A stretch of 64,000 bases of DNA from Desulfurococcus sp. (GCA_026626905.1 JAPNUX010000001.1:62001-126000), one strand, 5' to 3'. Shown: positions 1 to 64,000, numbered from the stretch's first letter. Made by a program: numbers and translations. The notes: a model not told the origin generated them from the sequence alone.

Positions 1-1
1 G

Positions 2-679
2 AGCATTAAACGCAATACTATATCAGTCGTGATGGGTCCAAGCGGCTCTGGCAAGTCTACTCTACTCAGAGTACTGAATAGACTGATAGATGTGAATCCT
101 GAGGCAGAAGTATCCGGTAGCGTAGTAGTATTAGGGAGGGATTTATACGAGTGGGATCCCTACGAGCTGAGGAGGCATGTAGTGTTAGTTCAGCAGGAGC
201 CAACACCCTTCCCTAATCTAAGCATATTCGATAATGTAGCTCTACCAGCAAGAGTAAACGGGGTTGCAAGAGGAAGAAGGGATCTAGAGAAGCTTGTGAA
301 GTGGGCTCTAGAGAAGGTGATGCTCTGGGATGAAGTCAAGGATAGACTGGATAAGCCTCCCACAATACTGAGCGGGGGGCAGAAGCAGAGGCTCTGCATG
401 GCTAGAGCTCTAGCTCTTCACCCCGAGATCCTCCTGCTCGATGAGCCGACAGCTAACATAGACCCAGTTAACACTATTAAGATCGAGGAGAGCTTAAGAG
501 AACTGCGGAATGAAACCACAGTGATCATGGTGACCCACATGCCCCATCAGGCTGTTAGAGTCGGCGACTACATATACATTCTATTCGATGGTAGAGTCGT
601 CGAGGAGGGGCCGGTTGAAGATGTCACCCTCCACCCGAGGCACGAGGTGACAGTTAAGCTCCTTGAGGGAGCGTGGTAG
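2..679 (+). CDS. pstB: Phosphate ABC transporter ATP-binding protein (PstB), 5' truncated by window edge
   Basis: This is the ATPase that drives phosphate import through PstA/PstC. The reading frame is open from base 2, and codons before the first possible start (29) still encode ABC-type sequence, so the true start lies left of the window. Visible motifs are Walker A GPSGSGKST at the very beginning, a Q-loop (VQQEP), the signature LSGGQKQR, Walker B ILLLDEPT and the H-loop histidine in VTHMPH. The Q-loop followed by PTPFP and 'SIFDNVA' is typical of PstB rather than of other ABC ATPases. A PhoU-like gene follows one base after the stop codon, as in pst operons. The permease genes are presumably upstream, outside the window. 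Confidence 0.9.
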   Translation, partial: SIKRNTISVVMGPSGSGKSTLLRVLNRLIDVNPEAEVSGSVVVLGRDLYEWDPYELRRHVVLVQQEPTPFPNLSIFDNVALPARVNGVARGRRDLEKLVKWALEKVMLWDEVKDRLDKPPTILSGGQKQRLCMARALALHPEILLLDEPTANIDPVNTIKIEESLRELRNETTVIMVTHMPHQAVRVGDYIYILFDGRVVEEGPVEDVTLHPRHEVTVKLLEGAW

Positions 680-680
680 C

Positions 681-1298
681 ATGAGCTATGATCTAACTAG
701 TCTTAGAAACCAGGTAGCCCGCCTCTACCTTGAAGCTCTAAGCCTGCTCAGAGATCTCGCCATGCTACTCGAGCCTGGAGATGAAGTGAGGAGAGAAATT
801 GGAAGAATATTCCAGGAGAAAGGCGAGCTACTCATGGTTACCCGTGATCAGCTCATTAACAGTATTCTAGTCTATATTGCTAGAGTACAGCCGCTGGGCC
901 CTAGTCTCGTAGAAGCGAGTAACCTGCTCTACTTAACCTACGATGTCTACAGGTTCGCGAGGTACGCTAGAGAGATATACATAGCTGACGTAAAGGGTGT
1001 AAGCCTCTCTACGCCGAGGTTGAAGAGTATTGTTGAGCCAGCCTTAAGAATAGCAGTTGAAGCAGCTGAAAACGCTTATAGAGTCTACTTCGAGGATTGC
1101 ACTACATGTATTGATAGTTTAAGAAGGCTTGGAGAAGAGTCAGATAAACTCTACTTAAACCAGCTTGAGAAGATATCGTCAACTCCCCTCGTAGAGAACA
1201 CTGATGCAGTAGCCCTCCTAGTGCTAAGGCATGTAGAACGCATAGTAGACCATGCTGAGGGAATAGCATTAATGAAAACTAGAATAGCGAGACGGTGA
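681..1298 (+). CDS. PhoU-like phosphate-signalling protein
   Basis: An all-helical protein of about 205 residues whose position directly after pstB suggests PhoU, the regulator that couples Pst transport to the cell's phosphate state. I see no catalytic motif. The composition, with long amphipathic helices rich in Leu, Glu and Arg and repeated E/D-xx-R patterns, fits the three-helix-bundle PhoU fold, but the identification rests mainly on context. A longer frame could start at TTG 663 inside pstB. I prefer ATG 681, one base after the pstB stop, because it gives a normal PhoU N-terminus. The pair is probably one transcription unit. Confidence 0.65.
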   Translation: MSYDLTSLRNQVARLYLEALSLLRDLAMLLEPGDEVRREIGRIFQEKGELLMVTRDQLINSILVYIARVQPLGPSLVEASNLLYLTYDVYRFARYAREIYIADVKGVSLSTPRLKSIVEPALRIAVEAAENAYRVYFEDCTTCIDSLRRLGEESDKLYLNQLEKISSTPLVENTDAVALLVLRHVERIVDHAEGIALMKTRIARR

Positions 1299-1380
1299 CC
1301 TATAAAACACTACTCCACTCTTCACACAGAGAATAGCGTTTAAAACACCAAAACACGCTAAGAAATATATCTTGGAAGGT

Positions 1381-1470
1381 AGCCGGGTCGTCTAGCGGCC
1401 AAGGATGCGGGGCTTTGGTCCTTACACGGGAGGAAACCCCGAGACCGGGGTTCGAATCCCCGCCCGGCTA
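1381..1470 (+). tRNA. tRNA-Gln (TTG) with a 17-nt intron at position 37/38
   Basis: The acceptor stem AGCCGGG pairs with CCCGGCT, followed by discriminator A; CCA is not encoded. The T arm is CGGGG-TTCGAAT-CCCCG and the D arm is GTCT...GGAT. The anticodon stem CGGGG/CCCCG closes a 24-nt loop, 17 nt longer than normal. Removing 1419-1435 restores the 7-nt loop CTTTGGA with anticodon TTG at 1415-1417. This is the canonical archaeal intron site, and TCCT (1419-1422) can pair with AGGA (1431-1434) to build a bulge-helix-bulge substrate for the splicing endonuclease. A TATA-like GTTTAAAAC lies at 1338-1346, at promoter distance. Intron boundaries could shift by a base or two. Confidence 0.93.
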
Positions 1471-1520
1471 CCTTAAACATTATTAATTCCTTCAGCCGAT
1501 ACCCTATGGAGGTGGCGGGT

Positions 1521-2237
1521 TTGACTGAGCTTGTATACCAGTACGACTCCTACATCAAGGAGTATGAGGCAGTTGTGAAGAGTGTTACCGGGAGCAAAGT
1601 CTTCCTAGATAAAACTATATTCCACCCTCGGAGCGGCGGTGTTGAAAACGATACAGGATTCATTATTGCAGGGGGTAGGAGCCTGAGGGTTGTAAGCGTC
1701 TACTACGATAAGGAGACTGGGGATGTAGCACATGAAGTAGATGATCCATCACAGCTAGCCCCAGGCCTAAAGGTTAAGCTACAGCTGGACTGGGAGAGAA
1801 GGTACAGGTTGATGAGGCTTCACACAGCAGCCCACATACTCTCAGCAGTAATGTACAGGGATTACGGGGCGCTGATCACAGGTGGCAACATAACTCCTGA
1901 ATACGCCTACGACGATTACAGCCTAGAGGAGTTCAAGCGGGAGGTCTTCGAGGAGGCTATCGCTAAAGCAAACAAGGTGGTAGCAGAAAACATAGAGGTG
2001 AAAGTATACTGGCTGCCGAGAGAGGAAGCCTTGAAGATACCAGGCATAGTGAAGCTCGCTGCAAGAATGCCGCCTAGCATTGAGAAGCTGAGGATCGTGG
2101 AGATACCCGGCGTTGACATTCAAGCTGATGGAGGACCCCACGTTAAAAACACAGGAGAGATAGGAGTAATCAAGTTGCTGAGAGTCGAGAATAAAGGAAA
2201 GAACAAGAAGAGACTATACTTCACGGTAGAACCATAG
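1521..2237 (+). CDS. alaX: AlaX-type alanyl-tRNA editing hydrolase
   Basis: A freestanding trans-editing enzyme that hydrolyses mischarged Ser- or Gly-tRNA(Ala), related to the editing domain of AlaRS. About 238 residues, the medium AlaX class. The first metal-binding motif HxxxH is present as HTAAH near residue 102. The second, usually CxxxH, reads DGGPH: histidine is kept and aspartate stands at the cysteine position. That may be a subfamily trait, but it is worth noting. The start is set at TTG 1521, because GGAGGTG at 1508-1514 gives ideal spacing and the product then begins like other AlaX proteins (TELVYQ). An in-frame ATG at 1506 overlaps the ribosome-binding site and is less likely. 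The gene sits between two tRNA genes. Confidence 0.88.
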   Translation: MTELVYQYDSYIKEYEAVVKSVTGSKVFLDKTIFHPRSGGVENDTGFIIAGGRSLRVVSVYYDKETGDVAHEVDDPSQLAPGLKVKLQLDWERRYRLMRLHTAAHILSAVMYRDYGALITGGNITPEYAYDDYSLEEFKREVFEEAIAKANKVVAENIEVKVYWLPREEALKIPGIVKLAARMPPSIEKLRIVEIPGVDIQADGGPHVKNTGEIGVIKLLRVENKGKNKKRLYFTVEP

Positions 2238-2248
2238 ATGATTAGCAG

Positions 2249-2376
2249 CGCCGGGGGCGGGATTCGAACCCGCGTACCCCTTCCGGGGCAGTGGGTCTCC
2301 CACAGTAGAGCCGGAGCACTCCTTAATCCTCTTAAAGCCTCGAGCCCACCCCCTTAGGCCGCTCGGGCACCCCGGC
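2249..2376 (-). tRNA. tRNA-Ser (CGA) with a 42-nt intron at position 37/38
   Basis: Read on the minus strand from 2376. The acceptor stem GCCGGGG pairs with CCCCGGC, with discriminator G, as in archaeal tRNA-Ser. The T arm is GCGGG-TTCGAAT-CCCGC, and a long variable arm (about 17 nt with a CCCC/GGGG stem) marks a class II tRNA. The anticodon stem GTGGG/CCCAC encloses CTCGAG, then 42 extra bases (plus 2297-2338), then A. Removing them gives the loop CTCGAGA with anticodon CGA at 2340-2342 and a mature length of 86 nt. The insertion is at the canonical archaeal 37/38 site. No CCA is encoded. Confidence 0.93.
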
Positions 2377-2435
2377 ACCACTCTAACAGCATGTAGTAGA
2401 GGATTATTTATCTCTTACCTTCTTCAGTGCTCCCG

Positions 2436-2499
2436 CCCCTCGCAGCCAGGGGATTCTTCACCCTATCAGAGGGTAGTCTCCCGACGGGGCTTCATCGGG
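2436..2499. other. Three tandem 5-bp hairpins in the tRNA-Ser / GH57 intergenic region
   Basis: Three perfect short stems follow one another: CCCCT(2436-2440)/AGGGG(2448-2452), ACCCT(2460-2464)/AGGGT(2470-2474) and CCCGA(2480-2484)/TCGGG(2495-2499). They lie in a 200-base spacer with no gene, downstream of both the GH57 gene and the tRNA. The run is GC-rich compared with other spacers. It could be a small structured RNA, a read-through barrier, or the degenerate end of an IS200/IS605-type element. I cannot decide between these, and no transposase remains nearby. Confidence 0.35.
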
Positions 2500-2574
2500 G
2501 CCTAGAAAGCCTATGGTTCAAGCCCCTCTTTAACTTGTAGTAGTGGAGGGTTTCATGGAGGAAGAATTAAAAAA

Positions 2575-5358
2575 CTAGTTGTAGCCGAATGTAGCTCTAG
2601 CATAAGCCCAGCTTGCAGTCGATATGCTTGCTTGAAGTTTAACTACATACTGCATTGTATACTTTACTAGATCCTGGCTACCAGTCCACTTTAATCCTTG
2701 TACTGGAGTGATTGACGCGTAAGCCCCTGATACAGAGTTATTGAAGCCAAATGTATTAGTATTCAAGGGACTGTTGAGTTGCACGAGCTTATTGCCGTAG
2801 AATAGATTGTTGTAGACGTCGACAGAGAAGCCTACTGCAGTGTAGAGGGTTCCATTAATAGTCCCCAGGTATGAGACATAGAGGTTTACTGAGGAATCGT
2901 AGAGCGTGTAGTACTTGTAGAAGTCTGGCTTCCCATCGCTATTGAGGTCTGGAGCATTAAGCTTTACTACAACCTTCTTTGCTGTAGTGTCACGGTAGAC
3001 TGAAGCTAGAGTGTAAGAGACATTATAGTAGTTTTTACCTGTAGCTGTAAAGTAGTCGTCGGCGAAGAAGCCTACATGCGCATCCCTATACCAGATATCC
3101 CGCGTGGTTCCCCAGTAGACCATTGGGGCTCCAACAGCCATAAACACCTTGTTCAGAGTCTTATTGTACATGAAGATATAGGGTGCTGCCCCGCCTCTAT
3201 CATCTATGAACACGAATAGATACTGGTTGTATATTACCACTTCTTTTCTTCCATCCCAGTCGAAGTCCCCGGTTATATAGGATGAAACAGTCACCTTTCC
3301 AGCTCTAACGTCGTCAAGCCATTTAGCTGCAGTTAAGAGGACGTTGACGAGTCTTAAGTGATTCCATATTGTGAGACCCCATCCAGGGGCATCGTGGAGG
3401 CCATCGCCATCCCAGTCGAAGTCGTCGTGCCAGGCTGTTTCGTAGAGCATGGCGTTTGCTGTTATAAGTGCAAGCCACCAGATCTCGTTTCTAGGTGTTG
3501 TATCGAAGAGTCCGCCGGGGGCTAGAAGCCTGTAGATAACTGTGTTGTTAGGGGAGCCGTTATAGGAGGTGTAGCCGAATACATCGCCGAGAGGCATTAT
3601 CGTGTCAGGTAGATAGTAGTTTGGTTGTGTAACCCCGCTACCATACCACGCGAAGTTCTTCTCCACGGAGGTACCCCAGTACCAGCCGTCGTAAGCCCTC
3701 CTGTAGTCGTATGGGTAGCCTTGAACCCAGTCCTTAATGAATTTGTAGGTATCATAACCGCAGTAGTAGCCTGTTACAGGGCTCCACGCGCCGGAGTCAA
3801 GCCATCCTACGATTTCATCTGGTGTCACCACCTGGATCCACGGGTGCATGGCTATCCACGTCAAGGAGTTATTGTACCTGTAGGGTCCTCCTGAATCCCA
3901 GCCTGCTACCCCGGCAGCTTTCTCCCAGTCATCAGCGTACACGAAAACCATTTGCTGGTCGCTGTTAGTTGCAGCCCAGATATACTTCCTCCTTAAATCT
4001 ATGTGGAGGCCTCCATCAGTGTTAGCAAGTATCAGCTGCTGTGTATCCCAGTCTATGAAGAACACGTAGAGGGTTCTCCCAGCGGTCTTCGAGGTATCAT
4101 ACTTGTGAGGCTTGTACGGGTTAGTGCCGGGACTCCACTCATCGTGATGAGTGTTCGCATCCAGGATTACAGCACGATAATACTTGCTTAGAGTGTAAGC
4201 TATACCAGTTCTCTCATCATCCCACGTTCTCTCGGGAACCCATGCTACTACTGGGTCGTATCCTAGAGTACTCTTAGTGTACAGTTTAGTAAAGTATGCT
4301 GAGGGGTCATTGAAGTTATCGTAGAAGTAGGCTGTGATATGCTCAGCCCAGACGCCTCCTAGTACTGTGGCAACACCCCTTGATACTATATTCTTCACGT
4401 AGCTTATGAAAAGGGGATCCCACCACAGGAAGCTGGCGATCAAAGTACCACTCATATGTATGGCTACAGGGATCCTCCTACCAGTCTTATTACTGAGGTA
4501 GTCATGCACAGAGAGAATGTAGCCGTAGCTGTTAACTGAGGATGGATTGTTAAGAGCCCGGTTATCTGTTAAATGCTGGTTGCCGTGGTGTACTAGTGAT
4601 ACTTTAGCTGTACCGCAGGCTGCATCACTGAATAATGCTCCACTCCACTCAGCTCTACCACTCCCCACGCTAATAGTATTAGGCATTACATCAGATATAA
4701 TGCTTTCCCCACTAGTAGTAACCAGCGTGGATGCAACCTTCGCCCATACCCTCGTAGTATCACTCCAACCATAACTCGCTAGTATAGTCTTGGGGATCCC
4801 GACTTCAACAATATCCCACTGACTATTGAATGATACAAGGAGCCCGCTGTTTGAAGCCACCTTACTCCACTTGTAGTCATAGACTGTGTAGTGGGTGGAG
4901 CCGTATATAGCTATTGCTAGAACCCAGTGATAGTCTGACAGGTGAACTCCATACCCATTGAACTTAACGTAGTCTGGAACCCACTCCTGGTATCCCGGTG
5001 CACCAGCCCAGCCTATAAGAATGTACAGGTTTAACGCGTCACTTATACTACCACTAGATGCTACTTCAGCACCATAGGCTAAGTCCAAGAGGTCAATTCT
5101 CATGAAGACGTAGCTTGAGCCGACGAGATAGTACCAGGCGAGCAGGTCGCGGCTATCACTATAAGAGCTGTACGAGTCTAGCAGGTCACCTGCATAATCT
5201 AGTGCGTGACAGGAAGAGTAAGGCCAGTCGAAGCCTAATCCATCAACGCTCACCGGCTCACTTCCAGCTTGCACAATACCGGTCTTTAACGGGATTCCAG
5301 GCGTTAATATTAGTGCTACTAGGAGGAGGATTAGTATATTCCTAATATACCTCTTCAT
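2575..5358 (-). CDS. Secreted GH57-family amylopullulanase-like glycosidase
   Basis: A 927-residue exported enzyme, probably degrading starch or pullulan outside the cell. Residues 1-31 form a signal peptide: MKRYIRN, a hydrophobic core, then a cut near VQAGS. Residues 35-235 resemble the DOMON/glucodextranase-like carbohydrate-binding module found in archaeal amylopullulanases. From about 250 on, GH57 landmarks appear: HHGNQH (257-262), GGVWAEH (about 334-340), WVPER with the likely nucleophile E376, and YADDWE with the likely acid/base D476 or D477. The binding module precedes the catalytic domain, whereas in Thermococcus enzymes it follows. The C-terminal third (about 650-927) is beta-rich, with Asp/Asn-rich loops (DWDGDG, DLNSDGKPD) that may bind calcium. 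No membrane anchor or S-layer motif is visible at the C-terminus. The gene is monocistronic. Confidence 0.82.
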   Translation of the reverse strand: MKRYIRNILILLLVALILTPGIPLKTGIVQAGSEPVSVDGLGFDWPYSSCHALDYAGDLLDSYSSYSDSRDLLAWYYLVGSSYVFMRIDLLDLAYGAEVASSGSISDALNLYILIGWAGAPGYQEWVPDYVKFNGYGVHLSDYHWVLAIAIYGSTHYTVYDYKWSKVASNSGLLVSFNSQWDIVEVGIPKTILASYGWSDTTRVWAKVASTLVTTSGESIISDVMPNTISVGSGRAEWSGALFSDAACGTAKVSLVHHGNQHLTDNRALNNPSSVNSYGYILSVHDYLSNKTGRRIPVAIHMSGTLIASFLWWDPLFISYVKNIVSRGVATVLGGVWAEHITAYFYDNFNDPSAYFTKLYTKSTLGYDPVVAWVPERTWDDERTGIAYTLSKYYRAVILDANTHHDEWSPGTNPYKPHKYDTSKTAGRTLYVFFIDWDTQQLILANTDGGLHIDLRRKYIWAATNSDQQMVFVYADDWEKAAGVAGWDSGGPYRYNNSLTWIAMHPWIQVVTPDEIVGWLDSGAWSPVTGYYCGYDTYKFIKDWVQGYPYDYRRAYDGWYWGTSVEKNFAWYGSGVTQPNYYLPDTIMPLGDVFGYTSYNGSPNNTVIYRLLAPGGLFDTTPRNEIWWLALITANAMLYETAWHDDFDWDGDGLHDAPGWGLTIWNHLRLVNVLLTAAKWLDDVRAGKVTVSSYITGDFDWDGRKEVVIYNQYLFVFIDDRGGAAPYIFMYNKTLNKVFMAVGAPMVYWGTTRDIWYRDAHVGFFADDYFTATGKNYYNVSYTLASVYRDTTAKKVVVKLNAPDLNSDGKPDFYKYYTLYDSSVNLYVSYLGTINGTLYTAVGFSVDVYNNLFYGNKLVQLNSPLNTNTFGFNNSVSGAYASITPVQGLKWTGSQDLVKYTMQYVVKLQASISTASWAYARATFGYN

Positions 5359-5410
5359 AACGTATACACCGGCACTAACTTAATGATATAGAATTTAGTA
5401 TTAACAAGGG

Positions 5411-5418
5411 TTTATAAA
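5411..5418 (-). promoter_or_regulatory. Probable TATA box of the GH57 gene
   Basis: On the minus strand the sequence TTTTTTATAAACCC lies about 53 bases upstream of the GH57 ATG at 5358. A start site about 26 bases downstream would leave a leader of about 30 nt containing GGTG ten bases before the ATG. A second AT-rich stretch nearer the gene (TTCTATATC) is an alternative. Confidence 0.4.
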
Positions 5419-5621
5419 AAAATTTACCACTAAAGGGGGCAGAACTAATCCAGGCTACTACATTACAGCTCTCTAGAATACTGGTACCTTCCGAAAAGTC
5501 TAAGGCCACTACTCTCTAAGCTTGCATCCTGCAGGATTTCACGCTGACCTCTATGAAGCCTCCTGTATTCTACTTAATCCTGTATTCTTATCAACAGGTG
5601 GTTGAAGCTGCAGGTAGAATT

Positions 5622-5973
5622 CTAGACTATTCTACGGGATTTCTTAAGCCACCAGCTGTAGGGTAGTTTACTCAACCTCTCTTTACTAACTACGTGTAAA
5701 TCAATCATGAATGCAATGCTACCCAGCTTATCCTCTAGTATCCTAGATAAAAGTACATGGGTTTCGCGCTCACTAAGATTGCCTGGGATAGCGACCAGCA
5801 TGTCTAGGTCGCTTGCACCTGTAACTCTAACCTTCTAGTATGCTACCGAACACGTAGACTTCTACATCTGGTATGACCTCCTTTAAAATATGTGCGTCAG
5901 TATACGATAATCTCTCCCGGCTACCTAGCACGTACCGCCGTCTAGACAACCATTCTCCAAGATCTCTCGACAA
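5622..5973 (-). pseudogene. Frameshifted MNT-type nucleotidyltransferase (antitoxin of a HEPN/MNT pair)
   Basis: Starting from TTG 5973 the minus strand encodes a typical small nucleotidyltransferase N-terminus (SRDLGEWLSRRRYVLG...). It reaches the catalytic loop as VYVFGSILEG and then hits TAG near 5831. One frame over, the protein continues exactly where expected: VTGASDLDMLVAIPG, containing the metal-binding DLD, and runs to a stop at 5622. One indel therefore separates the GSxxxG half from the DxD half of the active site. The gene overlaps the end of the HEPN remnant in the usual operon order. No intact product is possible without frameshifting. Confidence 0.75.
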
Positions 5974-6227
5974 TGCCTAGGATCTCCCCCGCTACATTAA
6001 CTGTGATCTCTGCTTCCTCGCGGTCAATATTTAGAGCTCCATACTGCCCTATAATTACGGGGAGGCTCGAACCCAGACTTAACTATCAGGGCTTTCAAGG
6101 CTAGCTGGGCAGCAATCTCGTCTTCAACAACAGCTACATCAAGCCTTCTATCTGCAAGGTTACTTATAGCTGACTCCAGGTATCTTCTAGCTCGACTAAG
6201 TAGTAGTTCAGCTTACTCCACGCTCAT
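5942..6227 (-). pseudogene. Broken HEPN-domain gene (toxin partner of the adjacent MNT remnant)
   Basis: The minus strand from ATG 6227 reads MSVE, then an in-frame TAA, then about 55 residues typical of an archaeal HEPN protein: AELLLSRARRYLE followed by a stretch ending AAQLALKALIVKSGFEPP. A frameshift follows, and a second frame continues DREEAEITVNVAGEILG to a stop at 5942. There is thus at least one nonsense codon and one indel. The partner MNT remnant overlaps its 3' end, as in functional pairs. The subfamily differs from the intact HEPN at 12431-12835. Confidence 0.72.
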
Positions 6228-6309
6228 GACGTAGAACCCCTAGGGGTCTAGGTGTATTGCTATCCTAGAACCCTAAATACTTGTTGTAAGCCATGTAGTT
6301 TAAAGTAGT

Positions 6310-8196
6310 CTACTCTACACGGTCTAGTTTAACTATTACTGGTGGAGGTGGTGGTTCACTAGGCTGGCCTGTAACCTTTAATACAGCGGTACCCACTGGT
6401 AGAGAGGTTAGTGTCTTCTCGAGGAGCCCAGCATAATCAGCGTCTATTGAGCTGAGCCTCCTGGCGTCTCCCCCAGCAACCTGGAAGACTACTTTCACGC
6501 CTGTATTAGTGAGTAGTGATTGAATTAAGTGTTCTGGTAGCTGGCCTGTATGCTGGTGTGCTATGACTAGGTGCAGCCCGTACTTTCTCGCCTCACTTAA
6601 CACTGTGTCTAGGACTGGTAGATCCGAGATCAACTGGAACTCGTCGACTACGAGTAGCACGGGTGTCCTCGGCTCGCCTAGACGGGCTCTAGCTAGCACC
6701 TCATACCAAGTTTTCAATACTATTGTTGACGCTACTAGCCTGGCGAGCTCCTCCCCGAGGGATGCCTTGGGTGTAGAGAAGAGTGTTACTGAGGCGGGCT
6801 TCATGACATCTCTCATATCTATAGTTGTCCTGCTCGTCAGCTTCCTTAGGAGCTTGTCTCTAGCGTAGGGTTCAAGCCGTGAGAGCGCTGAGATCAATGA
6901 CTGCCTCTGCATGCTTCTCAGGACAGCCACCTGCCTTCTCCACTCAGCGTCCCGCGTGTCCTCTAGGCTGCTTCTTCCCTCATAGAGTTCTAGTATAGTG
7001 TTGTAGACGTCGGCCATTGTAGGCGAGTCGCTCTTAGAGTACAGGTACCGTAATACAACTCTAAGGAGGTAGCGGACGTTTACAGCTGTAGCCATGAGCT
7101 TCAAGATATCCTCGAATATACTGAGTAGTACGTCTATAGCTACTGTCACAGCATGCTCACGATCCCTATGCCTGGGCAGGTCGAGCGGGTTCAAGCCGAA
7201 TGGTGCTTCAAGAGGATCATAGAATCTCGCCTCAGGGATCATCGAGTGTAGCTCCCTCGACATATCCCCGTGGGGGTCTACTACTATGATGCCGACACTA
7301 CTATTCTCTCTAACCCTGTACACTAAGAGCTTTAGGAAGCTGGTTTTACCACTCCCTGTCTGCCCCACCACGTAGACATGTCTAGCAAGGTCTCCAAGGC
7401 TTAATCTAACCTCTCTACCTGAAGGCGTCACCCCTATCCTGAAGGAGCTCGAGCTTCTTAACGGTACTGTCTCCGGGAGTAGCCTGCCTCTCGCGAAGTC
7501 CACTGGATGGAAGCTTGGATCCGGGAGGACTATGGAATCGTAGATAGCGCTCCCGCATGCAACAGGTATACTCCTCGTGAAGAGTTTATCAAGGAATTTG
7601 AACTTAAAGGGTTCAAGTAAGCCTGGTAGAGCCTCGAAGCCAGCCTTCTTCTCAACCCACTTTAATCTTGTTGATGATGCAGCTGATACAGCATCTTCAG
7701 CCTCACTTACAGTACTCTCACTGCTAGCTGCAATAGTTATTCTTAGACTCCACACCCCTCTCCCAGCTCTCTCTAGAATCAAGCGTGCCTCAACCCCGCC
7801 ACCACGGCTCCCGCCTTCCAGCAGGCTACGGGCCTTCGAGCGGAAAATAGCGTCAAGCACATGATCTCTTGAAGCCCCAAGACAGAGGAGAACCGGGGGC
7901 TTCAGGGATACAGTCAAGCCGGGTGGATCAGTAATCACTGTATCCTTGAGCCAGAAGTCTCTTTCATCAGCCAGCCTGGCTTCCGCTACAAGTACCCTCT
8001 CCCCGAGAACCCCCTGCAGAATGCTGAAATCGTATCTTTCAACCACAGCGAGCTTCTGGAGAACTACTTCAGGCATTCTAGTCTCAATGATTACTTGAAG
8101 CCTTCCTCCAGTATTGAGAAGACAGTAGGTGAAGCGGTAGCCTAGGAGAGCCGGCTCAAACCTAGTGTTAATTCTAGGGAGAACCCGGTAGATCAA
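6310..8196 (-). CDS. HerA/VirD4-like ATPase of the Ced-like DNA-transfer locus (CedB-like)
   Basis: A 628-residue FtsK/HerA-superfamily motor. The N-terminal 240 residues form a non-ATPase region, followed by a HAS-barrel-like entry. Walker A GQTGSGKT is at 278-285, DPHGD at about 307-311 and Walker B VVDEF at 516-520. A sensor-type AHQHTGQLP follows at about 546-554. The 'DPHGD' and 'HQ...GQL' signatures are those of HerA/CedB and conjugative coupling ATPases, which pump DNA through a membrane pore. I see no transmembrane helix. The gene lies directly downstream (16 bp) of the pilin gene and is probably cotranscribed with it, divergent from a VirB4-like ATPase. The start is TTG at 8196. The role in DNA uptake is inferred from neighbours. 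Confidence 0.78.
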   Translation of the reverse strand: MIYRVLPRINTRFEPALLGYRFTYCLLNTGGRLQVIIETRMPEVVLQKLAVVERYDFSILQGVLGERVLVAEARLADERDFWLKDTVITDPPGLTVSLKPPVLLCLGASRDHVLDAIFRSKARSLLEGGSRGGGVEARLILERAGRGVWSLRITIAASSESTVSEAEDAVSAASSTRLKWVEKKAGFEALPGLLEPFKFKFLDKLFTRSIPVACGSAIYDSIVLPDPSFHPVDFARGRLLPETVPLRSSSSFRIGVTPSGREVRLSLGDLARHVYVVGQTGSGKTSFLKLLVYRVRENSSVGIIVVDPHGDMSRELHSMIPEARFYDPLEAPFGLNPLDLPRHRDREHAVTVAIDVLLSIFEDILKLMATAVNVRYLLRVVLRYLYSKSDSPTMADVYNTILELYEGRSSLEDTRDAEWRRQVAVLRSMQRQSLISALSRLEPYARDKLLRKLTSRTTIDMRDVMKPASVTLFSTPKASLGEELARLVASTIVLKTWYEVLARARLGEPRTPVLLVVDEFQLISDLPVLDTVLSEARKYGLHLVIAHQHTGQLPEHLIQSLLTNTGVKVVFQVAGGDARRLSSIDADYAGLLEKTLTSLPVGTAVLKVTGQPSEPPPPPVIVKLDRVE

Positions 8197-8212
8197 TCCG
8201 AGGGCACTCTCT

Positions 8213-8485
8213 TCAAGCTATGAGAGTAGAGATTAGGACCCATAGGAAGGCTAGTAGTAGTGCTCCAGCAATCGAGCCGGCTACCAGCTTCTTCCCCTCC
8301 TCTACATCACCTAACACTATCTTTAAGACACCGTAAACCCCGGCACCTACTACTGCAACCCATGCAAGCCAGTAGATCCAGCTGAGTATTCTCGCTACAG
8401 CCTCCCCGATCCCCGGCGGAGGCTCCGGTGTAATCGTGATGGGTATAGAGTTGAATAGTAGGTCAGCTGAAATTTTATGCTTCAC
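8213..8485 (-). CDS. VirB2/CedA1-like two-helix pilin
   Basis: A small membrane protein of about 90 residues. After a 30-residue N-terminal part with PEPPPG come two hydrophobic helices (roughly ILSWIYWLAWVAVVGAGVYG and GSIAGALLLAFLWVLISTL). They are separated by a short charged loop (GDVEEGKK). This helix-charged loop-helix pattern is that of VirB2/TrbC conjugative pilins and of the archaeal Ced/Ted pilins. No cleavable signal peptide is obvious. The start is placed at GTG 8485, six bases after GGTG; an ATG four codons earlier (8497) is possible. The divergent VirB4 gene has an almost identical start region (GGTGTTT-A-GTGAAG). Its position between two T4SS-type ATPases supports the call. Confidence 0.75.
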   Translation of the reverse strand: MKHKISADLLFNSIPITITPEPPPGIGEAVARILSWIYWLAWVAVVGAGVYGVLKIVLGDVEEGKKLVAGSIAGALLLAFLWVLISTLIA

Positions 8486-8765
8486 GTGAAACACCATGCT
8501 ACATGCTCGTTAAGGGGTTAAATAATGAGGAGTACTACTAGGGTAGCAGAGGCCGGTTCCCCATCCCCGGTGGCGCGAAGGCTACTATACGCCTGCCGAG
8601 CTCAAAGCTGCATTAGTGGATATGGGGCGTCATTCCTCCTCTGAACTGCTTCTCCAATGGTACTTTCTCACGCTTCCCAGACACCTGAATTCTCTCTGAG
8701 AGGCTAGAGTAGTCTAGTATAGCATGTTATTTGACACTTCCTCCCAGTAGCTAGTGGTGTTTAAA

Positions 8766-10556
8766 GTGAAGTATTCGTGGTGGAGGTTGAAGGGTATTCC
8801 ATTCTACTCCCTCAGTGATAGTGATAGAGATGTAGCTCTCAGCGAGTGGCTGGCAGTGATCTCCACGATTAAGAGCGGCGTAGTATTAGCGAGGAGGATT
8901 CCAGGCAGGTACAGGTACAAGGAGTTTGAGGTTGATACAGCTAGATACGAGTACTATGCTCTAGCCCCCATTGAAGTTGATCTCTCAAGGTTCTTTAATG
9001 CTGTAAGAGAAGAGCCCTTGAGACCCGGGGTTGCCGGGTTAAGAGGCTTCAAGACCCTAGTACTCGAGAGCGGGGAGCTTGCCCGAGTCTACGTAGCATT
9101 CAAGTTTCCTCTACAGCTGCCTGAAGGATTCACCTACATGCTTCTAGCAGCCTGTGATGAAGTCGCATTGGTATTCGAGAGAACCCCTAGGGCTAGAGCT
9201 CTCTCAATAGCGGACTCCCTGAGGAGGAGAAGAATGGGGATTATAGGCGTGAGGGAGGAGGCTAGTGTTGAGCTAGCAGGAGAACTCGCCTCGAGGGTTA
9301 TAGAGGGAGCAGAACTCTACGTATTCTACCTGCTCTTAGTTCTAAAGGCATCCAGCACGAAGGTACTGGAAGAGAGAACAGAAGTCTTGGAGAGCACGCT
9401 TAGAGGATACAGTATTGAAGCTGAAGCACCACCACTACAGCCTCAACTCTACAGCTTCAAGGCTCCCGGGTTCCCCCTGCAGTTAGAGGAGAGGTATACT
9501 GATACATTCTCGCTTAAACCATTCTTTCCTTTAATAGACGAGGAGTTAAACGATGAAGGCGGAGTCTTCCTCGGTGTTTCAAGCGCTCAGTCACCCGTGG
9601 TATTAGACTTGTGGAGCAAGCCTAACTTAAACTTCACTATTCTAGGTGTATCAGGTTCAGGTAAATCAATGACCGTGAAGATCTTCTTGAAGAGACTGCG
9701 CGAGCAGCATCCCAGCATAGTCTACATGGGCGTGGACCCTGAAAGCGAGTACACTAGGGTAGCAGGGGTTCTCAGGGCTACTGCAATCGAGATCAGGGAG
9801 GGCTGGAAGCTAGGCTTGGATCCAGTTAAACTAATGCTTGAAGGTGTACTGGAGCTAGGGCAGGTTGCAGACCTGCTCTCAGAGCTCTACGCTATACCCC
9901 CTAAGCTCCAGGGGTTACTGAGAAAGGAGCTCTTCTTGAAGGCTGAGCTAGCTGGAGGTATAGAGGGGTTTGTAGAAGCCATTGAGAACAAGCAGCTCAA
10001 GAGGCTTCTAGAGGGTGCAGTAGCACCTCCAGACGTCTACGTTTATGAAGGCACAGCCCCTGAAATAGGAGGTTCAGCTATCTTCGGCTTAGCAAGCGTG
10101 AGATCAAAGAGGCTTAAGGTACTTATAAGCGCGTTAATGAGTGCTTACGCATCGAATAAACTGCTCGCTGGAGTACGCAGGTCAGTTCTATTCATTGACG
10201 AAGCCTGGCTCTTCACTGAAACACCCTCAGTGATGAGCCTGGTTGAGAATGCTGCTAGAAGAGGGAGAAAGCATGGTGTAGCCTTCATATATGTCACGCA
10301 GAGAGCTGAGGATCTAGCTCGGACACCACAAGGCAGGAGTATTCTAGAGCAGTCAGCTACAGTGTTAATCTTAAGGCAGGAGCCGGAGGGTAGGGATACA
10401 GTTAAAACAGTATACAGGCTCAGCGAGACTGAAGCCGATATGCTGGTTAATGCTCCACCAGGCTACGGGCTCCTCAAGGCTGGAGATAAGAGGTTGTTCA
10501 CGAGGATACTGGCTACAAGAGAAGAGTTAGAGCTGTTTTCAACTAGAGGTGTCTAG
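8766..10556 (+). CDS. VirB4/TraC-like ATPase of the Ced-like DNA-transfer locus
   Basis: A protein of about 596 residues with the VirB4 plan: an N-terminal domain of about 270 residues, then a P-loop ATPase. Numbering from the upstream GTG 8754, Walker A GVSGSGKS is at about 298-305, 'GVDPESEY' follows at about 325, Walker B FIDEAW is at about 480-485, and YVTQRAED at about 513-520. The aromatic-rich Walker B and 'TQ' sensor are typical of VirB4/CagE, the ATPase that powers pilus assembly and DNA translocation. I chose GTG 8766, six bases after GGTG 8756-8759. The next gene, a two-helix membrane protein, starts next to its stop, as VirB3 sits beside VirB4. The gene is divergent from the pilin/HerA pair across a spacer of about 280 bp in which I see no other gene. 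Confidence 0.8.
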   Translation: MKYSWWRLKGIPFYSLSDSDRDVALSEWLAVISTIKSGVVLARRIPGRYRYKEFEVDTARYEYYALAPIEVDLSRFFNAVREEPLRPGVAGLRGFKTLVLESGELARVYVAFKFPLQLPEGFTYMLLAACDEVALVFERTPRARALSIADSLRRRRMGIIGVREEASVELAGELASRVIEGAELYVFYLLLVLKASSTKVLEERTEVLESTLRGYSIEAEAPPLQPQLYSFKAPGFPLQLEERYTDTFSLKPFFPLIDEELNDEGGVFLGVSSAQSPVVLDLWSKPNLNFTILGVSGSGKSMTVKIFLKRLREQHPSIVYMGVDPESEYTRVAGVLRATAIEIREGWKLGLDPVKLMLEGVLELGQVADLLSELYAIPPKLQGLLRKELFLKAELAGGIEGFVEAIENKQLKRLLEGAVAPPDVYVYEGTAPEIGGSAIFGLASVRSKRLKVLISALMSAYASNKLLAGVRRSVLFIDEAWLFTETPSVMSLVENAARRGRKHGVAFIYVTQRAEDLARTPQGRSILEQSATVLILRQEPEGRDTVKTVYRLSETEADMLVNAPPGYGLLKAGDKRLFTRILATREELELFSTRGV

Positions 10557-10557
10557 A

Positions 10558-10869
10558 GTGAAGGCTAGGCTACACCGCTTCGTGTACCTTGAGGAGGTAT
10601 CCCTGCTAGACGAGAGGCTGGTAGGCTCGCTAAGACTCAGGAGCACTCTACTTTTAGCCCCAGGTATAATACTACTGCACTCATGGCTTACTACGGGCTC
10701 GCTAGGCTCTCTTCTCTTAAGTATTATGCTAGCCTCCCTCGCTTTCCTTGATGCAGTATACCCTAGGAGAACCATGCCTCCACTTCAACTGCTAGCAGCA
10801 TACACCTACACAACCATTAAGCTACTATACTACCCGCCTACGAAAAGAACTCGAGTCCCTAAAGACTAA
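10558..10869 (+). CDS. Small two-helix membrane protein, VirB3-like candidate
   Basis: About 103 residues. A basic N-terminus is followed by two adjacent hydrophobic segments (roughly LRSTLLLAPGIILLHSWL and LGSLLLSIMLASLAFLDAVY), then a conserved-looking Pro/Tyr segment and a basic tail. Size, early paired helices and tight coupling to the VirB4-like gene match VirB3/TrbD, which anchors VirB4 to the membrane. No sequence motif proves this. The start is set at GTG 10558, two bases after the VirB4 stop and six after GGTG; GTG 10549 is an overlapping alternative. The 3' end overlaps the convergent GH130 gene by four bases. Confidence 0.55.
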   Translation: MKARLHRFVYLEEVSLLDERLVGSLRLRSTLLLAPGIILLHSWLTTGSLGSLLLSIMLASLAFLDAVYPRRTMPPLQLLAAYTYTTIKLLYYPPTKRTRVPKD

Positions 10870-11978
10870 CCAATCCTTCCCTTATCCAGCTCGCTCTCCA
10901 GCTCTGCTAGGTCTAATCTACCAAATCCAATCACGTAGTCGCCGGCACCGTAGGATATGTAGACTTCATCTTTCTCTCGGAGAACCCCGCAGGGGAAGAT
11001 CGTGTAGGGTCTATCACCGAATACCTCGTAGAGTTCCCTCGGCTCCATAATATACCTGGGTGTAACAGCTGTAACAGCCACCTCGCTTCCCCTCAACTCT
11101 AGTTCAATAGCGAGTAAACGGTAGGCTTTAAGCTCTCTATCAACTGCGTGCAGGAAGACTATAATCCTGCCATTAGAGGCTGTAATCGGAGGCGTTGACC
11201 ATCCAAGCTTCTCCTCCCACGGGGAGGGTTTTAAGACCTCTATGTTGTCAACGAGAGCTACCTCAAGCATACCACCTACCCTTGTGTAGCCTCCCTCCCT
11301 GCCCACTAGAAGGTAGTGTTGCTCGTCATCCATGTACGGCCGGTGGAAGAAGTACGTGTAGCCGTCATATTTGAATGCAAATGCATCTTTATTGCTTACT
11401 ACATTTCCATGCTGCTCCGCTGGCAGCTTATGCACATACATCTTCACCCACTCTCTACTACCAGCCTCCTTGACAGCTGTTACAGGTAGAGTTTTATCGA
11501 AGCGTGCTGACGGGTCGAGGTAGCTTACCGTTCTACCAGTATACGTCATGTACAGTTTACCATCGGTAAAGTATACTCTGGGATCCTCAGCACCCCATAA
11601 GTCATACCTTGTAGATGGGTATACTACTAGTCTAGCAGTATAACGATTGTAATTCACGCCCCCGTTCTCCAGGTCATCGAAGGGTACTGCTAGCTCGATA
11701 ATACCCGACACATACATGTAGTAGCCGCTTATGATCCTAGCGTAAACGTATATTTGCGAGCCCAGCTTAATCATCGAGGAATTAAAGACTGCAGGAGGAT
11801 GGATTACCGGGTAGTTATCCATGTAGACTCTATCAGGTGATATAATACCTATCCTCTTCACTATATCCCTGGTCTCGTTTACTCTTAAACTACTAGCTTC
11901 AGCTGAGCCTGCAGCAAGAGGGAATCGCATGCTAGTAGTATTACTCAATGAATAATCAACCTCCAGCCTGGCATCCAC
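10866..11978 (-). CDS. GH130-family glycoside phosphorylase or hydrolase
   Basis: A cytoplasmic five-bladed beta-propeller enzyme of 370 residues; GH130 members phosphorolyse or hydrolyse beta-mannosides. Landmarks visible in order are YARI (early blade), WGAEDPRV with the family's Glu-Asp-Pro-Arg, FFHRPY, STPP, FPCG, and a C-terminal SYGAGDYVIG matching the family's YGAAD signature. No signal peptide is present. Substrate cannot be told from sequence: mannosyl-glucose, mannobiose and mannogen-like substrates are all known. The first 35 residues look poorly conserved, so an internal start is possible. It stands alone, convergent with the VirB3-like gene. Confidence 0.75.
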   Translation of the reverse strand: MDARLEVDYSLSNTTSMRFPLAAGSAEASSLRVNETRDIVKRIGIISPDRVYMDNYPVIHPPAVFNSSMIKLGSQIYVYARIISGYYMYVSGIIELAVPFDDLENGGVNYNRYTARLVVYPSTRYDLWGAEDPRVYFTDGKLYMTYTGRTVSYLDPSARFDKTLPVTAVKEAGSREWVKMYVHKLPAEQHGNVVSNKDAFAFKYDGYTYFFHRPYMDDEQHYLLVGREGGYTRVGGMLEVALVDNIEVLKPSPWEEKLGWSTPPITASNGRIIVFLHAVDRELKAYRLLAIELELRGSEVAVTAVTPRYIMEPRELYEVFGDRPYTIFPCGVLREKDEVYISYGAGDYVIGFGRLDLAELESELDKGRIG

Positions 11979-12036
11979 TATGAAATATAGTCCACTCTAG
12001 CATTTAAAACCCAGTTAGCTTAGGCTCTCCGAGCAG

Positions 12037-12444
12037 CTACAGCTTATCTGGTAGTATTACCGTGGTATGCGTTCTTCTTAACCCTTTCTCTCTGAGTTCA
12101 CGGTATTTTTCCAATAGAATTTCATACTCGCTAGTTGAATACAGTACTATACCTTCCTCAATAGCGTTAACTATGATAGGGTTACCCTTGGAGAGCATTT
12201 GAACAGCTTCCTCCAGGGTATAGGGATGTGGTTCTATGTTAAGCACTGTGTCTCCTAGAAGGTCTAGAATGATCTTGATTCTATCAAGGTACTTGTTCTC
12301 AAAGTCAGCAATGATCAATAAATCGTAGTCACTCCACGGTACCCAGTCTCCGCGAGCTCTTGAACCAAATAATATTATCGCCTTCGGTTTAAATCTCTCC
12401 ACAAGCATTCCGACTATCTTTTGTAGTTCATCAGCTACTACCAT
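12037..12444 (-). CDS. MNT-type nucleotidyltransferase (antitoxin of HEPN/MNT pair)
   Basis: A 135-residue minimal nucleotidyltransferase with the catalytic signature FGSRARGDWVPWSDYDLLI, that is GSx10-13DxD, preceded by KAIILFG. In characterised HEPN/MNT modules this protein neutralises the HEPN RNase, in some cases by AMPylating it. It starts inside the end of the HEPN gene (14-bp overlap), so the two are translationally coupled. The C-terminal 50 residues form the usual helical tail. All active-site residues are present, in contrast with the broken paralogous locus at 5622-6227. Confidence 0.85.
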   Translation of the reverse strand: MVVADELQKIVGMLVERFKPKAIILFGSRARGDWVPWSDYDLLIIADFENKYLDRIKIILDLLGDTVLNIEPHPYTLEEAVQMLSKGNPIIVNAIEEGIVLYSTSEYEILLEKYRELREKGLRRTHTTVILPDKL

Positions 12445-12835
12445 CTAGCAATCTCCTGGCATATTCTACTATTTCTTCAGCAGCCTTAATAGCTCTACTT
12501 GATGTATCCTCATCGTAGGCTTCATGAGGAGCACCAGCTGGATGAGCATTCGGATACCTGGATGGAATGTAGTGTCTATCGAGTTCCCTAGCGTTATTTA
12601 GAAGGATAGGGTTGGCATTTTCCCTCCTTCTCTCAAAATACCTCTCGAGAAGTACGCGTACACTATGACCCCATGGAGCCTCATTCACACTATACAATAG
12701 TGCTTTAACAGCTTTTTCTGCTGCTTGATGAGAGTAGAATGCTGCGGCATTATATCTCCTCTCTCTGTGAAGTATTCTAGCTGTCTCTAAATCCCACAGT
12801 GCTTCATCAAGCCATCTGCGGGCCTCTTCCTTCAA
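12431..12835 (-). CDS. HEPN-domain protein (probable toxin RNase)
   Basis: About 134 residues, all helical, with the archaeal HEPN features AAAFYSHQAAEKAVKALL and a later YIPSRYPN. HEPN proteins of this class are ribonuclease toxins kept inactive by the adjacent MNT protein. The start is placed at TTG 12835, six bases after GGTG; a GTG three codons upstream overlaps the ribosome-binding site. The gene is first in a two-gene operon with MNT. I see no classic Rx4-6H catalytic motif, so RNase activity is inferred from the family and context. Confidence 0.8.
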   Translation of the reverse strand: MKEEARRWLDEALWDLETARILHRERRYNAAAFYSHQAAEKAVKALLYSVNEAPWGHSVRVLLERYFERRRENANPILLNNARELDRHYIPSRYPNAHPAGAPHEAYDEDTSSRAIKAAEEIVEYARRLLDGSS

Positions 12836-12949
12836 GCACGCCACCTCAATACAATAATTTTGTTGGTTTATGAGGGTTTACAAGATTCACCTTTAGACTA
12901 TTATTGAGGATACCATTATATTCTGCTAGTACTAGTGTTTGATCTATAT

Positions 12950-13261
12950 TTATCTGCTGGCTGCTTCTACCTGACTATCTACTTGCTCTAGCTTAGAGTG
13001 TACTTTGGCTGCCAGCTCCTGGATTGACTTGGCGAAGATGTAGAGGCCCCTTGGCTCGTATTCTATCTCCTTGCAGTCAAAGGAACTTGCTGCATCAGCT
13101 CTAACCAGCTTCCCGTAAACGTGCTCGCCACGCGTTTTAGGCAGGCAGAGTATATACTTGCGTGAAGCTATGGATGCAATGAATAGTATATGGGATCCCT
13201 GATCCTCTGAGATAACTCTCTCGAAAAATTTCTCCAGTTCTTTTCTCACAGGATTCTCCAA
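12950..13261 (-). CDS. Hypothetical protein, 103 aa
   Basis: Not recognised. A small soluble protein with alternating strands (HILFIASIASRKYILCLP, GLYIFAKS) and helical ends, without catalytic motif, signal or membrane segment. Three bases separate it from the upstream small gene 13265-13492, which itself follows the GtrA-like gene closely, so the three look like one operon. The TTG start has GAGG about eight bases upstream. Confidence 0.6.
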   Translation of the reverse strand: MENPVRKELEKFFERVISEDQGSHILFIASIASRKYILCLPKTRGEHVYGKLVRADAASSFDCKEIEYEPRGLYIFAKSIQELAAKVHSKLEQVDSQVEAASR

Positions 13262-13264
13262 GCT

Positions 13265-13492
13265 TTAAACCTCGTGAAGGAGGTTTCTCACAGCCTGGGG
13301 TAGTGCATCCTCGCTTAAGACTACTGCGCTCGCCGGGGGCTTTACTGTTTTAACATTCATCACAATGTACCTGGAGGGATCACTTAAATCTAGCTCCTGC
13401 TTCTTCTTCAACCTAATATTGAGGACTCTCACCTTAACGTACACTCCATCACTCCTCTTAACGTAGATGTACTTGCCGTGCTTCAAGCCCAT
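13265..13492 (-). CDS. Small basic conserved-type protein, about 75 aa
   Basis: A compact protein beginning MGLKHGKYIYVKRSDGVYVKV, with a predominantly beta N-terminal half and a short C-terminal helix. It may belong to the DUF5622 group seen in Desulfurococcales, but I recall this only loosely. Start chosen at ATG 13492, six bases after the GGTG that follows the GtrA stop; the ATG three codons upstream overlaps that site. It is the middle gene of a probable three-gene operon. Basic residues (RLKKKQ) could suggest nucleic-acid contact, but no function is assigned. Confidence 0.6.
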   Translation of the reverse strand: MGLKHGKYIYVKRSDGVYVKVRVLNIRLKKKQELDLSDPSRYIVMNVKTVKPPASAVVLSEDALPQAVRNLLHEV

Positions 13493-13504
13493 AGCCGCCA
13501 CCTC

Positions 13505-14242
13505 TTAAATCCTGTCTCTGCTCCACGTATACACGTATCCTAATATAAAACTTATAGTGAAGCCTGCTATAATACCTGCTAGCTGTCCAAGCCAGAAGGG
13601 AGTTTTAAGGTAGACTGGTAGCAGGGTTGAGAGTAGCGCCTGCATAATCCAGCTAGCTACACTGGCTGCATGATACCTAGCAAGCCTTGAAAACCTATCG
13701 AGCAGGCTGCTCTTAAGGCCGGCACCTCTGAAAGTCCAAGCTTCATTAAGAGCATAGTTCCACATGACGCTTGACTCGAATCCAATAGTGGATGCAGCAG
13801 GGTTTACTATGAATGGGTCTCCGCGAATTGATCTATGCGCTAGTTCCGCTGCAAGCAGGTTCACGAGAACCCCGATCCCGTTGACAGTGATAAACTTTAA
13901 GAACCGGTCGATCTCAGATAACGGTAGAGCTAGTATTCGGGGAAGCCTGCGATTGTATAGTTCTAGCTTTACCTTCCACCCTGGTTCGAATACTCTCACT
14001 TCTACTCCACTTACATCTAGCGGTATTGAGTCACCTGCAGTCGTAGTAAACCCTATTATAATGCCGCCACAATAATAGTAAACAGGGATCTTGAGTAGCT
14101 TGAATAGAATTCTATCAAGAATATTCAATCTCAGTGTTATTAGAGCAGGAGCTTCACCAGGATGAAACCCCTTGAATAAATCCTCTAAGCCTTCTTCAAC
14201 GTAGAATTTAACTCCATTTCTCTCTGAAACCACCTTAAACAC
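13505..14242 (-). CDS. GtrA-like membrane protein with an extra N-terminal domain
   Basis: Residues from about 135 to 245 form four hydrophobic helices with GtrA landmarks: FLKFITVNGIGVLVN, then NYALNEAWTFRG, then a final helix and WSRDR. GtrA proteins work with polyprenyl-linked sugar transfer, probably as flippase-like helpers. The first 130 residues are a separate, mainly soluble beta-rich segment. GtrA proteins are usually only 120-140 aa, so this is an unusual extension that I do not recognise. GTG 14242 has GGTG six bases upstream. Confidence 0.75.
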   Translation of the reverse strand: MFKVVSERNGVKFYVEEGLEDLFKGFHPGEAPALITLRLNILDRILFKLLKIPVYYYCGGIIIGFTTTAGDSIPLDVSGVEVRVFEPGWKVKLELYNRRLPRILALPLSEIDRFLKFITVNGIGVLVNLLAAELAHRSIRGDPFIVNPAASTIGFESSVMWNYALNEAWTFRGAGLKSSLLDRFSRLARYHAASVASWIMQALLSTLLPVYLKTPFWLGQLAGIIAGFTISFILGYVYTWSRDRI

Positions 14243-14443
14243 TCATCCCACCTTGATTCATCCTCACTACTCAAAGTTTACTCTCACCTGTGAAATAAGT
14301 GTTTACTGCACCACGCTACTATATTCTAGTAAGCCCCGCTGCGAGCCCTGTTAAACCCTGACATAGTAAAACAGTAGAAAACCTTATTTAGAATCCCAGC
14401 TACTCATACTACATGAGACTCTAGGTATTAGAGGTGTTGGCTG

Positions 14444-16069
14444 GTGAACGAGGAGGAGTCTTTCCTAGTTTTCAGAGCGTATCTTCTTCGAAGAGAGTTC
14501 ACTCTACTCGACGTGTTTCTATGGGTTATCGCTGCTCCTCTGGCTTCAGGCCTCATCTACTACTCTGTTTCAGCTGTGGGATTCCACGGCTATTATGGTG
14601 GTGTAGTCTACCTAGCATTCCTGCTGGGTGGGGTAATCTTCCTCCCTATAACCCTGGCATTCATGGTTACTGCTTCCTCACTGCCTCGTAGTGCATCCCC
14701 CTATGTTCTATCAACTAGAAGTCTAAGTGTTCTCGCAGGATACATTGCTACAGTAGTATACTTGTTTATTAGTGGAGGCTTGCTGAGCATAGGCTTCCTA
14801 GCTTTTTCATCTATTGGTGTTATAGGCGATGGGTTAATTCTAGGCGGCTACATTAGTGGCAGTAGGATTCTAGCTGGTTTAGGCGAGTACTTAAAGAACC
14901 CGGCTATTGCGTTTATCTCTACCCTGGTTGTCTTCACGATCCTATTCTTCGCTGAATCCTATGGGAGGAGGATGGTGAAGATACTATTATATGCCTCTAC
15001 AATCACACCGCTCGTGATCTATCTAGCCGTATTGCTATCCATGTACCCCTTCTCTAACAGCGTGTTTAAGAGCAACTGGGATAAACTATTCAATAACTCA
15101 TACCAGGCAATCATAAGTATAGCTCTACAGGGCGGGGTAGTTAATGGAAGCATTGTAGAGCCCTTAAAACCTGTTGACATGTGGAGTGGAACTATAAGCT
15201 TAGTTACAATGGCTATGTGGGCTTACATGGGTGTAGAGGCGGCTAGTTTTATAGCTAGTGAAGTCAAGGATCCCTCTAGAACATATCGTAGAGGATATAT
15301 TGCAGGCTACCTGCTACTCCTAGCTATCTATACTTCTACGCCAGTAGCTATTACTTCTCTAGCAGGCTACGACTTCCTAGCTGCATACTCGTACCTCTAC
15401 CATAGCAACCCTGTTCTACTGAAGAGCCTGATGAGGGTTGAAGGCCCTCTCCCCAGCCCCAGTATGGTGACCGTTATATCAGTCTACACTAACAGCGTCT
15501 TCTCAACCATGCTATTCACTATCACGGCTTTTCTACTATACTTTGATACACTGCTGGTGACATGGGTGAGTGCTGTGAGAATACTGTTCACTTTAAGTGA
15601 GGACCACTTAATGCCTAGACTTCTCAGTAAGGTGTCGAGGAAGTATAGTGTTCCATTCTACTCGAATCTTCTAATATACATTCTCTCAGTAGTTGTCGCT
15701 CTGCTAACCGTGTACATTAGATCTCAGCCAGCCCTAGAGCATGCTTTCCTGCGGTACATGAACTTAGGGTACGCTGTCTTCGTAGCTATCATAGGGCTCT
15801 CGCTAGTAAACATCCCGCTGGCTTCTAGGAGTCTACGTGGATGGTTTAAGCATATGAGAGAGTGGCAGCTTCGATTCCTAGGCCTCATAGTATTCATTAC
15901 TGGATTCCTGATGGCCGGCTTCGATCTCATGTGGTTCTCGCTGAGGGATCTAGCTGTCATATCAGTTATCCTCACGGGAGTAGTCGCCTCATACATCGCG
16001 GTCACAGGGTACATGAAGCGGAGGGGAGTAGTGTACGAGGAACTCGTATCCAGGGTTCCGCAAATGTAG
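14444..16069 (+). CDS. APC-superfamily amino acid/polyamine permease
   Basis: A 541-residue integral membrane protein with about 12-13 hydrophobic segments in the LeuT-fold order of amino acid permeases. The marker in helix 6, MWAYMGVEAASFIASEVKDPSRTYRRG, matches the APC consensus for a broken helix followed by a charged loop. No ATP-binding or enzymatic domain. It begins at GTG 14444 with GAGGTG seven bases upstream, and stands alone between divergent and convergent neighbours. Substrate unknown. An AT-rich TATA-like stretch (CCTTATTTAG, about 14380-14390) precedes it. Confidence 0.82.
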   Translation: MNEEESFLVFRAYLLRREFTLLDVFLWVIAAPLASGLIYYSVSAVGFHGYYGGVVYLAFLLGGVIFLPITLAFMVTASSLPRSASPYVLSTRSLSVLAGYIATVVYLFISGGLLSIGFLAFSSIGVIGDGLILGGYISGSRILAGLGEYLKNPAIAFISTLVVFTILFFAESYGRRMVKILLYASTITPLVIYLAVLLSMYPFSNSVFKSNWDKLFNNSYQAIISIALQGGVVNGSIVEPLKPVDMWSGTISLVTMAMWAYMGVEAASFIASEVKDPSRTYRRGYIAGYLLLLAIYTSTPVAITSLAGYDFLAAYSYLYHSNPVLLKSLMRVEGPLPSPSMVTVISVYTNSVFSTMLFTITAFLLYFDTLLVTWVSAVRILFTLSEDHLMPRLLSKVSRKYSVPFYSNLLIYILSVVVALLTVYIRSQPALEHAFLRYMNLGYAVFVAIIGLSLVNIPLASRSLRGWFKHMREWQLRFLGLIVFITGFLMAGFDLMWFSLRDLAVISVILTGVVASYIAVTGYMKRRGVVYEELVSRVPQM

Positions 16070-16136
16070 CTTCCAGCGTAGTGGCTGCCTCCTAGGCTGA
16101 ATGGTAGTGGCTGGTCAGCTAGAAGCGGTACTCCAC

Positions 16137-17810
16137 CTATGAGCGTTTAACAGGCTCCTCTACGACGCTTAATACTGGTGCCCCCATGCCTTCAAGTGAC
16201 TCCAGCATTACACGGAGTCTTCTCTCGCCAAGGGTGATTTCAACGGGTGTTATTGAGGCTGCAACATACACCTGGTTTGCGAGCACTATACTAGCATACA
16301 GCTTAGAGTACAATCCATCGATGTTCAACGGCTTATTACGGTGGCCTACGTACACGCATATAGTTTTATCCCTGCAGGCATTCAGGGTAACCCACGCGTT
16401 AAACGCTTTCTTATCAGCTGTCACTAATACCACAATCTCCTCGCTTAACACGTGTTTAGCAACTACTATTGAAGCCTCGCAGGGCTGGCTTACAGCCGGG
16501 ATGTGTACTCCCCTGTAGCGCTGCTTGATTTCGTCGGCAGCCCTGTTGGCTAACAGCGCCATTATATAAGAGTACCTGAGTACTCCAGTAGCTCCACTTG
16601 ATACCTCCGCGACCTTACCGTTTATCTCTGCTTCAGCGCATACAGGAATGTAGATTCTAACCCCTTCAATCGGCCCCCACGGCCTCCCGCTTCTTATACT
16701 CGCTTTAAGCAGCACCATGTGCAGCCCTTGATAGAACATGTTGGTGTCAGGGAGTAGTGCTACAGGCTTACCCAGCTTCTTGTATAATTCGATTAGGAGG
16801 CTGTGGATCTTCCACCCCTCGAAGTCCCTGGCTTCAGAGCCTTCAACTTCTCTTGCTATTAAGTCTACTGCACCAGTATACCTCTGGAACTGCATGAGTA
16901 CTCTTTCAATAAGGGATTTATCGATGTCAGGGTGGTTCTCGTGGACTATATCAACTAAATGCTTCCAGTTACTCATGAGCATATTAACTGAATCCTCGTT
17001 TAACCCCTCGGAGACCTTGAATGAAACCATTTTCTTTCTCTCGCCGCTGACAGGGTTCACAGCGTTCACAGATAGCACTGGCGACTCCCCTGAAACATCT
17101 ACTCTAGACTCCCCGCCAAGCCTCTCAGCTATTCTAGTGGCTGCTAGGCTGTTTACAAGCCGGGAGATACTCTCGAAGATACCTAGACTCCCCCTCCATT
17201 GTATTTTACCTCCAGCTGGCTGCGTGTAAGAGAGCATGCCTGGGAGACTGTAATCTACACTAGGGGACAGCGCACCGGCTCGAGCAGTATTATCGTAGAT
17301 GTAGACTTTGTGCATCCACCTAGGGCTTCCAGGGTACTGCGGGAGCTCTGGGAGAGGCACTACATCCACGAAGGTATACGTCACCAGGGGTGAACTACCC
17401 TGTCTATCTAGTGCTTCACGGAGCGTGATGGCGAAGGAGCCTGTTGTGAGAGTTAAATCCACGTATATGCTTCTAGCTTTCTCGCCAACACCTTTCACGA
17501 GGTGCGCTAGAATAATGGAGTTCTCGAAGACACTATCCCGTAGAATACTCCTGTATACAGCGTTATCAACGTATACATTAATATCTCTAAATAACTCCCG
17601 GTTAAGCGAGCGGTACACGTCGTCGACGAGCTCTCTCCTCGTGAGAACAACAAAGTCTAGTACCCCTAGCTCCTCGCTTAACCTGTTAACTACTGTAGCA
17701 GTACTCCACGGTGAAGTTAAAACCGGTACAATCGATAAACTCCCGCCATGGAAATCCTTCGAGCTAAGAAACTCGAGTAGCTGGCTAATGTAGCCTCCAG
17801 TGGCCTCCAT
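16137..17810 (-). CDS. Candidate CARF-like / PIN-like two-domain protein
   Basis: 557 residues, no close family recognised. The first 170 residues look like a Rossmann fold (SIVPVLTSPWST, LDFVVLTRRE) with IYVDLTLTTGSFAI at about 115-128, placed where CARF domains have their DxTGGT-type ligand loop. From about 345 a PIN-like nuclease pattern appears: LLPDTNMF (D355), VCAEAEING (E393/E395) and VLVTADKKAF (D466). These are spaced like the acidic residues of VapC-type RNases. The middle region (200-340) is helical. A CARF sensor fused to a PIN nuclease would be a cyclic-oligoadenylate-triggered RNase, but no CRISPR genes lie in this window. Both domain calls are by eye and uncertain. Confidence 0.5.
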   Translation of the reverse strand: MEATGGYISQLLEFLSSKDFHGGSLSIVPVLTSPWSTATVVNRLSEELGVLDFVVLTRRELVDDVYRSLNRELFRDINVYVDNAVYRSILRDSVFENSIILAHLVKGVGEKARSIYVDLTLTTGSFAITLREALDRQGSSPLVTYTFVDVVPLPELPQYPGSPRWMHKVYIYDNTARAGALSPSVDYSLPGMLSYTQPAGGKIQWRGSLGIFESISRLVNSLAATRIAERLGGESRVDVSGESPVLSVNAVNPVSGERKKMVSFKVSEGLNEDSVNMLMSNWKHLVDIVHENHPDIDKSLIERVLMQFQRYTGAVDLIAREVEGSEARDFEGWKIHSLLIELYKKLGKPVALLPDTNMFYQGLHMVLLKASIRSGRPWGPIEGVRIYIPVCAEAEINGKVAEVSSGATGVLRYSYIMALLANRAADEIKQRYRGVHIPAVSQPCEASIVVAKHVLSEEIVVLVTADKKAFNAWVTLNACRDKTICVYVGHRNKPLNIDGLYSKLYASIVLANQVYVAASITPVEITLGERRLRVMLESLEGMGAPVLSVVEEPVKRS

Positions 17811-17915
17811 TAAGAAACACCCTTAATACTCAACAGTCTTTACAGGTTAAATATCCCAGTGCACTCGTCACGTGAATTTAGTGTTAGACTGCTAAATATA
17901 CTAGGGGTGTGCTTA

Positions 17916-18596
17916 TTGGAGGAGTGCGAGCGGATTAAAGCCTACATATATAACGTGGAGCAAGCTCTCAAGCAGGTAGACAAGGAGAGGCTCAACCAGT
18001 ATAAGACTATAGTAGAGCTTGCAGAAGCGTACACTAGTGACGCAAAATACTACCTGGATAGAAAGGACTGCTTCACTAGTCTTGCATGCATAGCCTACGC
18101 TGAAGGCCTTCTCGATGCTCTCAGGCATCAAGGTGCTTTATCATTCGAGTGGAAGCCTCTCACCCAGCTACTCAAAAGACCTAGAGTCCTTGTTGCAGGC
18201 AGCTTCGATATACTTCACCCAGGCCACATACACCTGCTTCGAGAAGCCTGGAGACTGGGAGAGGTCTACGTTATCGTCTCAAGGGATAAGAATTTCAAGA
18301 GGTTTAAGGGAAGGAAGCCTCTTCTCAGCGAGAATGAGAGGCTTTTAATGATCGAGAGCGTCAAGTACGTCTCGAAAGCAGTCCTCGGTGATGAAGAAGA
18401 CTTTCTCAAGCCTATTGAAGAGTTGAAGCCTGACATAATACTTTTAGGCCCCGACCAGTGGTTAACCCCCGGTGAGCTGAAGAAGCTGCTAGAGGAGAGA
18501 GGCCTTTCAGACATCAAGGTAGAGAGGTTGGAGTCAAAGCTTAACGAGTGGAGTTCCAGCGGGATTATCGAGAGGATTAAACGCGAGCACTGCTGA
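17916..18596 (+). CDS. DUF357-cytidylyltransferase fusion (RibL-like FAD synthase candidate)
   Basis: The N-terminal 75 residues are helical and match DUF357 (YLDRKDCFTSLACIAYAEGLLDAL). They are followed by a nucleotidyltransferase domain with VLVAGSFDILHPGHIHLL, the HxGH ATP-binding motif, and ENERLLMIESVKYV. Archaeal RibL enzymes of this family adenylate FMN to FAD; glycerol-3-phosphate or phosphoethanolamine cytidylyltransferases are alternatives. The start is TTG 17916, six bases after GGTG 17906-17909; an upstream frame extension of 19 codons lacks similarity. The 3' end overlaps the convergent flavoprotein gene by 20 bp. Confidence 0.75.
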   Translation: MEECERIKAYIYNVEQALKQVDKERLNQYKTIVELAEAYTSDAKYYLDRKDCFTSLACIAYAEGLLDALRHQGALSFEWKPLTQLLKRPRVLVAGSFDILHPGHIHLLREAWRLGEVYVIVSRDKNFKRFKGRKPLLSENERLLMIESVKYVSKAVLGDEEDFLKPIEELKPDIILLGPDQWLTPGELKKLLEERGLSDIKVERLESKLNEWSSSGIIERIKREHC

Positions 18597-19314
18597 GTAG
18601 AAACTCCAGCTTCTTTAATCTCTCTCCTCTAACTCCTCTAGCACCGGCTTCACTCGAGTACTTGAGTACCAGCTCTCTGAGCTCGCGGGTGTTGACTGAG
18701 GGGTTGTATCCAATGTGCCTCCCGTACTCCATTAAAGCTCTCGCTGTCTCTACAACTATGTAGCCGACATTATATGCATCTCTGAGGGCTTGCTCATCGT
18801 CAGCTATGTTCTCTGAGTGACTGTAAGCCATGCTCCACGGCACTATATGTACTCCCATGCTGTTTAAGACTACAGCTAGATAAGATATAGCCATCATAAC
18901 CCCGCTGTCGAGCCCGGTGGCTATGAAGCCTGCTACTTTTCCTTCCAGAAGACTCCTTCCCTCGTGAAATATCATGTTCTCTAAGCTTGTCAATCTGTCA
19001 ATGAAGTTCTTTAGCACACCGCTGGGAGCATACCAGTAGACTGGTGTTGATACTATAAGCCCGTGAGAGTTTAGCAGTCTCCTAGCAATACTATTGAAGT
19101 CGTCATCGTTGACTATGCACGGGAACCTGCAGTATTTGACGTTGTCTGAAACACACCCCAGGCAGGGCTTGATGCTATACTCGTAGAGGTTTACGATCTC
19201 GTAGGTTCCACCTGCATCTTCAACGCCTTTAGCTGCAATCCTAGCTAGCTGCATCGAAGAGCCGTATCTACGGGGAGATCCATTAATTATTAGCACGTGA
19301 GGACTACCCTTCAT
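18577..19314 (-). CDS. NADPH-dependent FMN reductase / iron-sulfur flavoprotein family
   Basis: A flavodoxin-fold protein of 245 residues. IINGSPRRYGSS near the N-terminus is the FMN-phosphate loop, and TPVYWYAPSGVLKNFIDR is the second FMN-contact region typical of the family. Four cysteines (KPCLGCVSDNVKYCRFPC) sit where iron-sulfur flavoproteins carry a cluster or redox cysteines. It probably reduces small acceptors or works in oxidative-stress defence. A GGTGGC lies upstream of the ATG. Its 3' end overlaps the RibL-like gene on the other strand by 20 bp, which is interesting because that gene would make its flavin cofactor. Confidence 0.8.
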   Translation of the reverse strand: MKGSPHVLIINGSPRRYGSSMQLARIAAKGVEDAGGTYEIVNLYEYSIKPCLGCVSDNVKYCRFPCIVNDDDFNSIARRLLNSHGLIVSTPVYWYAPSGVLKNFIDRLTSLENMIFHEGRSLLEGKVAGFIATGLDSGVMMAISYLAVVLNSMGVHIVPWSMAYSHSENIADDEQALRDAYNVGYIVVETARALMEYGRHIGYNPSVNTRELRELVLKYSSEAGARGVRGERLKKLEFLLSSARV

Positions 19315-19433
19315 TTAAGCCACCTCCGTGAACTCGGCTTTAAGCAGCCACCATGAATAGGATCTTTAAAGGTTACTTCCAGGCTTAAATAATTTCACGT
19401 TTATCCATGTAGAAGCAGCATAGGCGTTGAAGC

Positions 19434-19919
19434 ATGGAGAGAATCTACCCGCGTTTCGCTCTAGGAGCTGTTGGAGCAGTCCTGGTAAAAGAGGATAGAA
19501 TGCTTTTAGTAAAGAGGGGGAGTCCACCAGGCAGGGGTTTATGGAGTCTACCGGGAGGGCTAATTAAGCCTGGTGAGAGAGTGGGGGAGGCAGCTAGAAG
19601 AGAGCTGAGAGAGGAGACAGGACTGGATGGAGAGCCTCTTGGAGTAATATATGTACTCAATAATGTTGTCCTGGATCAAGAGGGGAGTGCTAGATACCAC
19701 TATATAATCCTAGATGTCTTATTCGACCCTGATAGCATTAAAGGAGAACTTAAAGCAGGCAGCGACGCACTTGACGCTAAGTGGTTCTCTCTTCCTGAAA
19801 TTCTAGCTGGTAAAGGAGTCTCTAGAATAGTATTAAAGCTTGTTCACCGCATGCTTAGCAGCGGGTTAAGCTACATACCATTAGAGTATGTTGAGAACAT
19901 AGTGTCTGAAAGCAGCTAG
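19434..19919 (+). CDS. NUDIX hydrolase (ADP-ribose pyrophosphatase type)
   Basis: 161 residues with a complete NUDIX box: G(GLIKPGE)RVGEAARRELREETGL fits Gx5Ex7REUxEExGU, the Mg-binding catalytic helix. The N-terminal GAVLVKEDRMLLVKRG strand pair is typical of ADP-ribose or house-cleaning NUDIX enzymes. Substrate cannot be fixed. The ATG at 19434 has no strong ribosome-binding site. An AT-rich TATA-like GCTTAAATAATTT lies about 45 bases upstream, so a leaderless or short-leader transcript is plausible. Confidence 0.88.
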   Translation: MERIYPRFALGAVGAVLVKEDRMLLVKRGSPPGRGLWSLPGGLIKPGERVGEAARRELREETGLDGEPLGVIYVLNNVVLDQEGSARYHYIILDVLFDPDSIKGELKAGSDALDAKWFSLPEILAGKGVSRIVLKLVHRMLSSGLSYIPLEYVENIVSESS

Positions 19920-20053
19920 AGAAAACAGCGCTCCCCAAAGGTTATTTAATTCGAGGCGGCAGCCAGGCTGAGTATTACTCTCCAGCAGCCTCTTATTGAA
20001 CGTTCAAATCACCTTAAAAGAATAGTTGAGGATCACAGTTAGCGGTGAAACAC

Positions 20054-20767
20054 GTGAAGACACGCCTCATTGTGGATGCTGTTGTATTCACAGTGCTTGT
20101 TTACGCTGCTACAATAGTTCTCCAGGTATACCAGCCTGTGACAGGAGGTTACTTTAATCTAGGTGAATCAATGATATATGTTGCAGCCATGGTCTCCACC
20201 CCTCTGGCTGCAGGAGTAGCGGGAGGTATAGGTGCCTCGCTAGCAGACCTGACAACCGGCTACCAGATCTTCGCGCCAGCTACTCTAGTAATAAAGTTCA
20301 CTGAAGGTTACATTGCAGGTATCCTCATCGAGAAGCTTAAAGGCAGGCATGGAAGGATTACAGGCGGAGTGCTCGGCTCAGCGTACGCCTTAGTCTTCGC
20401 AAGCTTCGCCTTAGCATACTACGCTGGCCCCATCGAGGTTGGGCCCACTGGTATCACTGTAAACGTGCCGTGGTTTATCTGGCTGCTTATCAGTATAGCT
20501 TTAGGCTTCACAGTAGTGTACTCTCTAATCTCAAAGTATAGTAGTGTGGGTGAGGCTCTAGCACTACTAGCAGGCGGGTTAATAATGGTTACAGGATACT
20601 TCCTCTACGAGTACTACGTGTCAAATCCGTATACTGGTAGGCCGGCAATCCACGCTGTATTCGAGATCCCAGTTAACTTAGGACAGGCGATTACAGGTAT
20701 CATGATAGCCCTCCCCCTTGTCTCCTGGCTTAGAAGAGCCGGGTACCTGGAGGGTAAGTCTTCATAA
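20054..20767 (+). CDS. ECF transporter S component (substrate-binding membrane subunit)
   Basis: About 237 residues with six hydrophobic segments. Typical S-component sequence is visible: QPVTGGYFNLGESMIYVAA, then AGGIGASLADLTTGY, then a helix ending FTEGYIAG. It would capture a vitamin or metal chelate and hand it to the ECF module encoded next. Substrate not identifiable. GTG 20054 is chosen because GGTG lies six bases upstream; GTG 20045, three codons earlier, is the alternative. The gene is first in a three-gene operon (S, fused A-A', T). I see no riboswitch in the 130-base leader. Confidence 0.8.
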   Translation: MKTRLIVDAVVFTVLVYAATIVLQVYQPVTGGYFNLGESMIYVAAMVSTPLAAGVAGGIGASLADLTTGYQIFAPATLVIKFTEGYIAGILIEKLKGRHGRITGGVLGSAYALVFASFALAYYAGPIEVGPTGITVNVPWFIWLLISIALGFTVVYSLISKYSSVGEALALLAGGLIMVTGYFLYEYYVSNPYTGRPAIHAVFEIPVNLGQAITGIMIALPLVSWLRRAGYLEGKSS

Positions 20768-20810
20768 GGATTTTTCCCTTCAAGCAATCCTTTACACTCT
20801 GGTGGCATCT

Positions 20811-22103
20811 GTGCTGAAAGCTAGTATTAAAGCAGCAGGCTATCGCGGCGGATTTACACTTAGAGACATCAACCTAGAGATCCCTGACGGGGAGATCCTG
20901 GTTGTAACAGGGCCTTCGGGCAGCGGGAAGACTACTCTTCTTCGAGCTTTAATCGGAGTGCTAGATAAGATTGGAGGCTTCGTGGAGGGCTCAGTCTTCA
21001 TTGATGAACACAATCTAAGTGAAATACCACCTTGGAGAATACACGAGCTAATAGCATACATACCCCAGGAACCCTGGTATGCTATCGTAGGCTACACTGT
21101 GAGATCCGAGTACTGCTACACGCTATCCCTCACCGGCTTGAAGTGCAACTACAGGCATCTCGATAGACTAGGATTAACAGGTAAGCTGGAGTCCCTGACA
21201 GCTAATTTAAGTGCTGGTGAAACCCAGAAACTCCTGTGGGCTGGGGCATCTGCTGGAAGAACCCGTGTACTCGTGTTAGACGAGCCCCTCGTATACCTTG
21301 ACGAGGAGACTAAGGGGATTGTTGGCAGGATAGCAATGGAAGCCTTAGAGAATAAAACGTCGCTAATAGTAGTAGACCATAACCCCTACTACTGGAGGAA
21401 TATGCCTGGGAAGCTCTTAATCCTAGATGAAGGAGTTGTCAAATACTACGGTGAATGGAGTGACGACGCGCTAGCATTAATTAAGCCATCCTGGGCGCTG
21501 GATAGAAGGAGAGAAACACCTAATAGTAGTGACGCTGCCATCGAGGTTGAAAACCTCTGGTTTAAGTACCCGGGGGAGAAACCACTCTTTAAAGGCTTAA
21601 ATTTAATAGTAGAGAGAGCGCAGCTTACAGGCCTCACGGGCAGGAATGGTAGCGGTAAGTCAACTCTTCTCAAGCTAATGGCCGGCATGCTGAAGCCTGT
21701 AAAAGGCCGTGTTAAAAAACGTGGACGAGCCACCTACATACCCGAGAACCCGCTACTATACTTTACTAAGCCTACACCAGTAGAAGAGCTACTCTACGCT
21801 GCAGGGGGAAGGCTTGAAAGAGTCACCGATGTAGCCGAGGCATTCGGGCTCTCGAAATCCCTTGAAACTCCGCTTGCAAGGCTTAGCTCTGGTGAGAGGA
21901 GGAGGCTTGCTATAGCCTCAGCATACCTTAGCGGCTTCGACATATACCTGGTGGATGAGCCTACAGGCGGCTTGGATCAATGGAATACAGTAAAAGTGCT
22001 GGAAGCTCTCTCCAATATAGTAGATAGCGGTGGGACTGTTGTAGTCGCTACGCATGATGAAAGAATAATTAGAATACTTGACAGCGAGTACCAGCTGGGC
22101 TGA
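20811..22103 (+). CDS. Energy-coupling factor ATPase, two ABC domains fused (EcfA-A')
   Basis: About 430 residues carrying two full ATPase domains. Domain 1 has GPSGSGKTT, a Q-loop (IPQEP), LSAGETQ and VLVLDEP. Domain 2 has GRNGSGKST, LSSGERRR and YLVDEPTGG, with the H-loop THDE near the end. Both signature motifs look functional. Many bacteria encode the two ATPases as separate EcfA1 and EcfA2; fused versions also occur. The start is GTG 20811, six bases after GGTG 20801-20804. A longer frame reaching into the S-component gene exists but is out of homology. It powers the EcfT/S complex at the membrane. Confidence 0.85.
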   Translation: MLKASIKAAGYRGGFTLRDINLEIPDGEILVVTGPSGSGKTTLLRALIGVLDKIGGFVEGSVFIDEHNLSEIPPWRIHELIAYIPQEPWYAIVGYTVRSEYCYTLSLTGLKCNYRHLDRLGLTGKLESLTANLSAGETQKLLWAGASAGRTRVLVLDEPLVYLDEETKGIVGRIAMEALENKTSLIVVDHNPYYWRNMPGKLLILDEGVVKYYGEWSDDALALIKPSWALDRRRETPNSSDAAIEVENLWFKYPGEKPLFKGLNLIVERAQLTGLTGRNGSGKSTLLKLMAGMLKPVKGRVKKRGRATYIPENPLLYFTKPTPVEELLYAAGGRLERVTDVAEAFGLSKSLETPLARLSSGERRRLAIASAYLSGFDIYLVDEPTGGLDQWNTVKVLEALSNIVDSGGTVVVATHDERIIRILDSEYQLG

Positions 22104-22109
22104 CTAGAT

Positions 22110-22817
22110 ATGGCTGTACTAGGCTGGCTTGTATCAGTTGTCTACAAGGCTTTCTTCCTTAAAGGTGACACGGGATTTAAGCGGGCTCACTGGACGGTTA
22201 AAGTACTCTACATAGCCATTCTGACTCTTATTATTGCTAGAGGAGATCTAGGGCTGCTTCTAGGAGCCCTGCTGGTCTCACTAGCTCTAGGTTTAATATC
22301 ACCCGGCTATGAATGGGTTCTCTCAACTCTAACGCTTTCATCAATAGTCTCAGCCTACATGTCGCTGACATCTCTCATAGCATCTCTCGCTGGTTTCTCA
22401 CCTGTAGGAGGCTACTGGAGCATAGTATTCATCGCTTTAAGGACTCTCTCACTTTCCACTATCATAGCATTCTCCTTCGTTATTATATCGCCTCTCGAGA
22501 TATCCTCACTACTCATACTACTAGGAGCTGGAAGACTAGCCGGCATCCCCCTGCTCGTATGGAGGCTGATACCCTACGGGCTTAAATCTTTCAGTGAAAG
22601 CCTAGGGATAGGATACGTTAAAGGTGAAAGGGTCTCCCAGAGGATCCCGCCTGCTGTTGCAAGCGTGATCGAGATTGGAGGATTCATCGAGGAGTACTGC
22701 TTCTACAAGCTGAACTCTAAAGCTAAACGCATAGTGCTACCGGAGTATACGTGGAGGCATACAGCTATTTTAGCATTAAGCAGCGTGATCCTGATGCTCC
22801 TGCTGGCGGCTCAGTGA
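22110..22817 (+). CDS. ecfT: ECF transporter T component (EcfT)
   Basis: 235 residues with five to six membrane segments and a long cytoplasmic stretch. The region LLGAGRLAGIPLLVWRLIPYG and the following SQRIPPAVASVIE carry the short Ala-Arg-Gly-like coupling helices that dock on the ATPases. The gene begins six bases after the stop of the fused ATPase, completing an S-A-A'-T operon. It ends before a spacer with a possible CACCCG/CGGGTG hairpin (about 22834-22857) that might end transcription. Confidence 0.75.
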   Translation: MAVLGWLVSVVYKAFFLKGDTGFKRAHWTVKVLYIAILTLIIARGDLGLLLGALLVSLALGLISPGYEWVLSTLTLSSIVSAYMSLTSLIASLAGFSPVGGYWSIVFIALRTLSLSTIIAFSFVIISPLEISSLLILLGAGRLAGIPLLVWRLIPYGLKSFSESLGIGYVKGERVSQRIPPAVASVIEIGGFIEEYCFYKLNSKAKRIVLPEYTWRHTAILALSSVILMLLLAAQ

Positions 22818-22988
22818 GGCGTGTCAGGTGCTCACCCGTTAATCACAGCACGGGTGGCTCATAATTCGGAACCATCATCATCCATTAAACACTATATTCA
22901 CGCAGAGTATTATGGCTTCACGCTATAGGTTTACCTTCACGCTCCTCCAGTGGTCTACCTGCAGCAGTTACTCCTCTTCTAATCTTGC

Positions 22989-25193
22989 TTAACACGTACA
23001 CAGCCTTCCTGCGTGAAAGGACTTGGTTATTACGCAGTATGGGCTGTACACGCATCTAGGGCATCCATCCTCGCAACTACACTTACTCATGATTTCTAAC
23101 GCTAGGTCCTCTGCTCTCTCGAATCTCTCGTAGAGTAGCTTTGATATCCCGCTACCACCTATAGTGGAGTCGTATACCACGATATCGCCGCTCGGATAGC
23201 TTATCCCGCCTAGATCTGTTAAGCCAGCACCACATGTAAGCCTAGCGGCAGAGATTAAAGCATGCTCGACCGCGTGGAATGCTTCCGCGTTACCCTTTAA
23301 TCCTAGCTCTCTGAACACCGGGTATTTCAGTAGCACTGCTCTCGTTGAATACCTGTATTTGACCGGCTCTGTGAGGTACTCGGTTGAGATTATCTCCCCA
23401 CTATACATGTCCTTGAAGACTACTCCCTCTACACTAAGCTCTAAGAGTACTCTCGCATATGCTATTCTAGTACCATGGAGGGTCAGCCTCTCGGATAACA
23501 CCTCGTATTCTACTATATCAACAGTGTACAAGGGTCTAGTGTAGTACCCGGCATCAGCTTCCACCTTCCTCACTGTAGCTTTACTACTCGAGAGATCTAC
23601 TGATTCAACGATGTAGGGTTCACCCATGTATAGGTAGATAGCTCTAGGGTATAGTTCGAGTAGAGCTATAGGAAGCTCTCTAGTCGCGATTACACTGCCA
23701 ACTCCAGCTTCAACTACACTGACAACCGGGCCAACCGCTCTTAAACCCCCCTTCTCGTTGAGAAGTCTTCTCGCATGGTATCGCATGGGCTTAACATACC
23801 CATTCACCTCTCTCACTAGATTCATCGCTTTCAACTCGCCTAGAACCCTCCTCCATGCTTCAGGCAGATCGCCTGCTCTCGCTCTCCCAGCTTGAAGGAT
23901 GTATGCTAGCAGGTGGACTTTAGATACTTCTTCATTAAAAGGCTCGATTACCACAGGTGGTATATCCTGCTTGAAGAACCGATCAGGGTCTCTAGCGTAG
24001 TAGGCGTCAATTGGATCCTCTCCTAGTATAGTGAACACGTAGCCCTTACCTCTCCTGCCAGCCCTGCCGGCTCTCTGCAGGTATTTAGCGTAGGAGGGGG
24101 GAGGTGAAGCCATTACTACAGCGTCTAGAACACCTATATCAATACCCAGCTCGAGTGTCGGTGTTGCTACAACACCCTCCAGTCTACCCTCCCTGAGCTC
24201 AGCTTCAATACTCCGCCTAATACTAGCTGGCAGGCCAGCTCTATGAACCATGACATTAATACCGTATCTTACTCTTAGAATCCTCGTCAATAGCTCTGCT
24301 AGCTGCTGGCTATCCACGAAGACTAGGAATCTCAACCCCTTTTCTGATAGAATATGTGCTAGGCTAGCTGTAACACTCCACCTGCTTAAGTAGCCAGCTG
24401 AGATTAAAGCATGGATAGCAGTACCCTTCCTCCAGGCTTCTCCTCTAACTTCAGTGAAGCTCTCGTTGAAGAGCGCTTCAGCAAGTTCCCTTGGATTGCT
24501 TATAGTGGCTGATGAACCAATGAATACAGGCTTCCTGCTAGCCGTTCTCTTCAGCCTCTCTGCGAGGTGGTGGATATGGCTTCCAAGCACCCCTTCGTAG
24601 ACGTGTAGCTCGTCGAAGACCATGAAGCTGGATCTCTCAGTGAAGCTCCGTATATGCTCACTATAAACTAATCCAATGTGAAGCATATCGGGATTCGATA
24701 CTATAATAGAGGGTGGATTCAACGCCAGCCTCCTTCTAACCCTGCTCGGAGTGTCTCCATCGTATATTCCGAAGCTGATAGCAGGGTACACTAGGTAATC
24801 GCGGAATCTATTCACCTGGTCTCTAGCAAGGGCTTTAGTAGGGTAGAGTATCATTGCTCTCGGGTTAGCGCCTCTATGCTCACTAATATGCTTAAGTATT
24901 GGGAGAAGGAAGGCCTCAGTTTTACCCATCCCTGTTCCAGCTGAGATAACAGTATTCTCGCCATTCAGGATACGCTTGTAAGCCTCATATTGAAACTTAT
25001 ACAGTCTCCTAATACCCCTGCGCTCAAGGACCCCGAGTACTTCAGCAGGCAGATCTACATCCCAGATGCTTGGCCCTGGCTCAGGCTCGCCGGTCTCTTC
25101 TACTTTCTCGTAGAGAATTGAGACACCGCTTCCAGGATACCTGGCTGCTAGCTCATCGTTAACCTCTGCAACCAGTGGATCCTTAAGTTTCAA
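22989..25193 (-). CDS. MrfA/Hrq1-like DEXH-box DNA helicase, C-terminus frameshifted
   Basis: A superfamily 2 helicase of 734 residues. Motif I is AGTGMGKTEA, motif Ia PTKALARDQ, motif II FDELH, motif III GSSATI, and motif VI QRAGRAGRRG. The C-terminal DUF1998 domain has a four-cysteine motif (CSCEDGCPRC...PYC), as in MrfA/YprA and Hrq1, 3'-5' helicases linked to crosslink or other DNA repair. After PYC the usual GNNNQ-like sequence is missing: a one-base slip near 23033 gives VITKSFHAG and an early stop. In the shifted frame the expected tail (GNNQVLSRRKAVYVLSKIRR...) continues to 22918. Start TTG 25193 follows GGGGGC at good spacing and abuts the upstream gene. Confidence 0.85.
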   Translation of the reverse strand: MKLKDPLVAEVNDELAARYPGSGVSILYEKVEETGEPEPGPSIWDVDLPAEVLGVLERRGIRRLYKFQYEAYKRILNGENTVISAGTGMGKTEAFLLPILKHISEHRGANPRAMILYPTKALARDQVNRFRDYLVYPAISFGIYDGDTPSRVRRRLALNPPSIIVSNPDMLHIGLVYSEHIRSFTERSSFMVFDELHVYEGVLGSHIHHLAERLKRTASRKPVFIGSSATISNPRELAEALFNESFTEVRGEAWRKGTAIHALISAGYLSRWSVTASLAHILSEKGLRFLVFVDSQQLAELLTRILRVRYGINVMVHRAGLPASIRRSIEAELREGRLEGVVATPTLELGIDIGVLDAVVMASPPPSYAKYLQRAGRAGRRGKGYVFTILGEDPIDAYYARDPDRFFKQDIPPVVIEPFNEEVSKVHLLAYILQAGRARAGDLPEAWRRVLGELKAMNLVREVNGYVKPMRYHARRLLNEKGGLRAVGPVVSVVEAGVGSVIATRELPIALLELYPRAIYLYMGEPYIVESVDLSSSKATVRKVEADAGYYTRPLYTVDIVEYEVLSERLTLHGTRIAYARVLLELSVEGVVFKDMYSGEIISTEYLTEPVKYRYSTRAVLLKYPVFRELGLKGNAEAFHAVEHALISAARLTCGAGLTDLGGISYPSGDIVVYDSTIGGSGISKLLYERFERAEDLALEIMSKCSCEDGCPRCVYSPYCVITKSFHAGRLCTC

Positions 25194-25424
25194 TCAAGCC
25201 CCCTTTCTAGCGAGATCTCTTGCAAGACGTTCAGTTTTACTCAGCCTCCTCCACATCTTATAGTGCTCCTCGCAGAGGTACACGTAGCCGGGTCTCCTAG
25301 GGGGCTGAGCATCAATAGGATTCAGCTTCAACCCATGCTTCTCAAGGATCCTTGCATCCAGGTAGCTTAACCGGTGCAAGCCCTCCCCGTTGCAGCCTTC
25401 AACACTACATCTCCTAGAATCCAT
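25194..25424 (-). CDS. Small Cys/His-containing protein, probable zinc finger
   Basis: About 76 residues. CSVEGCNGEG and, 40 residues on, CEEHYKMW place two CxxxxC/CxxH-like pairs that could bind one zinc ion. The C-terminus is a basic helix. It is directly adjacent to the helicase gene (stop and start contiguous), so the two are almost certainly cotranscribed, and it may be a helicase partner. Start chosen at ATG 25424 behind GGGGGT; an upstream start at 25463 would add 13 unlikely residues. Confidence 0.6.
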   Translation of the reverse strand: MDSRRCSVEGCNGEGLHRLSYLDARILEKHGLKLNPIDAQPPRRPGYVYLCEEHYKMWRRLSKTERLARDLARKGA

Positions 25425-25812
25425 GGTAAACCCCCAGCAAGCTACATCCAGCCTAGACCTCACGCTCCAGGAGACTTTATATGAATGCTACCTTTTAAGG
25501 AAAAGAAGCTCCACTTCAAGGTAAGAAGGCTGAGGAAGGCATGGTAAACCCGTTAAGGCTACAGGCAGGCTAAGATACATCAACTGGAAACAGGTGGATG
25601 CGGCTGAGTGAGTAGTTTTAGGCGGCATGAGTCCCGAAACCTTGTGGAGACGACGGTGCTTTAAGGCTTAGTAGACTGATGAGCCCCCTTAGTGCTGGGT
25701 TCTCTTGCAGGCTTAACCTCTGTGCCTCCGGTGATAGCCGTAGATGTTCTCCTATTGCTATGCGATGAAATAGCGTTATTCTAGAATAGAGTGTACCGAG
25801 ATAGAGACGTAA
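25425..25812. other. 388-base stretch without a supported gene
   Basis: No intact gene, tRNA or repeat is recognised. A frame of about 70 codons is open on the minus strand and ends at TAA 25618-25620, but it has no ATG, GTG or TTG start, and I find no similarity. It lies beside the ArsA-like fragment, so the whole 25.4-26.1 kb stretch may be decaying sequence. The promoter of the zinc-finger/helicase operon should lie near 25440-25480. Confidence 0.4.
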
Positions 25813-26108
25813 TTGGAGACATGTTCTCAGCAGTTAAAACCTTCTAATCCCGCTGAGAAGCCCCACGTATACATAGTACTCGGCAAGGGTGGAGTTGGCA
25901 TGTCAACTACAGCTATAGCTCTCTCCCTGAAGCTATCTAAGGAGGGGAAAACCCTGCTGGTGAGCTTTGGATCCTTAGAGAGTACTGTAATATGCCTGCT
26001 CAGCATTTATGCCTACCCTTCCTGAAGAATCCTCCTTCAACACTCAAGGATGTAGAGGCTTTATGGGAGGAAGCCTTCAACTGCTGTAGTAATACAGTTC
26101 CTGGTTAG
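25813..26108 (+). pseudogene. Fragment of an ArsA/MinD-type ATPase
   Basis: From TTG 25813 the frame encodes VYIVLGKGGVGMSTTAIALS, a deviant Walker A of the ArsA/ParA group in which the signature lysine before Ser-Thr is replaced by Met. The strand GKTLLVSFGSLES follows. The frame then stops at about 26025, while another frame starting around 25992 continues plausibly (PAQHLCLPFLKNPP...LKDVEALWEEAF) to TAG 26106. About 95 of some 300 expected residues remain, with a key residue lost and one frameshift. It ends head-on against moeA. Confidence 0.65.
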
Positions 26109-27346
26109 AACAAGTATACTGGTACAATGCTATCCTTCTCGAATCCCTCCACGTTCTCAGGTATAACTATGTAGCCGTGGCTCCTGAGAAGGCTTGAGAG
26201 TACACCGCTCCCTCTTAGCATGTACGGTTCAGCAACGTATTCTCCACCGGTATCCCTCAAGGTGACTCTTATGTAGCTTGTATAACCTACAGTATTAGGT
26301 ATTCTACGGGACAGCCTAGCGTACACCACGGGTCTTTCAACACCCTTTAGCCCCAGCCACTTAGAGAAGGCTGGCATTAATATGGCTTCGTATCCAGTCC
26401 ACGCTGCAACTGGGTACCCGGATAAATGAAGCACTGGCTTCCCTTCTACTAGTGATAGAGAGGTTGGTCTTCCAGGCCGCATTCTAACACCACGGAATAC
26501 TAACCTCCAGGAATGCATTGCTACATCTATTACAGTGTCACCCTCGCTGACACCAGTGCCAGCTGTTGTCACCACGAGGTCGTTTTCTACAGCCGCTTTT
26601 CTTAACGCGTCTCCCAGTATCTCAGGGTCGTCGGGGAATACCCCATAGTATTTTACGCTTGTGAATCCCGTGTTGAGTAGGAGGGCTACAAGCAGCCTCG
26701 CTGAGGAATTATAGACTCCTGTCTCGCACTCTACATCTACTCCTGGCTCACAGACCTCGTCGCCTGATGCTAGAACACCTACCTCCAGCTTCCTGTAGAC
26801 TTTAACCTTATCTACTCCTATGCTGGATAGAGCTGCAATATGAACAGGTTTTAGCAGTGTGCCTTTAGCAACTACTAGCTCTCCTCTAGTGAAGTCTTCC
26901 CCCATCCTCGATATATTCTGGCCTGGTGAGACAGGCTTGTAGACTAGTATTCTACTATCAGCGACTTCAACGTCTTCATCCATTACCACAGCATCAGCTC
27001 CACAGGGCACAGGTGAGCCTGTGTGAACTCTTATAGCCTCCCCATGGCCTATACAGGTGCTGGGGGGATACTCGCCAGCTGCCACTGAACCCTTCAATAA
27101 AAGTTCAACCGGGTTGTACACTGATGCGTTAACAACATCAACTGCTCTAACAGCGTAGCCGTCTACAGCACTTCTATTGAATGGAGGTATATTTATGCCT
27201 GCGTAGACATCTTCTGCGAGAATCCTGCCCAGCGCGCTTGAAACCCTAGCCTCCTCTACGCTGAGCTTTACTGTACCCCTGAGGATCCCGGCGAGCAGGT
27301 CTACGGCTTCACTAATACTTACAAGTGCTGTGATCCTCTTACTCAA
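26105..27346 (-). CDS. moeA: Molybdopterin molybdenumtransferase MoeA
   Basis: Inserts molybdate or, in hyperthermophiles, tungstate into adenylylated molybdopterin. Domain I has SVEEARVSSALGRILAEDVYA and PPFNRSAVDGYA. The central MPT-binding domain carries TTAGTGVSEGD and GVRMRPGRP, then GYPVAAWTGYE, all hallmarks of MoeA. About 413 residues, the usual length. The start is TTG 27346, six bases after GGTG; an upstream start at 27376 would overlap the EamA gene by 38 bp. Tungstopterin is needed by the aldehyde:ferredoxin oxidoreductase encoded 3 kb away. Confidence 0.9.
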   Translation of the reverse strand: MSKRITALVSISEAVDLLAGILRGTVKLSVEEARVSSALGRILAEDVYAGINIPPFNRSAVDGYAVRAVDVVNASVYNPVELLLKGSVAAGEYPPSTCIGHGEAIRVHTGSPVPCGADAVVMDEDVEVADSRILVYKPVSPGQNISRMGEDFTRGELVVAKGTLLKPVHIAALSSIGVDKVKVYRKLEVGVLASGDEVCEPGVDVECETGVYNSSARLLVALLLNTGFTSVKYYGVFPDDPEILGDALRKAAVENDLVVTTAGTGVSEGDTVIDVAMHSWRLVFRGVRMRPGRPTSLSLVEGKPVLHLSGYPVAAWTGYEAILMPAFSKWLGLKGVERPVVYARLSRRIPNTVGYTSYIRVTLRDTGGEYVAEPYMLRGSGVLSSLLRSHGYIVIPENVEGFEKDSIVPVYLF

Positions 27347-28208
27347 CCCTGCCACCTGCTGAACCTGGATTTCCACCTCTATAACCGTAGATTATTAGGG
27401 CTAAAGATAATATTATGATAGCGCCGGCTACAAGATCACTTAAAGCTATAACCTGACCGAGAATTACGTGTGCTAGTAAGCCCGCTCCAAACGGCTCTCC
27501 AAGGGACACAGAGGTTACAAGGTGGGCTGGATAATACCTTAAAAGATAATTCATAAGAGTGTGGCCTAGCATCATGGGTATTAAAGCCATTAAAGCGAAG
27601 TAGACGTAGGATACAGGGTTACCTGGAATAGGATTCAAGCCAGCGGCAATATTATAGGCTAGCGTGAACACTGCTGCAGTAAGATACGTTGGAAACGCGT
27701 AGTCAGCTAGAGTCTCCCCTCTAGTACTCCTCGCATACCTACCTATTTCAAAGTATACTGCTACCGAGAAGCCTGCTGCAAGCGATGAGATCGCGCCTGG
27801 ATTAAAGGCAAGCCTGTTAACCCCTATGTAGAAGACTAGAGATAGTACACTCGTAGTAAAGCCGAGTAGCTGCAAGCCGCTAGGCCTATAACTGTATAGA
27901 GCTACCTCTAATAGAAGCGAGTATAAAGGGTATAGTACAACGAGCAGTGTGCTAGTATACACTGAAACCATGAAGAGACTCTTCATCCATAAGATAAAGT
28001 GGAAAGCGAGAGCGGCCCCTGATGCCACGTGATGCAGTCTTACCTGCGGCTTCTTCTCCAGCCATGATGGCAGTAGCAGTAGTGATGAGAGAAACATTCT
28101 CCAGAATGCATTAACCTCGCCGGGAGCACCTGAAAGCACGACTAGAATGCTAGCTGAGCTTATTGCAAGCCATATGACTGGGAAGAAGAGAAGATGTTTC
28201 ACCTGCAT
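27339..28208 (-). CDS. EamA/DMT-superfamily transporter
   Basis: 289 residues with ten hydrophobic helices arranged as two five-helix repeats, the plan of drug/metabolite exporters of the EamA family. The second repeat ends in the typical SLGEPFGAGLLAHVILGQ segment. Substrate unknown; members export amino acids, nucleosides or other metabolites. The stop overlaps the moeA start by eight bases, so the two genes are translationally coupled, although a functional link is not obvious. It lies 22 bp after argS on the same strand. Confidence 0.82.
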   Translation of the reverse strand: MQVKHLLFFPVIWLAISSASILVVLSGAPGEVNAFWRMFLSSLLLLPSWLEKKPQVRLHHVASGAALAFHFILWMKSLFMVSVYTSTLLVVLYPLYSLLLEVALYSYRPSGLQLLGFTTSVLSLVFYIGVNRLAFNPGAISSLAAGFSVAVYFEIGRYARSTRGETLADYAFPTYLTAAVFTLAYNIAAGLNPIPGNPVSYVYFALMALIPMMLGHTLMNYLLRYYPAHLVTSVSLGEPFGAGLLAHVILGQVIALSDLVAGAIIILSLALIIYGYRGGNPGSAGGRVE

Positions 28209-28230
28209 TTAAAAGCCCTTTTCAAGGGTG

Positions 28231-30468
28231 CTACAGCTTCCTAAGCTTATAGAACCCCATTACATCTGATAGGTCTGCTAGCAGCAGCATAGTAGCTATA
28301 GTCAGCAGTATCCTCGCGCTCCTCTTAACAGGGTCGGGCTCGTTTATTATCCTGTGCTTCTCGTAGAGCTTGTTGAAGCCTAACGCTAAATTCACAGCGT
28401 ACACGAGGATTTTATCAGGCCGCATGTACTCGTAGGCCTCTCTTAAGACCTTCATGTAATCTAAGAGCTCTTCAACCAGCTGCCTCTCCTCCACACCGAA
28501 TTCCAGCTCCCTGCCTTTAAGATTCGAGAGTACCTCCATGCCTCTAGCTCGCAGTTCACCAGGGTTATCTAGGGGCTCGAAGCCCCAGAGCTTCCTGAGC
28601 ACGCTTTGAGCTCTCACAAGACTATATGTGACTATGACTCCATGCTCGAAGGCTCTCGCATTCTTTAAGTCGAATGTAAGCACTTTGCTCGGCTCAACGG
28701 AGAGTAGGAGGGCTCTCAGGTTGTTCACAGCTAGCATTCTAGCTGCTTCCTCTAAATCACTGCTCTCCCCAGTTGCCTTACGCTTCTCCTCCGAGCTTTC
28801 CAGCTGTTTTTCAATCATGAAGTCCACTATATCAGCTAGTAGCTCGTCGATCGTATAGTATATGCCTCTCCTGCCACTCATCCTCATACCCTTTAAGTGA
28901 ACCATCTCGTACGAGAAGTGGATGAGATTCTCCGCCTCTTTTTGATATCCCAGTAGGTGTAGGATGGCTTTCAGCTGTTTCTGCGCGCGTGCCTGCTCGA
29001 CAGCTATAACATTGTAGACTTTATCCGCATTATACCTTGTAAACTTCATGAGAGTGTAAGCGATATCCCGTGTCACGTAGAGTGTGGTTCCATCCCTCCG
29101 CCTGATAATGAATCTACCGGGTTCATCAGGGTAGAATAGCCTTCTAACGTACTCGTGTTCCTCTCCAGCCTTGTTCAAATCTACTTCTACAGCTCCATCC
29201 ACTATTCTAGCATACCGCGATCCCGCGACATTATCTACGATACGCTTCGATAACTCTAGTATCTCGTCGCTGGACTCGTGGTCGAATCCATCGAAGAGTA
29301 TATTCAGGCTGCTTAGGGTTTCCTTGAAGCCTCTTAAAACCTCCCTGGATACATCTCTAAGAAGGCTTCTAGCTTCAGGATCGCCTTTCTCCGCTCTCCT
29401 CATTAACTCTGCTATTTCTTCTTCAGCCTTCTCATACCCTTCAAAGGCTTTGAGGAGGCTTACGCACTCCACATGGTAGTCTCTGCACAGCTTGTTCCTG
29501 GCTTTCACGTAACCCGCGTACTCTTCATGAAGCTCCATGTATCTCGTAATGACATCTAGGAGTCTTGCTCTATAGGGGCTTACAGCGGGATGCTGGCTGC
29601 CTGAAACCTCCCGGACTACTCTAAGTAGCTTTAGCGTGTCATGCTTAAGCTCTAACTTGCGTAGTACTAGCGTGATCTTCGAGTAGATCCTCACTGCCTC
29701 AGGATCCTCTCCGCTAAGCTTTTCTCGAAGTGACCCAGCTATATCCTCTAGGATGCGCTTCAACTCCACTTTTAGATCAGCGAGCTTACCAGCCAGCTTA
29801 TCCTCCTCTATCAGGATGTTAGTTAACGCGTATACTACACCATACCAGTGGTCTACCTTTAACTCCCGTCTAGGCTCTACTCCTAGAGCTTTAAGCTTGC
29901 TGACACCGTATGCTAGCACTGCTATTTGACGGCCGAGATCGTTAACGTAGAAGAGTCTTATGGTATTAAAGCCCAGCCGTTTAAGTAGTCGTGCATAGGT
30001 GTCACCTAGCACACTGTTTCTAGCGCTACCAAGGTGGAGAGGGTGGACTGGATTAGCACTTGTATGCTCGACTACAATTATTCTACCAGCTCCAACTCCT
30101 TTCAACTCTTCTTCCATTTTCCCCGAGAGCAGGGACTCCATGAAGGATGAGAATAACGTAGAGTAATCTACCTCAATGTTGAGGTAGCCGTTAGTAAATA
30201 GTGTCTTTCTAGCCCTGCACTCAGAGGGGAGATAGCCTAGCAGCCTCTCTGCTATTAGCTCTCCCAGCTCACCCCACTTCTCGCGAGGATAGGATTTCAG
30301 TACGGCGTGGAGGGGAATACCATAGTCGCCCATAGCAGGGCTAGGAGTTGGAGCAACCTTGATTCTCCCCTCTCTTATGTAAGCCTCTAGTAGGCTACTA
30401 TCTAAACCTAAGACTTCTCCTGCAGCCTTGATAAACCCTTGTAGTATGCACTCTTGAAGTCCTGTCAA
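28231..30468 (-). CDS. argS: Arginyl-tRNA synthetase
   Basis: A class I synthetase charging tRNA-Arg. The HIGH motif appears as HPLHLGSARN after HTSANPV, an ArgRS-specific context, and the KMSKS loop as KGMRMSGRRG. The C-terminal DALR anticodon-binding domain is at about 615-745 (YSLVRAQSVLRK, then YEKHRII). At 745 residues it is about 100 longer than typical archaeal ArgRS; the extra length lies in a charged helical insertion between the two catalytic halves (about 240-380). The start follows a weak AAGGT. It heads a run argS, EamA, moeA on the minus strand. Confidence 0.95.
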   Translation of the reverse strand: MTGLQECILQGFIKAAGEVLGLDSSLLEAYIREGRIKVAPTPSPAMGDYGIPLHAVLKSYPREKWGELGELIAERLLGYLPSECRARKTLFTNGYLNIEVDYSTLFSSFMESLLSGKMEEELKGVGAGRIIVVEHTSANPVHPLHLGSARNSVLGDTYARLLKRLGFNTIRLFYVNDLGRQIAVLAYGVSKLKALGVEPRRELKVDHWYGVVYALTNILIEEDKLAGKLADLKVELKRILEDIAGSLREKLSGEDPEAVRIYSKITLVLRKLELKHDTLKLLRVVREVSGSQHPAVSPYRARLLDVITRYMELHEEYAGYVKARNKLCRDYHVECVSLLKAFEGYEKAEEEIAELMRRAEKGDPEARSLLRDVSREVLRGFKETLSSLNILFDGFDHESSDEILELSKRIVDNVAGSRYARIVDGAVEVDLNKAGEEHEYVRRLFYPDEPGRFIIRRRDGTTLYVTRDIAYTLMKFTRYNADKVYNVIAVEQARAQKQLKAILHLLGYQKEAENLIHFSYEMVHLKGMRMSGRRGIYYTIDELLADIVDFMIEKQLESSEEKRKATGESSDLEEAARMLAVNNLRALLLSVEPSKVLTFDLKNARAFEHGVIVTYSLVRAQSVLRKLWGFEPLDNPGELRARGMEVLSNLKGRELEFGVEERQLVEELLDYMKVLREAYEYMRPDKILVYAVNLALGFNKLYEKHRIINEPDPVKRSARILLTIATMLLLADLSDVMGFYKLRKL

Positions 30469-30523
30469 ACCTTAATCCCTGTCTTCAACAGGATACTAGA
30501 GTAGATTAAAATACCGTGTTGAT

Positions 30524-32491
30524 TTAGATTCCTCCTAGTAGCTCCTGGATCCTCCTATAGAAGCGCTCCCACCACTCTCTTGCAGCATCCTCCTTGTTTG
30601 AATCGAACCTACGGCTCCAAGCTTCATTACCATACTCTCTGGCTGCTAGAGCCATGAAGTCTACTATCTTGCTTGAATCCCAGTAGGCTGGGAGTGCTCC
30701 AGCCAGCTTCTGATATCTAGCTATCTCCCTGTATACTTTCAGTGATCTCTCTAAAGGCTTCTCGAGACCATAGTATCTCTCGAGTATGACTGGTATTGTC
30801 TTCTCAGCCCATCCCCTGTGGAATCTACATATCCCCATATCTGTCACCAAGGCTTCGTTGATAGCTCTCTCAAAGGACTTAGATGCGAATTCCTCGGGCT
30901 CCAGGAATACACCAGAGTAGAGGGTCCAGTACTTGCCTAGAACTATCATCGGGGCGACAAGCCCGGGAGTCCAGTAGAAGTTCGGCGTGATGTGTCCTTC
31001 CTCACCGAAAGCCGCGTATACTGGGATATCAGTGAACTTGGTTTTACTTGTAGTAGTTCTATCACTGTACAGTATGTCGAGTACTCTAGCAGCTGACCTT
31101 AACCCCTTCTCACCTATAAGTCTCAGTATCGGGTTGCCTCCGAAGGCAAGCTGCTCTATTAATCTAACAGCTAGCTCGGCGTTGACACGTGCATGCTCGA
31201 TGCTATAGGATGCTGGATCGAAGAATGGCTTGCTCGGTAAGCCGACCTCCTCAGGCTTCAGTAGACCCTTGTGTAGTGCTTCGAATACAAACCCGACTAT
31301 CTGGGCTAGCTCTATAGCGTCGAATCCATACGCGTCTGCTAGTTCAACAGCTTTCTCGGCTTCATGTATATCTAGGACGCCTATCATGGGTCCAAGGCCA
31401 TTGTACGGCTCGTAATCACTCTTGTACCGGTCTCTCCTCACCTTCTTGCATGCAAGCGGGCAGGGTTCACCACAGGTCTTCCAGCTCTTAGTTTCAATAG
31501 CCTCTTTATTGAACGGCTCCCACATGTACTTCATTATAAGCTCGTGGAGTTTTTCTCTCACATCTCTCGGCTGGTAGATGAAGTTCCAGTTGAACATTGG
31601 TGTTGTTACCCCTAGGTGAGGATAGTTGCCGCCGAGTGTTCCCCCGGTATTCAGCTTGGAGTCGTATCTATACTTGACTCCAGCATTAATCACTGCCTGA
31701 GTGTACGGCTGCTTAATCAGCTCGGTGAATATCTTGTCTAGTCCACGTGTATCCCTTAGGTCTTCAGGTAACTTTACGCTTCTATCGTATCTACCCCCGT
31801 AGATTATAGCTGCAACCCCGTGGGCTCTGTAGAGAACGCTTCCTCCTCCTGCTCTAGCAGCGAAATCCTCGCTTCCAAGATCCATTCTACCCTTATGGAG
31901 TGTTATAGATGCTAGTGCACCTATATTAGTGTACTTGGATGCCGGGCCTACTAGAATAGACCTCCCATCGTACTCCTCGTAGAAGCTCTTAAAGTTGTCA
32001 CTAAGGTACTGCTGGAGCGCGTAGACACCCTTGAAGCCACTGTAACCCCTCCACACTTCTTCAAGCTTCTCTTCAGCTATCTCGTGGAATTCAACTACGG
32101 GTTCCCCGCCTCCCTCATCGTAGATTTTAACTACTAGAGGTGTAGTAGATTTGCCAACTACGACTATTGCGTCGGCGTTAACTCTAAACTGGAATGCAGC
32201 GCCCCCCATCTCAGAGGAGTGTAGTCCCCTTGTTAACGGGCTGCGGAATACAGCTACGAATCTATGGGCACCATACATCTTAGAGCCTGTGAACAAGCCG
32301 GCTCCTAATACCAGGGCGTTATCAGGGTGGTAGACAGGCTTACTCCACGACTCATACCTCTCAAGGTGTAGTTTAATACCCAGGGAGAGCGGCGAGTAGA
32401 CCTCGCTTAACGGGTATTCTTCAATCCAGTACTTCCTTTCTCCTGCATCAATGAATAGAGCCCTATACTTACGCTCACTCAATTCTCTCAC
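30524..32491 (-). CDS. Aldehyde:ferredoxin oxidoreductase family tungstoenzyme
   Basis: 655 residues. The N-terminal domain includes the pterin-contact region VLGAGLFTGSKMYGAHRF and SSEMGGAAF. The 4Fe-4S ligands are CGEPCPLAC (about 342-350) and a distant cysteine in MGICRFHRGW, as in AOR, FOR and GAPOR. The enzyme oxidises aldehydes, or a related substrate, with ferredoxin as acceptor, using tungsten bis-pterin. Subfamily cannot be decided by eye. Cytoplasmic, no signal. The gene is monocistronic. MoeA nearby would supply the cofactor. Confidence 0.87.
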   Translation of the reverse strand: MRELSERKYRALFIDAGERKYWIEEYPLSEVYSPLSLGIKLHLERYESWSKPVYHPDNALVLGAGLFTGSKMYGAHRFVAVFRSPLTRGLHSSEMGGAAFQFRVNADAIVVVGKSTTPLVVKIYDEGGGEPVVEFHEIAEEKLEEVWRGYSGFKGVYALQQYLSDNFKSFYEEYDGRSILVGPASKYTNIGALASITLHKGRMDLGSEDFAARAGGGSVLYRAHGVAAIIYGGRYDRSVKLPEDLRDTRGLDKIFTELIKQPYTQAVINAGVKYRYDSKLNTGGTLGGNYPHLGVTTPMFNWNFIYQPRDVREKLHELIMKYMWEPFNKEAIETKSWKTCGEPCPLACKKVRRDRYKSDYEPYNGLGPMIGVLDIHEAEKAVELADAYGFDAIELAQIVGFVFEALHKGLLKPEEVGLPSKPFFDPASYSIEHARVNAELAVRLIEQLAFGGNPILRLIGEKGLRSAARVLDILYSDRTTTSKTKFTDIPVYAAFGEEGHITPNFYWTPGLVAPMIVLGKYWTLYSGVFLEPEEFASKSFERAINEALVTDMGICRFHRGWAEKTIPVILERYYGLEKPLERSLKVYREIARYQKLAGALPAYWDSSKIVDFMALAAREYGNEAWSRRFDSNKEDAAREWWERFYRRIQELLGGI

Positions 32492-32646
32492 CCATCTTCA
32501 AGACGGTTGTGATCTAGGCATCCTTATTTAAAGCCTTCTACATATTGTTCCACATTAATGTCTTAGAGATTTTAATTACGTGATTCAAAATAGGTATTCC
32601 AGCAGGCTAGGGCTCACGTGAGTAGGCATTGAACTAAAGCTAGCTC

Positions 32647-33105
32647 TCAGGTAAGCACGCTGTTTAATATAAGCCTAAACTCGTTGATCCCGCACTCAAT
32701 TTCACGGAGTTGCCTGGGTTCAAGCTCGTCTAGCCTATCAATAAGCTTTAATAGCCATCCAATAAGCTCCAGCACACCGATTTTCTTTGCAAGTCTTAGC
32801 TTTGAAAGATACTTTCTTGCCTCCTCTAGCTTTTCTCTATTCTCATTAAGATATCGAGCCCCCTTCTCAGTAAGCTTGAAGATCTTTCTTCGTCTACCAT
32901 CAACTTTATTTTCTTCAACGCTAAGCAACCCCTCTCTAACCATCTGCTTCAACAGCGTGTAGAGAATGCCGGGGTTGACGGGTAGCCCTGTCTCTACTCT
33001 AATACTCTTTAGTAGACTATAACCGTAGAAGCCTTTATCTCTGGCTGCTTCAAGCACTAGTAGCTTGATATACTTGCTCTTATGCCTTAGATTCACCGCG
33101 ATCAT
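32647..33105 (-). CDS. PadR-family transcriptional regulator
   Basis: 152 residues with the PadR winged helix: VLEAARDKGFYGYSLLKSI, then GLPVNPGILYTLLKQMVREGLLSVEE, then GRRRKIFKLTEKG. A C-terminal helical dimerisation domain follows. PadR proteins repress efflux or stress genes and often their own. The gene is divergent from an ABC system with only 64 bp between the starts, and a perfect 26-bp palindrome lies in that spacer, so it very likely controls both directions. ATG 33105 follows GAGGCG. Confidence 0.88.
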   Translation of the reverse strand: MIAVNLRHKSKYIKLLVLEAARDKGFYGYSLLKSIRVETGLPVNPGILYTLLKQMVREGLLSVEENKVDGRRRKIFKLTEKGARYLNENREKLEEARKYLSKLRLAKKIGVLELIGWLLKLIDRLDELEPRQLREIECGINEFRLILNSVLT

Positions 33106-33120
33106 CGCCTCGGAAACTTA

Positions 33121-33146
33121 ATTTAAACTAATATATTAGTTTAAAT
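33121..33146. promoter_or_regulatory. Perfect 26-bp palindrome, probable PadR operator overlapping both promoters
   Basis: ATTTAAACTAATA followed by its exact inverse complement, centred at 33133/33134. The arms extend imperfectly: GAAACT lies outside on the left and AGTTTC on the right, with two extra bases on the left side. Its centre (ATATAT) can serve as the TATA element for the ABC operon starting at 33170 and probably for padR at 33105. Binding by a dimeric PadR protein would block both promoters. The match is exact; the assignment to PadR is inference from position. Confidence 0.75.
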
Positions 33147-33169
33147 AGTTTCAGCTATCACTGGTATCA

Positions 33170-33907
33170 ATGGTGCTAACACCTATGAGAGAAGTCTTAA
33201 GGCTTGAAGATGTCTGGAAGATCTATAGGACAGGGGAAGTTGAAACTAAAGCTTTAAGAGGAGTAACTCTCGGGGTTAATAGAGGCGAGTTCATAGCTGT
33301 AATGGGTCCAAGCGGCTCCGGCAAGTCTACTCTACTCAACATCATGGGCTTACTCGACAAGCCTACGTCAGGGAGAGTGTTTGTTGAGGGCAGGGATGTA
33401 ACAGAGCTTGATAAAAATGAAATAGCTGATATAAGGAATAGAAAAATAGGCTTTGTCTTCCAGCGTTTTAACCTAGTTAACAGGCTTACAGTCCTAGAGA
33501 ACATTGAGCTACCATTAATTCCCAGAGGTATCCCGAGGAGTATTAGAGTTGAGAAAGTAGTTAGAGCCCTCAAGATGGCTGGAGGAAGGGAGTCCTGGCT
33601 TCTCAAGAAGCCTGAGCAATTGAGTGGTGGCGAGCAGCAGAGAGTTGCTATCGCTAGAGCGATTGTCGGCGACCCTGAGGTTATACTAGCTGATGAACCC
33701 ACAGGTAACCTGGATAGAGCTTCAGCCAGGATTGTTGTAGAAACGTTCCTCTCATTGAGGAGCACAGGGCTAACTATTGTTGTTGTAACCCATGACCCGG
33801 AGATAGCTAACTGCTCTGAGAGAATACTCGTGATAAGAGATGGAGTTATAGCATCTATAGTAGACCCCGAGCCGGATAAATGCATCATGAAGACACTAAG
33901 CTCGTGA
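33170..33907 (+). CDS. MacB/LolD-type ABC transporter ATPase
   Basis: 245 residues with all ABC motifs: GPSGSGKST, the Q-loop FVFQRFNL, LSGGEQQR, VILADEPTGNLD and VTHDPE. The ADEPTGNLD form and the 'LNIMGLLDKPT' stretch mark the MacB/LolD/FtsE class that powers FtsX-type permeases. It is the first gene of a three-gene operon with a large extracellular protein and an FtsX-like permease. Together these are expected to act mechanically across the membrane or export a substrate rather than import. ATG 33170 is close to the operator; ATG 33185 is an alternative start. Confidence 0.9.
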   Translation: MVLTPMREVLRLEDVWKIYRTGEVETKALRGVTLGVNRGEFIAVMGPSGSGKSTLLNIMGLLDKPTSGRVFVEGRDVTELDKNEIADIRNRKIGFVFQRFNLVNRLTVLENIELPLIPRGIPRSIRVEKVVRALKMAGGRESWLLKKPEQLSGGEQQRVAIARAIVGDPEVILADEPTGNLDRASARIVVETFLSLRSTGLTIVVVTHDPEIANCSERILVIRDGVIASIVDPEPDKCIMKTLSS

Positions 33908-33918
33908 GAGTGGTGTGC

Positions 33919-36900
33919 ATGAATACCACTTTACCACGCATCCTCTTAACCCTCATAATAATTGGAAGCCTAGTCCAGTTAACTCTAGTTAATACTCAGC
34001 AATCCGAATGGGTTCTAGAAGGCTACTCCTACAAGTCGAGGACCGGTGGCAACGTATACCCTGGCAGCTCGGCGACAGTGCTCACAGTAGACTACAGGTA
34101 TACAGGGTTAAACACAGCTCTCTCACCTCACGCCTGCCTCTCAACACCAGAAGGCTTTATGATTAGAGGAGCTGAGTGCACTGGAGCGGTGTACCCTAAT
34201 GGAACATACGCTACTATAATATACCAGGGGGATGTAGCTAGGTTCACCTTCACACTAGATGTATCCCGTGATGTCACGCCAGGCGATCACTATTTCACCT
34301 TGAATATCTCATACTACGTTGGCGGTGAGAGAAGAACTTACACCACGCTTCTAAAAGTCAGTATATCACCTTATCCTCCTCTCCTACTAGCAGTTGATAA
34401 AGCCTACTTCACCCCATACAGCTATGCTGGCTCAAACCCTGTAAGCTTATACCTGGAGGTATTGAATAATGGTGCCACAGATGTAACATCCATGGATCTC
34501 ACATTGAGGCTGCCCAGCGAGTACTTTACGCCTCCAGTAGTCAATGCAACGTATACAGGTCGCATAGCTCCGAGTGAAGCAGCCTCAGTAGTCTTCAGCG
34601 GCATTGAAATTAAACCCTACACTCCCCCCGGCGTGTATAAAGTGCTCCTAGAGGTTTCAGCGAGACTTGAAACCAGTGATGGAGTCTCATACCGTGATTC
34701 AACTATACTAGAGCTCACTGTGAGTGTTGAAAGCGCTCCGCAAGTAGATTTAAGAGTACTAGACTACTCTCTTACAGCCCAGTACCCGTTGCCCGGCTTA
34801 AACAACACGGGTTTAAGACTCCTACTACAGTCCCTTGAGCCTACTACCCTGAGAATAGTCTACATGGAGGCTGAGTTCAAGGGAGCTTCAACAGGCAATG
34901 GCAGTAGCCGCGTGATCGTGGAGGTAGGCCAAGTGCTCTCATACATGGATACAGTTGAATTGAGGGTTATAGGCCTCAATACAGCGGAGAATACTTCTAT
35001 AGTTGAAGCCGACATCCTGTTATTCTGCATGGTGAACAGGGAGGGAGCATGGTATCCTGCACTACACCATGTAAAACTAGCTATACCTCTACTCTCCCTC
35101 GCCAAGCTCAATGTGTCTGTAAGTAGTGTCTCCTGGCTGACAGCTGAAGCGTTCCCCGGCTCCACTAACCTAGGTCTCACTGTAACAATACTGAATGCAG
35201 AAGGCTTCAGCCTCCGGGATATTGAGGCAGTACTATTACTGCCGGAGGGATTTAAGCCGAGTGAAGTAGTCTCAAGGAATAACATGGTAAACCCGTATTC
35301 TCTAGCCGAGATATCTTTCACAGGCATTGATATAGCTGCATCCACCAGTCCAGGATTATATAGAGCCCCAGTGATTCTCAAAGGCTTCATTGTGAATAGT
35401 GATGGCTCAACAAGGTACGTCGAGCTCACGTTAAGTGTTAGCCTAGTAGTACTAGGATTCGAAGAGCGATCCCAGTGGATTCCTAGACTCGAGCTAGCAG
35501 ACTACTACTGGGGTGAGGTAGCACCTGCCTACGTGTACCCTGGGAATCCGAGAGCGGCTTTAACAGTCGTGCTAGCTAACACCGGGTTGTATCAAGCCTC
35601 CAACATAGTAGTGGAGATCCAGGCTCCCAGCGACGTGAAGCCTATACTGCATAATGCTACCTGTACTACACTGCTTACACCAGGCTCAACATGCCAAGCT
35701 GTATTCTACCTGGATCTCTCCAATGCATCACCCGGCTTAAAGCTGTTTAATCTCACAGCAAGGTACCTTGTTGATGCATTTAACACTAAGATCGCTTTCA
35801 ACAGTACATTAAGCTTCAAGCTACTGCTTCCAGAATACAGGGCTGGCAGCGGGTTGGCAGTAGCTTACTCCTCCTGGGAGAGTGGGAACCCCGTGTACCC
35901 AGGTGAGAAGGGAGTAGTCTACACTATATCCATAGCTAATCTCGAGCCGTACCCGGTATACTCGATGTGGATTCACATTGAACCCCCACTGTGCTTTAAG
36001 ATCCATGAGGGCTTCGATGAGACAGTTTACGTTCCCGGGCCCCTTAACAGCCTCCAAGTGTATACAGTAAGCTATACTCTAGATGCGTTCTGTGAAGCCC
36101 CTGGCTCGTACACTGGGTACGTTAGTGTAGACTACTACGTGCAGTACGCTGGAGGTGGGTATAGGAAAAGTATTAGGGAGCCCCTGGTCTTCACTATAAG
36201 CGATCCAAGTGATGCTGTTGAAGTCGTATACGCTGGATGGCTGAGCGGGGCACCAATAATGGGTGAAAAAGGTGTAAGCTACTATATTGTCTTAAGGAAT
36301 AAGGAGTTCCCATCTCTAGCAAACCCTATTCTAATCTTGCACTTGCCGCCTGGGTTCACGGATGCTTCAACCAATACTGGGGAGGCTGTAGCAACACCTT
36401 TAACTGTAATACCAGGACAGCAGCTTCAAGCAGTACTGCAGGGTACCGGCTTAGCCAATATCCTCCAGGCAATTCAGCAGGCTAGCAGCCAGCGCCAGCT
36501 TCAAGCGGGGAGAGGGGATGTAGTGGTTTTCACTGCTAGAATAAACATTGTGAATGCTACAAGTGGATCCTATAGTGTACCATTCACGCTGTCATTCACA
36601 GATCACTGGGGCTACGTTTACAGCTTGAATTCAACGCTCACTATGAGATTAGAGCTTCAGCCACCGTTAATATCAGTACGCCCGGTAACCCCTGTTATCT
36701 ACTTTGTGAACGGCTCAAGCATTCTCGACATAGAGGTCTCTAATGAATACAGTGCCTCAGTCTATAACGTCTACGTAGCTCTAATACCCTCCTCGAGTAA
36801 TGCTATACCTCAAGGAACCGTCAAGTACGTGGATGAAATAAAAGGTAATTCAAGCGTGAGGCTTAGATACGAGCTGATATACAACCCGGTTTCAATCAGC

Positions 36901-37461
36901 ATGGGGGGTGGTGTCACAGTCACCCCGACGTCAGCTGTATTCACTGTGACACTAATGTACAAGGATTCATACGGCTACACTAGGACAGTAAACACTACGA
37001 TCTCAGCGGTCGTAAAGCCCTTTATAAGCATAGAGGTCACGCCGGATACTACTGCCAGATACTACAATGAGAGCAGGAAGCTAACAGTCAGCGGTATTCT
37101 ACTTAACAGTGGTTTAACCCAAGCTAGAAGCGTATACGTGAAGGCTGTCTGCGGTGAGGCTTCAGGGTACTCGTTTATAGGTGATATTGATCCATCCTCT
37201 CAGATACCATTTAGAGTAGACCTCTCACCAGCTGAAAGGCCTGAGAACTGTAGCTTAATCATAGAGTTTAAGGATGAATATAACTCTCTCTACACTGTGA
37301 GCCAGAATATTCCAGTCCAGCTTGTAGCAGGACAGCCACAACAGCTGGCGGCTCCCTCGGGTAGCAGCTATGAAATATACCATGTGGTCGTGGTGGTTGT
37401 GGTATCGCTATTCCTAGCGGGAGTATTCTTCATTCTCTACAGGCGTGTAGGTAGACACTAG
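33919..37461 (+). CDS. Giant extracellular beta-domain protein (COG1361-like), membrane-anchored
   Basis: About 1180 residues. An N-terminal signal peptide (LPRILLTLIIIGSLVQ) leads to repeated beta-sandwich domains of about 150-190 residues. Each opens with a W-x-x-G-x-x-x-P-V/A-YPG-like motif: NVYPGSS, AFPGSTN, YVYPGNP and PVYPGEK recur, each followed by NxG or LxN strands. This is the pattern of COG1361/NEW3-CARDB-like S-layer-associated proteins. A single C-terminal membrane helix (VVVVVVSLFLAGVFFILY) and RRVGR tail anchor it. The extracellular mass is fixed beside the MacB-like permease, perhaps as a periplasmic adaptor. Start set at ATG 33919 behind GTGGTG. Many NxS/T sites suggest N-glycosylation by AglB. 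Confidence 0.72.
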   Translation: MNTTLPRILLTLIIIGSLVQLTLVNTQQSEWVLEGYSYKSRTGGNVYPGSSATVLTVDYRYTGLNTALSPHACLSTPEGFMIRGAECTGAVYPNGTYATIIYQGDVARFTFTLDVSRDVTPGDHYFTLNISYYVGGERRTYTTLLKVSISPYPPLLLAVDKAYFTPYSYAGSNPVSLYLEVLNNGATDVTSMDLTLRLPSEYFTPPVVNATYTGRIAPSEAASVVFSGIEIKPYTPPGVYKVLLEVSARLETSDGVSYRDSTILELTVSVESAPQVDLRVLDYSLTAQYPLPGLNNTGLRLLLQSLEPTTLRIVYMEAEFKGASTGNGSSRVIVEVGQVLSYMDTVELRVIGLNTAENTSIVEADILLFCMVNREGAWYPALHHVKLAIPLLSLAKLNVSVSSVSWLTAEAFPGSTNLGLTVTILNAEGFSLRDIEAVLLLPEGFKPSEVVSRNNMVNPYSLAEISFTGIDIAASTSPGLYRAPVILKGFIVNSDGSTRYVELTLSVSLVVLGFEERSQWIPRLELADYYWGEVAPAYVYPGNPRAALTVVLANTGLYQASNIVVEIQAPSDVKPILHNATCTTLLTPGSTCQAVFYLDLSNASPGLKLFNLTARYLVDAFNTKIAFNSTLSFKLLLPEYRAGSGLAVAYSSWESGNPVYPGEKGVVYTISIANLEPYPVYSMWIHIEPPLCFKIHEGFDETVYVPGPLNSLQVYTVSYTLDAFCEAPGSYTGYVSVDYYVQYAGGGYRKSIREPLVFTISDPSDAVEVVYAGWLSGAPIMGEKGVSYYIVLRNKEFPSLANPILILHLPPGFTDASTNTGEAVATPLTVIPGQQLQAVLQGTGLANILQAIQQASSQRQLQAGRGDVVVFTARINIVNATSGSYSVPFTLSFTDHWGYVYSLNSTLTMRLELQPPLISVRPVTPVIYFVNGSSILDIEVSNEYSASVYNVYVALIPSSSNAIPQGTVKYVDEIKGNSSVRLRYELIYNPVSISMGGGVTVTPTSAVFTVTLMYKDSYGYTRTVNTTISAVVKPFISIEVTPDTTARYYNESRKLTVSGILLNSGLTQARSVYVKAVCGEASGYSFIGDIDPSSQIPFRVDLSPAERPENCSLIIEFKDEYNSLYTVSQNIPVQLVAGQPQQLAAPSGSSYEIYHVVVVVVVSLFLAGVFFILYRRVGRH

Positions 37462-37476
37462 CTCAAGGCGATTGCA

Positions 37477-38691
37477 GTGCTGTTAAGTGATGCTATTAGG
37501 CTCAGCTTCAAGACGCTTACAGAGAAGAAACTGCGAGCTCTACTAACGATCATAGGTATAGCTATAGGGCCTATGGCTCTTATAACTATAGGCGGTGTCA
37601 CCTCAGGTTACGGCGACTACATTATTGAGAGTATCACTGGGCTGGGACAGAACCTCATAGTTGTTACGCCGAGCAGTGGCTACAAGCTTACGAGCAGCGA
37701 CCTCAACACTCTTAAGAGTATTAATGGGGTAGCAGACGTCTCACCATTCTATTCAACTCAGGGGGAGATGTATCTAGGAGGCGAGAAGAAAACTGTCTTC
37801 ATCTACGGCGTTAACCCGGAGTTCCTTTTAAAGGCTTTAACAAGCTTGAGTGTCAAGGAGGGTGAAACACCTTCTCCCAGTGATGTGGGTAAAGCTCTAG
37901 TAGGCTATAAAATAGCTTTTAGCGATAACGGCGAGCCCAGATACCTTCTCGGTGACACTATCTCTATAATAATATACAGTATCCAACCCGGGGGGAAGAT
38001 AGAGTTGAAGAGGCTTAACCTCATTATATCAGGTATACTAGACAAGTATGGGGGAGCAGCATTCCTAAACCCTGATCAAACGATCTTTATTTCAATGGAA
38101 ACTGTTGAAAAAATGCTTGGTGTAAAAGAGTGGAGCGGTATCCTCCTGCTAGCCGAGTCGCCTGAGAGAGTTGAGGAGGTTTCAAGTACCGTGAGAAACA
38201 TGTATAGCGGGAAGGTTGATGTCATATCCTTCCTAGCTATAGCGAGGATTGCATCAAGTATAATCTCAGCTGTAAACTTCATAACATTCGCTGCAACCCT
38301 CTCAGCATTCGCTGTTGCTGTCGCCGGCACTGCATCAACAATGATAACGAGTGTCATGGAGCGTACAAGAGAAATAGGTGTCTTGAAGGCCCTTGGATTC
38401 AAGGATAGAGAAGTACTATTCCTCATAATACTTGAAGGAGTGATAATGAGTGCTATAGGATTCATCATAGGATTCGTTGTGGGGTATGCAGGGTCACACC
38501 TGCTATCATCAAGAGGGATGGTGATATCAAGCGGTGTCTTCTCCATTAGTATTCAAGCATCACCTAAGATTACAGTTAAACTGGTGGGGGAGGCAGTGAT
38601 CCTCACTATTCTGACAGGTATCTTTGGGGCAGTGTTCCCAGCATATAGGGCTATGAAGATACCGCCAGCTGTAGCTTTAAGATACGAGTAG
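37477..38691 (+). CDS. MacB/FtsX-type ABC permease
   Basis: 404 residues with the MacB layout. There is one N-terminal helix (KKLRALLTIIGIAIGPMALITIGGV), a large extracellular domain of about 200 residues, and three C-terminal helices in the FtsX domain. That domain carries MITSVMERTREIGVLKALGFKDREV, the coupling segment conserved in this family. The last motif, AYRAMKIPPAVALRYE, is also typical. It pairs with the upstream ATPase; with the giant surface protein it forms a three-part envelope system under PadR control. GTG 37477 is preceded by only a weak site. Confidence 0.88.
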   Translation: MLLSDAIRLSFKTLTEKKLRALLTIIGIAIGPMALITIGGVTSGYGDYIIESITGLGQNLIVVTPSSGYKLTSSDLNTLKSINGVADVSPFYSTQGEMYLGGEKKTVFIYGVNPEFLLKALTSLSVKEGETPSPSDVGKALVGYKIAFSDNGEPRYLLGDTISIIIYSIQPGGKIELKRLNLIISGILDKYGGAAFLNPDQTIFISMETVEKMLGVKEWSGILLLAESPERVEEVSSTVRNMYSGKVDVISFLAIARIASSIISAVNFITFAATLSAFAVAVAGTASTMITSVMERTREIGVLKALGFKDREVLFLIILEGVIMSAIGFIIGFVVGYAGSHLLSSRGMVISSGVFSISIQASPKITVKLVGEAVILTILTGIFGAVFPAYRAMKIPPAVALRYE

Positions 38692-38694
38692 TAT

Positions 38695-39723
38695 TCACCC
38701 TGAGGAGTCCACTATCTCAGCACGATAAATGTATTTTCGGAGCTCAGGGTACCGTTTAACTGCATCTATAGTTTTACCAGCCTCCTCACTACTCATTAAA
38801 CCCAGCTCAAACCTGTAGAGGCACGCCCTGCACACAGGATGGGATGAAGGCTCACCACATATCTCGCAGTTATATCTTCTACCTTCAGCCTCCTGCAGCG
38901 GTCTTTCAGTTAGAGAGATAAGACTGTTTAGTAAACCATGCTTGAATCCCGGGTACTTGTCTTCAAGCTCGTTTAACGCTTTTCTTACAGCAAACCTTAT
39001 ATTGTATTGAGCGTAAGGACACTGCACGTAGTCTGGCTCGATTAAACCGTTTAAGAGAGCGTATAGTGCTGACTCCTTCTCCGGGATCATGTAGAATGGC
39101 TTAATTCTCCTAATGAACACGCCTTCATCGCTGGAGACAACAGGAGTCAACTTGAAGATCTTACTAATGCTGTTTGAAGCCAAGTTCATAATGAATGTTT
39201 GAACCATGTCGTCGAGATTATGTGCGGTAGCTATAACTGTACCCCCGAGCTTCCTAGCTGCTTTATTTAAAACATACCTCCTGAAAACCCCGCAGTAACT
39301 GCACGGGAGGTATGGAAGCCCTTTCTCTCTTCCCTTCTCAATGATCTCATCGAGTGTTGCACCAACATACTCCTTGAATGAGGCAATATGGTACTCTACG
39401 CCTGTCTTCTCAGCGTACCTTACGAGGTTCAGGATAGTCTTCTCTCGGTATCCTTTAATGCCTTCATCAACTAGAACTGCTGTCACCCGCCAGCCTGGCA
39501 TCTTCCTAGATAGCTTATGAAGGATGTGGAGGAGGGCCATTGAATCCTTGCCTCCGCTTACCGCGACAATTATGTGCTCCCTCCTTCCCAGCATTCTATA
39601 CTTTCTTATAGTCTTCTTCACCTTCCTCTCAAAGTACTCTATGAAGTGCTGTCTGCAATAGGCTCTCCTATTCACAGGGTTAACGTACACAGCTGGCTTC
39701 TCGCAGATACTGCAACTGGGCAT
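38695..39723 (-). CDS. tRNA 2-thiouridine synthesis protein, NcsA/TtuA/Ctu1 type
   Basis: 342 residues. Zinc fingers are present at both ends: CSICEKP...CRQH and CEICGEPSSHPVCRAC. Between them a PP-loop ATPase (VAVSGGKDS) adenylates the uridine, and PCSYCG plus the later cysteine (VQCPYAQYN) provide the iron-sulfur/catalytic cysteines. Such enzymes thiolate U34 or U54 of tRNA, stabilising tRNA at high temperature. I cannot separate the U34 (Ncs6) from the U54 (TtuA) branch by eye. ATG 39723 follows GGTG. The gene converges on the permease with three bases between the stops. Confidence 0.88.
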   Translation of the reverse strand: MPSCSICEKPAVYVNPVNRRAYCRQHFIEYFERKVKKTIRKYRMLGRREHIIVAVSGGKDSMALLHILHKLSRKMPGWRVTAVLVDEGIKGYREKTILNLVRYAEKTGVEYHIASFKEYVGATLDEIIEKGREKGLPYLPCSYCGVFRRYVLNKAARKLGGTVIATAHNLDDMVQTFIMNLASNSISKIFKLTPVVSSDEGVFIRRIKPFYMIPEKESALYALLNGLIEPDYVQCPYAQYNIRFAVRKALNELEDKYPGFKHGLLNSLISLTERPLQEAEGRRYNCEICGEPSSHPVCRACLYRFELGLMSSEEAGKTIDAVKRYPELRKYIYRAEIVDSSG

Positions 39724-39801
39724 TACAACACCTTGTACTTTTTACTTTTCCTAATAGATAGTTAAGCTATAAGGGTCTGCTGGTAGAAGGGGGTATTATC
39801 C

Positions 39802-40470
39802 TTGACTAGAATACTAGTTTTAAGCGATATACACGAGAGAACCCAGAAGCTTAAACTACTCTCCAAGCGGGTTGAAGTAGAAGGAGGAGTAGATGCTGTT
39901 ATTGTAGCCGGCGATTTAACCTACTATAAGACTATGGAGGTTGCAGTCGAGGTCCTGAGGAAGCTGAGGGAAGCTATAGGTAGGCCGGTTTTCTTCATTC
40001 CAGGCAACTGTGATGACCCAAGGCTTCTTAACGCGGGGGAAATATACGAGGGTATTATAGGAGTGCACGGTAGAGCTGTAGTATTAGACAACTACGTGCT
40101 CTACGGTATCGGTGGGGGAGGTATATCTCCATTCCACACTATGATCGAGTTCAGCGAGGAGGAGTTCAGTAGATTCCTGAATGAGGCTGAGGAATTAGAT
40201 CCCTCAAGGTTGATCATGGCTACCCATCAACCAGTACACGGATTCTTCGATAAAGTTGGAGGCGTCAACGTGGGTTCAAGAGCATTCAGGAGGTTCCTTG
40301 AAGAGCGTAAACCCCTCCTCTGGGTGACAGGGCATATACACGAGCATTCAGGATGGACTAGAGCAGGTTCAACAATAATAGTTCATCCAGGCCCCTTTAT
40401 GAGAGGATACCACGCTCTCATAGAGCTATCAGGTACAACCGTCAATAGAGTAGTAGTTGGAAGAGTGTAG
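39802..40470 (+). CDS. Calcineurin-like metallophosphoesterase
   Basis: 222 residues with the dinuclear metal motifs in order: LSDIHE (D-x-H), VAGDLTYY (GD), PGNCDD (GN(H/C)D variant), THQPVHG and TGHIHEHSG (GHxH). The GNCD form is that of YfcE/MJ0936-like phosphodiesterases. Probably a cytoplasmic phosphodiesterase or phosphatase; natural substrate unknown. TTG 39802 with GGGGGT upstream. A methyltransferase follows on the same strand after 70 bases. Confidence 0.85.
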   Translation: MTRILVLSDIHERTQKLKLLSKRVEVEGGVDAVIVAGDLTYYKTMEVAVEVLRKLREAIGRPVFFIPGNCDDPRLLNAGEIYEGIIGVHGRAVVLDNYVLYGIGGGGISPFHTMIEFSEEEFSRFLNEAEELDPSRLIMATHQPVHGFFDKVGGVNVGSRAFRRFLEERKPLLWVTGHIHEHSGWTRAGSTIIVHPGPFMRGYHALIELSGTTVNRVVVGRV

Positions 40471-40539
40471 GAAGCCATCATAAACCCTGCCACCAGGCTA
40501 TTAGGGACCGTAGATTAACGTAACATGAGGGAGGAGATC

Positions 40540-41184
40540 ATGCCTAGAATAGCTCCTTTCGAAGAATACCCCACCAGATACGATGAATGGTTTGAGAAGC
40601 ATAAATACGCATATCTCTCAGAGCTCAATGCTATCAAGCTACTACTACCGAGATTCAAGAGGGGACTCGAAATCGGCGTGGGAACTGGGAGATTCGCTAT
40701 ACCACTAGGGATAAAGTTTGGTGTTGAGCCTTCGAAGCGTATGAGGGAGATTGCTGCACAGAGAGGTGTTAACGTTGTAGATGGCGTCGGTGAAAACCTT
40801 CCATTCAAGGACGGCTCGTTCGACTTGGTATTAATGGTGACCACTATATGCTACCTCGACGATCCATTGAAGGCCTTAAAGGAGAGCTATAGGGTTCTAA
40901 AGAGTAAGGGTGCAGTAATCATAGGATTCATAGATAGGGAGAGCCTCCTGGGAAGAATATACATGGAGGAGAAGGATACAAACCCCTTCTACAGGGATGC
41001 ATCCTTCTACACTGTACGAGAGGTGGTGGAAATGCTATACGAAGCCGGCTTCAGAAGCCTTGATTTCACGCAGACGATATTCAGGAGGCTTGATGAGATA
41101 AGCGGGGAGGAGCCTGTAAAATACGGTTTCGGTGAAGGCTCATTCATTGCTGTAAGAGCCTTCAAGCTGGGTAGCATGTACTAG
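40540..41184 (+). CDS. SAM-dependent class I methyltransferase
   Basis: About 214 residues. Motif I LEIGVGTGRFA is the SAM-binding glycine loop, motif II FGVEPS holds the acidic residue, and FKDGSFDLVLMVTTICYLDDP is the Methyltransf_11 post-II region. The rest follows the ubiE/BioC-like fold. Substrate unknown. Start at ATG 40540 because GGGAGGAG directly precedes it at good spacing; the ATG at 40525 overlaps that site. Confidence 0.85.
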   Translation: MPRIAPFEEYPTRYDEWFEKHKYAYLSELNAIKLLLPRFKRGLEIGVGTGRFAIPLGIKFGVEPSKRMREIAAQRGVNVVDGVGENLPFKDGSFDLVLMVTTICYLDDPLKALKESYRVLKSKGAVIIGFIDRESLLGRIYMEEKDTNPFYRDASFYTVREVVEMLYEAGFRSLDFTQTIFRRLDEISGEEPVKYGFGEGSFIAVRAFKLGSMY

Positions 41185-41215
41185 CTACTTAAAAGTAAAG
41201 TATACTTACGCGGCT

Positions 41216-41854
41216 TCACGTGAGTATCCTGCTTGAAGACTGGCCTCCCGCATGCAAGACAGGCGTTCCTCCTCCCGTCAGTATCTCTGAAAGCACGTAC
41301 ACCTGGGATAATCTTTCAAGCAGGCTTAGGACTTCAACAGCCTCCTCGAGACTACCTCCCACTGCGACGACACCATGGCTTGCCAGTAGAACAGCCTTAC
41401 GGTCTCCTAGAGCTCTAACAACATTTTCAGCTAGCTGTACTGTACCGTAGGGTGCGAACTCAGCGACTCTCACCTCTCCTCCTAGGAATAATACTGCCTC
41501 CTCTATTATCGGTGGTAGCGGCTTCCGGGCAACTGCTAGAACCGTCGAGTATACTGTATGTGCGTGTATTATTGCATTGACATCGTTTCGAGCCTTGTAT
41601 ATAGCTAAATGCATGTTCACCTCCGAGGAGGGCTTCCAGCGGCCTTCAACTACTCTCCCCTCAGTATCAATTACCACTATATCATCAGTATTTAAACGAG
41701 ACTTTACAAGCCCGCTTGGTGTTATGAGCACGTGGTTAGAGTCCGGTACTCTCATGCTTATGTTACCGGATCTACCATGATTAAGGTTCTTCTCCTCGAG
41801 GAGGCGGGCTACCTCAACTATCCTAGCCTTTAAATCCGTGTACAGCGCTGTCAT
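41216..41854 (-). CDS. Class II aldolase, probable L-fuculose-1-phosphate aldolase
   Basis: 212 residues of the class II aldolase/adducin family. Zinc ligands HAHTVYS (two His) and the downstream LLASHGVVAVG His, plus the likely catalytic glutamate in SSEVNMHLAIY, are all present. GNISMRV is the phosphate-binding loop. Related archaeal enzymes cleave fuculose-1-phosphate or make ribulose/rhamnulose-type sugar phosphates and have been linked to alternative DHAP/lactaldehyde metabolism. Ribulose-5-phosphate epimerase-like members cannot be excluded. Single gene. Confidence 0.82.
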   Translation of the reverse strand: MTALYTDLKARIVEVARLLEEKNLNHGRSGNISMRVPDSNHVLITPSGLVKSRLNTDDIVVIDTEGRVVEGRWKPSSEVNMHLAIYKARNDVNAIIHAHTVYSTVLAVARKPLPPIIEEAVLFLGGEVRVAEFAPYGTVQLAENVVRALGDRKAVLLASHGVVAVGGSLEEAVEVLSLLERLSQVYVLSEILTGGGTPVLHAGGQSSSRILT

Positions 41855-41888
41855 CTACTATACCTCTCAGAAAAGTTTGGCTTGACGG

Positions 41889-43382
41889 CTAGCCTAGATA
41901 CTTCTCCCTGATGTATTTGAGGAAGTATTCTGGGTTGTATTCGTCGCCCAGCATTCTTCTTAGAAGCTCCTTAGGTGGGTATGTAGCACCCCACTTATGT
42001 ATCTTTTCTCTCAGCCATTCACGCACTTCATTGAACCTGCCGTTTAGTATTGTATCATGGAGATCAATGTCTCTTGAGATAGCGTATTTTATCTGAGCTG
42101 AAACAAGATTGCCTAGAGTGTAGGTCGGGAAGTATCCTACACTACCCATACTCCAGTGTATATCCTGAAGTATTCCTTCACTAAATGACCTCGGCTTAAC
42201 TCCGAGTAGCTCTTCCATGCCTTGATCCCATAACTCGGGTAGCTCGGCTACCTTGACTTCACCTCCTATAACTAGCTTCTCGAGCCTTGCTCTTAACACT
42301 ATGTGCATGTTGTATGTTACCTCGTCGGCGTCAACTCTTATGAGGCTTGGGCGGACGGTGTTAAAGTAGTAGTAGACGTCGTCCACAGAGTAGTCTCTCA
42401 GGAACTCTAAGTGCTCTCTTAGAACCGGGTATACGAGTTCAGTGAACTCACGGCTTCTACCGATAATATTCTCACAGAATCTACTCTGGCTTTCATGGAT
42501 ACCAAGGCTGACTCCACGTCCTATTGGAGTGTACGCGAGAGCTGGATCAATCTGCAGCTGGTATAGTGCATGGCCGAACTCGTGGAGGACACTGTACATT
42601 GTTCTCTTGAAGTCTACGCCCTCATACCTTGTTGTAATTCTTACATCGTAGACACCCATGTCTATTGTGAAGGGGTGGGCTGATACATCTAGCCTAGCCC
42701 TCTTACCTAGCGGGTATCCAAGCAGCTCTAGAATCTTCTTGTTGAGGGCTTCCATTCTACCCTTATCGTACTCTACATTCTCAAGTGGATGGCTTCTCGG
42801 GTACTTGGATTCTGAGAGCACTTTATCTATCAGGTTCTTTAATTCTCCAGCCAGCTTCGAGAGTATTGAGTCAACGTCACTAGTTCTTAACCCCTCCTCG
42901 TATAAGTCTAGGAGTGCATCGTAGGGGTGCTTCTCCCATCCCAGGTAGTCTGCTGTCTTCCTGCTTAAATCAAATATTTTCTCCAGGTAGGGCTTGAACT
43001 TCTCGAAGTCGTTTTTAGCTTTAGCCTCCCTCCAGACCACCATGGCTTCCTGTGTTGTCTTAGCCATCTCTGCAATCAGCCATGGAGGGAGAGCTTTAGC
43101 TATCCTAATTGATCTCTCCAGGGTTCTCACAACTCCTCTCTCGTACTCGTTTAAATCCTCTGACCTCCCAGCTTTCTCAACAAGCTCAACGAACTCAGGC
43201 CTCAATAGTAGCTGTTGTGAGAGAACCTCTAGTTCAGCTCTAGCTACAGCTCTATCCTTGTAGCCTTCTTCAGGCATGTATGTCTCGCTATCCCATCCCA
43301 TGAGTGAGGATGCATGGTCTAGTGCCCATAGAACCCTATACTTCTCAAGGATCTCCTTTACAATTGGATTCTGGAAGACCAA
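41889..43382 (-). CDS. M32-family metallocarboxypeptidase (Taq type)
   Basis: 497 residues, the usual M32 length. HEFGHALYQ carries the HExxH-like zinc site, with the third ligand glutamate in ESQSRFCEN. The N-terminal region WALDHASSLMGWDSETYMP is also characteristic. It removes C-terminal residues from peptides in the cytoplasm, except where Pro, Gly or acidic residues block it. Start TTG 43382 with GGAGGCG upstream. It may be cotranscribed with the downstream aldolase (34 bp apart). Confidence 0.93.
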   Translation of the reverse strand: MVFQNPIVKEILEKYRVLWALDHASSLMGWDSETYMPEEGYKDRAVARAELEVLSQQLLLRPEFVELVEKAGRSEDLNEYERGVVRTLERSIRIAKALPPWLIAEMAKTTQEAMVVWREAKAKNDFEKFKPYLEKIFDLSRKTADYLGWEKHPYDALLDLYEEGLRTSDVDSILSKLAGELKNLIDKVLSESKYPRSHPLENVEYDKGRMEALNKKILELLGYPLGKRARLDVSAHPFTIDMGVYDVRITTRYEGVDFKRTMYSVLHEFGHALYQLQIDPALAYTPIGRGVSLGIHESQSRFCENIIGRSREFTELVYPVLREHLEFLRDYSVDDVYYYFNTVRPSLIRVDADEVTYNMHIVLRARLEKLVIGGEVKVAELPELWDQGMEELLGVKPRSFSEGILQDIHWSMGSVGYFPTYTLGNLVSAQIKYAISRDIDLHDTILNGRFNEVREWLREKIHKWGATYPPKELLRRMLGDEYNPEYFLKYIREKYLG

Positions 43383-43561
43383 TGTAAGACGCCTCCACGC
43401 CAGCTATAAACTCATAAGGCTGCTGAAGTAATAAATTTAATCTAACGGCTTCACAGGCTGTTACAGTTGATTGCTGAAGGCTTACCGTGATCCAACGCTT
43501 CAAGCAGATAGCCTAACGCTTTATTAGCATCATGTAATCTATTACCAGTTAGGTGGCGTGT

Positions 43562-44479
43562 TTGAAGATTGAACTTCTGGCTTTCGATAGCATGGGAGTT
43601 AGATCCATGTCTACTTTCATAGAGACTCCTGATGCTCGAATACATATCGATCCAGCTGTCTCCCTAGCCCCCCGCCGCTATGGTCTACCACCTCATCCAA
43701 GAGAGATTGACCGTCTAGTAGAAGCTGGAAGGTTGATAGAGGAGAAGGCTCGTAGAGCTGATATAATAATTATAACACACTACCACTACGACCACCACGA
43801 CCCCGGCTTCTTAATCCCTGTCGACATATACCATGGGAAAATAGTGCTCGTTAAGGATCCACGCAGCAACATTAATGCTAGTCAGAGAGCTAGAGCCTCA
43901 ACTTTCCTAAAGCTTATTGAACCTATAGCTAGGGATATACGTGTAGCTGAAGGCAGTGCTCTAAGAATCGGGGAGACTAATATAAGAATAAGCCAGGCTG
44001 TACCTCACGGGCCCACCACTAGGCTCGGCTATGTTGTTGAAGTCAGCGTTAAGTACAAGGAGAACAGCGTGGTTTACACGAGTGATGTAGAAGGGCCCTG
44101 CCTCGACGAGCATGTAGGCTTCATTCTAGAGGAGAAGCCTGAGACAGTAATCTTGGATGGGCCTTTAACATACATGCTTGGCTACAGGTATTCGAAGAAG
44201 AGCTTAGAGGCGAGTATAAGCAACCTTAAGAAGATTATTGATTCAGGTGTAAAGAGAATAATAGTAGACCACCACCTCTTAAGAGACCTTAAGTATAAGG
44301 AGGAGATTAAAGAGGCCATTGACTACGCGCTAGCTAGGAAAGCCTCTATTATAACAGCAGCTGAATACATGGATAAACCTGTAGAGCAGCTGGAAGCTCT
44401 AAGAAAGCAGCTGTACGAGAATGAGCCAGTGGAGAAACCCGAGATCCCCGAGAACCTTAAAGAACTCTTAGAAGAGTAG
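43562..44479 (+). CDS. UPF0282-family metallo-beta-lactamase-fold protein
   Basis: About 305 residues. ITHYHYDHHDP is the HxHxDH metal site, DVEGPC supplies the bridging aspartate and VDHHLLRD a later histidine. The opening LLAFDSMGVRSMSTF and 'SLAPRRYGLPPHPRE' are those of the archaeal UPF0282 family, whose function is not established. The start is TTG 43562, six bases after GGTG (43552-43555). A B3/4-domain gene follows closely on the same strand. Confidence 0.85.
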   Translation: MKIELLAFDSMGVRSMSTFIETPDARIHIDPAVSLAPRRYGLPPHPREIDRLVEAGRLIEEKARRADIIIITHYHYDHHDPGFLIPVDIYHGKIVLVKDPRSNINASQRARASTFLKLIEPIARDIRVAEGSALRIGETNIRISQAVPHGPTTRLGYVVEVSVKYKENSVVYTSDVEGPCLDEHVGFILEEKPETVILDGPLTYMLGYRYSKKSLEASISNLKKIIDSGVKRIIVDHHLLRDLKYKEEIKEAIDYALARKASIITAAEYMDKPVEQLEALRKQLYENEPVEKPEIPENLKELLEE

Positions 44480-44505
44480 AGGCCCCCAGTAAGGGCTGGA
44501 ATACT

Positions 44506-45204
44506 TTGACTTCAAGTACCTGCAGTATAGTTGAAGACAACCTAGTGGTCATCGAGGATGATGCCCGAGAGCTAGGGGTGAAAATAGCTTACACGGCAGC
44601 ATGGGGGCCGGCAGTCTCTACTCTGAGTGCACAGATACTAGAGCCAGTAGTAAGCGATACAATTAATTACTTAAAGCGGGCACTATCACTCAATACTCTC
44701 AGGGAGGATCCCCGTGTAAGAGCCTATAGAGACTTCTACTGGAGAATAGGTGTGGATCCAACGAAGACTAGGCCTAGTAGCGAGGCTCTAGTCAGGAGAA
44801 TCCTGCGAGGAGAGTTCCCTAGAGTAAACCCGGTAGTAGATGCAGGAAACATTGCTAGCGCGAGAAGCATGGTGCCGATAGGCATGTATGATCTAGAAGC
44901 TGTAAGCCTACCACTGGCTTTAAGGCTTACAAGAGGCTACGAGTCCTTCAAGCCTATAGGTGGAGGCGAGGAGAGACTCCCCCAAGGGATCCCCGTGGTG
45001 ATTGATGCTAAAGGCAGAGTTATCCACGTATACCCTCATAGAGATTCTGCTGAAACCTCTATTAAGGCGTCGACGAGTAAAGCGCTCATAATTGCTGCAG
45101 GAGTCCCGGGAATACGTAGTGAAACCCTCATAGAAGCCCTTGAAATCCTCGCAGGGCTACTAGCACTCCTCAACTGGAAGACCTGTACTGTAAGACTAGC
45201 TTGA
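44506..45204 (+). CDS. B3/4-domain protein (PheRS beta-like, COG3382)
   Basis: 232 residues resembling the B3/B4 tRNA-editing/binding domain of the bacterial PheRS beta chain, as a standalone archaeal protein. YRDFYWRIGVDPTKTRPSSEALVRRILRG and ANIASARSMVPIGMYD-like stretches are the family hallmarks. Standalone members may hydrolyse mischarged amino acids, but this is unproven. The TTG start lies 27 bases after the UPF0282 stop, without a strong ribosome-binding site. Its TGA overlaps the ATG of the next small gene. Confidence 0.8.
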   Translation: MTSSTCSIVEDNLVVIEDDARELGVKIAYTAAWGPAVSTLSAQILEPVVSDTINYLKRALSLNTLREDPRVRAYRDFYWRIGVDPTKTRPSSEALVRRILRGEFPRVNPVVDAGNIASARSMVPIGMYDLEAVSLPLALRLTRGYESFKPIGGGEERLPQGIPVVIDAKGRVIHVYPHRDSAETSIKASTSKALIIAAGVPGIRSETLIEALEILAGLLALLNWKTCTVRLA

Positions 45205-45386
45205 TGAAGCCTAGCTCACTGCGTCTACATCTAGTTGTATTAGCACTTACACTCCTGCTGATAGCAGTATTAGTGTATTCATGCTTAACAAAGCTAGGTC
45301 GGTGCACTCAAGGGATTCTTCATCAATCCGAGAGTACGGCCTTCTTCATCCCTAGTCTCATAATTTTATCTTACACCCTAATTTAA
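45204..45386 (+). CDS. Small two-helix membrane protein
   Basis: About 60 residues: a short basic N-terminus, a helix (LVVLALTLLLIAVLVYSCL), a polar loop with two cysteines nearby, and a second hydrophobic stretch (FFIPSLIILSYTLI) ending at the C-terminus. The ATG overlaps the preceding TGA (TGATG), a strong sign of translational coupling. No family recognised. It could be chance, since there is no independent support. Confidence 0.42.
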   Translation: MKPSSLRLHLVVLALTLLLIAVLVYSCLTKLGRCTQGILHQSESTAFFIPSLIILSYTLI

Positions 45387-45435
45387 GGATAGTGTAGCTT
45401 ACTACTAGGCGTGAGTGTAGCTACCTGAATATATT

Positions 45436-45464
45436 ATATACGTATAGATAGAGTATATATACGT
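45436..45464 (+). promoter_or_regulatory. Promoter with two ATATACGT repeats 21 bp apart
   Basis: ATATACGT occurs at 45436-45443 and again at 45457-45464, exactly two helical turns apart. The first lies in the palindrome TATACGTATA (45437-45446). The second overlaps TATATATA (45454-45461), the likely TATA box of the aminotransferase gene: a start about 26 bases downstream would leave a 14-nt leader with GGGTG. A regulator binding both sites would cover the TATA box. No regulator gene is adjacent. Confidence 0.5.
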
Positions 45465-45492
45465 CAACCTGGATATAAGCTAAGGGTGTTAG

Positions 45493-46842
<1,350 letters not shown>

Positions 46843-46897
46843 CCACCTTCTATACACTTCTTTACACTTCTTCCTCGGAACCAGTGGTTAAAACTAA

Positions 46898-48199
46898 ATG
46901 CATGGTTTAAAGCGCCCGGTAGTGATACTATATCTTAGGAGTCTAGCACACTACGGTAAGCACGTGGGTACTCAAATGACTACTCGCGGGATAGCCGATC
47001 TCCCACTACATGATGGCCGTGTACCCTACTTTCTACTCGAGAGAATGAAGAAGCTGGGGGGATTAATCGCCCGGTACATTGTGGAGGTTTACGGGCCGAG
47101 AGAGTTACTCTACAGGTTATCTGACCCGCTATGGTTTCAAGCTTTCAGCAATGTTATAGGCATGGACTGGGATAGCAGTGGCTCGACAACAATAGTTCTC
47201 TACGTCTTGAAGAACACTTTTCCTCCAGGGATGCTGAAGGATAATGAGGTTGCTGTACTAGGAGGTAAGGGGAGTGATTCAAGAGCTGTGGTCAGCGAGG
47301 TTAAAGCTATAGGCAGCATAGTGGATGAAGAAAGAGTGGTTGATGCGAGTAGAATGGCCGCTAAGATCGATGGCGTCGCCTTACAGGACGGCTACAACTT
47401 GTATATCCACGGCTTAATAGTAGACTATGATGGCAAGATTCTCGTGGTACAGCAGGGAATGAACCCTAGCTTAAAGATTGCTAGAAGATATCATCTTCAA
47501 CCTCCTGAGAGCTCCTCGTTTACAACGAATATAGAGCCTCATACAGGTGTAGCCTCAATTAGAGTCGAGCCCTCTCTAAACCTAGCTGATGCTGAGAGCA
47601 GAGAAGCTAGGAGAGCTATTATAGAAATAGCTTCATCAACACCCCCGGGATCACTGGTTAGGAGTTTAGCGGAGGTGAATAGGCGTCTTAGAGGTGAGCC
47701 TTCAATCTTGGCATGGACGTCTAGTGGAGGGCTTGTAAGCGGAGTGGAGGAGAGGAGGCTTGCAACACTCTACCCAAGGTACTATAGGCCTGTAGCCAAC
47801 TTAAAGCTAGTTGAAAGAATTGCTGAATAATTAAAGATAAGAGGAGTCTTAGAGTTCGATGAACTACTCAGGATACCGGGTGTAGGAGCTGAAACTGTGA
47901 GAGCTCTAGCTTTAATTGCAGACTTAATCTACGGCTATAAGCCTTCACTTAGGGATCCCACGACACTACCACTGGATCCATTCCTCTACGCTTACGCTCA
48001 TGGAGGCAAAGACGGCGTCCCATACCCTGTTAGAGTGGAGAATGTGGATAAAACCATAGAGTTCTTCGCGAGTGCTCTAGAAGAAGTTAAAGCTTGAAGC
48101 CGGGAGAAAGAATTCATGTTGAAGAAACTTGCAGAATTTGCTAGGAGAATGAAAGCTATGGCTGCCGCTTCTAAAGGGATCTCTCAACGATATCCCTGA
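46898..48199 (+). pseudogene. DUF763 protein gene interrupted by two in-frame stop codons
   Basis: The first 310 codons encode a clear DUF763 protein: RGIADLPLHDGRVPYFLLERMKKLGG and NVIGMDWDSSGSTT are family landmarks. TAA at 47828-47830 then ends the frame. The same frame continues without any shift through a helix-hairpin-helix (LLRIPGVGAETVRALALIADLIYG) and AYAHGGKDGVPYPV, both expected in the family's C-terminal half. It reaches TGA at 48095-48097 and runs on with helical sequence to 48199. The second stop could be the natural end; the first is certainly inside the domain. Two nonsense changes without indels suggest recent inactivation, read-through, or base errors. DUF763 function is unknown. 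Confidence 0.8.
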
Positions 48200-49355
48200 G
48201 GATCTCGACGTCCACCTTGAATGGTATTGAAGTGTAGCGGGTATTGATCATTCTCATAGCGAATTCTAGTGCCTTCTCTACATCACTTCTATCCACGCCG
48301 TAATCACTTAATCTCTGGTCAAAACCTATGGACTCCTGAAATCCTTTAACAGCTGTGTACGCTTTCCAAGCGTCTCCGCTCACAGGCTTGACTCCAGGGG
48401 CAAGAGGCTTTAATACTAGCGCTGAAGCCTCAGGAACCGCTTTGTGAGTGTAGTAGACTACTGCCGGGCCTATAATACCTAGGCCTGCTCCATGAGGTAG
48501 CTCCGGGTAGAGTCCGCTGAAAGCATGCTCAATAGCATGGCCTAGGTGAGTCATGGATTGATCAATTGCTATACCAGCTATCATTGAAGCGTATAGTAGC
48601 CTCTCCCTGTAATCCACGTTTCCAGGGTCTCTTAGAACCCTGGGGAGGAAGCGTGTAACAATACCAACCGCCTCTCTGGCTAGTGTTGCTGTTAGAGGAT
48701 TACTGTAACGTGAAGTAGCAGATTCATAGGCGTGGTAGAATGCATCGAGGCTAGTGTAAACTGTTTGATCTCTGCTGAGAGTCCTTGTGTATAGAGGGTC
48801 ATCGAATCCTAAATCAGGGTATCTTACAGCTACTCCCCTCTTCTCTATGGTTCCATCTATTGTGGCTACAGCATACCTATCGACTTCGCTTCCAGTACCA
48901 TGGGTTAGATTTACAGCTATTAAACGCAGACGAGGGGAATTAAGGGCTAATCCTTGATTCCTCAGTATGTCTGCAGCACTAGCGCCTGTAACAGCTGTAA
49001 TAGAAGCTATTTTGGCTACATCTATGACGCTCCCGCCGCCGGCAGCTATTATAAGGTCTACTTTGCTCTCCAGAGCCATCCTGCTAGCTTCATCTATGAT
49101 GCTTGTATACGGGTTTGGCTTCACGCGGTCATACACTAAGTATTCTACGCCAGCCTCCCTCAGAGAGTCCATAATGGCATCTAAGGCGCCTGAAACCTTC
49201 GCAGCACTCTTACTGGAAACTATTAATGCTCTCCTAGACCCTTTTACATTCTCAGGAAGCTTTTCACGGAGGACTCCTGCCCCGAAGAAGAGTGTTACAT
49301 CCTCATATCTAAGTTTAAATGGATTGCTTGAAGTCATTTGGTATCCCATGAGCAT
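48171..49355 (-). CDS. Iron-containing alcohol dehydrogenase
   Basis: 394 residues of the group III ADH family. IIAAGGGSVIDVAKI is the NAD(P)-binding glycine loop. The metal ligands fall in DAFYHAYES, HLGHAIEHAF and ELPHGAGLGI. It would interconvert alcohols and aldehydes, possibly with the AOR at 30.5 kb in fermentative metabolism. The N-terminus is uncertain: ATGs occur at codons 1, 3 and 7, and codon 7 (MTSSNPFKLRYEDV) may be the true one. The 3' end overlaps the end of the broken DUF763 gene by 29 bp. Confidence 0.87.
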   Translation of the reverse strand: MLMGYQMTSSNPFKLRYEDVTLFFGAGVLREKLPENVKGSRRALIVSSKSAAKVSGALDAIMDSLREAGVEYLVYDRVKPNPYTSIIDEASRMALESKVDLIIAAGGGSVIDVAKIASITAVTGASAADILRNQGLALNSPRLRLIAVNLTHGTGSEVDRYAVATIDGTIEKRGVAVRYPDLGFDDPLYTRTLSRDQTVYTSLDAFYHAYESATSRYSNPLTATLAREAVGIVTRFLPRVLRDPGNVDYRERLLYASMIAGIAIDQSMTHLGHAIEHAFSGLYPELPHGAGLGIIGPAVVYYTHKAVPEASALVLKPLAPGVKPVSGDAWKAYTAVKGFQESIGFDQRLSDYGVDRSDVEKALEFAMRMINTRYTSIPFKVDVEILRDIVERSL

Positions 49356-49471
49356 GAATTATTGTGCTGGAATATAAATGATTCTTGAGATTCCAAGCTT
49401 CATGCTCTGAGAGCTAGGAGTCCTCGAGAATACAGGCTCTCCCTCTACGCCTCCACTGGCATACGGCTGTG

Positions 49472-50581
49472 CTAGTTTTTATCTATTACTACGAAGTCGT
49501 TGACTTCGACAAGCCCATATATCCTCGAAGACACCTCTATGAGTCCGAAGAGGGGTATAAGTAAGAGTAGGTAGGGCTCTCTGCTTCTAATTACCCCGTA
49601 CGTATATGTGGCTAGATAATATATGCTGCCGGGTAGCATGTACCACACTAACCCCAGGTATACTAGCACTGGGAAGAGGAGTATTGAGACGGCGAGATTG
49701 AATACCCATGTAAACGACCTGAAGGCTACTATAAGCTTCATGGGTGCAGGCGACCGCTTTATATCCATTATCATACCCTTAAACCATCGTCCACGCTGAA
49801 ACATTAAGTCTTTGAGGCTGTTCGGGCTTTTAATGGATACTCTTGTAGCAGACTGCCAAGTCTTGTATTTCCTTTTCACGAGCTCTATTGCGAAGCTGAA
49901 GTCCTCTGTGAGTGTTTTCGTGTTAAAACCTACCTCTTTTAAAACAGACCCCTTGACTATTAGTAGCTCTCCGTGGAGGCCTAGAAGAGGCCTACCTAGA
50001 AGCCCGGTGAAAAACCTGTAGAGTGTTAGGTCATCCATGTACCTGATCCAATCCATAGCATACGAGATCTTACTTCTCCCCGGCCTCGGCAGGAGAACAC
50101 CGTTTCCAGCTACATAACCCTTAGACTCATAGTATGGTATCTCGTAGAGGAATGATTCATCGAGAATCAAGTTATCGTCATCGATGAAAACATACCACTT
50201 GTCAGGTGAGACGAAGTGCTCGACGAAATAGTTTAATGCTCTCCCCTTGCCGACTAGATCCCTCCTATAGCTTGAGGGTACTACTATTAATCTAACACCT
50301 TTAAGGTATCGCAGCATGCTGAGTAGTGGTGCTCCCTCATCTACTACGAGTGTTATGTGGCCGAACATTGCGACATGATATCTTATGGATTCCAGGAGGC
50401 TTCTCTGAACCCTCTCGTCAGCCTTGGAGACTAAGACAATCTCGTAGTTGCTGGTTTTAACACTGGATCTTCGTGGCTTGTAGACTGCATAGCCGGTTAA
50501 ACCAATTGAGAGCAGCACCGTGTATACTAAAGCGACTCCAACAGCTACTTCGAGTATATCCTGTGTTAACTCCTGGTTCAA
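49472..50581 (-). CDS. Membrane-bound family 2 glycosyltransferase
   Basis: 369 residues. One N-terminal helix (VAVGVALVYTVLLSIGL) precedes a GT-A domain with FIDDDNLI (DxD metal site), LTEDFSFAIEL (TED acid/base) and QRGRWFKGM (QxxRW acceptor motif). Two or three C-terminal helices follow. These are the motifs of processive cellulose/hyaluronan-synthase-like enzymes, so it probably makes a surface polysaccharide or glycolipid at the cytoplasmic face. Product unknown. Monocistronic, TTG start. Confidence 0.82.
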   Translation of the reverse strand: MNQELTQDILEVAVGVALVYTVLLSIGLTGYAVYKPRRSSVKTSNYEIVLVSKADERVQRSLLESIRYHVAMFGHITLVVDEGAPLLSMLRYLKGVRLIVVPSSYRRDLVGKGRALNYFVEHFVSPDKWYVFIDDDNLILDESFLYEIPYYESKGYVAGNGVLLPRPGRSKISYAMDWIRYMDDLTLYRFFTGLLGRPLLGLHGELLIVKGSVLKEVGFNTKTLTEDFSFAIELVKRKYKTWQSATRVSIKSPNSLKDLMFQRGRWFKGMIMDIKRSPAPMKLIVAFRSFTWVFNLAVSILLFPVLVYLGLVWYMLPGSIYYLATYTYGVIRSREPYLLLLIPLFGLIEVSSRIYGLVEVNDFVVIDKN

Positions 50582-50712
50582 ACCACATCATCCAGTGTTC
50601 TCTTGCAGTAATCCTAATATATAGTTGGTCTTGATTTAAAAGTGCTCTTTAAGCTGTAGCAGGCGAAAGAGGATCCTCACATTGATGACGGATTCACATG
50701 GGTGCTAGGCTG

Positions 50713-51153
50713 CTAGCCCTGCGAGGACTGCTGCCGTGCGAATAGCTTGCTGTAGAGACGCTGGAATACCTCCTCGCTCGCGAACATCAATAGTATTGTG
50801 TTTTCATCCTCGATCTTCTTGACAACCAGGCCTTCCAGCGGGTTTTCTGGGGGATCAGGCAGGTTTTGCGAGGGCTTGCTTCTACCAAGGTAAATCCATT
50901 TTATCCTCCCATTTTCGTTCTTCTCCATTTTATACCAGTATCTCCCGTAATAGTAGTACTTTACTATTGAATCCATCGAGGTCCTCCTTGAAACTATGTG
51001 CACGGGCTTTAGATAGTATCCCTCGCTCCTAATTCTATCGTTATAGCTGTAGATTGAGGGGAGTGACTCGAGGAGAAGATTGTTGAGTCTCTCTAGTACC
51101 TCGCGGGTCACGTAGAGCCTTATCTTCCCGCTTCTCAGTTTCTCTGGAAGCAT
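50713..51153 (-). CDS. Hypothetical protein, 146 aa
   Basis: Not recognised. The N-terminal half has a helix (LYVTREVLERLNNLLLESLPSIYSY) and a striking aromatic run (SIVKYYYYGRYWYKME) followed by KWIYLGRSKP. The second half is alpha/beta. No membrane segment or cysteine motif. The Tyr-rich basic segment might bind nucleic acid, but this is speculation. Codon use and composition match the neighbours, so I take it to be a real gene. It stands alone between spacers of 131 and 105 bases. Confidence 0.65.
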   Translation of the reverse strand: MLPEKLRSGKIRLYVTREVLERLNNLLLESLPSIYSYNDRIRSEGYYLKPVHIVSRRTSMDSIVKYYYYGRYWYKMEKNENGRIKWIYLGRSKPSQNLPDPPENPLEGLVVKKIEDENTILLMFASEEVFQRLYSKLFARQQSSQG

Positions 51154-51258
51154 GATGTATCAGCCTATGAGAGTTTTCTCTTTACTCTTATTTATCGTTA
51201 ACTCTTCAGGAGAGTATTTAATTCTAACAGAGGGAGCATGCATCTACTACCATAAGTG

Positions 51259-52212
51259 TTAACCGGGCTCTACGTTAACTTCATCCACTAATACTACCCC
51301 ACTATAATCTGGTTTAACCCTGTAGACTTTGAAGCCTTCTCCGGTGAGCCTGCTGGCAATCACCTCGCTTACTGCGGCTGGAGCTAAGCCTATAACCACC
51401 CCGCCTCTTCCCGCGCCACTCAGCTTTGCTCCGTAGGCTCCTAGATTAATCATTCTATGGACTAGGTAGTCGTTAACCCATGAGGAGGCTCCCATCGAGA
51501 ATAATAGCCCCTGGTTAACACTCATAAGTTCCCCGAGCTTTACGATATCTCTGCTCTCAAGTGCTCTGAGTGCTTCCTCAACTATTAATCCAGCCAGCTG
51601 GTAGATAGTATCTCCAATAACCCCGAGTCTCGCACGCCTCTCGATGACTTCTCGTACAACAACACCTGTGCTTCTCTTCACGCCTGTATCAGCTACAATT
51701 AACTCCACGTTCTCAGGTATCTGTACATCAAGCCTTCTAAATAATCCCTGCTTGTAGTACATGAATCCACCGTAAGTTGACAGCGCGTTATCCACGCCAC
51801 TGGGTTTACCGTGGACTTCAACCTCCCCTAGGTACGCTATACTGTTAACATCATCCCTTGTGAAGCTGGCTCTGCATGCCTCGAGGAGGGAGTTTGCAAG
51901 CGAGACGTTTAAGGCTGCTGAGGAGCCCATTCCAGCTCCAGGTGGTATCTCGGAGTCAACGTATACTGTAAATTCCTCCCCGCACTTAAATCTCCTCGAG
52001 ACCTCTCTGATCACTCTTAAAAAAGGCTTAGCCTCCATGCTGGAGGCATCTATCAATCCAAGCTGCTTAGAGTAGATTCTTAAATCTCCTCTCTTAACGC
52101 ATGTCTTAGCGTAGAGGCTTACAGCAACACCTATCGCTGGGTAGCCTCCTACAACAAAGTGCTCGCCAAAGAGTATAATCTTTCCAGGTGCCCTGCTACA
52201 CACGATATCCAC
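51259..52212 (-). CDS. mvk: Mevalonate kinase
   Basis: A GHMP kinase of 317 residues phosphorylating mevalonate in the archaeal lipid pathway. RAPGKIILFGEHFVVGGYPAI is the mevalonate kinase N-terminal signature, PPGAGMGSSAALNVS the ATP loop, and KLSGAGRGGVVIGLA motif 3. Length is typical for archaeal enzymes. It supplies isoprenoid precursors for the lipids that the geranylgeranyl reductase at 61 kb would saturate. The minus-strand promoter should lie in the spacer 52213-52458, where I see no further gene. Confidence 0.95.
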   Translation of the reverse strand: MDIVCSRAPGKIILFGEHFVVGGYPAIGVAVSLYAKTCVKRGDLRIYSKQLGLIDASSMEAKPFLRVIREVSRRFKCGEEFTVYVDSEIPPGAGMGSSAALNVSLANSLLEACRASFTRDDVNSIAYLGEVEVHGKPSGVDNALSTYGGFMYYKQGLFRRLDVQIPENVELIVADTGVKRSTGVVVREVIERRARLGVIGDTIYQLAGLIVEEALRALESRDIVKLGELMSVNQGLLFSMGASSWVNDYLVHRMINLGAYGAKLSGAGRGGVVIGLAPAAVSEVIASRLTGEGFKVYRVKPDYSGVVLVDEVNVEPG

Positions 52213-52458
52213 TTAAACCACCTCAGACTCTGGGATGATTCAAAGGGATATATTTTATGATGGAGTCTAGAGCTCGAAGCCGCCTGGAATACAGGCGGGA
52301 TATCCGTGGATGATCCCTCCTAGTAGTTAACTAGGATTAAAGTCTCCACCTCCTTGAACACTAGGGTAGCTCGAGCAGTAGACCTACTACAACTATAAAA
52401 GAGGATTACGTGATACTCCTGAAATGCCATCTGAGCTAGTGGTCTAGTGGTGTACTAT

Positions 52459-53310
52459 ATGAGTTCACAGGGGAGAAGAGCTCCCATAACACCAGTTTTT
52501 AAGCTGGTGGATGAAGCCAAGAAGAGGCTTGCAGGATACAAGTATAAGATTGTAATCTTAAGCGGTAAAGGCGGGGTAGGCAAGACCTTTGTCTCCACGT
52601 CGATAGCTCTCGGGCTAGCCATTAAGGGTAAGAGAGTAGCCATACTAGACGCTGATATCCACGGCTCCTCGATACCATTAATGATGGGAGTGCAGAAGCT
52701 GAGGCTCTACGCTGACGAGAATGGCAATATACTCCCCGTAGAAGGGCCGCGTGGAGTAAAAATAGTTGCAATCAACTTGATGCTGGATTCCCCGGATCTC
52801 CCAGTTGTATGGCGTGGCCCATTGGTCTCTAAGGCTATAACAGAGCTACTAAGCAAGGTTTCATGGGGTGAAGGAGACTACATGGTAATCGATATGCCGC
52901 CGGGGACAGGGGATGCAGCGATAACCGTTGCTCAGACAATACCCGATATATCCGGGGCTATAATAGTCACAGCCCCTAACATTCTAACTGAAACCATAGT
53001 GGCTAAGACAGTGAACTTCGCTGTAAGAAACAAGATTAGGCTGCTTGGTATAATAGAGAACATGAGCTACTTCAAGTGTCCTGTATGCGGTTCAGTACAC
53101 AACCTACTGGGTAAAAGCACCGGGGAGTACCTGGCAAGCAAGTATGGAACCCGTCTCCTCGGCAAGATACCTTTGGATCCATTGATAAATGAGGCTGTAG
53201 ATAGAGGGGAGCCCTACCTGCTTGCTTACCCTGAGGGAGAAGCCGCTAAAGCTGTAATGATGGTGGTTGAAGAAATAATAAAAAGCTTTGAAGGAAATGA
53301 ATCATCGTGA
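52459..53310 (+). CDS. Mrp/Nbp35-type P-loop ATPase (iron-sulfur carrier)
   Basis: About 283 residues. The deviant Walker A is LSGKGGVGKTFVS, switch sequences are LDADIHGSS and VIDMPPGTGD, and ENMSYFKCPVCG carries the CxxC that bridges a 4Fe-4S cluster in the dimer. These are hallmarks of ApbC/Mrp/Nbp35 iron-sulfur scaffold or carrier proteins. No N-terminal ferredoxin-like cysteines are present, so it is the short archaeal form. Start ATG 52459 lies six bases after GGTG; GTG 52447 overlaps the site. The next gene follows closely on the same strand. Confidence 0.92.
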   Translation: MSSQGRRAPITPVFKLVDEAKKRLAGYKYKIVILSGKGGVGKTFVSTSIALGLAIKGKRVAILDADIHGSSIPLMMGVQKLRLYADENGNILPVEGPRGVKIVAINLMLDSPDLPVVWRGPLVSKAITELLSKVSWGEGDYMVIDMPPGTGDAAITVAQTIPDISGAIIVTAPNILTETIVAKTVNFAVRNKIRLLGIIENMSYFKCPVCGSVHNLLGKSTGEYLASKYGTRLLGKIPLDPLINEAVDRGEPYLLAYPEGEAAKAVMMVVEEIIKSFEGNESS

Positions 53311-53360
53311 TATTGCAGCATGGATCCACGGGGTTCCCCCGGGTAAACGTGGTGGGCGTC

Positions 53361-54038
53361 TTGAGCCAGGAGGACTCGCAGGGTGTTGAGAGAAAGCCTA
53401 ACTGGCTTCTCCTGAAGGAAGCTGCTGAGGAGCTCTACAGGAGTGGTAGAACCTACTTCACGCGTAAAGAGCTGGTCTCTAAAGCTAGAGAGAAGGATCC
53501 CTCGAGATCCGAGATGAGCATGGACTTTGAAATAGACTTAGTCTCCGTTAACAGTAACAGTAAGGATAGATACAAGGACCCCGAGAAGCTATTCCTTTAC
53601 AGGGTTGGCAGGGGGAGGTACACTCTCTATAATCCAGAGGAGCACGGCGAGCTAGAGAAGTATATAGGCATACCCAGAGTTTCACCAGCAAGGAAGCATC
53701 TCATTGAGGAGGTCATAGAGAAGCTTGAAAGCCTAGGTTATGACGCATACGAGAACCGCTATGCTAAGCCTCTTCAACCAGATGTTATAGCTGAGGGAGA
53801 GGATGAGGTTATCGGTGTATGGGTTATAGACCCTGGTGTCCCGCTCTCAGATCAACATAAAATGCTCGCTTACGCGATAGGCTCAAGCCTGCTTAACAGG
53901 GAGTTCAACCAGTACATCATAGTTTCACCAGGTGAGCTCTTAAAGAGGGTGACAGAAGATCTCGTGGAGATGCTGGGCAAGTTTAAGATACGCTTCGCTA
54001 CAGTGAGAGAGGATAGGAGGTATACCCTGCAGTTCTAG
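53361..54038 (+). CDS. DUF7669-like winged-helix protein with an alpha/beta C-terminal domain
   Basis: About 225 residues. The N-terminal half (LLLKEAAEELYRSGRTYFTRKELV...DLVSVNSNSK...LFLYRVGRGRYTLYNPEEHG) looks like the DUF7669 winged-helix module often attached to restriction-type proteins. The C-terminal half begins with a helix, then GYDAYENRYAKPLQPDVIAEGEDEVIGVWVID. This resembles a PD-(D/E)xK core but shows no clear catalytic lysine. Function unassigned. I prefer TTG 53361, six bases after GGTG 53351-53354; a GTG at 53307 overlapping the Nbp35 stop is the alternative and would add 18 residues without family character. Confidence 0.6.
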   Translation: MSQEDSQGVERKPNWLLLKEAAEELYRSGRTYFTRKELVSKAREKDPSRSEMSMDFEIDLVSVNSNSKDRYKDPEKLFLYRVGRGRYTLYNPEEHGELEKYIGIPRVSPARKHLIEEVIEKLESLGYDAYENRYAKPLQPDVIAEGEDEVIGVWVIDPGVPLSDQHKMLAYAIGSSLLNREFNQYIIVSPGELLKRVTEDLVEMLGKFKIRFATVREDRRYTLQF

Positions 54039-54054
54039 CCTCCTAGACGGCTTC

Positions 54055-54591
54055 TCAAGCGGTCAGCTCGTCTGTCAATCTCTCCTTGACTATAGCTCTA
54101 GCTTCCTCAAGTATCTTCTTGACGTCGCCATCTAATGGAGGCGAGTACTCAAGGCTTACTGGAGAGCCTGTTCTACTTGCATCCTCGAGTTCTTTCACAA
54201 GGCCTTCAAACTCCACGAAAACCATGCTTAAGTCAGGTATATTGAACTCCGGCATCTTTGATAGATCTTTAACCAGCCCATTGACTTCAGAGGCGAGCTC
54301 CGCGAACTTCCTCATATTTATAGAGTACTGTAAGGCTAAGTCAACCTTCTCGAGCACTAGCTGAACGAGCGACAGCCTTGAGAGGAGTTTATCTAGCTTG
54401 GATACTTCTTCAGCGTACTTCTTAGCTAGGTACTTCTCCCCCTTGGACTCCAGGTCCACTAGCCTCTCGAATAAAGCTTTTCTTCTCTCCTCAACCCTAT
54501 TGTAAAGCACATCTATTCTATCCCTTAGCACTCTCACCTTATGCAGCATCTCCAAAGAAACTCTTAAAGGATCCCTCTTCCTCCTAAACAT
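54055..54591 (-). CDS. ESCRT-III / CdvB-like protein
   Basis: About 178 residues. A basic start (MFRRKRDPLRVSLEML) is followed by a long helical hairpin (RDRIDVLYNRVEERRKALFERLVDLESKG...KKYAEEVSKL) and acidic C-terminal helices, the layout of archaeal ESCRT-III proteins that polymerise at the division neck. No C-terminal winged-helix or CdvC-binding motif is obvious, so it resembles the shorter CdvB paralogs (CdvB1/2-like). Start at ATG 54591: a TATA element (54628-54636) fits a transcript start near 54606, leaving GGTG in a 15-nt leader. The upstream ATG 54621 would be too close to it. cdvA and cdvC are not in the window. Confidence 0.78.
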   Translation of the reverse strand: MFRRKRDPLRVSLEMLHKVRVLRDRIDVLYNRVEERRKALFERLVDLESKGEKYLAKKYAEEVSKLDKLLSRLSLVQLVLEKVDLALQYSINMRKFAELASEVNGLVKDLSKMPEFNIPDLSMVFVEFEGLVKELEDASRTGSPVSLEYSPPLDGDVKKILEEARAIVKERLTDELTA

Positions 54592-54713
54592 CCCCGGGGC
54601 ACCAATAGTTAACTCAAGCATAGAACTCTTTTAAAGGAGAGGGTTCCCCGTGGATCCAGCTTGAGGATGAAGTTAAATAGTTTTGATGATTAAAAGTTTA
54701 AAATAAGTGGTAT

Positions 54714-57164
54714 TTAAGGTGGAATGTTTAGCTCGTATAATACTATAACGCTGTAAACAATGCCGGGTTTACCGTCAATAGTTGAAGCCTGCAGTGGCGT
54801 TCCTGTGTATGGGTTCACGAATGGCTCGACGATCACTCTGTACGGCTTGATATATGTGTCATTGGCTAGAGGCCTGGTTTCCAGTGTTGCTAGAGAGCTC
54901 GCCATTATATAGCTTGTAATGTTAATGCCGAGGCTTTCTCTAATCCTGGATGCTGTAGCTGAATCCAGTGTACCTGTGCTTCCAGTAATCCACTCGAAGA
55001 CACTTGTCTTATTGTTCTGCTCAGCCCAGTACATTACTCCATCTACGAGAAGCTTGTAGAGTAGCGGTATGCTTTCTGGTTCATTGAACGCTGGTGATAT
55101 AAGGGAACTCTGACCTCCTAGACTATACACGTAGAAGTACCTAGAGGTATCTCTCCTCGAAACGTTAACACCCACGCTCTTCAATATATCTACTACGCTG
55201 TCTCCTATACGTATCATCCATATACTCTTAGGTATATCAACTAAACCTGGGATACTACCAGCTATGACAGGAGAGATTACACTCCCGTCGCTCGAGATCA
55301 CGAAGCCATCTATAACCATTATGTAGGTTTTACCTACAGGAGGCTGGAGTAGCCTAGCTAACTCAACTGCTTCACTGGTGTTGATGGATGTTAGTATCAG
55401 CCCTATAATACCGATTTGAGTCTCATTGAGTGTTGCACCATCAGCAGCACTTGCTCTTCCTCCTCCGACTGTTATACCGTAACCGTAATCCCACCACGCA
55501 ATGATTAGTGAGCCGTTTGGCGTTGACCTAATAGCGTCTAGAGCCTTATACCATGAATCACTGTAGTATGGTAGGCTTGTTAAACCAGACTTCAGAGTGT
55601 AAACCATGCTGGAGTTAGCTGTATAATCCATGTACCCTGCATAGATGATGTTTGCTACAGCTAGCACCACGAAGAGTAGAGCTATCAACCGGTATCCTTT
55701 AGCCCGCCCATACCTAACTCTCCCTTTTCTCCAGTCCTCGAGCTCCCGCCTGCTCGGCGTCAGATACCCTACTATTCTATCTAGAATCAACCCCACGATC
55801 ACAGAGCCCATGTACGCGGCTGCAGCAATCATGTAGGCTGCATTCAAGTACGAGTAGAATGCTATGAGGAATCCAACAGCCACGTACAGCCCGCCAGTCT
55901 CCCCCTTGTACACTAGGTATAAGGCTCCTAGGATCCCTAGGACTAGTGGCGAAGCAAAGAACAGCCATGGGTAGACACCCCACGAGTGCAGCATGCCGAT
56001 AAAACTACTGAGACTTGAGAGAGGTGATTGATGTTCGGCAACACTTTCAACTAGAGGTGTGGCTGGAATGAACCTTAAGCCCAGCGCCCAGGCGAGCCTT
56101 CCTCCTATCGGTATAACTCCTTCTGAGACAGCTATACCACCAGCTATCAAGAAGACTACTAGGAGGATCAGGTACCTACCCTTAGTTAGAAGAGGCTTCT
56201 TCAACCCCAGCCTCCTGTACTCTACAGCTAGGAGCTGGTAGACTACTGGTAGCATTAGGCTCGCGAGTAGCATGAACCCTAACCCCTTGATTTCAAACGG
56301 GTATAAACCCAGAGTTGATGCATTTGCAGGTGAAGGAATAACCATGATCATCGATGATGCAACTAAACCTATATGGTAGGGTAAGAACTCCTTTATCGAG
56401 GACTCCCTGGCTAGAAGCGGGTATAAAATGATGAAGGCTACAACTGTTCCAAGCAGGAATACATAGCCTCCCCACAGCCATCCAACTAAAGCAAGGAAGA
56501 ATCCTGCGAGAAGCATGTACGCTACTCTCCTACCTACACCAGTGGATTCATCTCTCATGGATTTAGCGAGCTTACTATAGAAGTATATGTAAAGCATTAA
56601 GGGGACCAGCGAAATCCCCTCCTTCTCGACAAACCCGATTACAGTTCTCTCGATTGCAGCTGGTAGCACAGCTATAACTGAAGCTGTAGCTAGACCGGCA
56701 ACTCTACTACCACCTGAAAGCTCTCTCCCAGCTAGATACGCTACAATGATGCCCACAGCGCTGAATATCAAGGGCTGTAGAACTGCCCAGTCCTTTAGAG
56801 TCAGCCCAGTCCACTCAACTAGATGATAGGTGGCCCCGATCCACATTGGTAGCAGTGGATAGCTTGTGTGCACGAAGTCTCTTCCCCATGGATACCAGAA
56901 TAAGTGTGTTGCGGGGTTATCTCTTGTTAAAGTATACCAGGATAGAGGGCCATTCTCGTACGTGTAGAGTGCCTGCCAGTACTCTATGTAGCTATCAAAC
57001 TCGAAGAACTCGAAGTCGTTTAGGAAGTATGGAGCGAACCTGATGTAGACGCCACTGAACACGATAAGTGCGAGGAGAGCGTAGGTTAAAGCTTTAGCTA
57101 GGCGTGGTCTAGCAGTGAGATAACCGTACACCCTGTAGATAAAGCTTGAAGCAGCTCTACTCAT
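54714..57164 (-). CDS. aglB: Archaeal oligosaccharyltransferase AglB (STT3)
   Basis: 816 residues. About 12-13 N-terminal membrane helices are followed by a large extracellular domain with WWDYGYG, the sequon-binding WWDYG motif. The first external loop holds an acidic DFEFFEFDSY where the metal/catalytic acid lies, and ERTVIGFVEKEG fits the second acidic loop. It transfers lipid-linked glycans to Asn in NxS/T sequons of exported proteins. The NxS/T-rich surface protein at 33.9 kb is a probable substrate. Monocistronic, with a 76-base spacer to argF. Confidence 0.93.
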   Translation of the reverse strand: MSRAASSFIYRVYGYLTARPRLAKALTYALLALIVFSGVYIRFAPYFLNDFEFFEFDSYIEYWQALYTYENGPLSWYTLTRDNPATHLFWYPWGRDFVHTSYPLLPMWIGATYHLVEWTGLTLKDWAVLQPLIFSAVGIIVAYLAGRELSGGSRVAGLATASVIAVLPAAIERTVIGFVEKEGISLVPLMLYIYFYSKLAKSMRDESTGVGRRVAYMLLAGFFLALVGWLWGGYVFLLGTVVAFIILYPLLARESSIKEFLPYHIGLVASSMIMVIPSPANASTLGLYPFEIKGLGFMLLASLMLPVVYQLLAVEYRRLGLKKPLLTKGRYLILLVVFLIAGGIAVSEGVIPIGGRLAWALGLRFIPATPLVESVAEHQSPLSSLSSFIGMLHSWGVYPWLFFASPLVLGILGALYLVYKGETGGLYVAVGFLIAFYSYLNAAYMIAAAAYMGSVIVGLILDRIVGYLTPSRRELEDWRKGRVRYGRAKGYRLIALLFVVLAVANIIYAGYMDYTANSSMVYTLKSGLTSLPYYSDSWYKALDAIRSTPNGSLIIAWWDYGYGITVGGGRASAADGATLNETQIGIIGLILTSINTSEAVELARLLQPPVGKTYIMVIDGFVISSDGSVISPVIAGSIPGLVDIPKSIWMIRIGDSVVDILKSVGVNVSRRDTSRYFYVYSLGGQSSLISPAFNEPESIPLLYKLLVDGVMYWAEQNNKTSVFEWITGSTGTLDSATASRIRESLGINITSYIMASSLATLETRPLANDTYIKPYRVIVEPFVNPYTGTPLQASTIDGKPGIVYSVIVLYELNIPP

Positions 57165-57248
57165 AGACGAGCACCTTTAAGCTCAAGCGTTAAAGTCAAT
57201 GATGAATGCAAATAAAAATGCTATCCTCCAGGCTTTGTGGAGTTGATC

Positions 57249-58193
57249 TCAGGGTATTATGAGGGCAAGTAAAGCCTTTTGAGCATGCTTTCTGTTCTCA
57301 GCTTGATCCCAGACTACACTCCACCTGCCGTCGATGACTTCATCTACTACCTCTTCCCCTCTATGAGCTGGTAGGCAGTGCATGAATATAGCATCAGGCT
57401 TCGCTCGGCTCATTAAATCCACTGTAACCCTGTAAGGCTCTAGATCCCTGATCCTTTTTTCTCTCTCCTTCTCTTGACCCATGCTAACCCATACATCCGT
57501 GTATACCACGTCCGCGTTCTCCACGGCTTTATACGGGTCTCTCTCTATTTCATACGATCCTCCATTAGGCTCAGCATGCTCCCTGAAGAGTTTTACAACG
57601 CTTGGATGAGGGTCGTAGCCTTTAGGTGATGAGATAACTATTCTGCCTCCCAGTATCCCTACAGCAAGCATGAGGCTGTGAAGCACGTTATCTCCTCCAT
57701 CGCCTACGAAGACTATCTTAAGCTTTGAGATCTCCCTTCCCTTCTTCTCTATGATTGTGAAGACATCGCTTAGAGCCTGTGCTGGGTGGTGGAGGTCGCT
57801 TAAACCATTTATCACAGGAACTCTACTATACTCTGCGAGTTTTTCGAGCTTGGCGTGCTCGTAGACACGTGCCATTATACCGTCTACATACCTTGATAGA
57901 GTTCTTGCTGTATCCTCTATTGTCTCGCCTCTAGCTAGCTGTAGCTCGCTAGAACTCAAGTATATAGCGTCTCCTCCAAGCTCCCTCATAGCTGTCTCGA
58001 AGCTAACTCTAGTCCTAGTACTAGGCTTCTCGAATATCATTGCTAGGTGGCGCCCGGGGAGGAGTGGTATTATCCTCTAGCCTGCAAGATACCTTAGCTT
58101 TAACTGTGCAGCCAGCTCGATTATAGCAGAGAATTCTTCACGAGTGTACTCAGCTAGAGTTAGGAAGTGCCTTCCTTTAAGACTCGACACCAT
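57249..58193 (-). pseudogene. argF: Ornithine carbamoyltransferase gene with one in-frame TAG
   Basis: Read from ATG 58193 (six bases after GGTG) the gene gives VSSLKGRHFLTLAEYTREEF, then LKLRYLAG, then TAG at 58077-58079. The same frame continues RIIPLLPGRHLAMIFEKPSTRTRVSFE through HPAQ, the DVWVSMGQE loop and HCLPAHRGEEV to 57249. Everything else is a normal OTC of about 314 residues with all carbamoyl-phosphate and ornithine motifs. The TAG stands where relatives usually have a charged residue (one-base change from GAG). A shorter product from ATG 58040 would lack the first helices and probably be inactive. Real nonsense, read-through or sequencing error all remain possible. Confidence 0.85.
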
Positions 58194-58251
58194 TAACACC
58201 ACCATTAATAGCTTTAAGCTTAGCGGATACTTATAATTATTTGGTGAGCCA

Positions 58252-59301
58252 ATGGAGATCGTTGTACGTGCAGTCACCTACTTCGCTGACTCACGCCAGG
58301 ACTTTAGAGAAGAGTACTGGAATGGATTAAGGATTCTTGATGAAGCCTCTGAAATCATACGTGAGCTAGGCTTCAATGTTTTCACTAAAAGAATCTCCAT
58401 GTACAAGTTGAGTAGAAGTGACATCTTAAAGCTGCCGAGCCTGGCTAGCAGGGATGTACTAGTTAGCGCCGGGTATATTAATCCAAGAAGCCTCCACGTA
58501 GATGACTTCAAGTACTTAACGAATAGTGGAGTCTATACTCCAATCCTCCCCCGCCTCGATGACTTTACAAGAGATGAAGCAGTCAACTTCTCTAGGATTA
58601 TTCACAGTGTAGCCGAGGAAAACCCGGTTAACGCTACAAGAGTATCCATAGGCTTCCACAGCGAGTCGTTCATGACACCATACTTCCCTGATTCATCTAG
58701 TAGAGGCTTCAAGAGTATTGGGTTAGCCTTCCTCTATACAGAGGCTCTTAAAGCTGGCAGCCTGAACAGTATTTCAGCTCATATAGAGAGAGTGTTCAAG
58801 GAGTTCGAGGTGATTGCCAGCAGTCTTGAAGTAAAACTAGGCCTCCCAGTCTTCATAGACTATAGTCTCTCTCCGTGGATGGAGATGAGTGTTGCAGGGC
58901 TACTGGAATCCCTTGGCTTTAAGGTTACCGAGCCAGGCTTCAACTACGCGCTCTACACTGTGAACAAGCTGATAGCAGAGTACTCGAATCACTCTAGAGC
59001 CATAGGTTTTAATGAAGTAATGCTGCCTTACGCTGAGGACTCAGTGCTAGTGGAGTACGGTGGTAGCGGGCTGTTGAAGGCAAGGGACTTTCTACGTTAT
59101 GCTTCAACATGTGTAGCAGGCGTGGATATGATCATTGTACCCTCGAATATCGAGAAGCTTGCAGGATTAATCATGGACTCCTACTCTCTCAGCATGGTGA
59201 AGTCTAGGCCTCTATCTCTTAGGGTGATACCGGTAAACAAAGAACCCGGCGAGAAAGTAGAGTTAGGGAAGTTCGGTGAATCCTTTGTGATAGGCTACTA
59301 G
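58252..59301 (+). CDS. DUF711-family protein
   Basis: 349 residues beginning with EIVVRAVTYFADS, the DUF711/UPF0210 opening. It shows GFHSESFMTPYFPDSSSRGF and a C-terminal half with GFNEVMLPYAEDSVLVEYG and the AGVDMIIVP strand. DUF711 proteins are related to pyruvate-formate-lyase-type barrels by structure, but their role is unknown. GGTGAG lies five bases before the ATG. The start is divergent from argF; the 58-base spacer contains an AT-rich TTATAATTAT that can serve as promoter for this side. Confidence 0.75.
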   Translation: MEIVVRAVTYFADSRQDFREEYWNGLRILDEASEIIRELGFNVFTKRISMYKLSRSDILKLPSLASRDVLVSAGYINPRSLHVDDFKYLTNSGVYTPILPRLDDFTRDEAVNFSRIIHSVAEENPVNATRVSIGFHSESFMTPYFPDSSSRGFKSIGLAFLYTEALKAGSLNSISAHIERVFKEFEVIASSLEVKLGLPVFIDYSLSPWMEMSVAGLLESLGFKVTEPGFNYALYTVNKLIAEYSNHSRAIGFNEVMLPYAEDSVLVEYGGSGLLKARDFLRYASTCVAGVDMIIVPSNIEKLAGLIMDSYSLSMVKSRPLSLRVIPVNKEPGEKVELGKFGESFVIGY

Positions 59302-59410
59302 TAGCCTGGCGAGTAATCGATCCGCTGGGTAGTCTCCCCGTTCAAAGTTTATATACACCCCTAGTTTTATTCTTTATGCTCTTGCCTACGAGCTTTAAGG
59401 TGCATGAGAG

Positions 59411-60946
59411 TTGGCTAGTGTGCCGGAAGGTAAATCCAAGCTCTTCGAGGTTAAATCAATAGATGTAGATTTGCAGAGGAATCTCGTAGTATTGAATGAA
59501 AGTGATGCTGCAGAGCTGGGTGTTTCACCGAGCAACGTTGTTTTAGTTACCGCTGGAGAGAGATCAGTTTACGCGGTAGTCCTGGTTAGCAAGACTATAA
59601 CTTCACCAGGCGTGATAGCTCTCACCAAGAACACTCTATCTTTACTCAAAGTACCAGAGGGAGAGAGAGTTGGAGTTAAGCCAGTGGGGTTGCCGGCCAG
59701 CTTTAATGCGTTAAAGAAGAGGCTTAGAGGAGAGAAGCTAACAGAGAATGAAATGAAGAGTATTATAAAGGATGTCGTGGACGGCGTCTACGGGGAGGCC
59801 GAGATAGCAGCATTCCTTGTAAGCCAGCTTTACAGAGAGCTTAGTGAGGAAGAGTTAAGCTATCTCATAAGAGCTATGGTGGAGACAGGTAGTAGAGTTG
59901 CATTCGAGGAGACAGTGTACGATGTACACAGTATCGGCGGGGTACCAGGGAACAGCAAGGTTGCCTTGATCACTGTTCCCATAGTAGCTGCTTCAGGCCT
60001 CCTCATACCCAAGACTAGTAGCAGGGCTATAACAAGCCCAGCTGGTACAGCTGACACTATGGAGGTTCTAGCTAGAGTCGACCTTACAATAAATGAGATA
60101 GTAGAGGTAGTGAGGAAAACTAAGGGTGTCCTGGCATGGGGTGGTAGACTTAACCTAGCGCCAGCTGACGACATCTTCGTTAACGTGGAGAGGAGGATAG
60201 CAATAGATCCAGAGCAGCAGATGGTGGCAAGCATACTCTCCAAGAAGATCGCTATGGGGGTTGAGAGGCTGGTTATAGATATCCCGGTTGGACGCGGCGC
60301 GAAGATCAAGGATTTAACTGAGGCTGAGAGACTAGCAGGCCTTTTCATCAGGCAGTCGGGGATGCTTGGTTTATCTGTGAGAATCGTGTTAACTTACGGT
60401 GGGCAGCCAATTGGAACTACAGCTGGTCCAGCTCTTGAAGCAAGAGAAGCTCTTGAAGCATTAATTGAGAGGAGGGGGAGCAGGAGTCTCGTTGATAAAG
60501 CTATCCTGCTCGCAGGCCAGGTTTTAGAGTTAAGCGGGAAGGTGCAGCCTGGTCAAGGCGAAGACGTTGCGCGAGAAGTCTTCCTCTCAGGGAGAGCGTA
60601 CGAGAAGTTCAAGCAGATAGTGGAAGCGCAGGGAGGAAACCCGAATGTAAAACCAGAAGATATCCCCATTGGATCCCACACGTACACGCTTAAATCTCCA
60701 CTGGAGGGGGCGGTAACACATATTGATAACACAGCTATAACACTAATTGCAAGAGCGTGCGGCGCCCCGTTCGATAAAGGAGCAGGTGTAAAGCTGCACG
60801 CTAAGGTTGGATATAGAGTCAACAGGGGCGACCCGCTGATAACCCTCTACAGTAGTAGTGCCTCTAGGCTTGAGACAGCTGTGAAGCTGCTCAGAGACCT
60901 CCAACCCATTGTAGTTGAAGGCATGCTGCTGAGAACCCTACCGTAG
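59411..60946 (+). CDS. deoA: AMP phosphorylase (archaeal DeoA family)
   Basis: 511 residues. It phosphorolyses AMP, and CMP or UMP, to ribose-1,5-bisphosphate, the first step of the archaeal nucleoside pathway that feeds carbon into glycolysis through R15P isomerase and RuBisCO. The N-terminal 85-residue domain specific to archaeal enzymes is present. It is followed by the thymidine-phosphorylase core: VHSIGGVPGNSK, ITSPAGTADTMEVLA and the phosphate-binding MGVERLVIDIPVGRGAK. A C-terminal domain carries AYEKFKQIVEAQGG. TTG start with GGTG eight bases upstream. The other pathway genes are not in this window. Confidence 0.93.
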   Translation: MASVPEGKSKLFEVKSIDVDLQRNLVVLNESDAAELGVSPSNVVLVTAGERSVYAVVLVSKTITSPGVIALTKNTLSLLKVPEGERVGVKPVGLPASFNALKKRLRGEKLTENEMKSIIKDVVDGVYGEAEIAAFLVSQLYRELSEEELSYLIRAMVETGSRVAFEETVYDVHSIGGVPGNSKVALITVPIVAASGLLIPKTSSRAITSPAGTADTMEVLARVDLTINEIVEVVRKTKGVLAWGGRLNLAPADDIFVNVERRIAIDPEQQMVASILSKKIAMGVERLVIDIPVGRGAKIKDLTEAERLAGLFIRQSGMLGLSVRIVLTYGGQPIGTTAGPALEAREALEALIERRGSRSLVDKAILLAGQVLELSGKVQPGQGEDVAREVFLSGRAYEKFKQIVEAQGGNPNVKPEDIPIGSHTYTLKSPLEGAVTHIDNTAITLIARACGAPFDKGAGVKLHAKVGYRVNRGDPLITLYSSSASRLETAVKLLRDLQPIVVEGMLLRTLP

Positions 60947-61055
60947 ATTTTTACAGTGGACTCCATTCTTCACACTTATAGTGGAGTGAGTAGATTACTT
61001 AATGCTACACACTTATATTCTTTTAGAAGGCTAGTATTAGGAGGGTTGGTGTAGA

Positions 61056-62423
61056 ATGTATGATGTAGTAGTTGTTGGAGCTGGTGTGGCTGGATTATAC
61101 TCTTCGCTAGTGCTTGCATCTAAGGGATTTAAAGTTGCGCTCGTTGACAGTAAGCCTGCCAGCAGGATAGGAGATAAGACGTGTGGGGATGCGATAGGCG
61201 TACACCACTTCGAGCATATAGGGCTTAAACTCCCGGAGAATGTTATAGACTACTACTATAAGGGCGTCAAAATATATAGCCCTAGCGAGAGGCATGAGAT
61301 AGTTGTTCCAGGTGAAGGAGTAAGCATCGATAGAATCAGGTTCGGACAGTGGCTTTTAAAGCAGGTTCTAGATAAAGGCGTCGACTTATACGATGAGCAC
61401 TCAGTCTACGATGTTGTTGCCGGGAGTGAAGGCGTTAAATCCATCCTAGCTAGGAGGACTAGTGGTGGAAGCATAGAGCTAAAGGCTAGAGCCTTCATTG
61501 ACGCGAGCGGGGCGAAACCAGCGCTGAGAAGCAAGCTACCCATGGAGTGGCCTATCTCTGAGAGACCCTATACAACCGACTACAATATAGCGTATAGAGA
61601 GATAGTAGAGTATGATGGAGTCGTGAGAGATGAAGACAGGGATTACGCAGTAATATACTTGAATACCGAGATAGCCCCCGGCGGATACTGGTGGCTCTTC
61701 CCTAAGTCAAGGGATGGTAGAATCATAAACCTAGGTCTTGGAGTCATATGGAACAACCTCTACAATCCACGACACAACTACGAGAGATTCTTGAAGCCCC
61801 GGTTCCCTGGTAGAGTAATACATGCCGGCGGCGGAATAGTACCCACCCGCAGGCCAATGCCAACTCTAGTCTGGAGGAATGTTGGCACTGTAGGAGATGC
61901 GGCATACACAGTGAACCCAGTGCACGGAGGCGGAAAAGGGTCATCGCTTGAAGCGGCACACATAGTTGCAAAGCACATGGGTAACGCTTTAGAGCTAGGA
62001 ACAGTCAGCGAGGAGGCAATGTGGGAGGCTAACATAGAGTACATGCAGGTTTACGGAGCTAAACAAGCTGGGCTAGACGTGCTTAGAATGTACCTTCAAA
62101 AACTATCGAACAGCGACTTCGAGTGGATTATATCGAATAGGCTGGTGGATGGAGCATCCGTATACGATATAGGTGTTAAAGGCGAGCTCGGCGAGAGAAT
62201 AACCCACGGGATACTATCGATCCTTAAGGCTCTCGGCAGGCCGTCACTACTAAACCAGCTGAGAATTGTTAGAAGCTACATGAAGAAAGCAACAGAGCTA
62301 CATCTAGACAAGTATCCTTCGAAGCCAGCAGACCTGAAGAAGTGGGTTGCAACTGTCGAGGAATTATTCGAGGAGTACAGGAGGACTATAGGCTTCGATA
62401 AAGGAGAGAAGGTTAAATGGTGA
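61056..62423 (+). CDS. Geranylgeranyl reductase family flavoprotein
   Basis: 455 residues. VVVGAGVAGLYSSLVLASKG is the FAD-binding dinucleotide motif and GDKTCGDAIGVHH the substrate/flavin loop of archaeal GGRs. VGDAAYTVNPVHGGGKGSSLEAA is the second FAD motif. Such enzymes saturate the geranylgeranyl chains of archaeal ether lipids. Start ATG 61056 follows GGTG. The DUF429 gene overlaps its last seven bases, so the two are coupled. It fits functionally with the mevalonate kinase at 51 kb. Confidence 0.87.
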   Translation: MYDVVVVGAGVAGLYSSLVLASKGFKVALVDSKPASRIGDKTCGDAIGVHHFEHIGLKLPENVIDYYYKGVKIYSPSERHEIVVPGEGVSIDRIRFGQWLLKQVLDKGVDLYDEHSVYDVVAGSEGVKSILARRTSGGSIELKARAFIDASGAKPALRSKLPMEWPISERPYTTDYNIAYREIVEYDGVVRDEDRDYAVIYLNTEIAPGGYWWLFPKSRDGRIINLGLGVIWNNLYNPRHNYERFLKPRFPGRVIHAGGGIVPTRRPMPTLVWRNVGTVGDAAYTVNPVHGGGKGSSLEAAHIVAKHMGNALELGTVSEEAMWEANIEYMQVYGAKQAGLDVLRMYLQKLSNSDFEWIISNRLVDGASVYDIGVKGELGERITHGILSILKALGRPSLLNQLRIVRSYMKKATELHLDKYPSKPADLKKWVATVEELFEEYRRTIGFDKGEKVKW

Positions 62424-62977
62424 GATACGCCGGCGTAGACTTAGCTGGAAGCCCATTAAATCCCAGCGGTCTGGTAATCCTGGAACAGCTGGCTACACCT
62501 AGGGTAGCCTACGCAGGCCTACTATACGGTGACGAAGACCTACTCTACTATATTGAGAAGTTTAAGCCATACATTATAGCTATAGATGCCCCTTTAACAC
62601 CCCCGCACGGTAGTAGCTACCGTAGAGTAGACTTAAAGCTCTTAAGGGAAGGATACAGGCTTCTACCACCCGGCTGGAGGGGCATGAGAGCGCTAACGAA
62701 GAGAGGCATGAGGCTTGCAGAAAAGCTCAGAGGTGTGGGTATTAGAGTTGTAGAAACTCATCCGGGAAGTGCTTTAAAGTCAAGCCGCTGCAGTAGTCTC
62801 AGCGAGTTACTTAGCACAATGGGTTTAACTGTAGACATAGATCTCTCAAAGGATTTAGCTGACGCGTTAATAGCATCGATCGTTGCATTAAAGCTTAAAG
62901 AGAGCTGTGTTGAAGTCTACAGGGATAGCGACGGCGAGATAGTACTGCTTAAACCACTCTGCATGCAGCACTACTAG
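62417..62977 (+). CDS. DUF429-family predicted nuclease
   Basis: 186 residues with an RNase H-like opening (YAGVDLAGSPLNPSGLVIL), then IAIDAPLTPP and, further on, RVVETHPGSALKSS and DLADALIASIVALK. The acidic residues of these strands form the putative active site of DUF429 proteins; the biological role is unknown. The gene starts inside the end of the GGR gene. The 267-base spacer after it holds no gene that I recognise. Confidence 0.75.
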   Translation: MVRYAGVDLAGSPLNPSGLVILEQLATPRVAYAGLLYGDEDLLYYIEKFKPYIIAIDAPLTPPHGSSYRRVDLKLLREGYRLLPPGWRGMRALTKRGMRLAEKLRGVGIRVVETHPGSALKSSRCSSLSELLSTMGLTVDIDLSKDLADALIASIVALKLKESCVEVYRDSDGEIVLLKPLCMQHY

Positions 62978-63244
62978 ATGATCTGATCTCCGAGAATTCA
63001 ATTTCTTGTTGAACCTAAGGAGTTCACAGGGCTCTCGTAATGAGACTAGTAATCACCACGTAAATGAAAGGGCTAGGAGTGCTGGATGAGCACTTGCAAC
63101 TACTCTTTCCTAGCTTCTCACTAGGTTTAGATGCTGGGGGAAGGGTTTCCCACATAGAAGTATTATGGTAAACACGTGAATGTTTTATGCTGTTATTCAG
63201 GCCTGAGTGTATTGACTAAAATGTCAGCTGACGGCTCTTATAGA

Positions 63245-64000
63245 TTACTTTAGAAGGCTTGCATGCTCAGCTATTTTATCAGCTACGTACTCTAGGAGCG
63301 TCTTCTCGTGTATTCTCGAGAATAATCTTACTCTTAATGGTACTTGTATTTTAGCTCCCGAGGCTGCTGGATGCCCGCCGCCACCGAGTGCTACTGCTAT
63401 ATCTCTTACGTTTACCCCTCTACTTCTAAAGCTTAACTTACCGTCTGGTGAAGCTATGACTACTACGTCAGCGTTGAATCTCGACATGAGGTATGACGCT
63501 AGGAAGCTGTTTTCAACGTCATCTCTCGACGTGGAGATGTATACTGTGATACCGTTGATGTTTCGTGAAACCTTCACTAGATCCTCTCTGAGAGCATTAA
63601 GCTCGGCTTCTACAGCCTTAATAATCTTATCATTGAAGGAGTCATCCCAGTATAATCCTCTCGATAGGGTGCTGAGTACTTTCATCTTCCACTCAATGCT
63701 ATCGCCTCTTCTTACAAGCCTAATGTAGAATGGGCTCAGCCAGTGGTCGAATCTCCATAAGTCGCCTCCACAGACACCGTTAACGAGGTTTGATGTAAAG
63801 ACTTCATCCTCGAAGCTATTCTCGTGATTACTGTACTTGTAGACGACGCCAGTTGCGCATGTAGATTTATCAAGGTACAGTGAGACTCCTAGCTCCTTGA
63901 CTTTTTGGATCCATTCTTCACTCCAAACATGGTGGTCAAACCAGTATACTCTCCCCCCTCTTCTCACGTAGTCTCCTAGCAGCTTAACTACTCTATTGAA
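63245..64000 (-). CDS. DHH-family phosphoesterase, 5' end beyond the window
   Basis: The frame is open to base 64000, so the N-terminus with the first DxD metal motif is missing. Visible are YWFDHHVW (the DHH motif), a helical linker, and the DHHA1 end with VVIASPDGKLSFRSR and GGGGHPAASGA, which binds nucleotide substrates. Family members are RecJ-like nucleases, NrnA-type oligoribonucleases/pAp phosphatases or c-di-AMP hydrolases. Archaeal relatives of this length are often annotated simply as DHH proteins. The role cannot be fixed from the part seen. Confidence 0.82.
   Translation of the reverse strand, partial: FNRVVKLLGDYVRRGGRVYWFDHHVWSEEWIQKVKELGVSLYLDKSTCATGVVYKYSNHENSFEDEVFTSNLVNGVCGGDLWRFDHWLSPFYIRLVRRGDSIEWKMKVLSTLSRGLYWDDSFNDKIIKAVEAELNALREDLVKVSRNINGITVYISTSRDDVENSFLASYLMSRFNADVVVIASPDGKLSFRSRGVNVRDIAVALGGGGHPAASGAKIQVPLRVRLFSRIHEKTLLEYVADKIAEHASLLK

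Follow-up and report, generated by a model that had tools for sequence, protein, structure and literature searches.

The locus at positions 6310-10869 of the analysed window, a stretch of 64,000 nucleotides from Desulfurococcus sp., probably represents the main part of a chromosomal type IV secretion system (T4SS) of the archaeal conjugative-plasmid lineage, which has been reduced to VirB2, VirB3, VirB4, VirB6 and VirD4 and kept for cell-to-cell DNA exchange, replacing the Ced system. The likeliest reading of the sequence data is that a conjugation machine was domesticated for the exchange of chromosomal DNA and displaced Ced in three families.

The locus comprises four open reading frames in two divergent arms, as the initial annotation had described; all are intact, with no internal stops. 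The minus-strand arm includes the gene of a VirB2-like pilin (8213-8497, 94 aa) and, after a gap of 16 bp, the downstream gene of a VirD4-type coupling ATPase (6310-8196, 628 aa); the two genes are probably co-transcribed. The plus-strand arm includes the gene of the VirB4 ATPase (8754-10556, 600 aa), the end of which is overlapped by 8 bp by the start of the gene encoding a VirB3/PrgI-like membrane protein (10549-10869, 106 aa). The intergenic space of 256 bp between the arms (8498-8753) is, judging by its position, presumed to be the promoter region. All three same-genus species carry intact genes, and the level of identity with the two other genomes is 63-70% for VirB4, 62-64% for the VirD4-like protein, 65-74% for the pilin and 44-47% for the VirB3-like protein. 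The nucleotide changes between the four genes and their counterparts in these two genomes are concentrated at codon position 3. The scanned flanks contain genes of phosphate transport/PhoU, FeoB, a tRNA-synthetase-like protein, GH57, GH130, GtrA and a permease, and include no integrase, relaxase or plasmid gene, in agreement with the earlier description of housekeeping neighbours and no nearby mobile-element gene. Neither a ParA/MinD nor a Rad50 gene was found in the locus and the scanned flanks. In the same window, genes of an MNT nucleotidyltransferase and a HEPN protein adjoin with a 14-bp overlap on the minus strand (12037-12844), arranged as in HEPN-MNT toxin-antitoxin pairs.

Both ATPases contain Walker A and Walker B motifs. 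The 628-aa protein (Walker A, GQTGSGKT, at residue 278) matches the Pfam families DUF87 (1e-15), TrwB_AAD_bind (5.5e-13), T4SS-DNA_transf (1.1e-9) and TraG-D_C (7.4e-8), all above the cut-off. It had been labelled HerA/CedB-like. The presence of a pilin and an ATPase in this arm is upheld, but the CedB model, whose cut-off is 700, reaches only 35 bits, and because three VirD4-related families exceed their cut-offs and CedB lies so far below, the protein would be better named a VirD4-type coupling protein. The CedD model gives 52 bits against a cut-off of 600. The VirD4 assignment is also consistent with homology to plasmid proteins: residues 193-625 are 50% identical to the ATPase of the Thermococcus plasmid pT33-3 and 35-41% identical to those of Sulfolobus conjugative plasmids. 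The second ATPase matches the NCBIfam families conju_CD1110 (2.5e-30) and TraC (1.3e-26) and the VirB4-like structure PDB 4ag5 (3.9e-22), and its full-length identity is 34-37% with pNOB8-type plasmids and 32% with pT33-3. For both ATPases, Sulfolobus pNOB8-type plasmids and the Thermococcus plasmid NZ_OX281346 provide the best annotated relatives. The initial annotation had pointed to best matches with HerA-NurA repair or defence systems as the evidence that would speak against it. The DUF87/HerA matches would fit a HerA-NurA repair or an anti-phage HerA system unrelated to transfer, but such matches are expected across the superfamily, the conjugation-specific NCBIfam families score above the HerA families for both ATPases, and pilin, VirB3-like and VirB6-like partners are present; the domain scores rule this explanation out, leaving it a negligible probability.

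The assignments of the smaller components are putative and follow from family-level matches, position and topology. Taken individually, the pilin and the VirB3-like protein of the window have no significant family match in Pfam or NCBIfam, and the profile of T4SS_pilin (PF18895) gives 0.13 with the window copy alone; it matches six of the 12 pilin family members, with a best value of 2e-5. The structure model of the pilin (mean pLDDT 78) contains two long helices at residues 30-62 and 65-93. The search of the PDB with this fold yielded no useful match, a two-helix hairpin being too simple, and the searches of PDB sequences with the profiles of the pilin and VirB3 families gave no T4SS match. 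The pilin shares homology with the N-terminal part of the VirB6-like protein described below and with the product of ORF 5562-5873 of plasmid pHVE14. For the VirB3-like family, PrgI (PF12666) is the commonest Pfam match (three of 15 members, best 0.025); compared with bacterial PrgI, the family profile aligns colinearly, with an E-value of 8.5e-4 and a probability of only 24%. The VirB3 model constructed without plasmid sequences matches, at 5.8e-9, the N-terminus of the protein that pHVE14 encodes divergently from virB4. These family-level matches and the position beside virB4 agree with the VirB4-like and VirB3-like pair proposed earlier for one of the arms.

The locus in the window has no VirB6-like gene, and the earlier suggestion that a CedA/VirB6-like protein may be encoded elsewhere is supported as regards a VirB6-like protein. 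Of the two same-genus genomes, G030 encodes a polytopic protein of 533 aa immediately past the VirD4-type gene; in G020 its equivalent lies one gene away. A 506-aa homologue, 60% identical to the former, is encoded on another contig of the genome under study (G000:C6:134173-135693) and is the candidate pore. It has eight predicted membrane segments, its PKD domain scores higher than the Pfam cut-off, and the pilin-like N-terminal stretch occurs twice in the protein. Neither sequence nor structure comparison linked it to known VirB6 proteins; the PDB profile search with the VirB6 family retrieved mainly PKD-type domains and no T4SS match, and the structure model (pLDDT 46) was too poor for a fold search. 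The gene is located among the genes of CTP synthase and thiamine biosynthesis, and thiamine genes also flank the G020 locus. All five T4SS genes are found together in G030 and G020 and are distributed over two contigs in the genome under study, the simplest reading being one ancestral locus that was split by rearrangement.

In archaeal conjugative plasmids only VirB4 and VirD4 have been recognisable, and no pilus protein or relaxase was known (PMC12857230, PMC9905601). An integrated Sulfolobus plasmid depends on its TraG (VirD4) protein for transfer (PMC9899855), and conjugation of pT33-3 has been reported to require VirB4 and VirD4 (PMC12857230). For the comparison with plasmids, the models of pilin, VirB3 and VirB6 were built from chromosomal loci only, leaving out integrated Sulfolobaceae plasmids. 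They match pHVE14 at 6e-5, 6e-9 and 3e-14, respectively, with the best reversed-sequence decoy at 0.87, and the VirB6 model also matches a VirB6-like protein of pT33-3 at 1e-15. Thus, pHVE14 (L144) contains candidate genes, annotated as hypothetical, for a VirB3 domain (2009-2920), a pilin (5562-5873) and a VirB6-like pore (6701-8551). The 103 kb replicon NZ_OX281346 (L142) of T. nautili 33-3, taken as the published pT33-3 since strain and size agree, contains candidates for the pilin (11752-12144), VirB3 (12188-12661) and VirB6 (6416-9217). The first two are small membrane proteins encoded directly upstream of virB4 in the order virB2-virB3-virB4; their scores, 0.06 for the pilin and 1.3 for VirB3, are not significant, and these candidates are proposed from motif and position.

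The likeness to pNOB8-type plasmids (pHVE14, the pNOB8 kind and integrated pM164) extends over the full length of VirB4 and the ATPase domain of VirD4/TraG and now includes the newly matched pilin, VirB3 domain and VirB6-like pore. These plasmids differ by a VirD4 of about 1,000 aa with a different N-terminus against 628 aa in the chromosomal protein, by a long extra C-terminal tail of the pHVE14 VirB3 domain, absent from the chromosomal VirB3-like protein, and by the possession of integrase and regulatory genes. The self-transmissible plasmid pT33-3 (PMC12857230) resembles the chromosomal system in VirD4, in VirB4 and in a VirB6-like protein, here of 933 aa, but its VirD4 and VirB6 are much larger. 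The likeness to the MPF-FATA T4SS of monoderm bacteria and Patescibacteria consists in a CD1110-type VirB4 encoded beside a putative PrgI/VirB3 gene, in VirD4 and, with regard to Patescibacteria, in a putative pilin of the T4SS_pilin family; relaxase, VirB1 and VirB8 were not recognised here, and VirB4 is only about 25% identical. When 337 kb of chromosomal-type loci were compared with the 28 proteins of pHVE14, only VirB2, VirB3, VirB4, VirB6, VirD4 and one TnpB were in common, and 174 kb of plasmid-like loci also matched the integrase, regulators and other plasmid genes. TnpB/IS605-family genes occur inside or beside several T4SS loci, both chromosomal and plasmid-like (for example, L070:9507-10718). 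The initial annotation had taken the missing relaxase as evidence of domestication, an argument that does not hold, as archaeal conjugative plasmids also have no recognised relaxase; stronger evidence is that every other plasmid gene has been lost and that the system and CedA nearly exclude each other.

The locus had originally been called Ced-like and conjugation-derived. The second part of this description is retained, the system being apparently domesticated as well; membership in Ced is ruled out by the CedA and CedB searches and by profile comparison. The genome-wide search for cedA that had been proposed was run, and CedA (NF041796) had no match at E<=1 in this genome and none at 0.01 in the two same-genus genomes, S. 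acidocaldarius scoring above the cut-off as a control. The best CedB (NF041017) result of the own-genome scan at E<=1 was 29 bits against the cut-off of 700. The profile of the VirB6-like protein does not align with CedA, nor that of the pilin with CedA or CedA1; 8dfu, a pilin of solved structure that a CedA1 relative matches at 1.2e-22, is missed by the pilin profile. Compared with Ced (CedA, CedA1, CedA2, CedB and CedD), the present system is likewise chromosomal, presumably has the same role and has a pilin that resembles the N-terminus of the pore, as with CedA1 and CedA (PMC9905601), but it possesses a VirB3-like protein, a full VirB4, VirD4 and a PKD domain in the pore.

The chromosomal system was found in 14 of 214 genomes of the order, belonging to three families (G000, G020, G030, G118 and G184; G012, G043, G067, G115 and G202; G008, G019, G048 and G057). 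CedA is present in 122 of 147 genomes of the order. It is absent from 11 of the 12 carriers of the chromosomal system among them versus 14 of the 135 others (Fisher p 4e-9) and, among genomes at least 90% complete, from nine of ten carriers versus three of 95 others (p 7e-10), these p values being inflated by shared ancestry, as the carriers come from about six genera in three families. Two further carriers beyond the 147 also have no CedA, which gives 13 of 14 (the best CedA match in G202, 0.026, is at noise level); the exception, G118, has both. CedA is present in all 17 genomes with a divergent VirB4 and in G124, where the chromosomal type is represented by no more than a fragment. CedB is absent from the genus of the second family that has the chromosomal system, and many others in this family have CedB and no chromosomal-type VirB4; the cut-off of the order-wide CedB scan was strict (1e-40), so a diverged CedB may be missed, a limit from which the own-genome scan is free. 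Evidence counter to replacement comes from G118, from G080, which has a pilus-linked VirB4 together with CedA, and from three near-complete same-family genomes (G101, G135 and G145) which have neither CedA nor a chromosomal-type VirB4.

In the trees, the VirD4 proteins of the chromosomal system group together in a single clade (support 99/99), and the clade of chromosomal VirB4 proteins (support 98/98) also includes G080. The VirD4 of G118 groups with that of G043 from another family, which suggests some horizontal transfer. This grouping, the occurrence of the system besides CedA in G118, the patchy distribution and the fact that the nearest relatives are mobile plasmids are what would be expected from a resident or decaying integrated conjugative element, still or recently self-mobile, with an incidental role in the host. 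This reading is unlikely, however: apart from one TnpB, neither an integrase nor any further pHVE14-type gene without a role in transfer is present in the 337 kb of chromosomal-type loci, the genes are intact throughout the three same-genus species, the VirB6 gene lies in a thiamine-gene context shared with the G020 locus, and plasmid-like copies coexist with CedA, which the chromosomal ones, G118 excepted, do not.

The complementary distribution of VirB4 and CedB/CedD, with VirB4 in Desulfurococcus, Fervidicoccales and Thermoproteales, was described in a 2025 study (PMC11868833), so VirB4 in Desulfurococcus was already known; the present analysis extends this to CedA and to the complete set of genes, separates the chromosomal system from plasmid copies and points to the lineage from which it came. 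The composition of the system, the displacement of CedA, the pilus linkage and the assignments of plasmid components appear to be new. The same study placed the VirB4/TedB proteins of these three groups in one VirB4 clade. The system could be a member of Ted (TedA, TedB and TedC), which would reach beyond Thermoproteales; Ted also consists of VirB2-, VirB4- and VirB6-like parts encoded on chromosomes without Ced, and its loci carry a "HerA-like helicase", which might be a VirD4. The loci of Ted are, however, described with ParA/MinD and Rad50 and without VirB3 or VirD4 (PMC9905601), and no ParA or Rad50 was found among the scanned neighbours here. Membership in Ted, from which the present system is set apart by published descriptions and not by sequences, seems unlikely. 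The broader proposition is evenly balanced, namely that this is an archaeal DNA-exchange system distinct from Ced and, by description only, from Ted, in which a plasmid was stripped to five transfer genes, joined to a type IV pilus and displaced Ced in several lineages, these five also being the long-missing core of conjugation in archaea, with a pilin for plasmids that had been described as having none.

Genes of a type IV pilus ATPase and platform protein are located near T4SS genes in G030, G020, G019, G043, G012 and G067. In the two same-genus genomes G030 and G020 they encode a T2SSE ATPase, an UpsF-like platform protein and a pilin with a class III signal peptide; in G019 the T4SS and pilus genes are all gathered in a single cluster spanning about 17 kb, parts of which are seen in G043, G012 and G067. 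About 120 kb away from the window locus, the genome under study has an operon of a T2SSE ATPase and an 8-TM platform protein (G000:C1:189258-192403). The UpsF model gives only 0.023 with the G030 homologue, and the operon is predicted to encode a type IV pilus, equivalence to Ups not being implied. In Sulfolobales, Ups pili are required for Ced DNA import (PMC11868833).

It may be suggested that the type IV pilus brings cells together, that VirB4, anchored by VirB3, would assemble a VirB2 pilus on the VirB6 pore, and that VirD4 would feed chromosomal DNA into the channel, the transferred DNA possibly being used in recombinational repair. A coupling ATPase of the VirD4 type is present here, unlike in the published Ced set, which makes a donor role plausible. 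T4SSs have repeatedly been converted to protein delivery, and the PKD domain of the VirB6-like pore could bind a partner cell, as might be expected if effectors or toxins rather than DNA were delivered into neighbouring cells. This is very unlikely, given that the nearest relatives are DNA-transferring plasmids, that its distribution points to a replacement of CedA, a DNA importer, and that no effector-like gene is present in the locus.

The chromosomal set suggests that archaeal cells swapped one domesticated conjugation machine for another, and such a swap would imply that cells benefit from preserving the exchange of DNA between them. It also provides concrete candidates for the pilin, VirB3 and pore of the plasmids, and the plasmids of Sulfolobus and Thermococcus are genetically tractable.

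Related loci were observed in other groups. The type IV pilus-linked VirB4/VirB3 locus of G080 (L075) belongs to another family; its genome has CedA and no VirD4 match, and no VirB6 match was found within the 20 kb examined. Two Archaeoglobaceae contigs (L097 and L098) encode VirB4 proteins of 38-39% identity with a VirB3-like neighbour and a pilus-kind secretion ATPase nearby, and L097 additionally contains VirD4 and VirB6-like genes.
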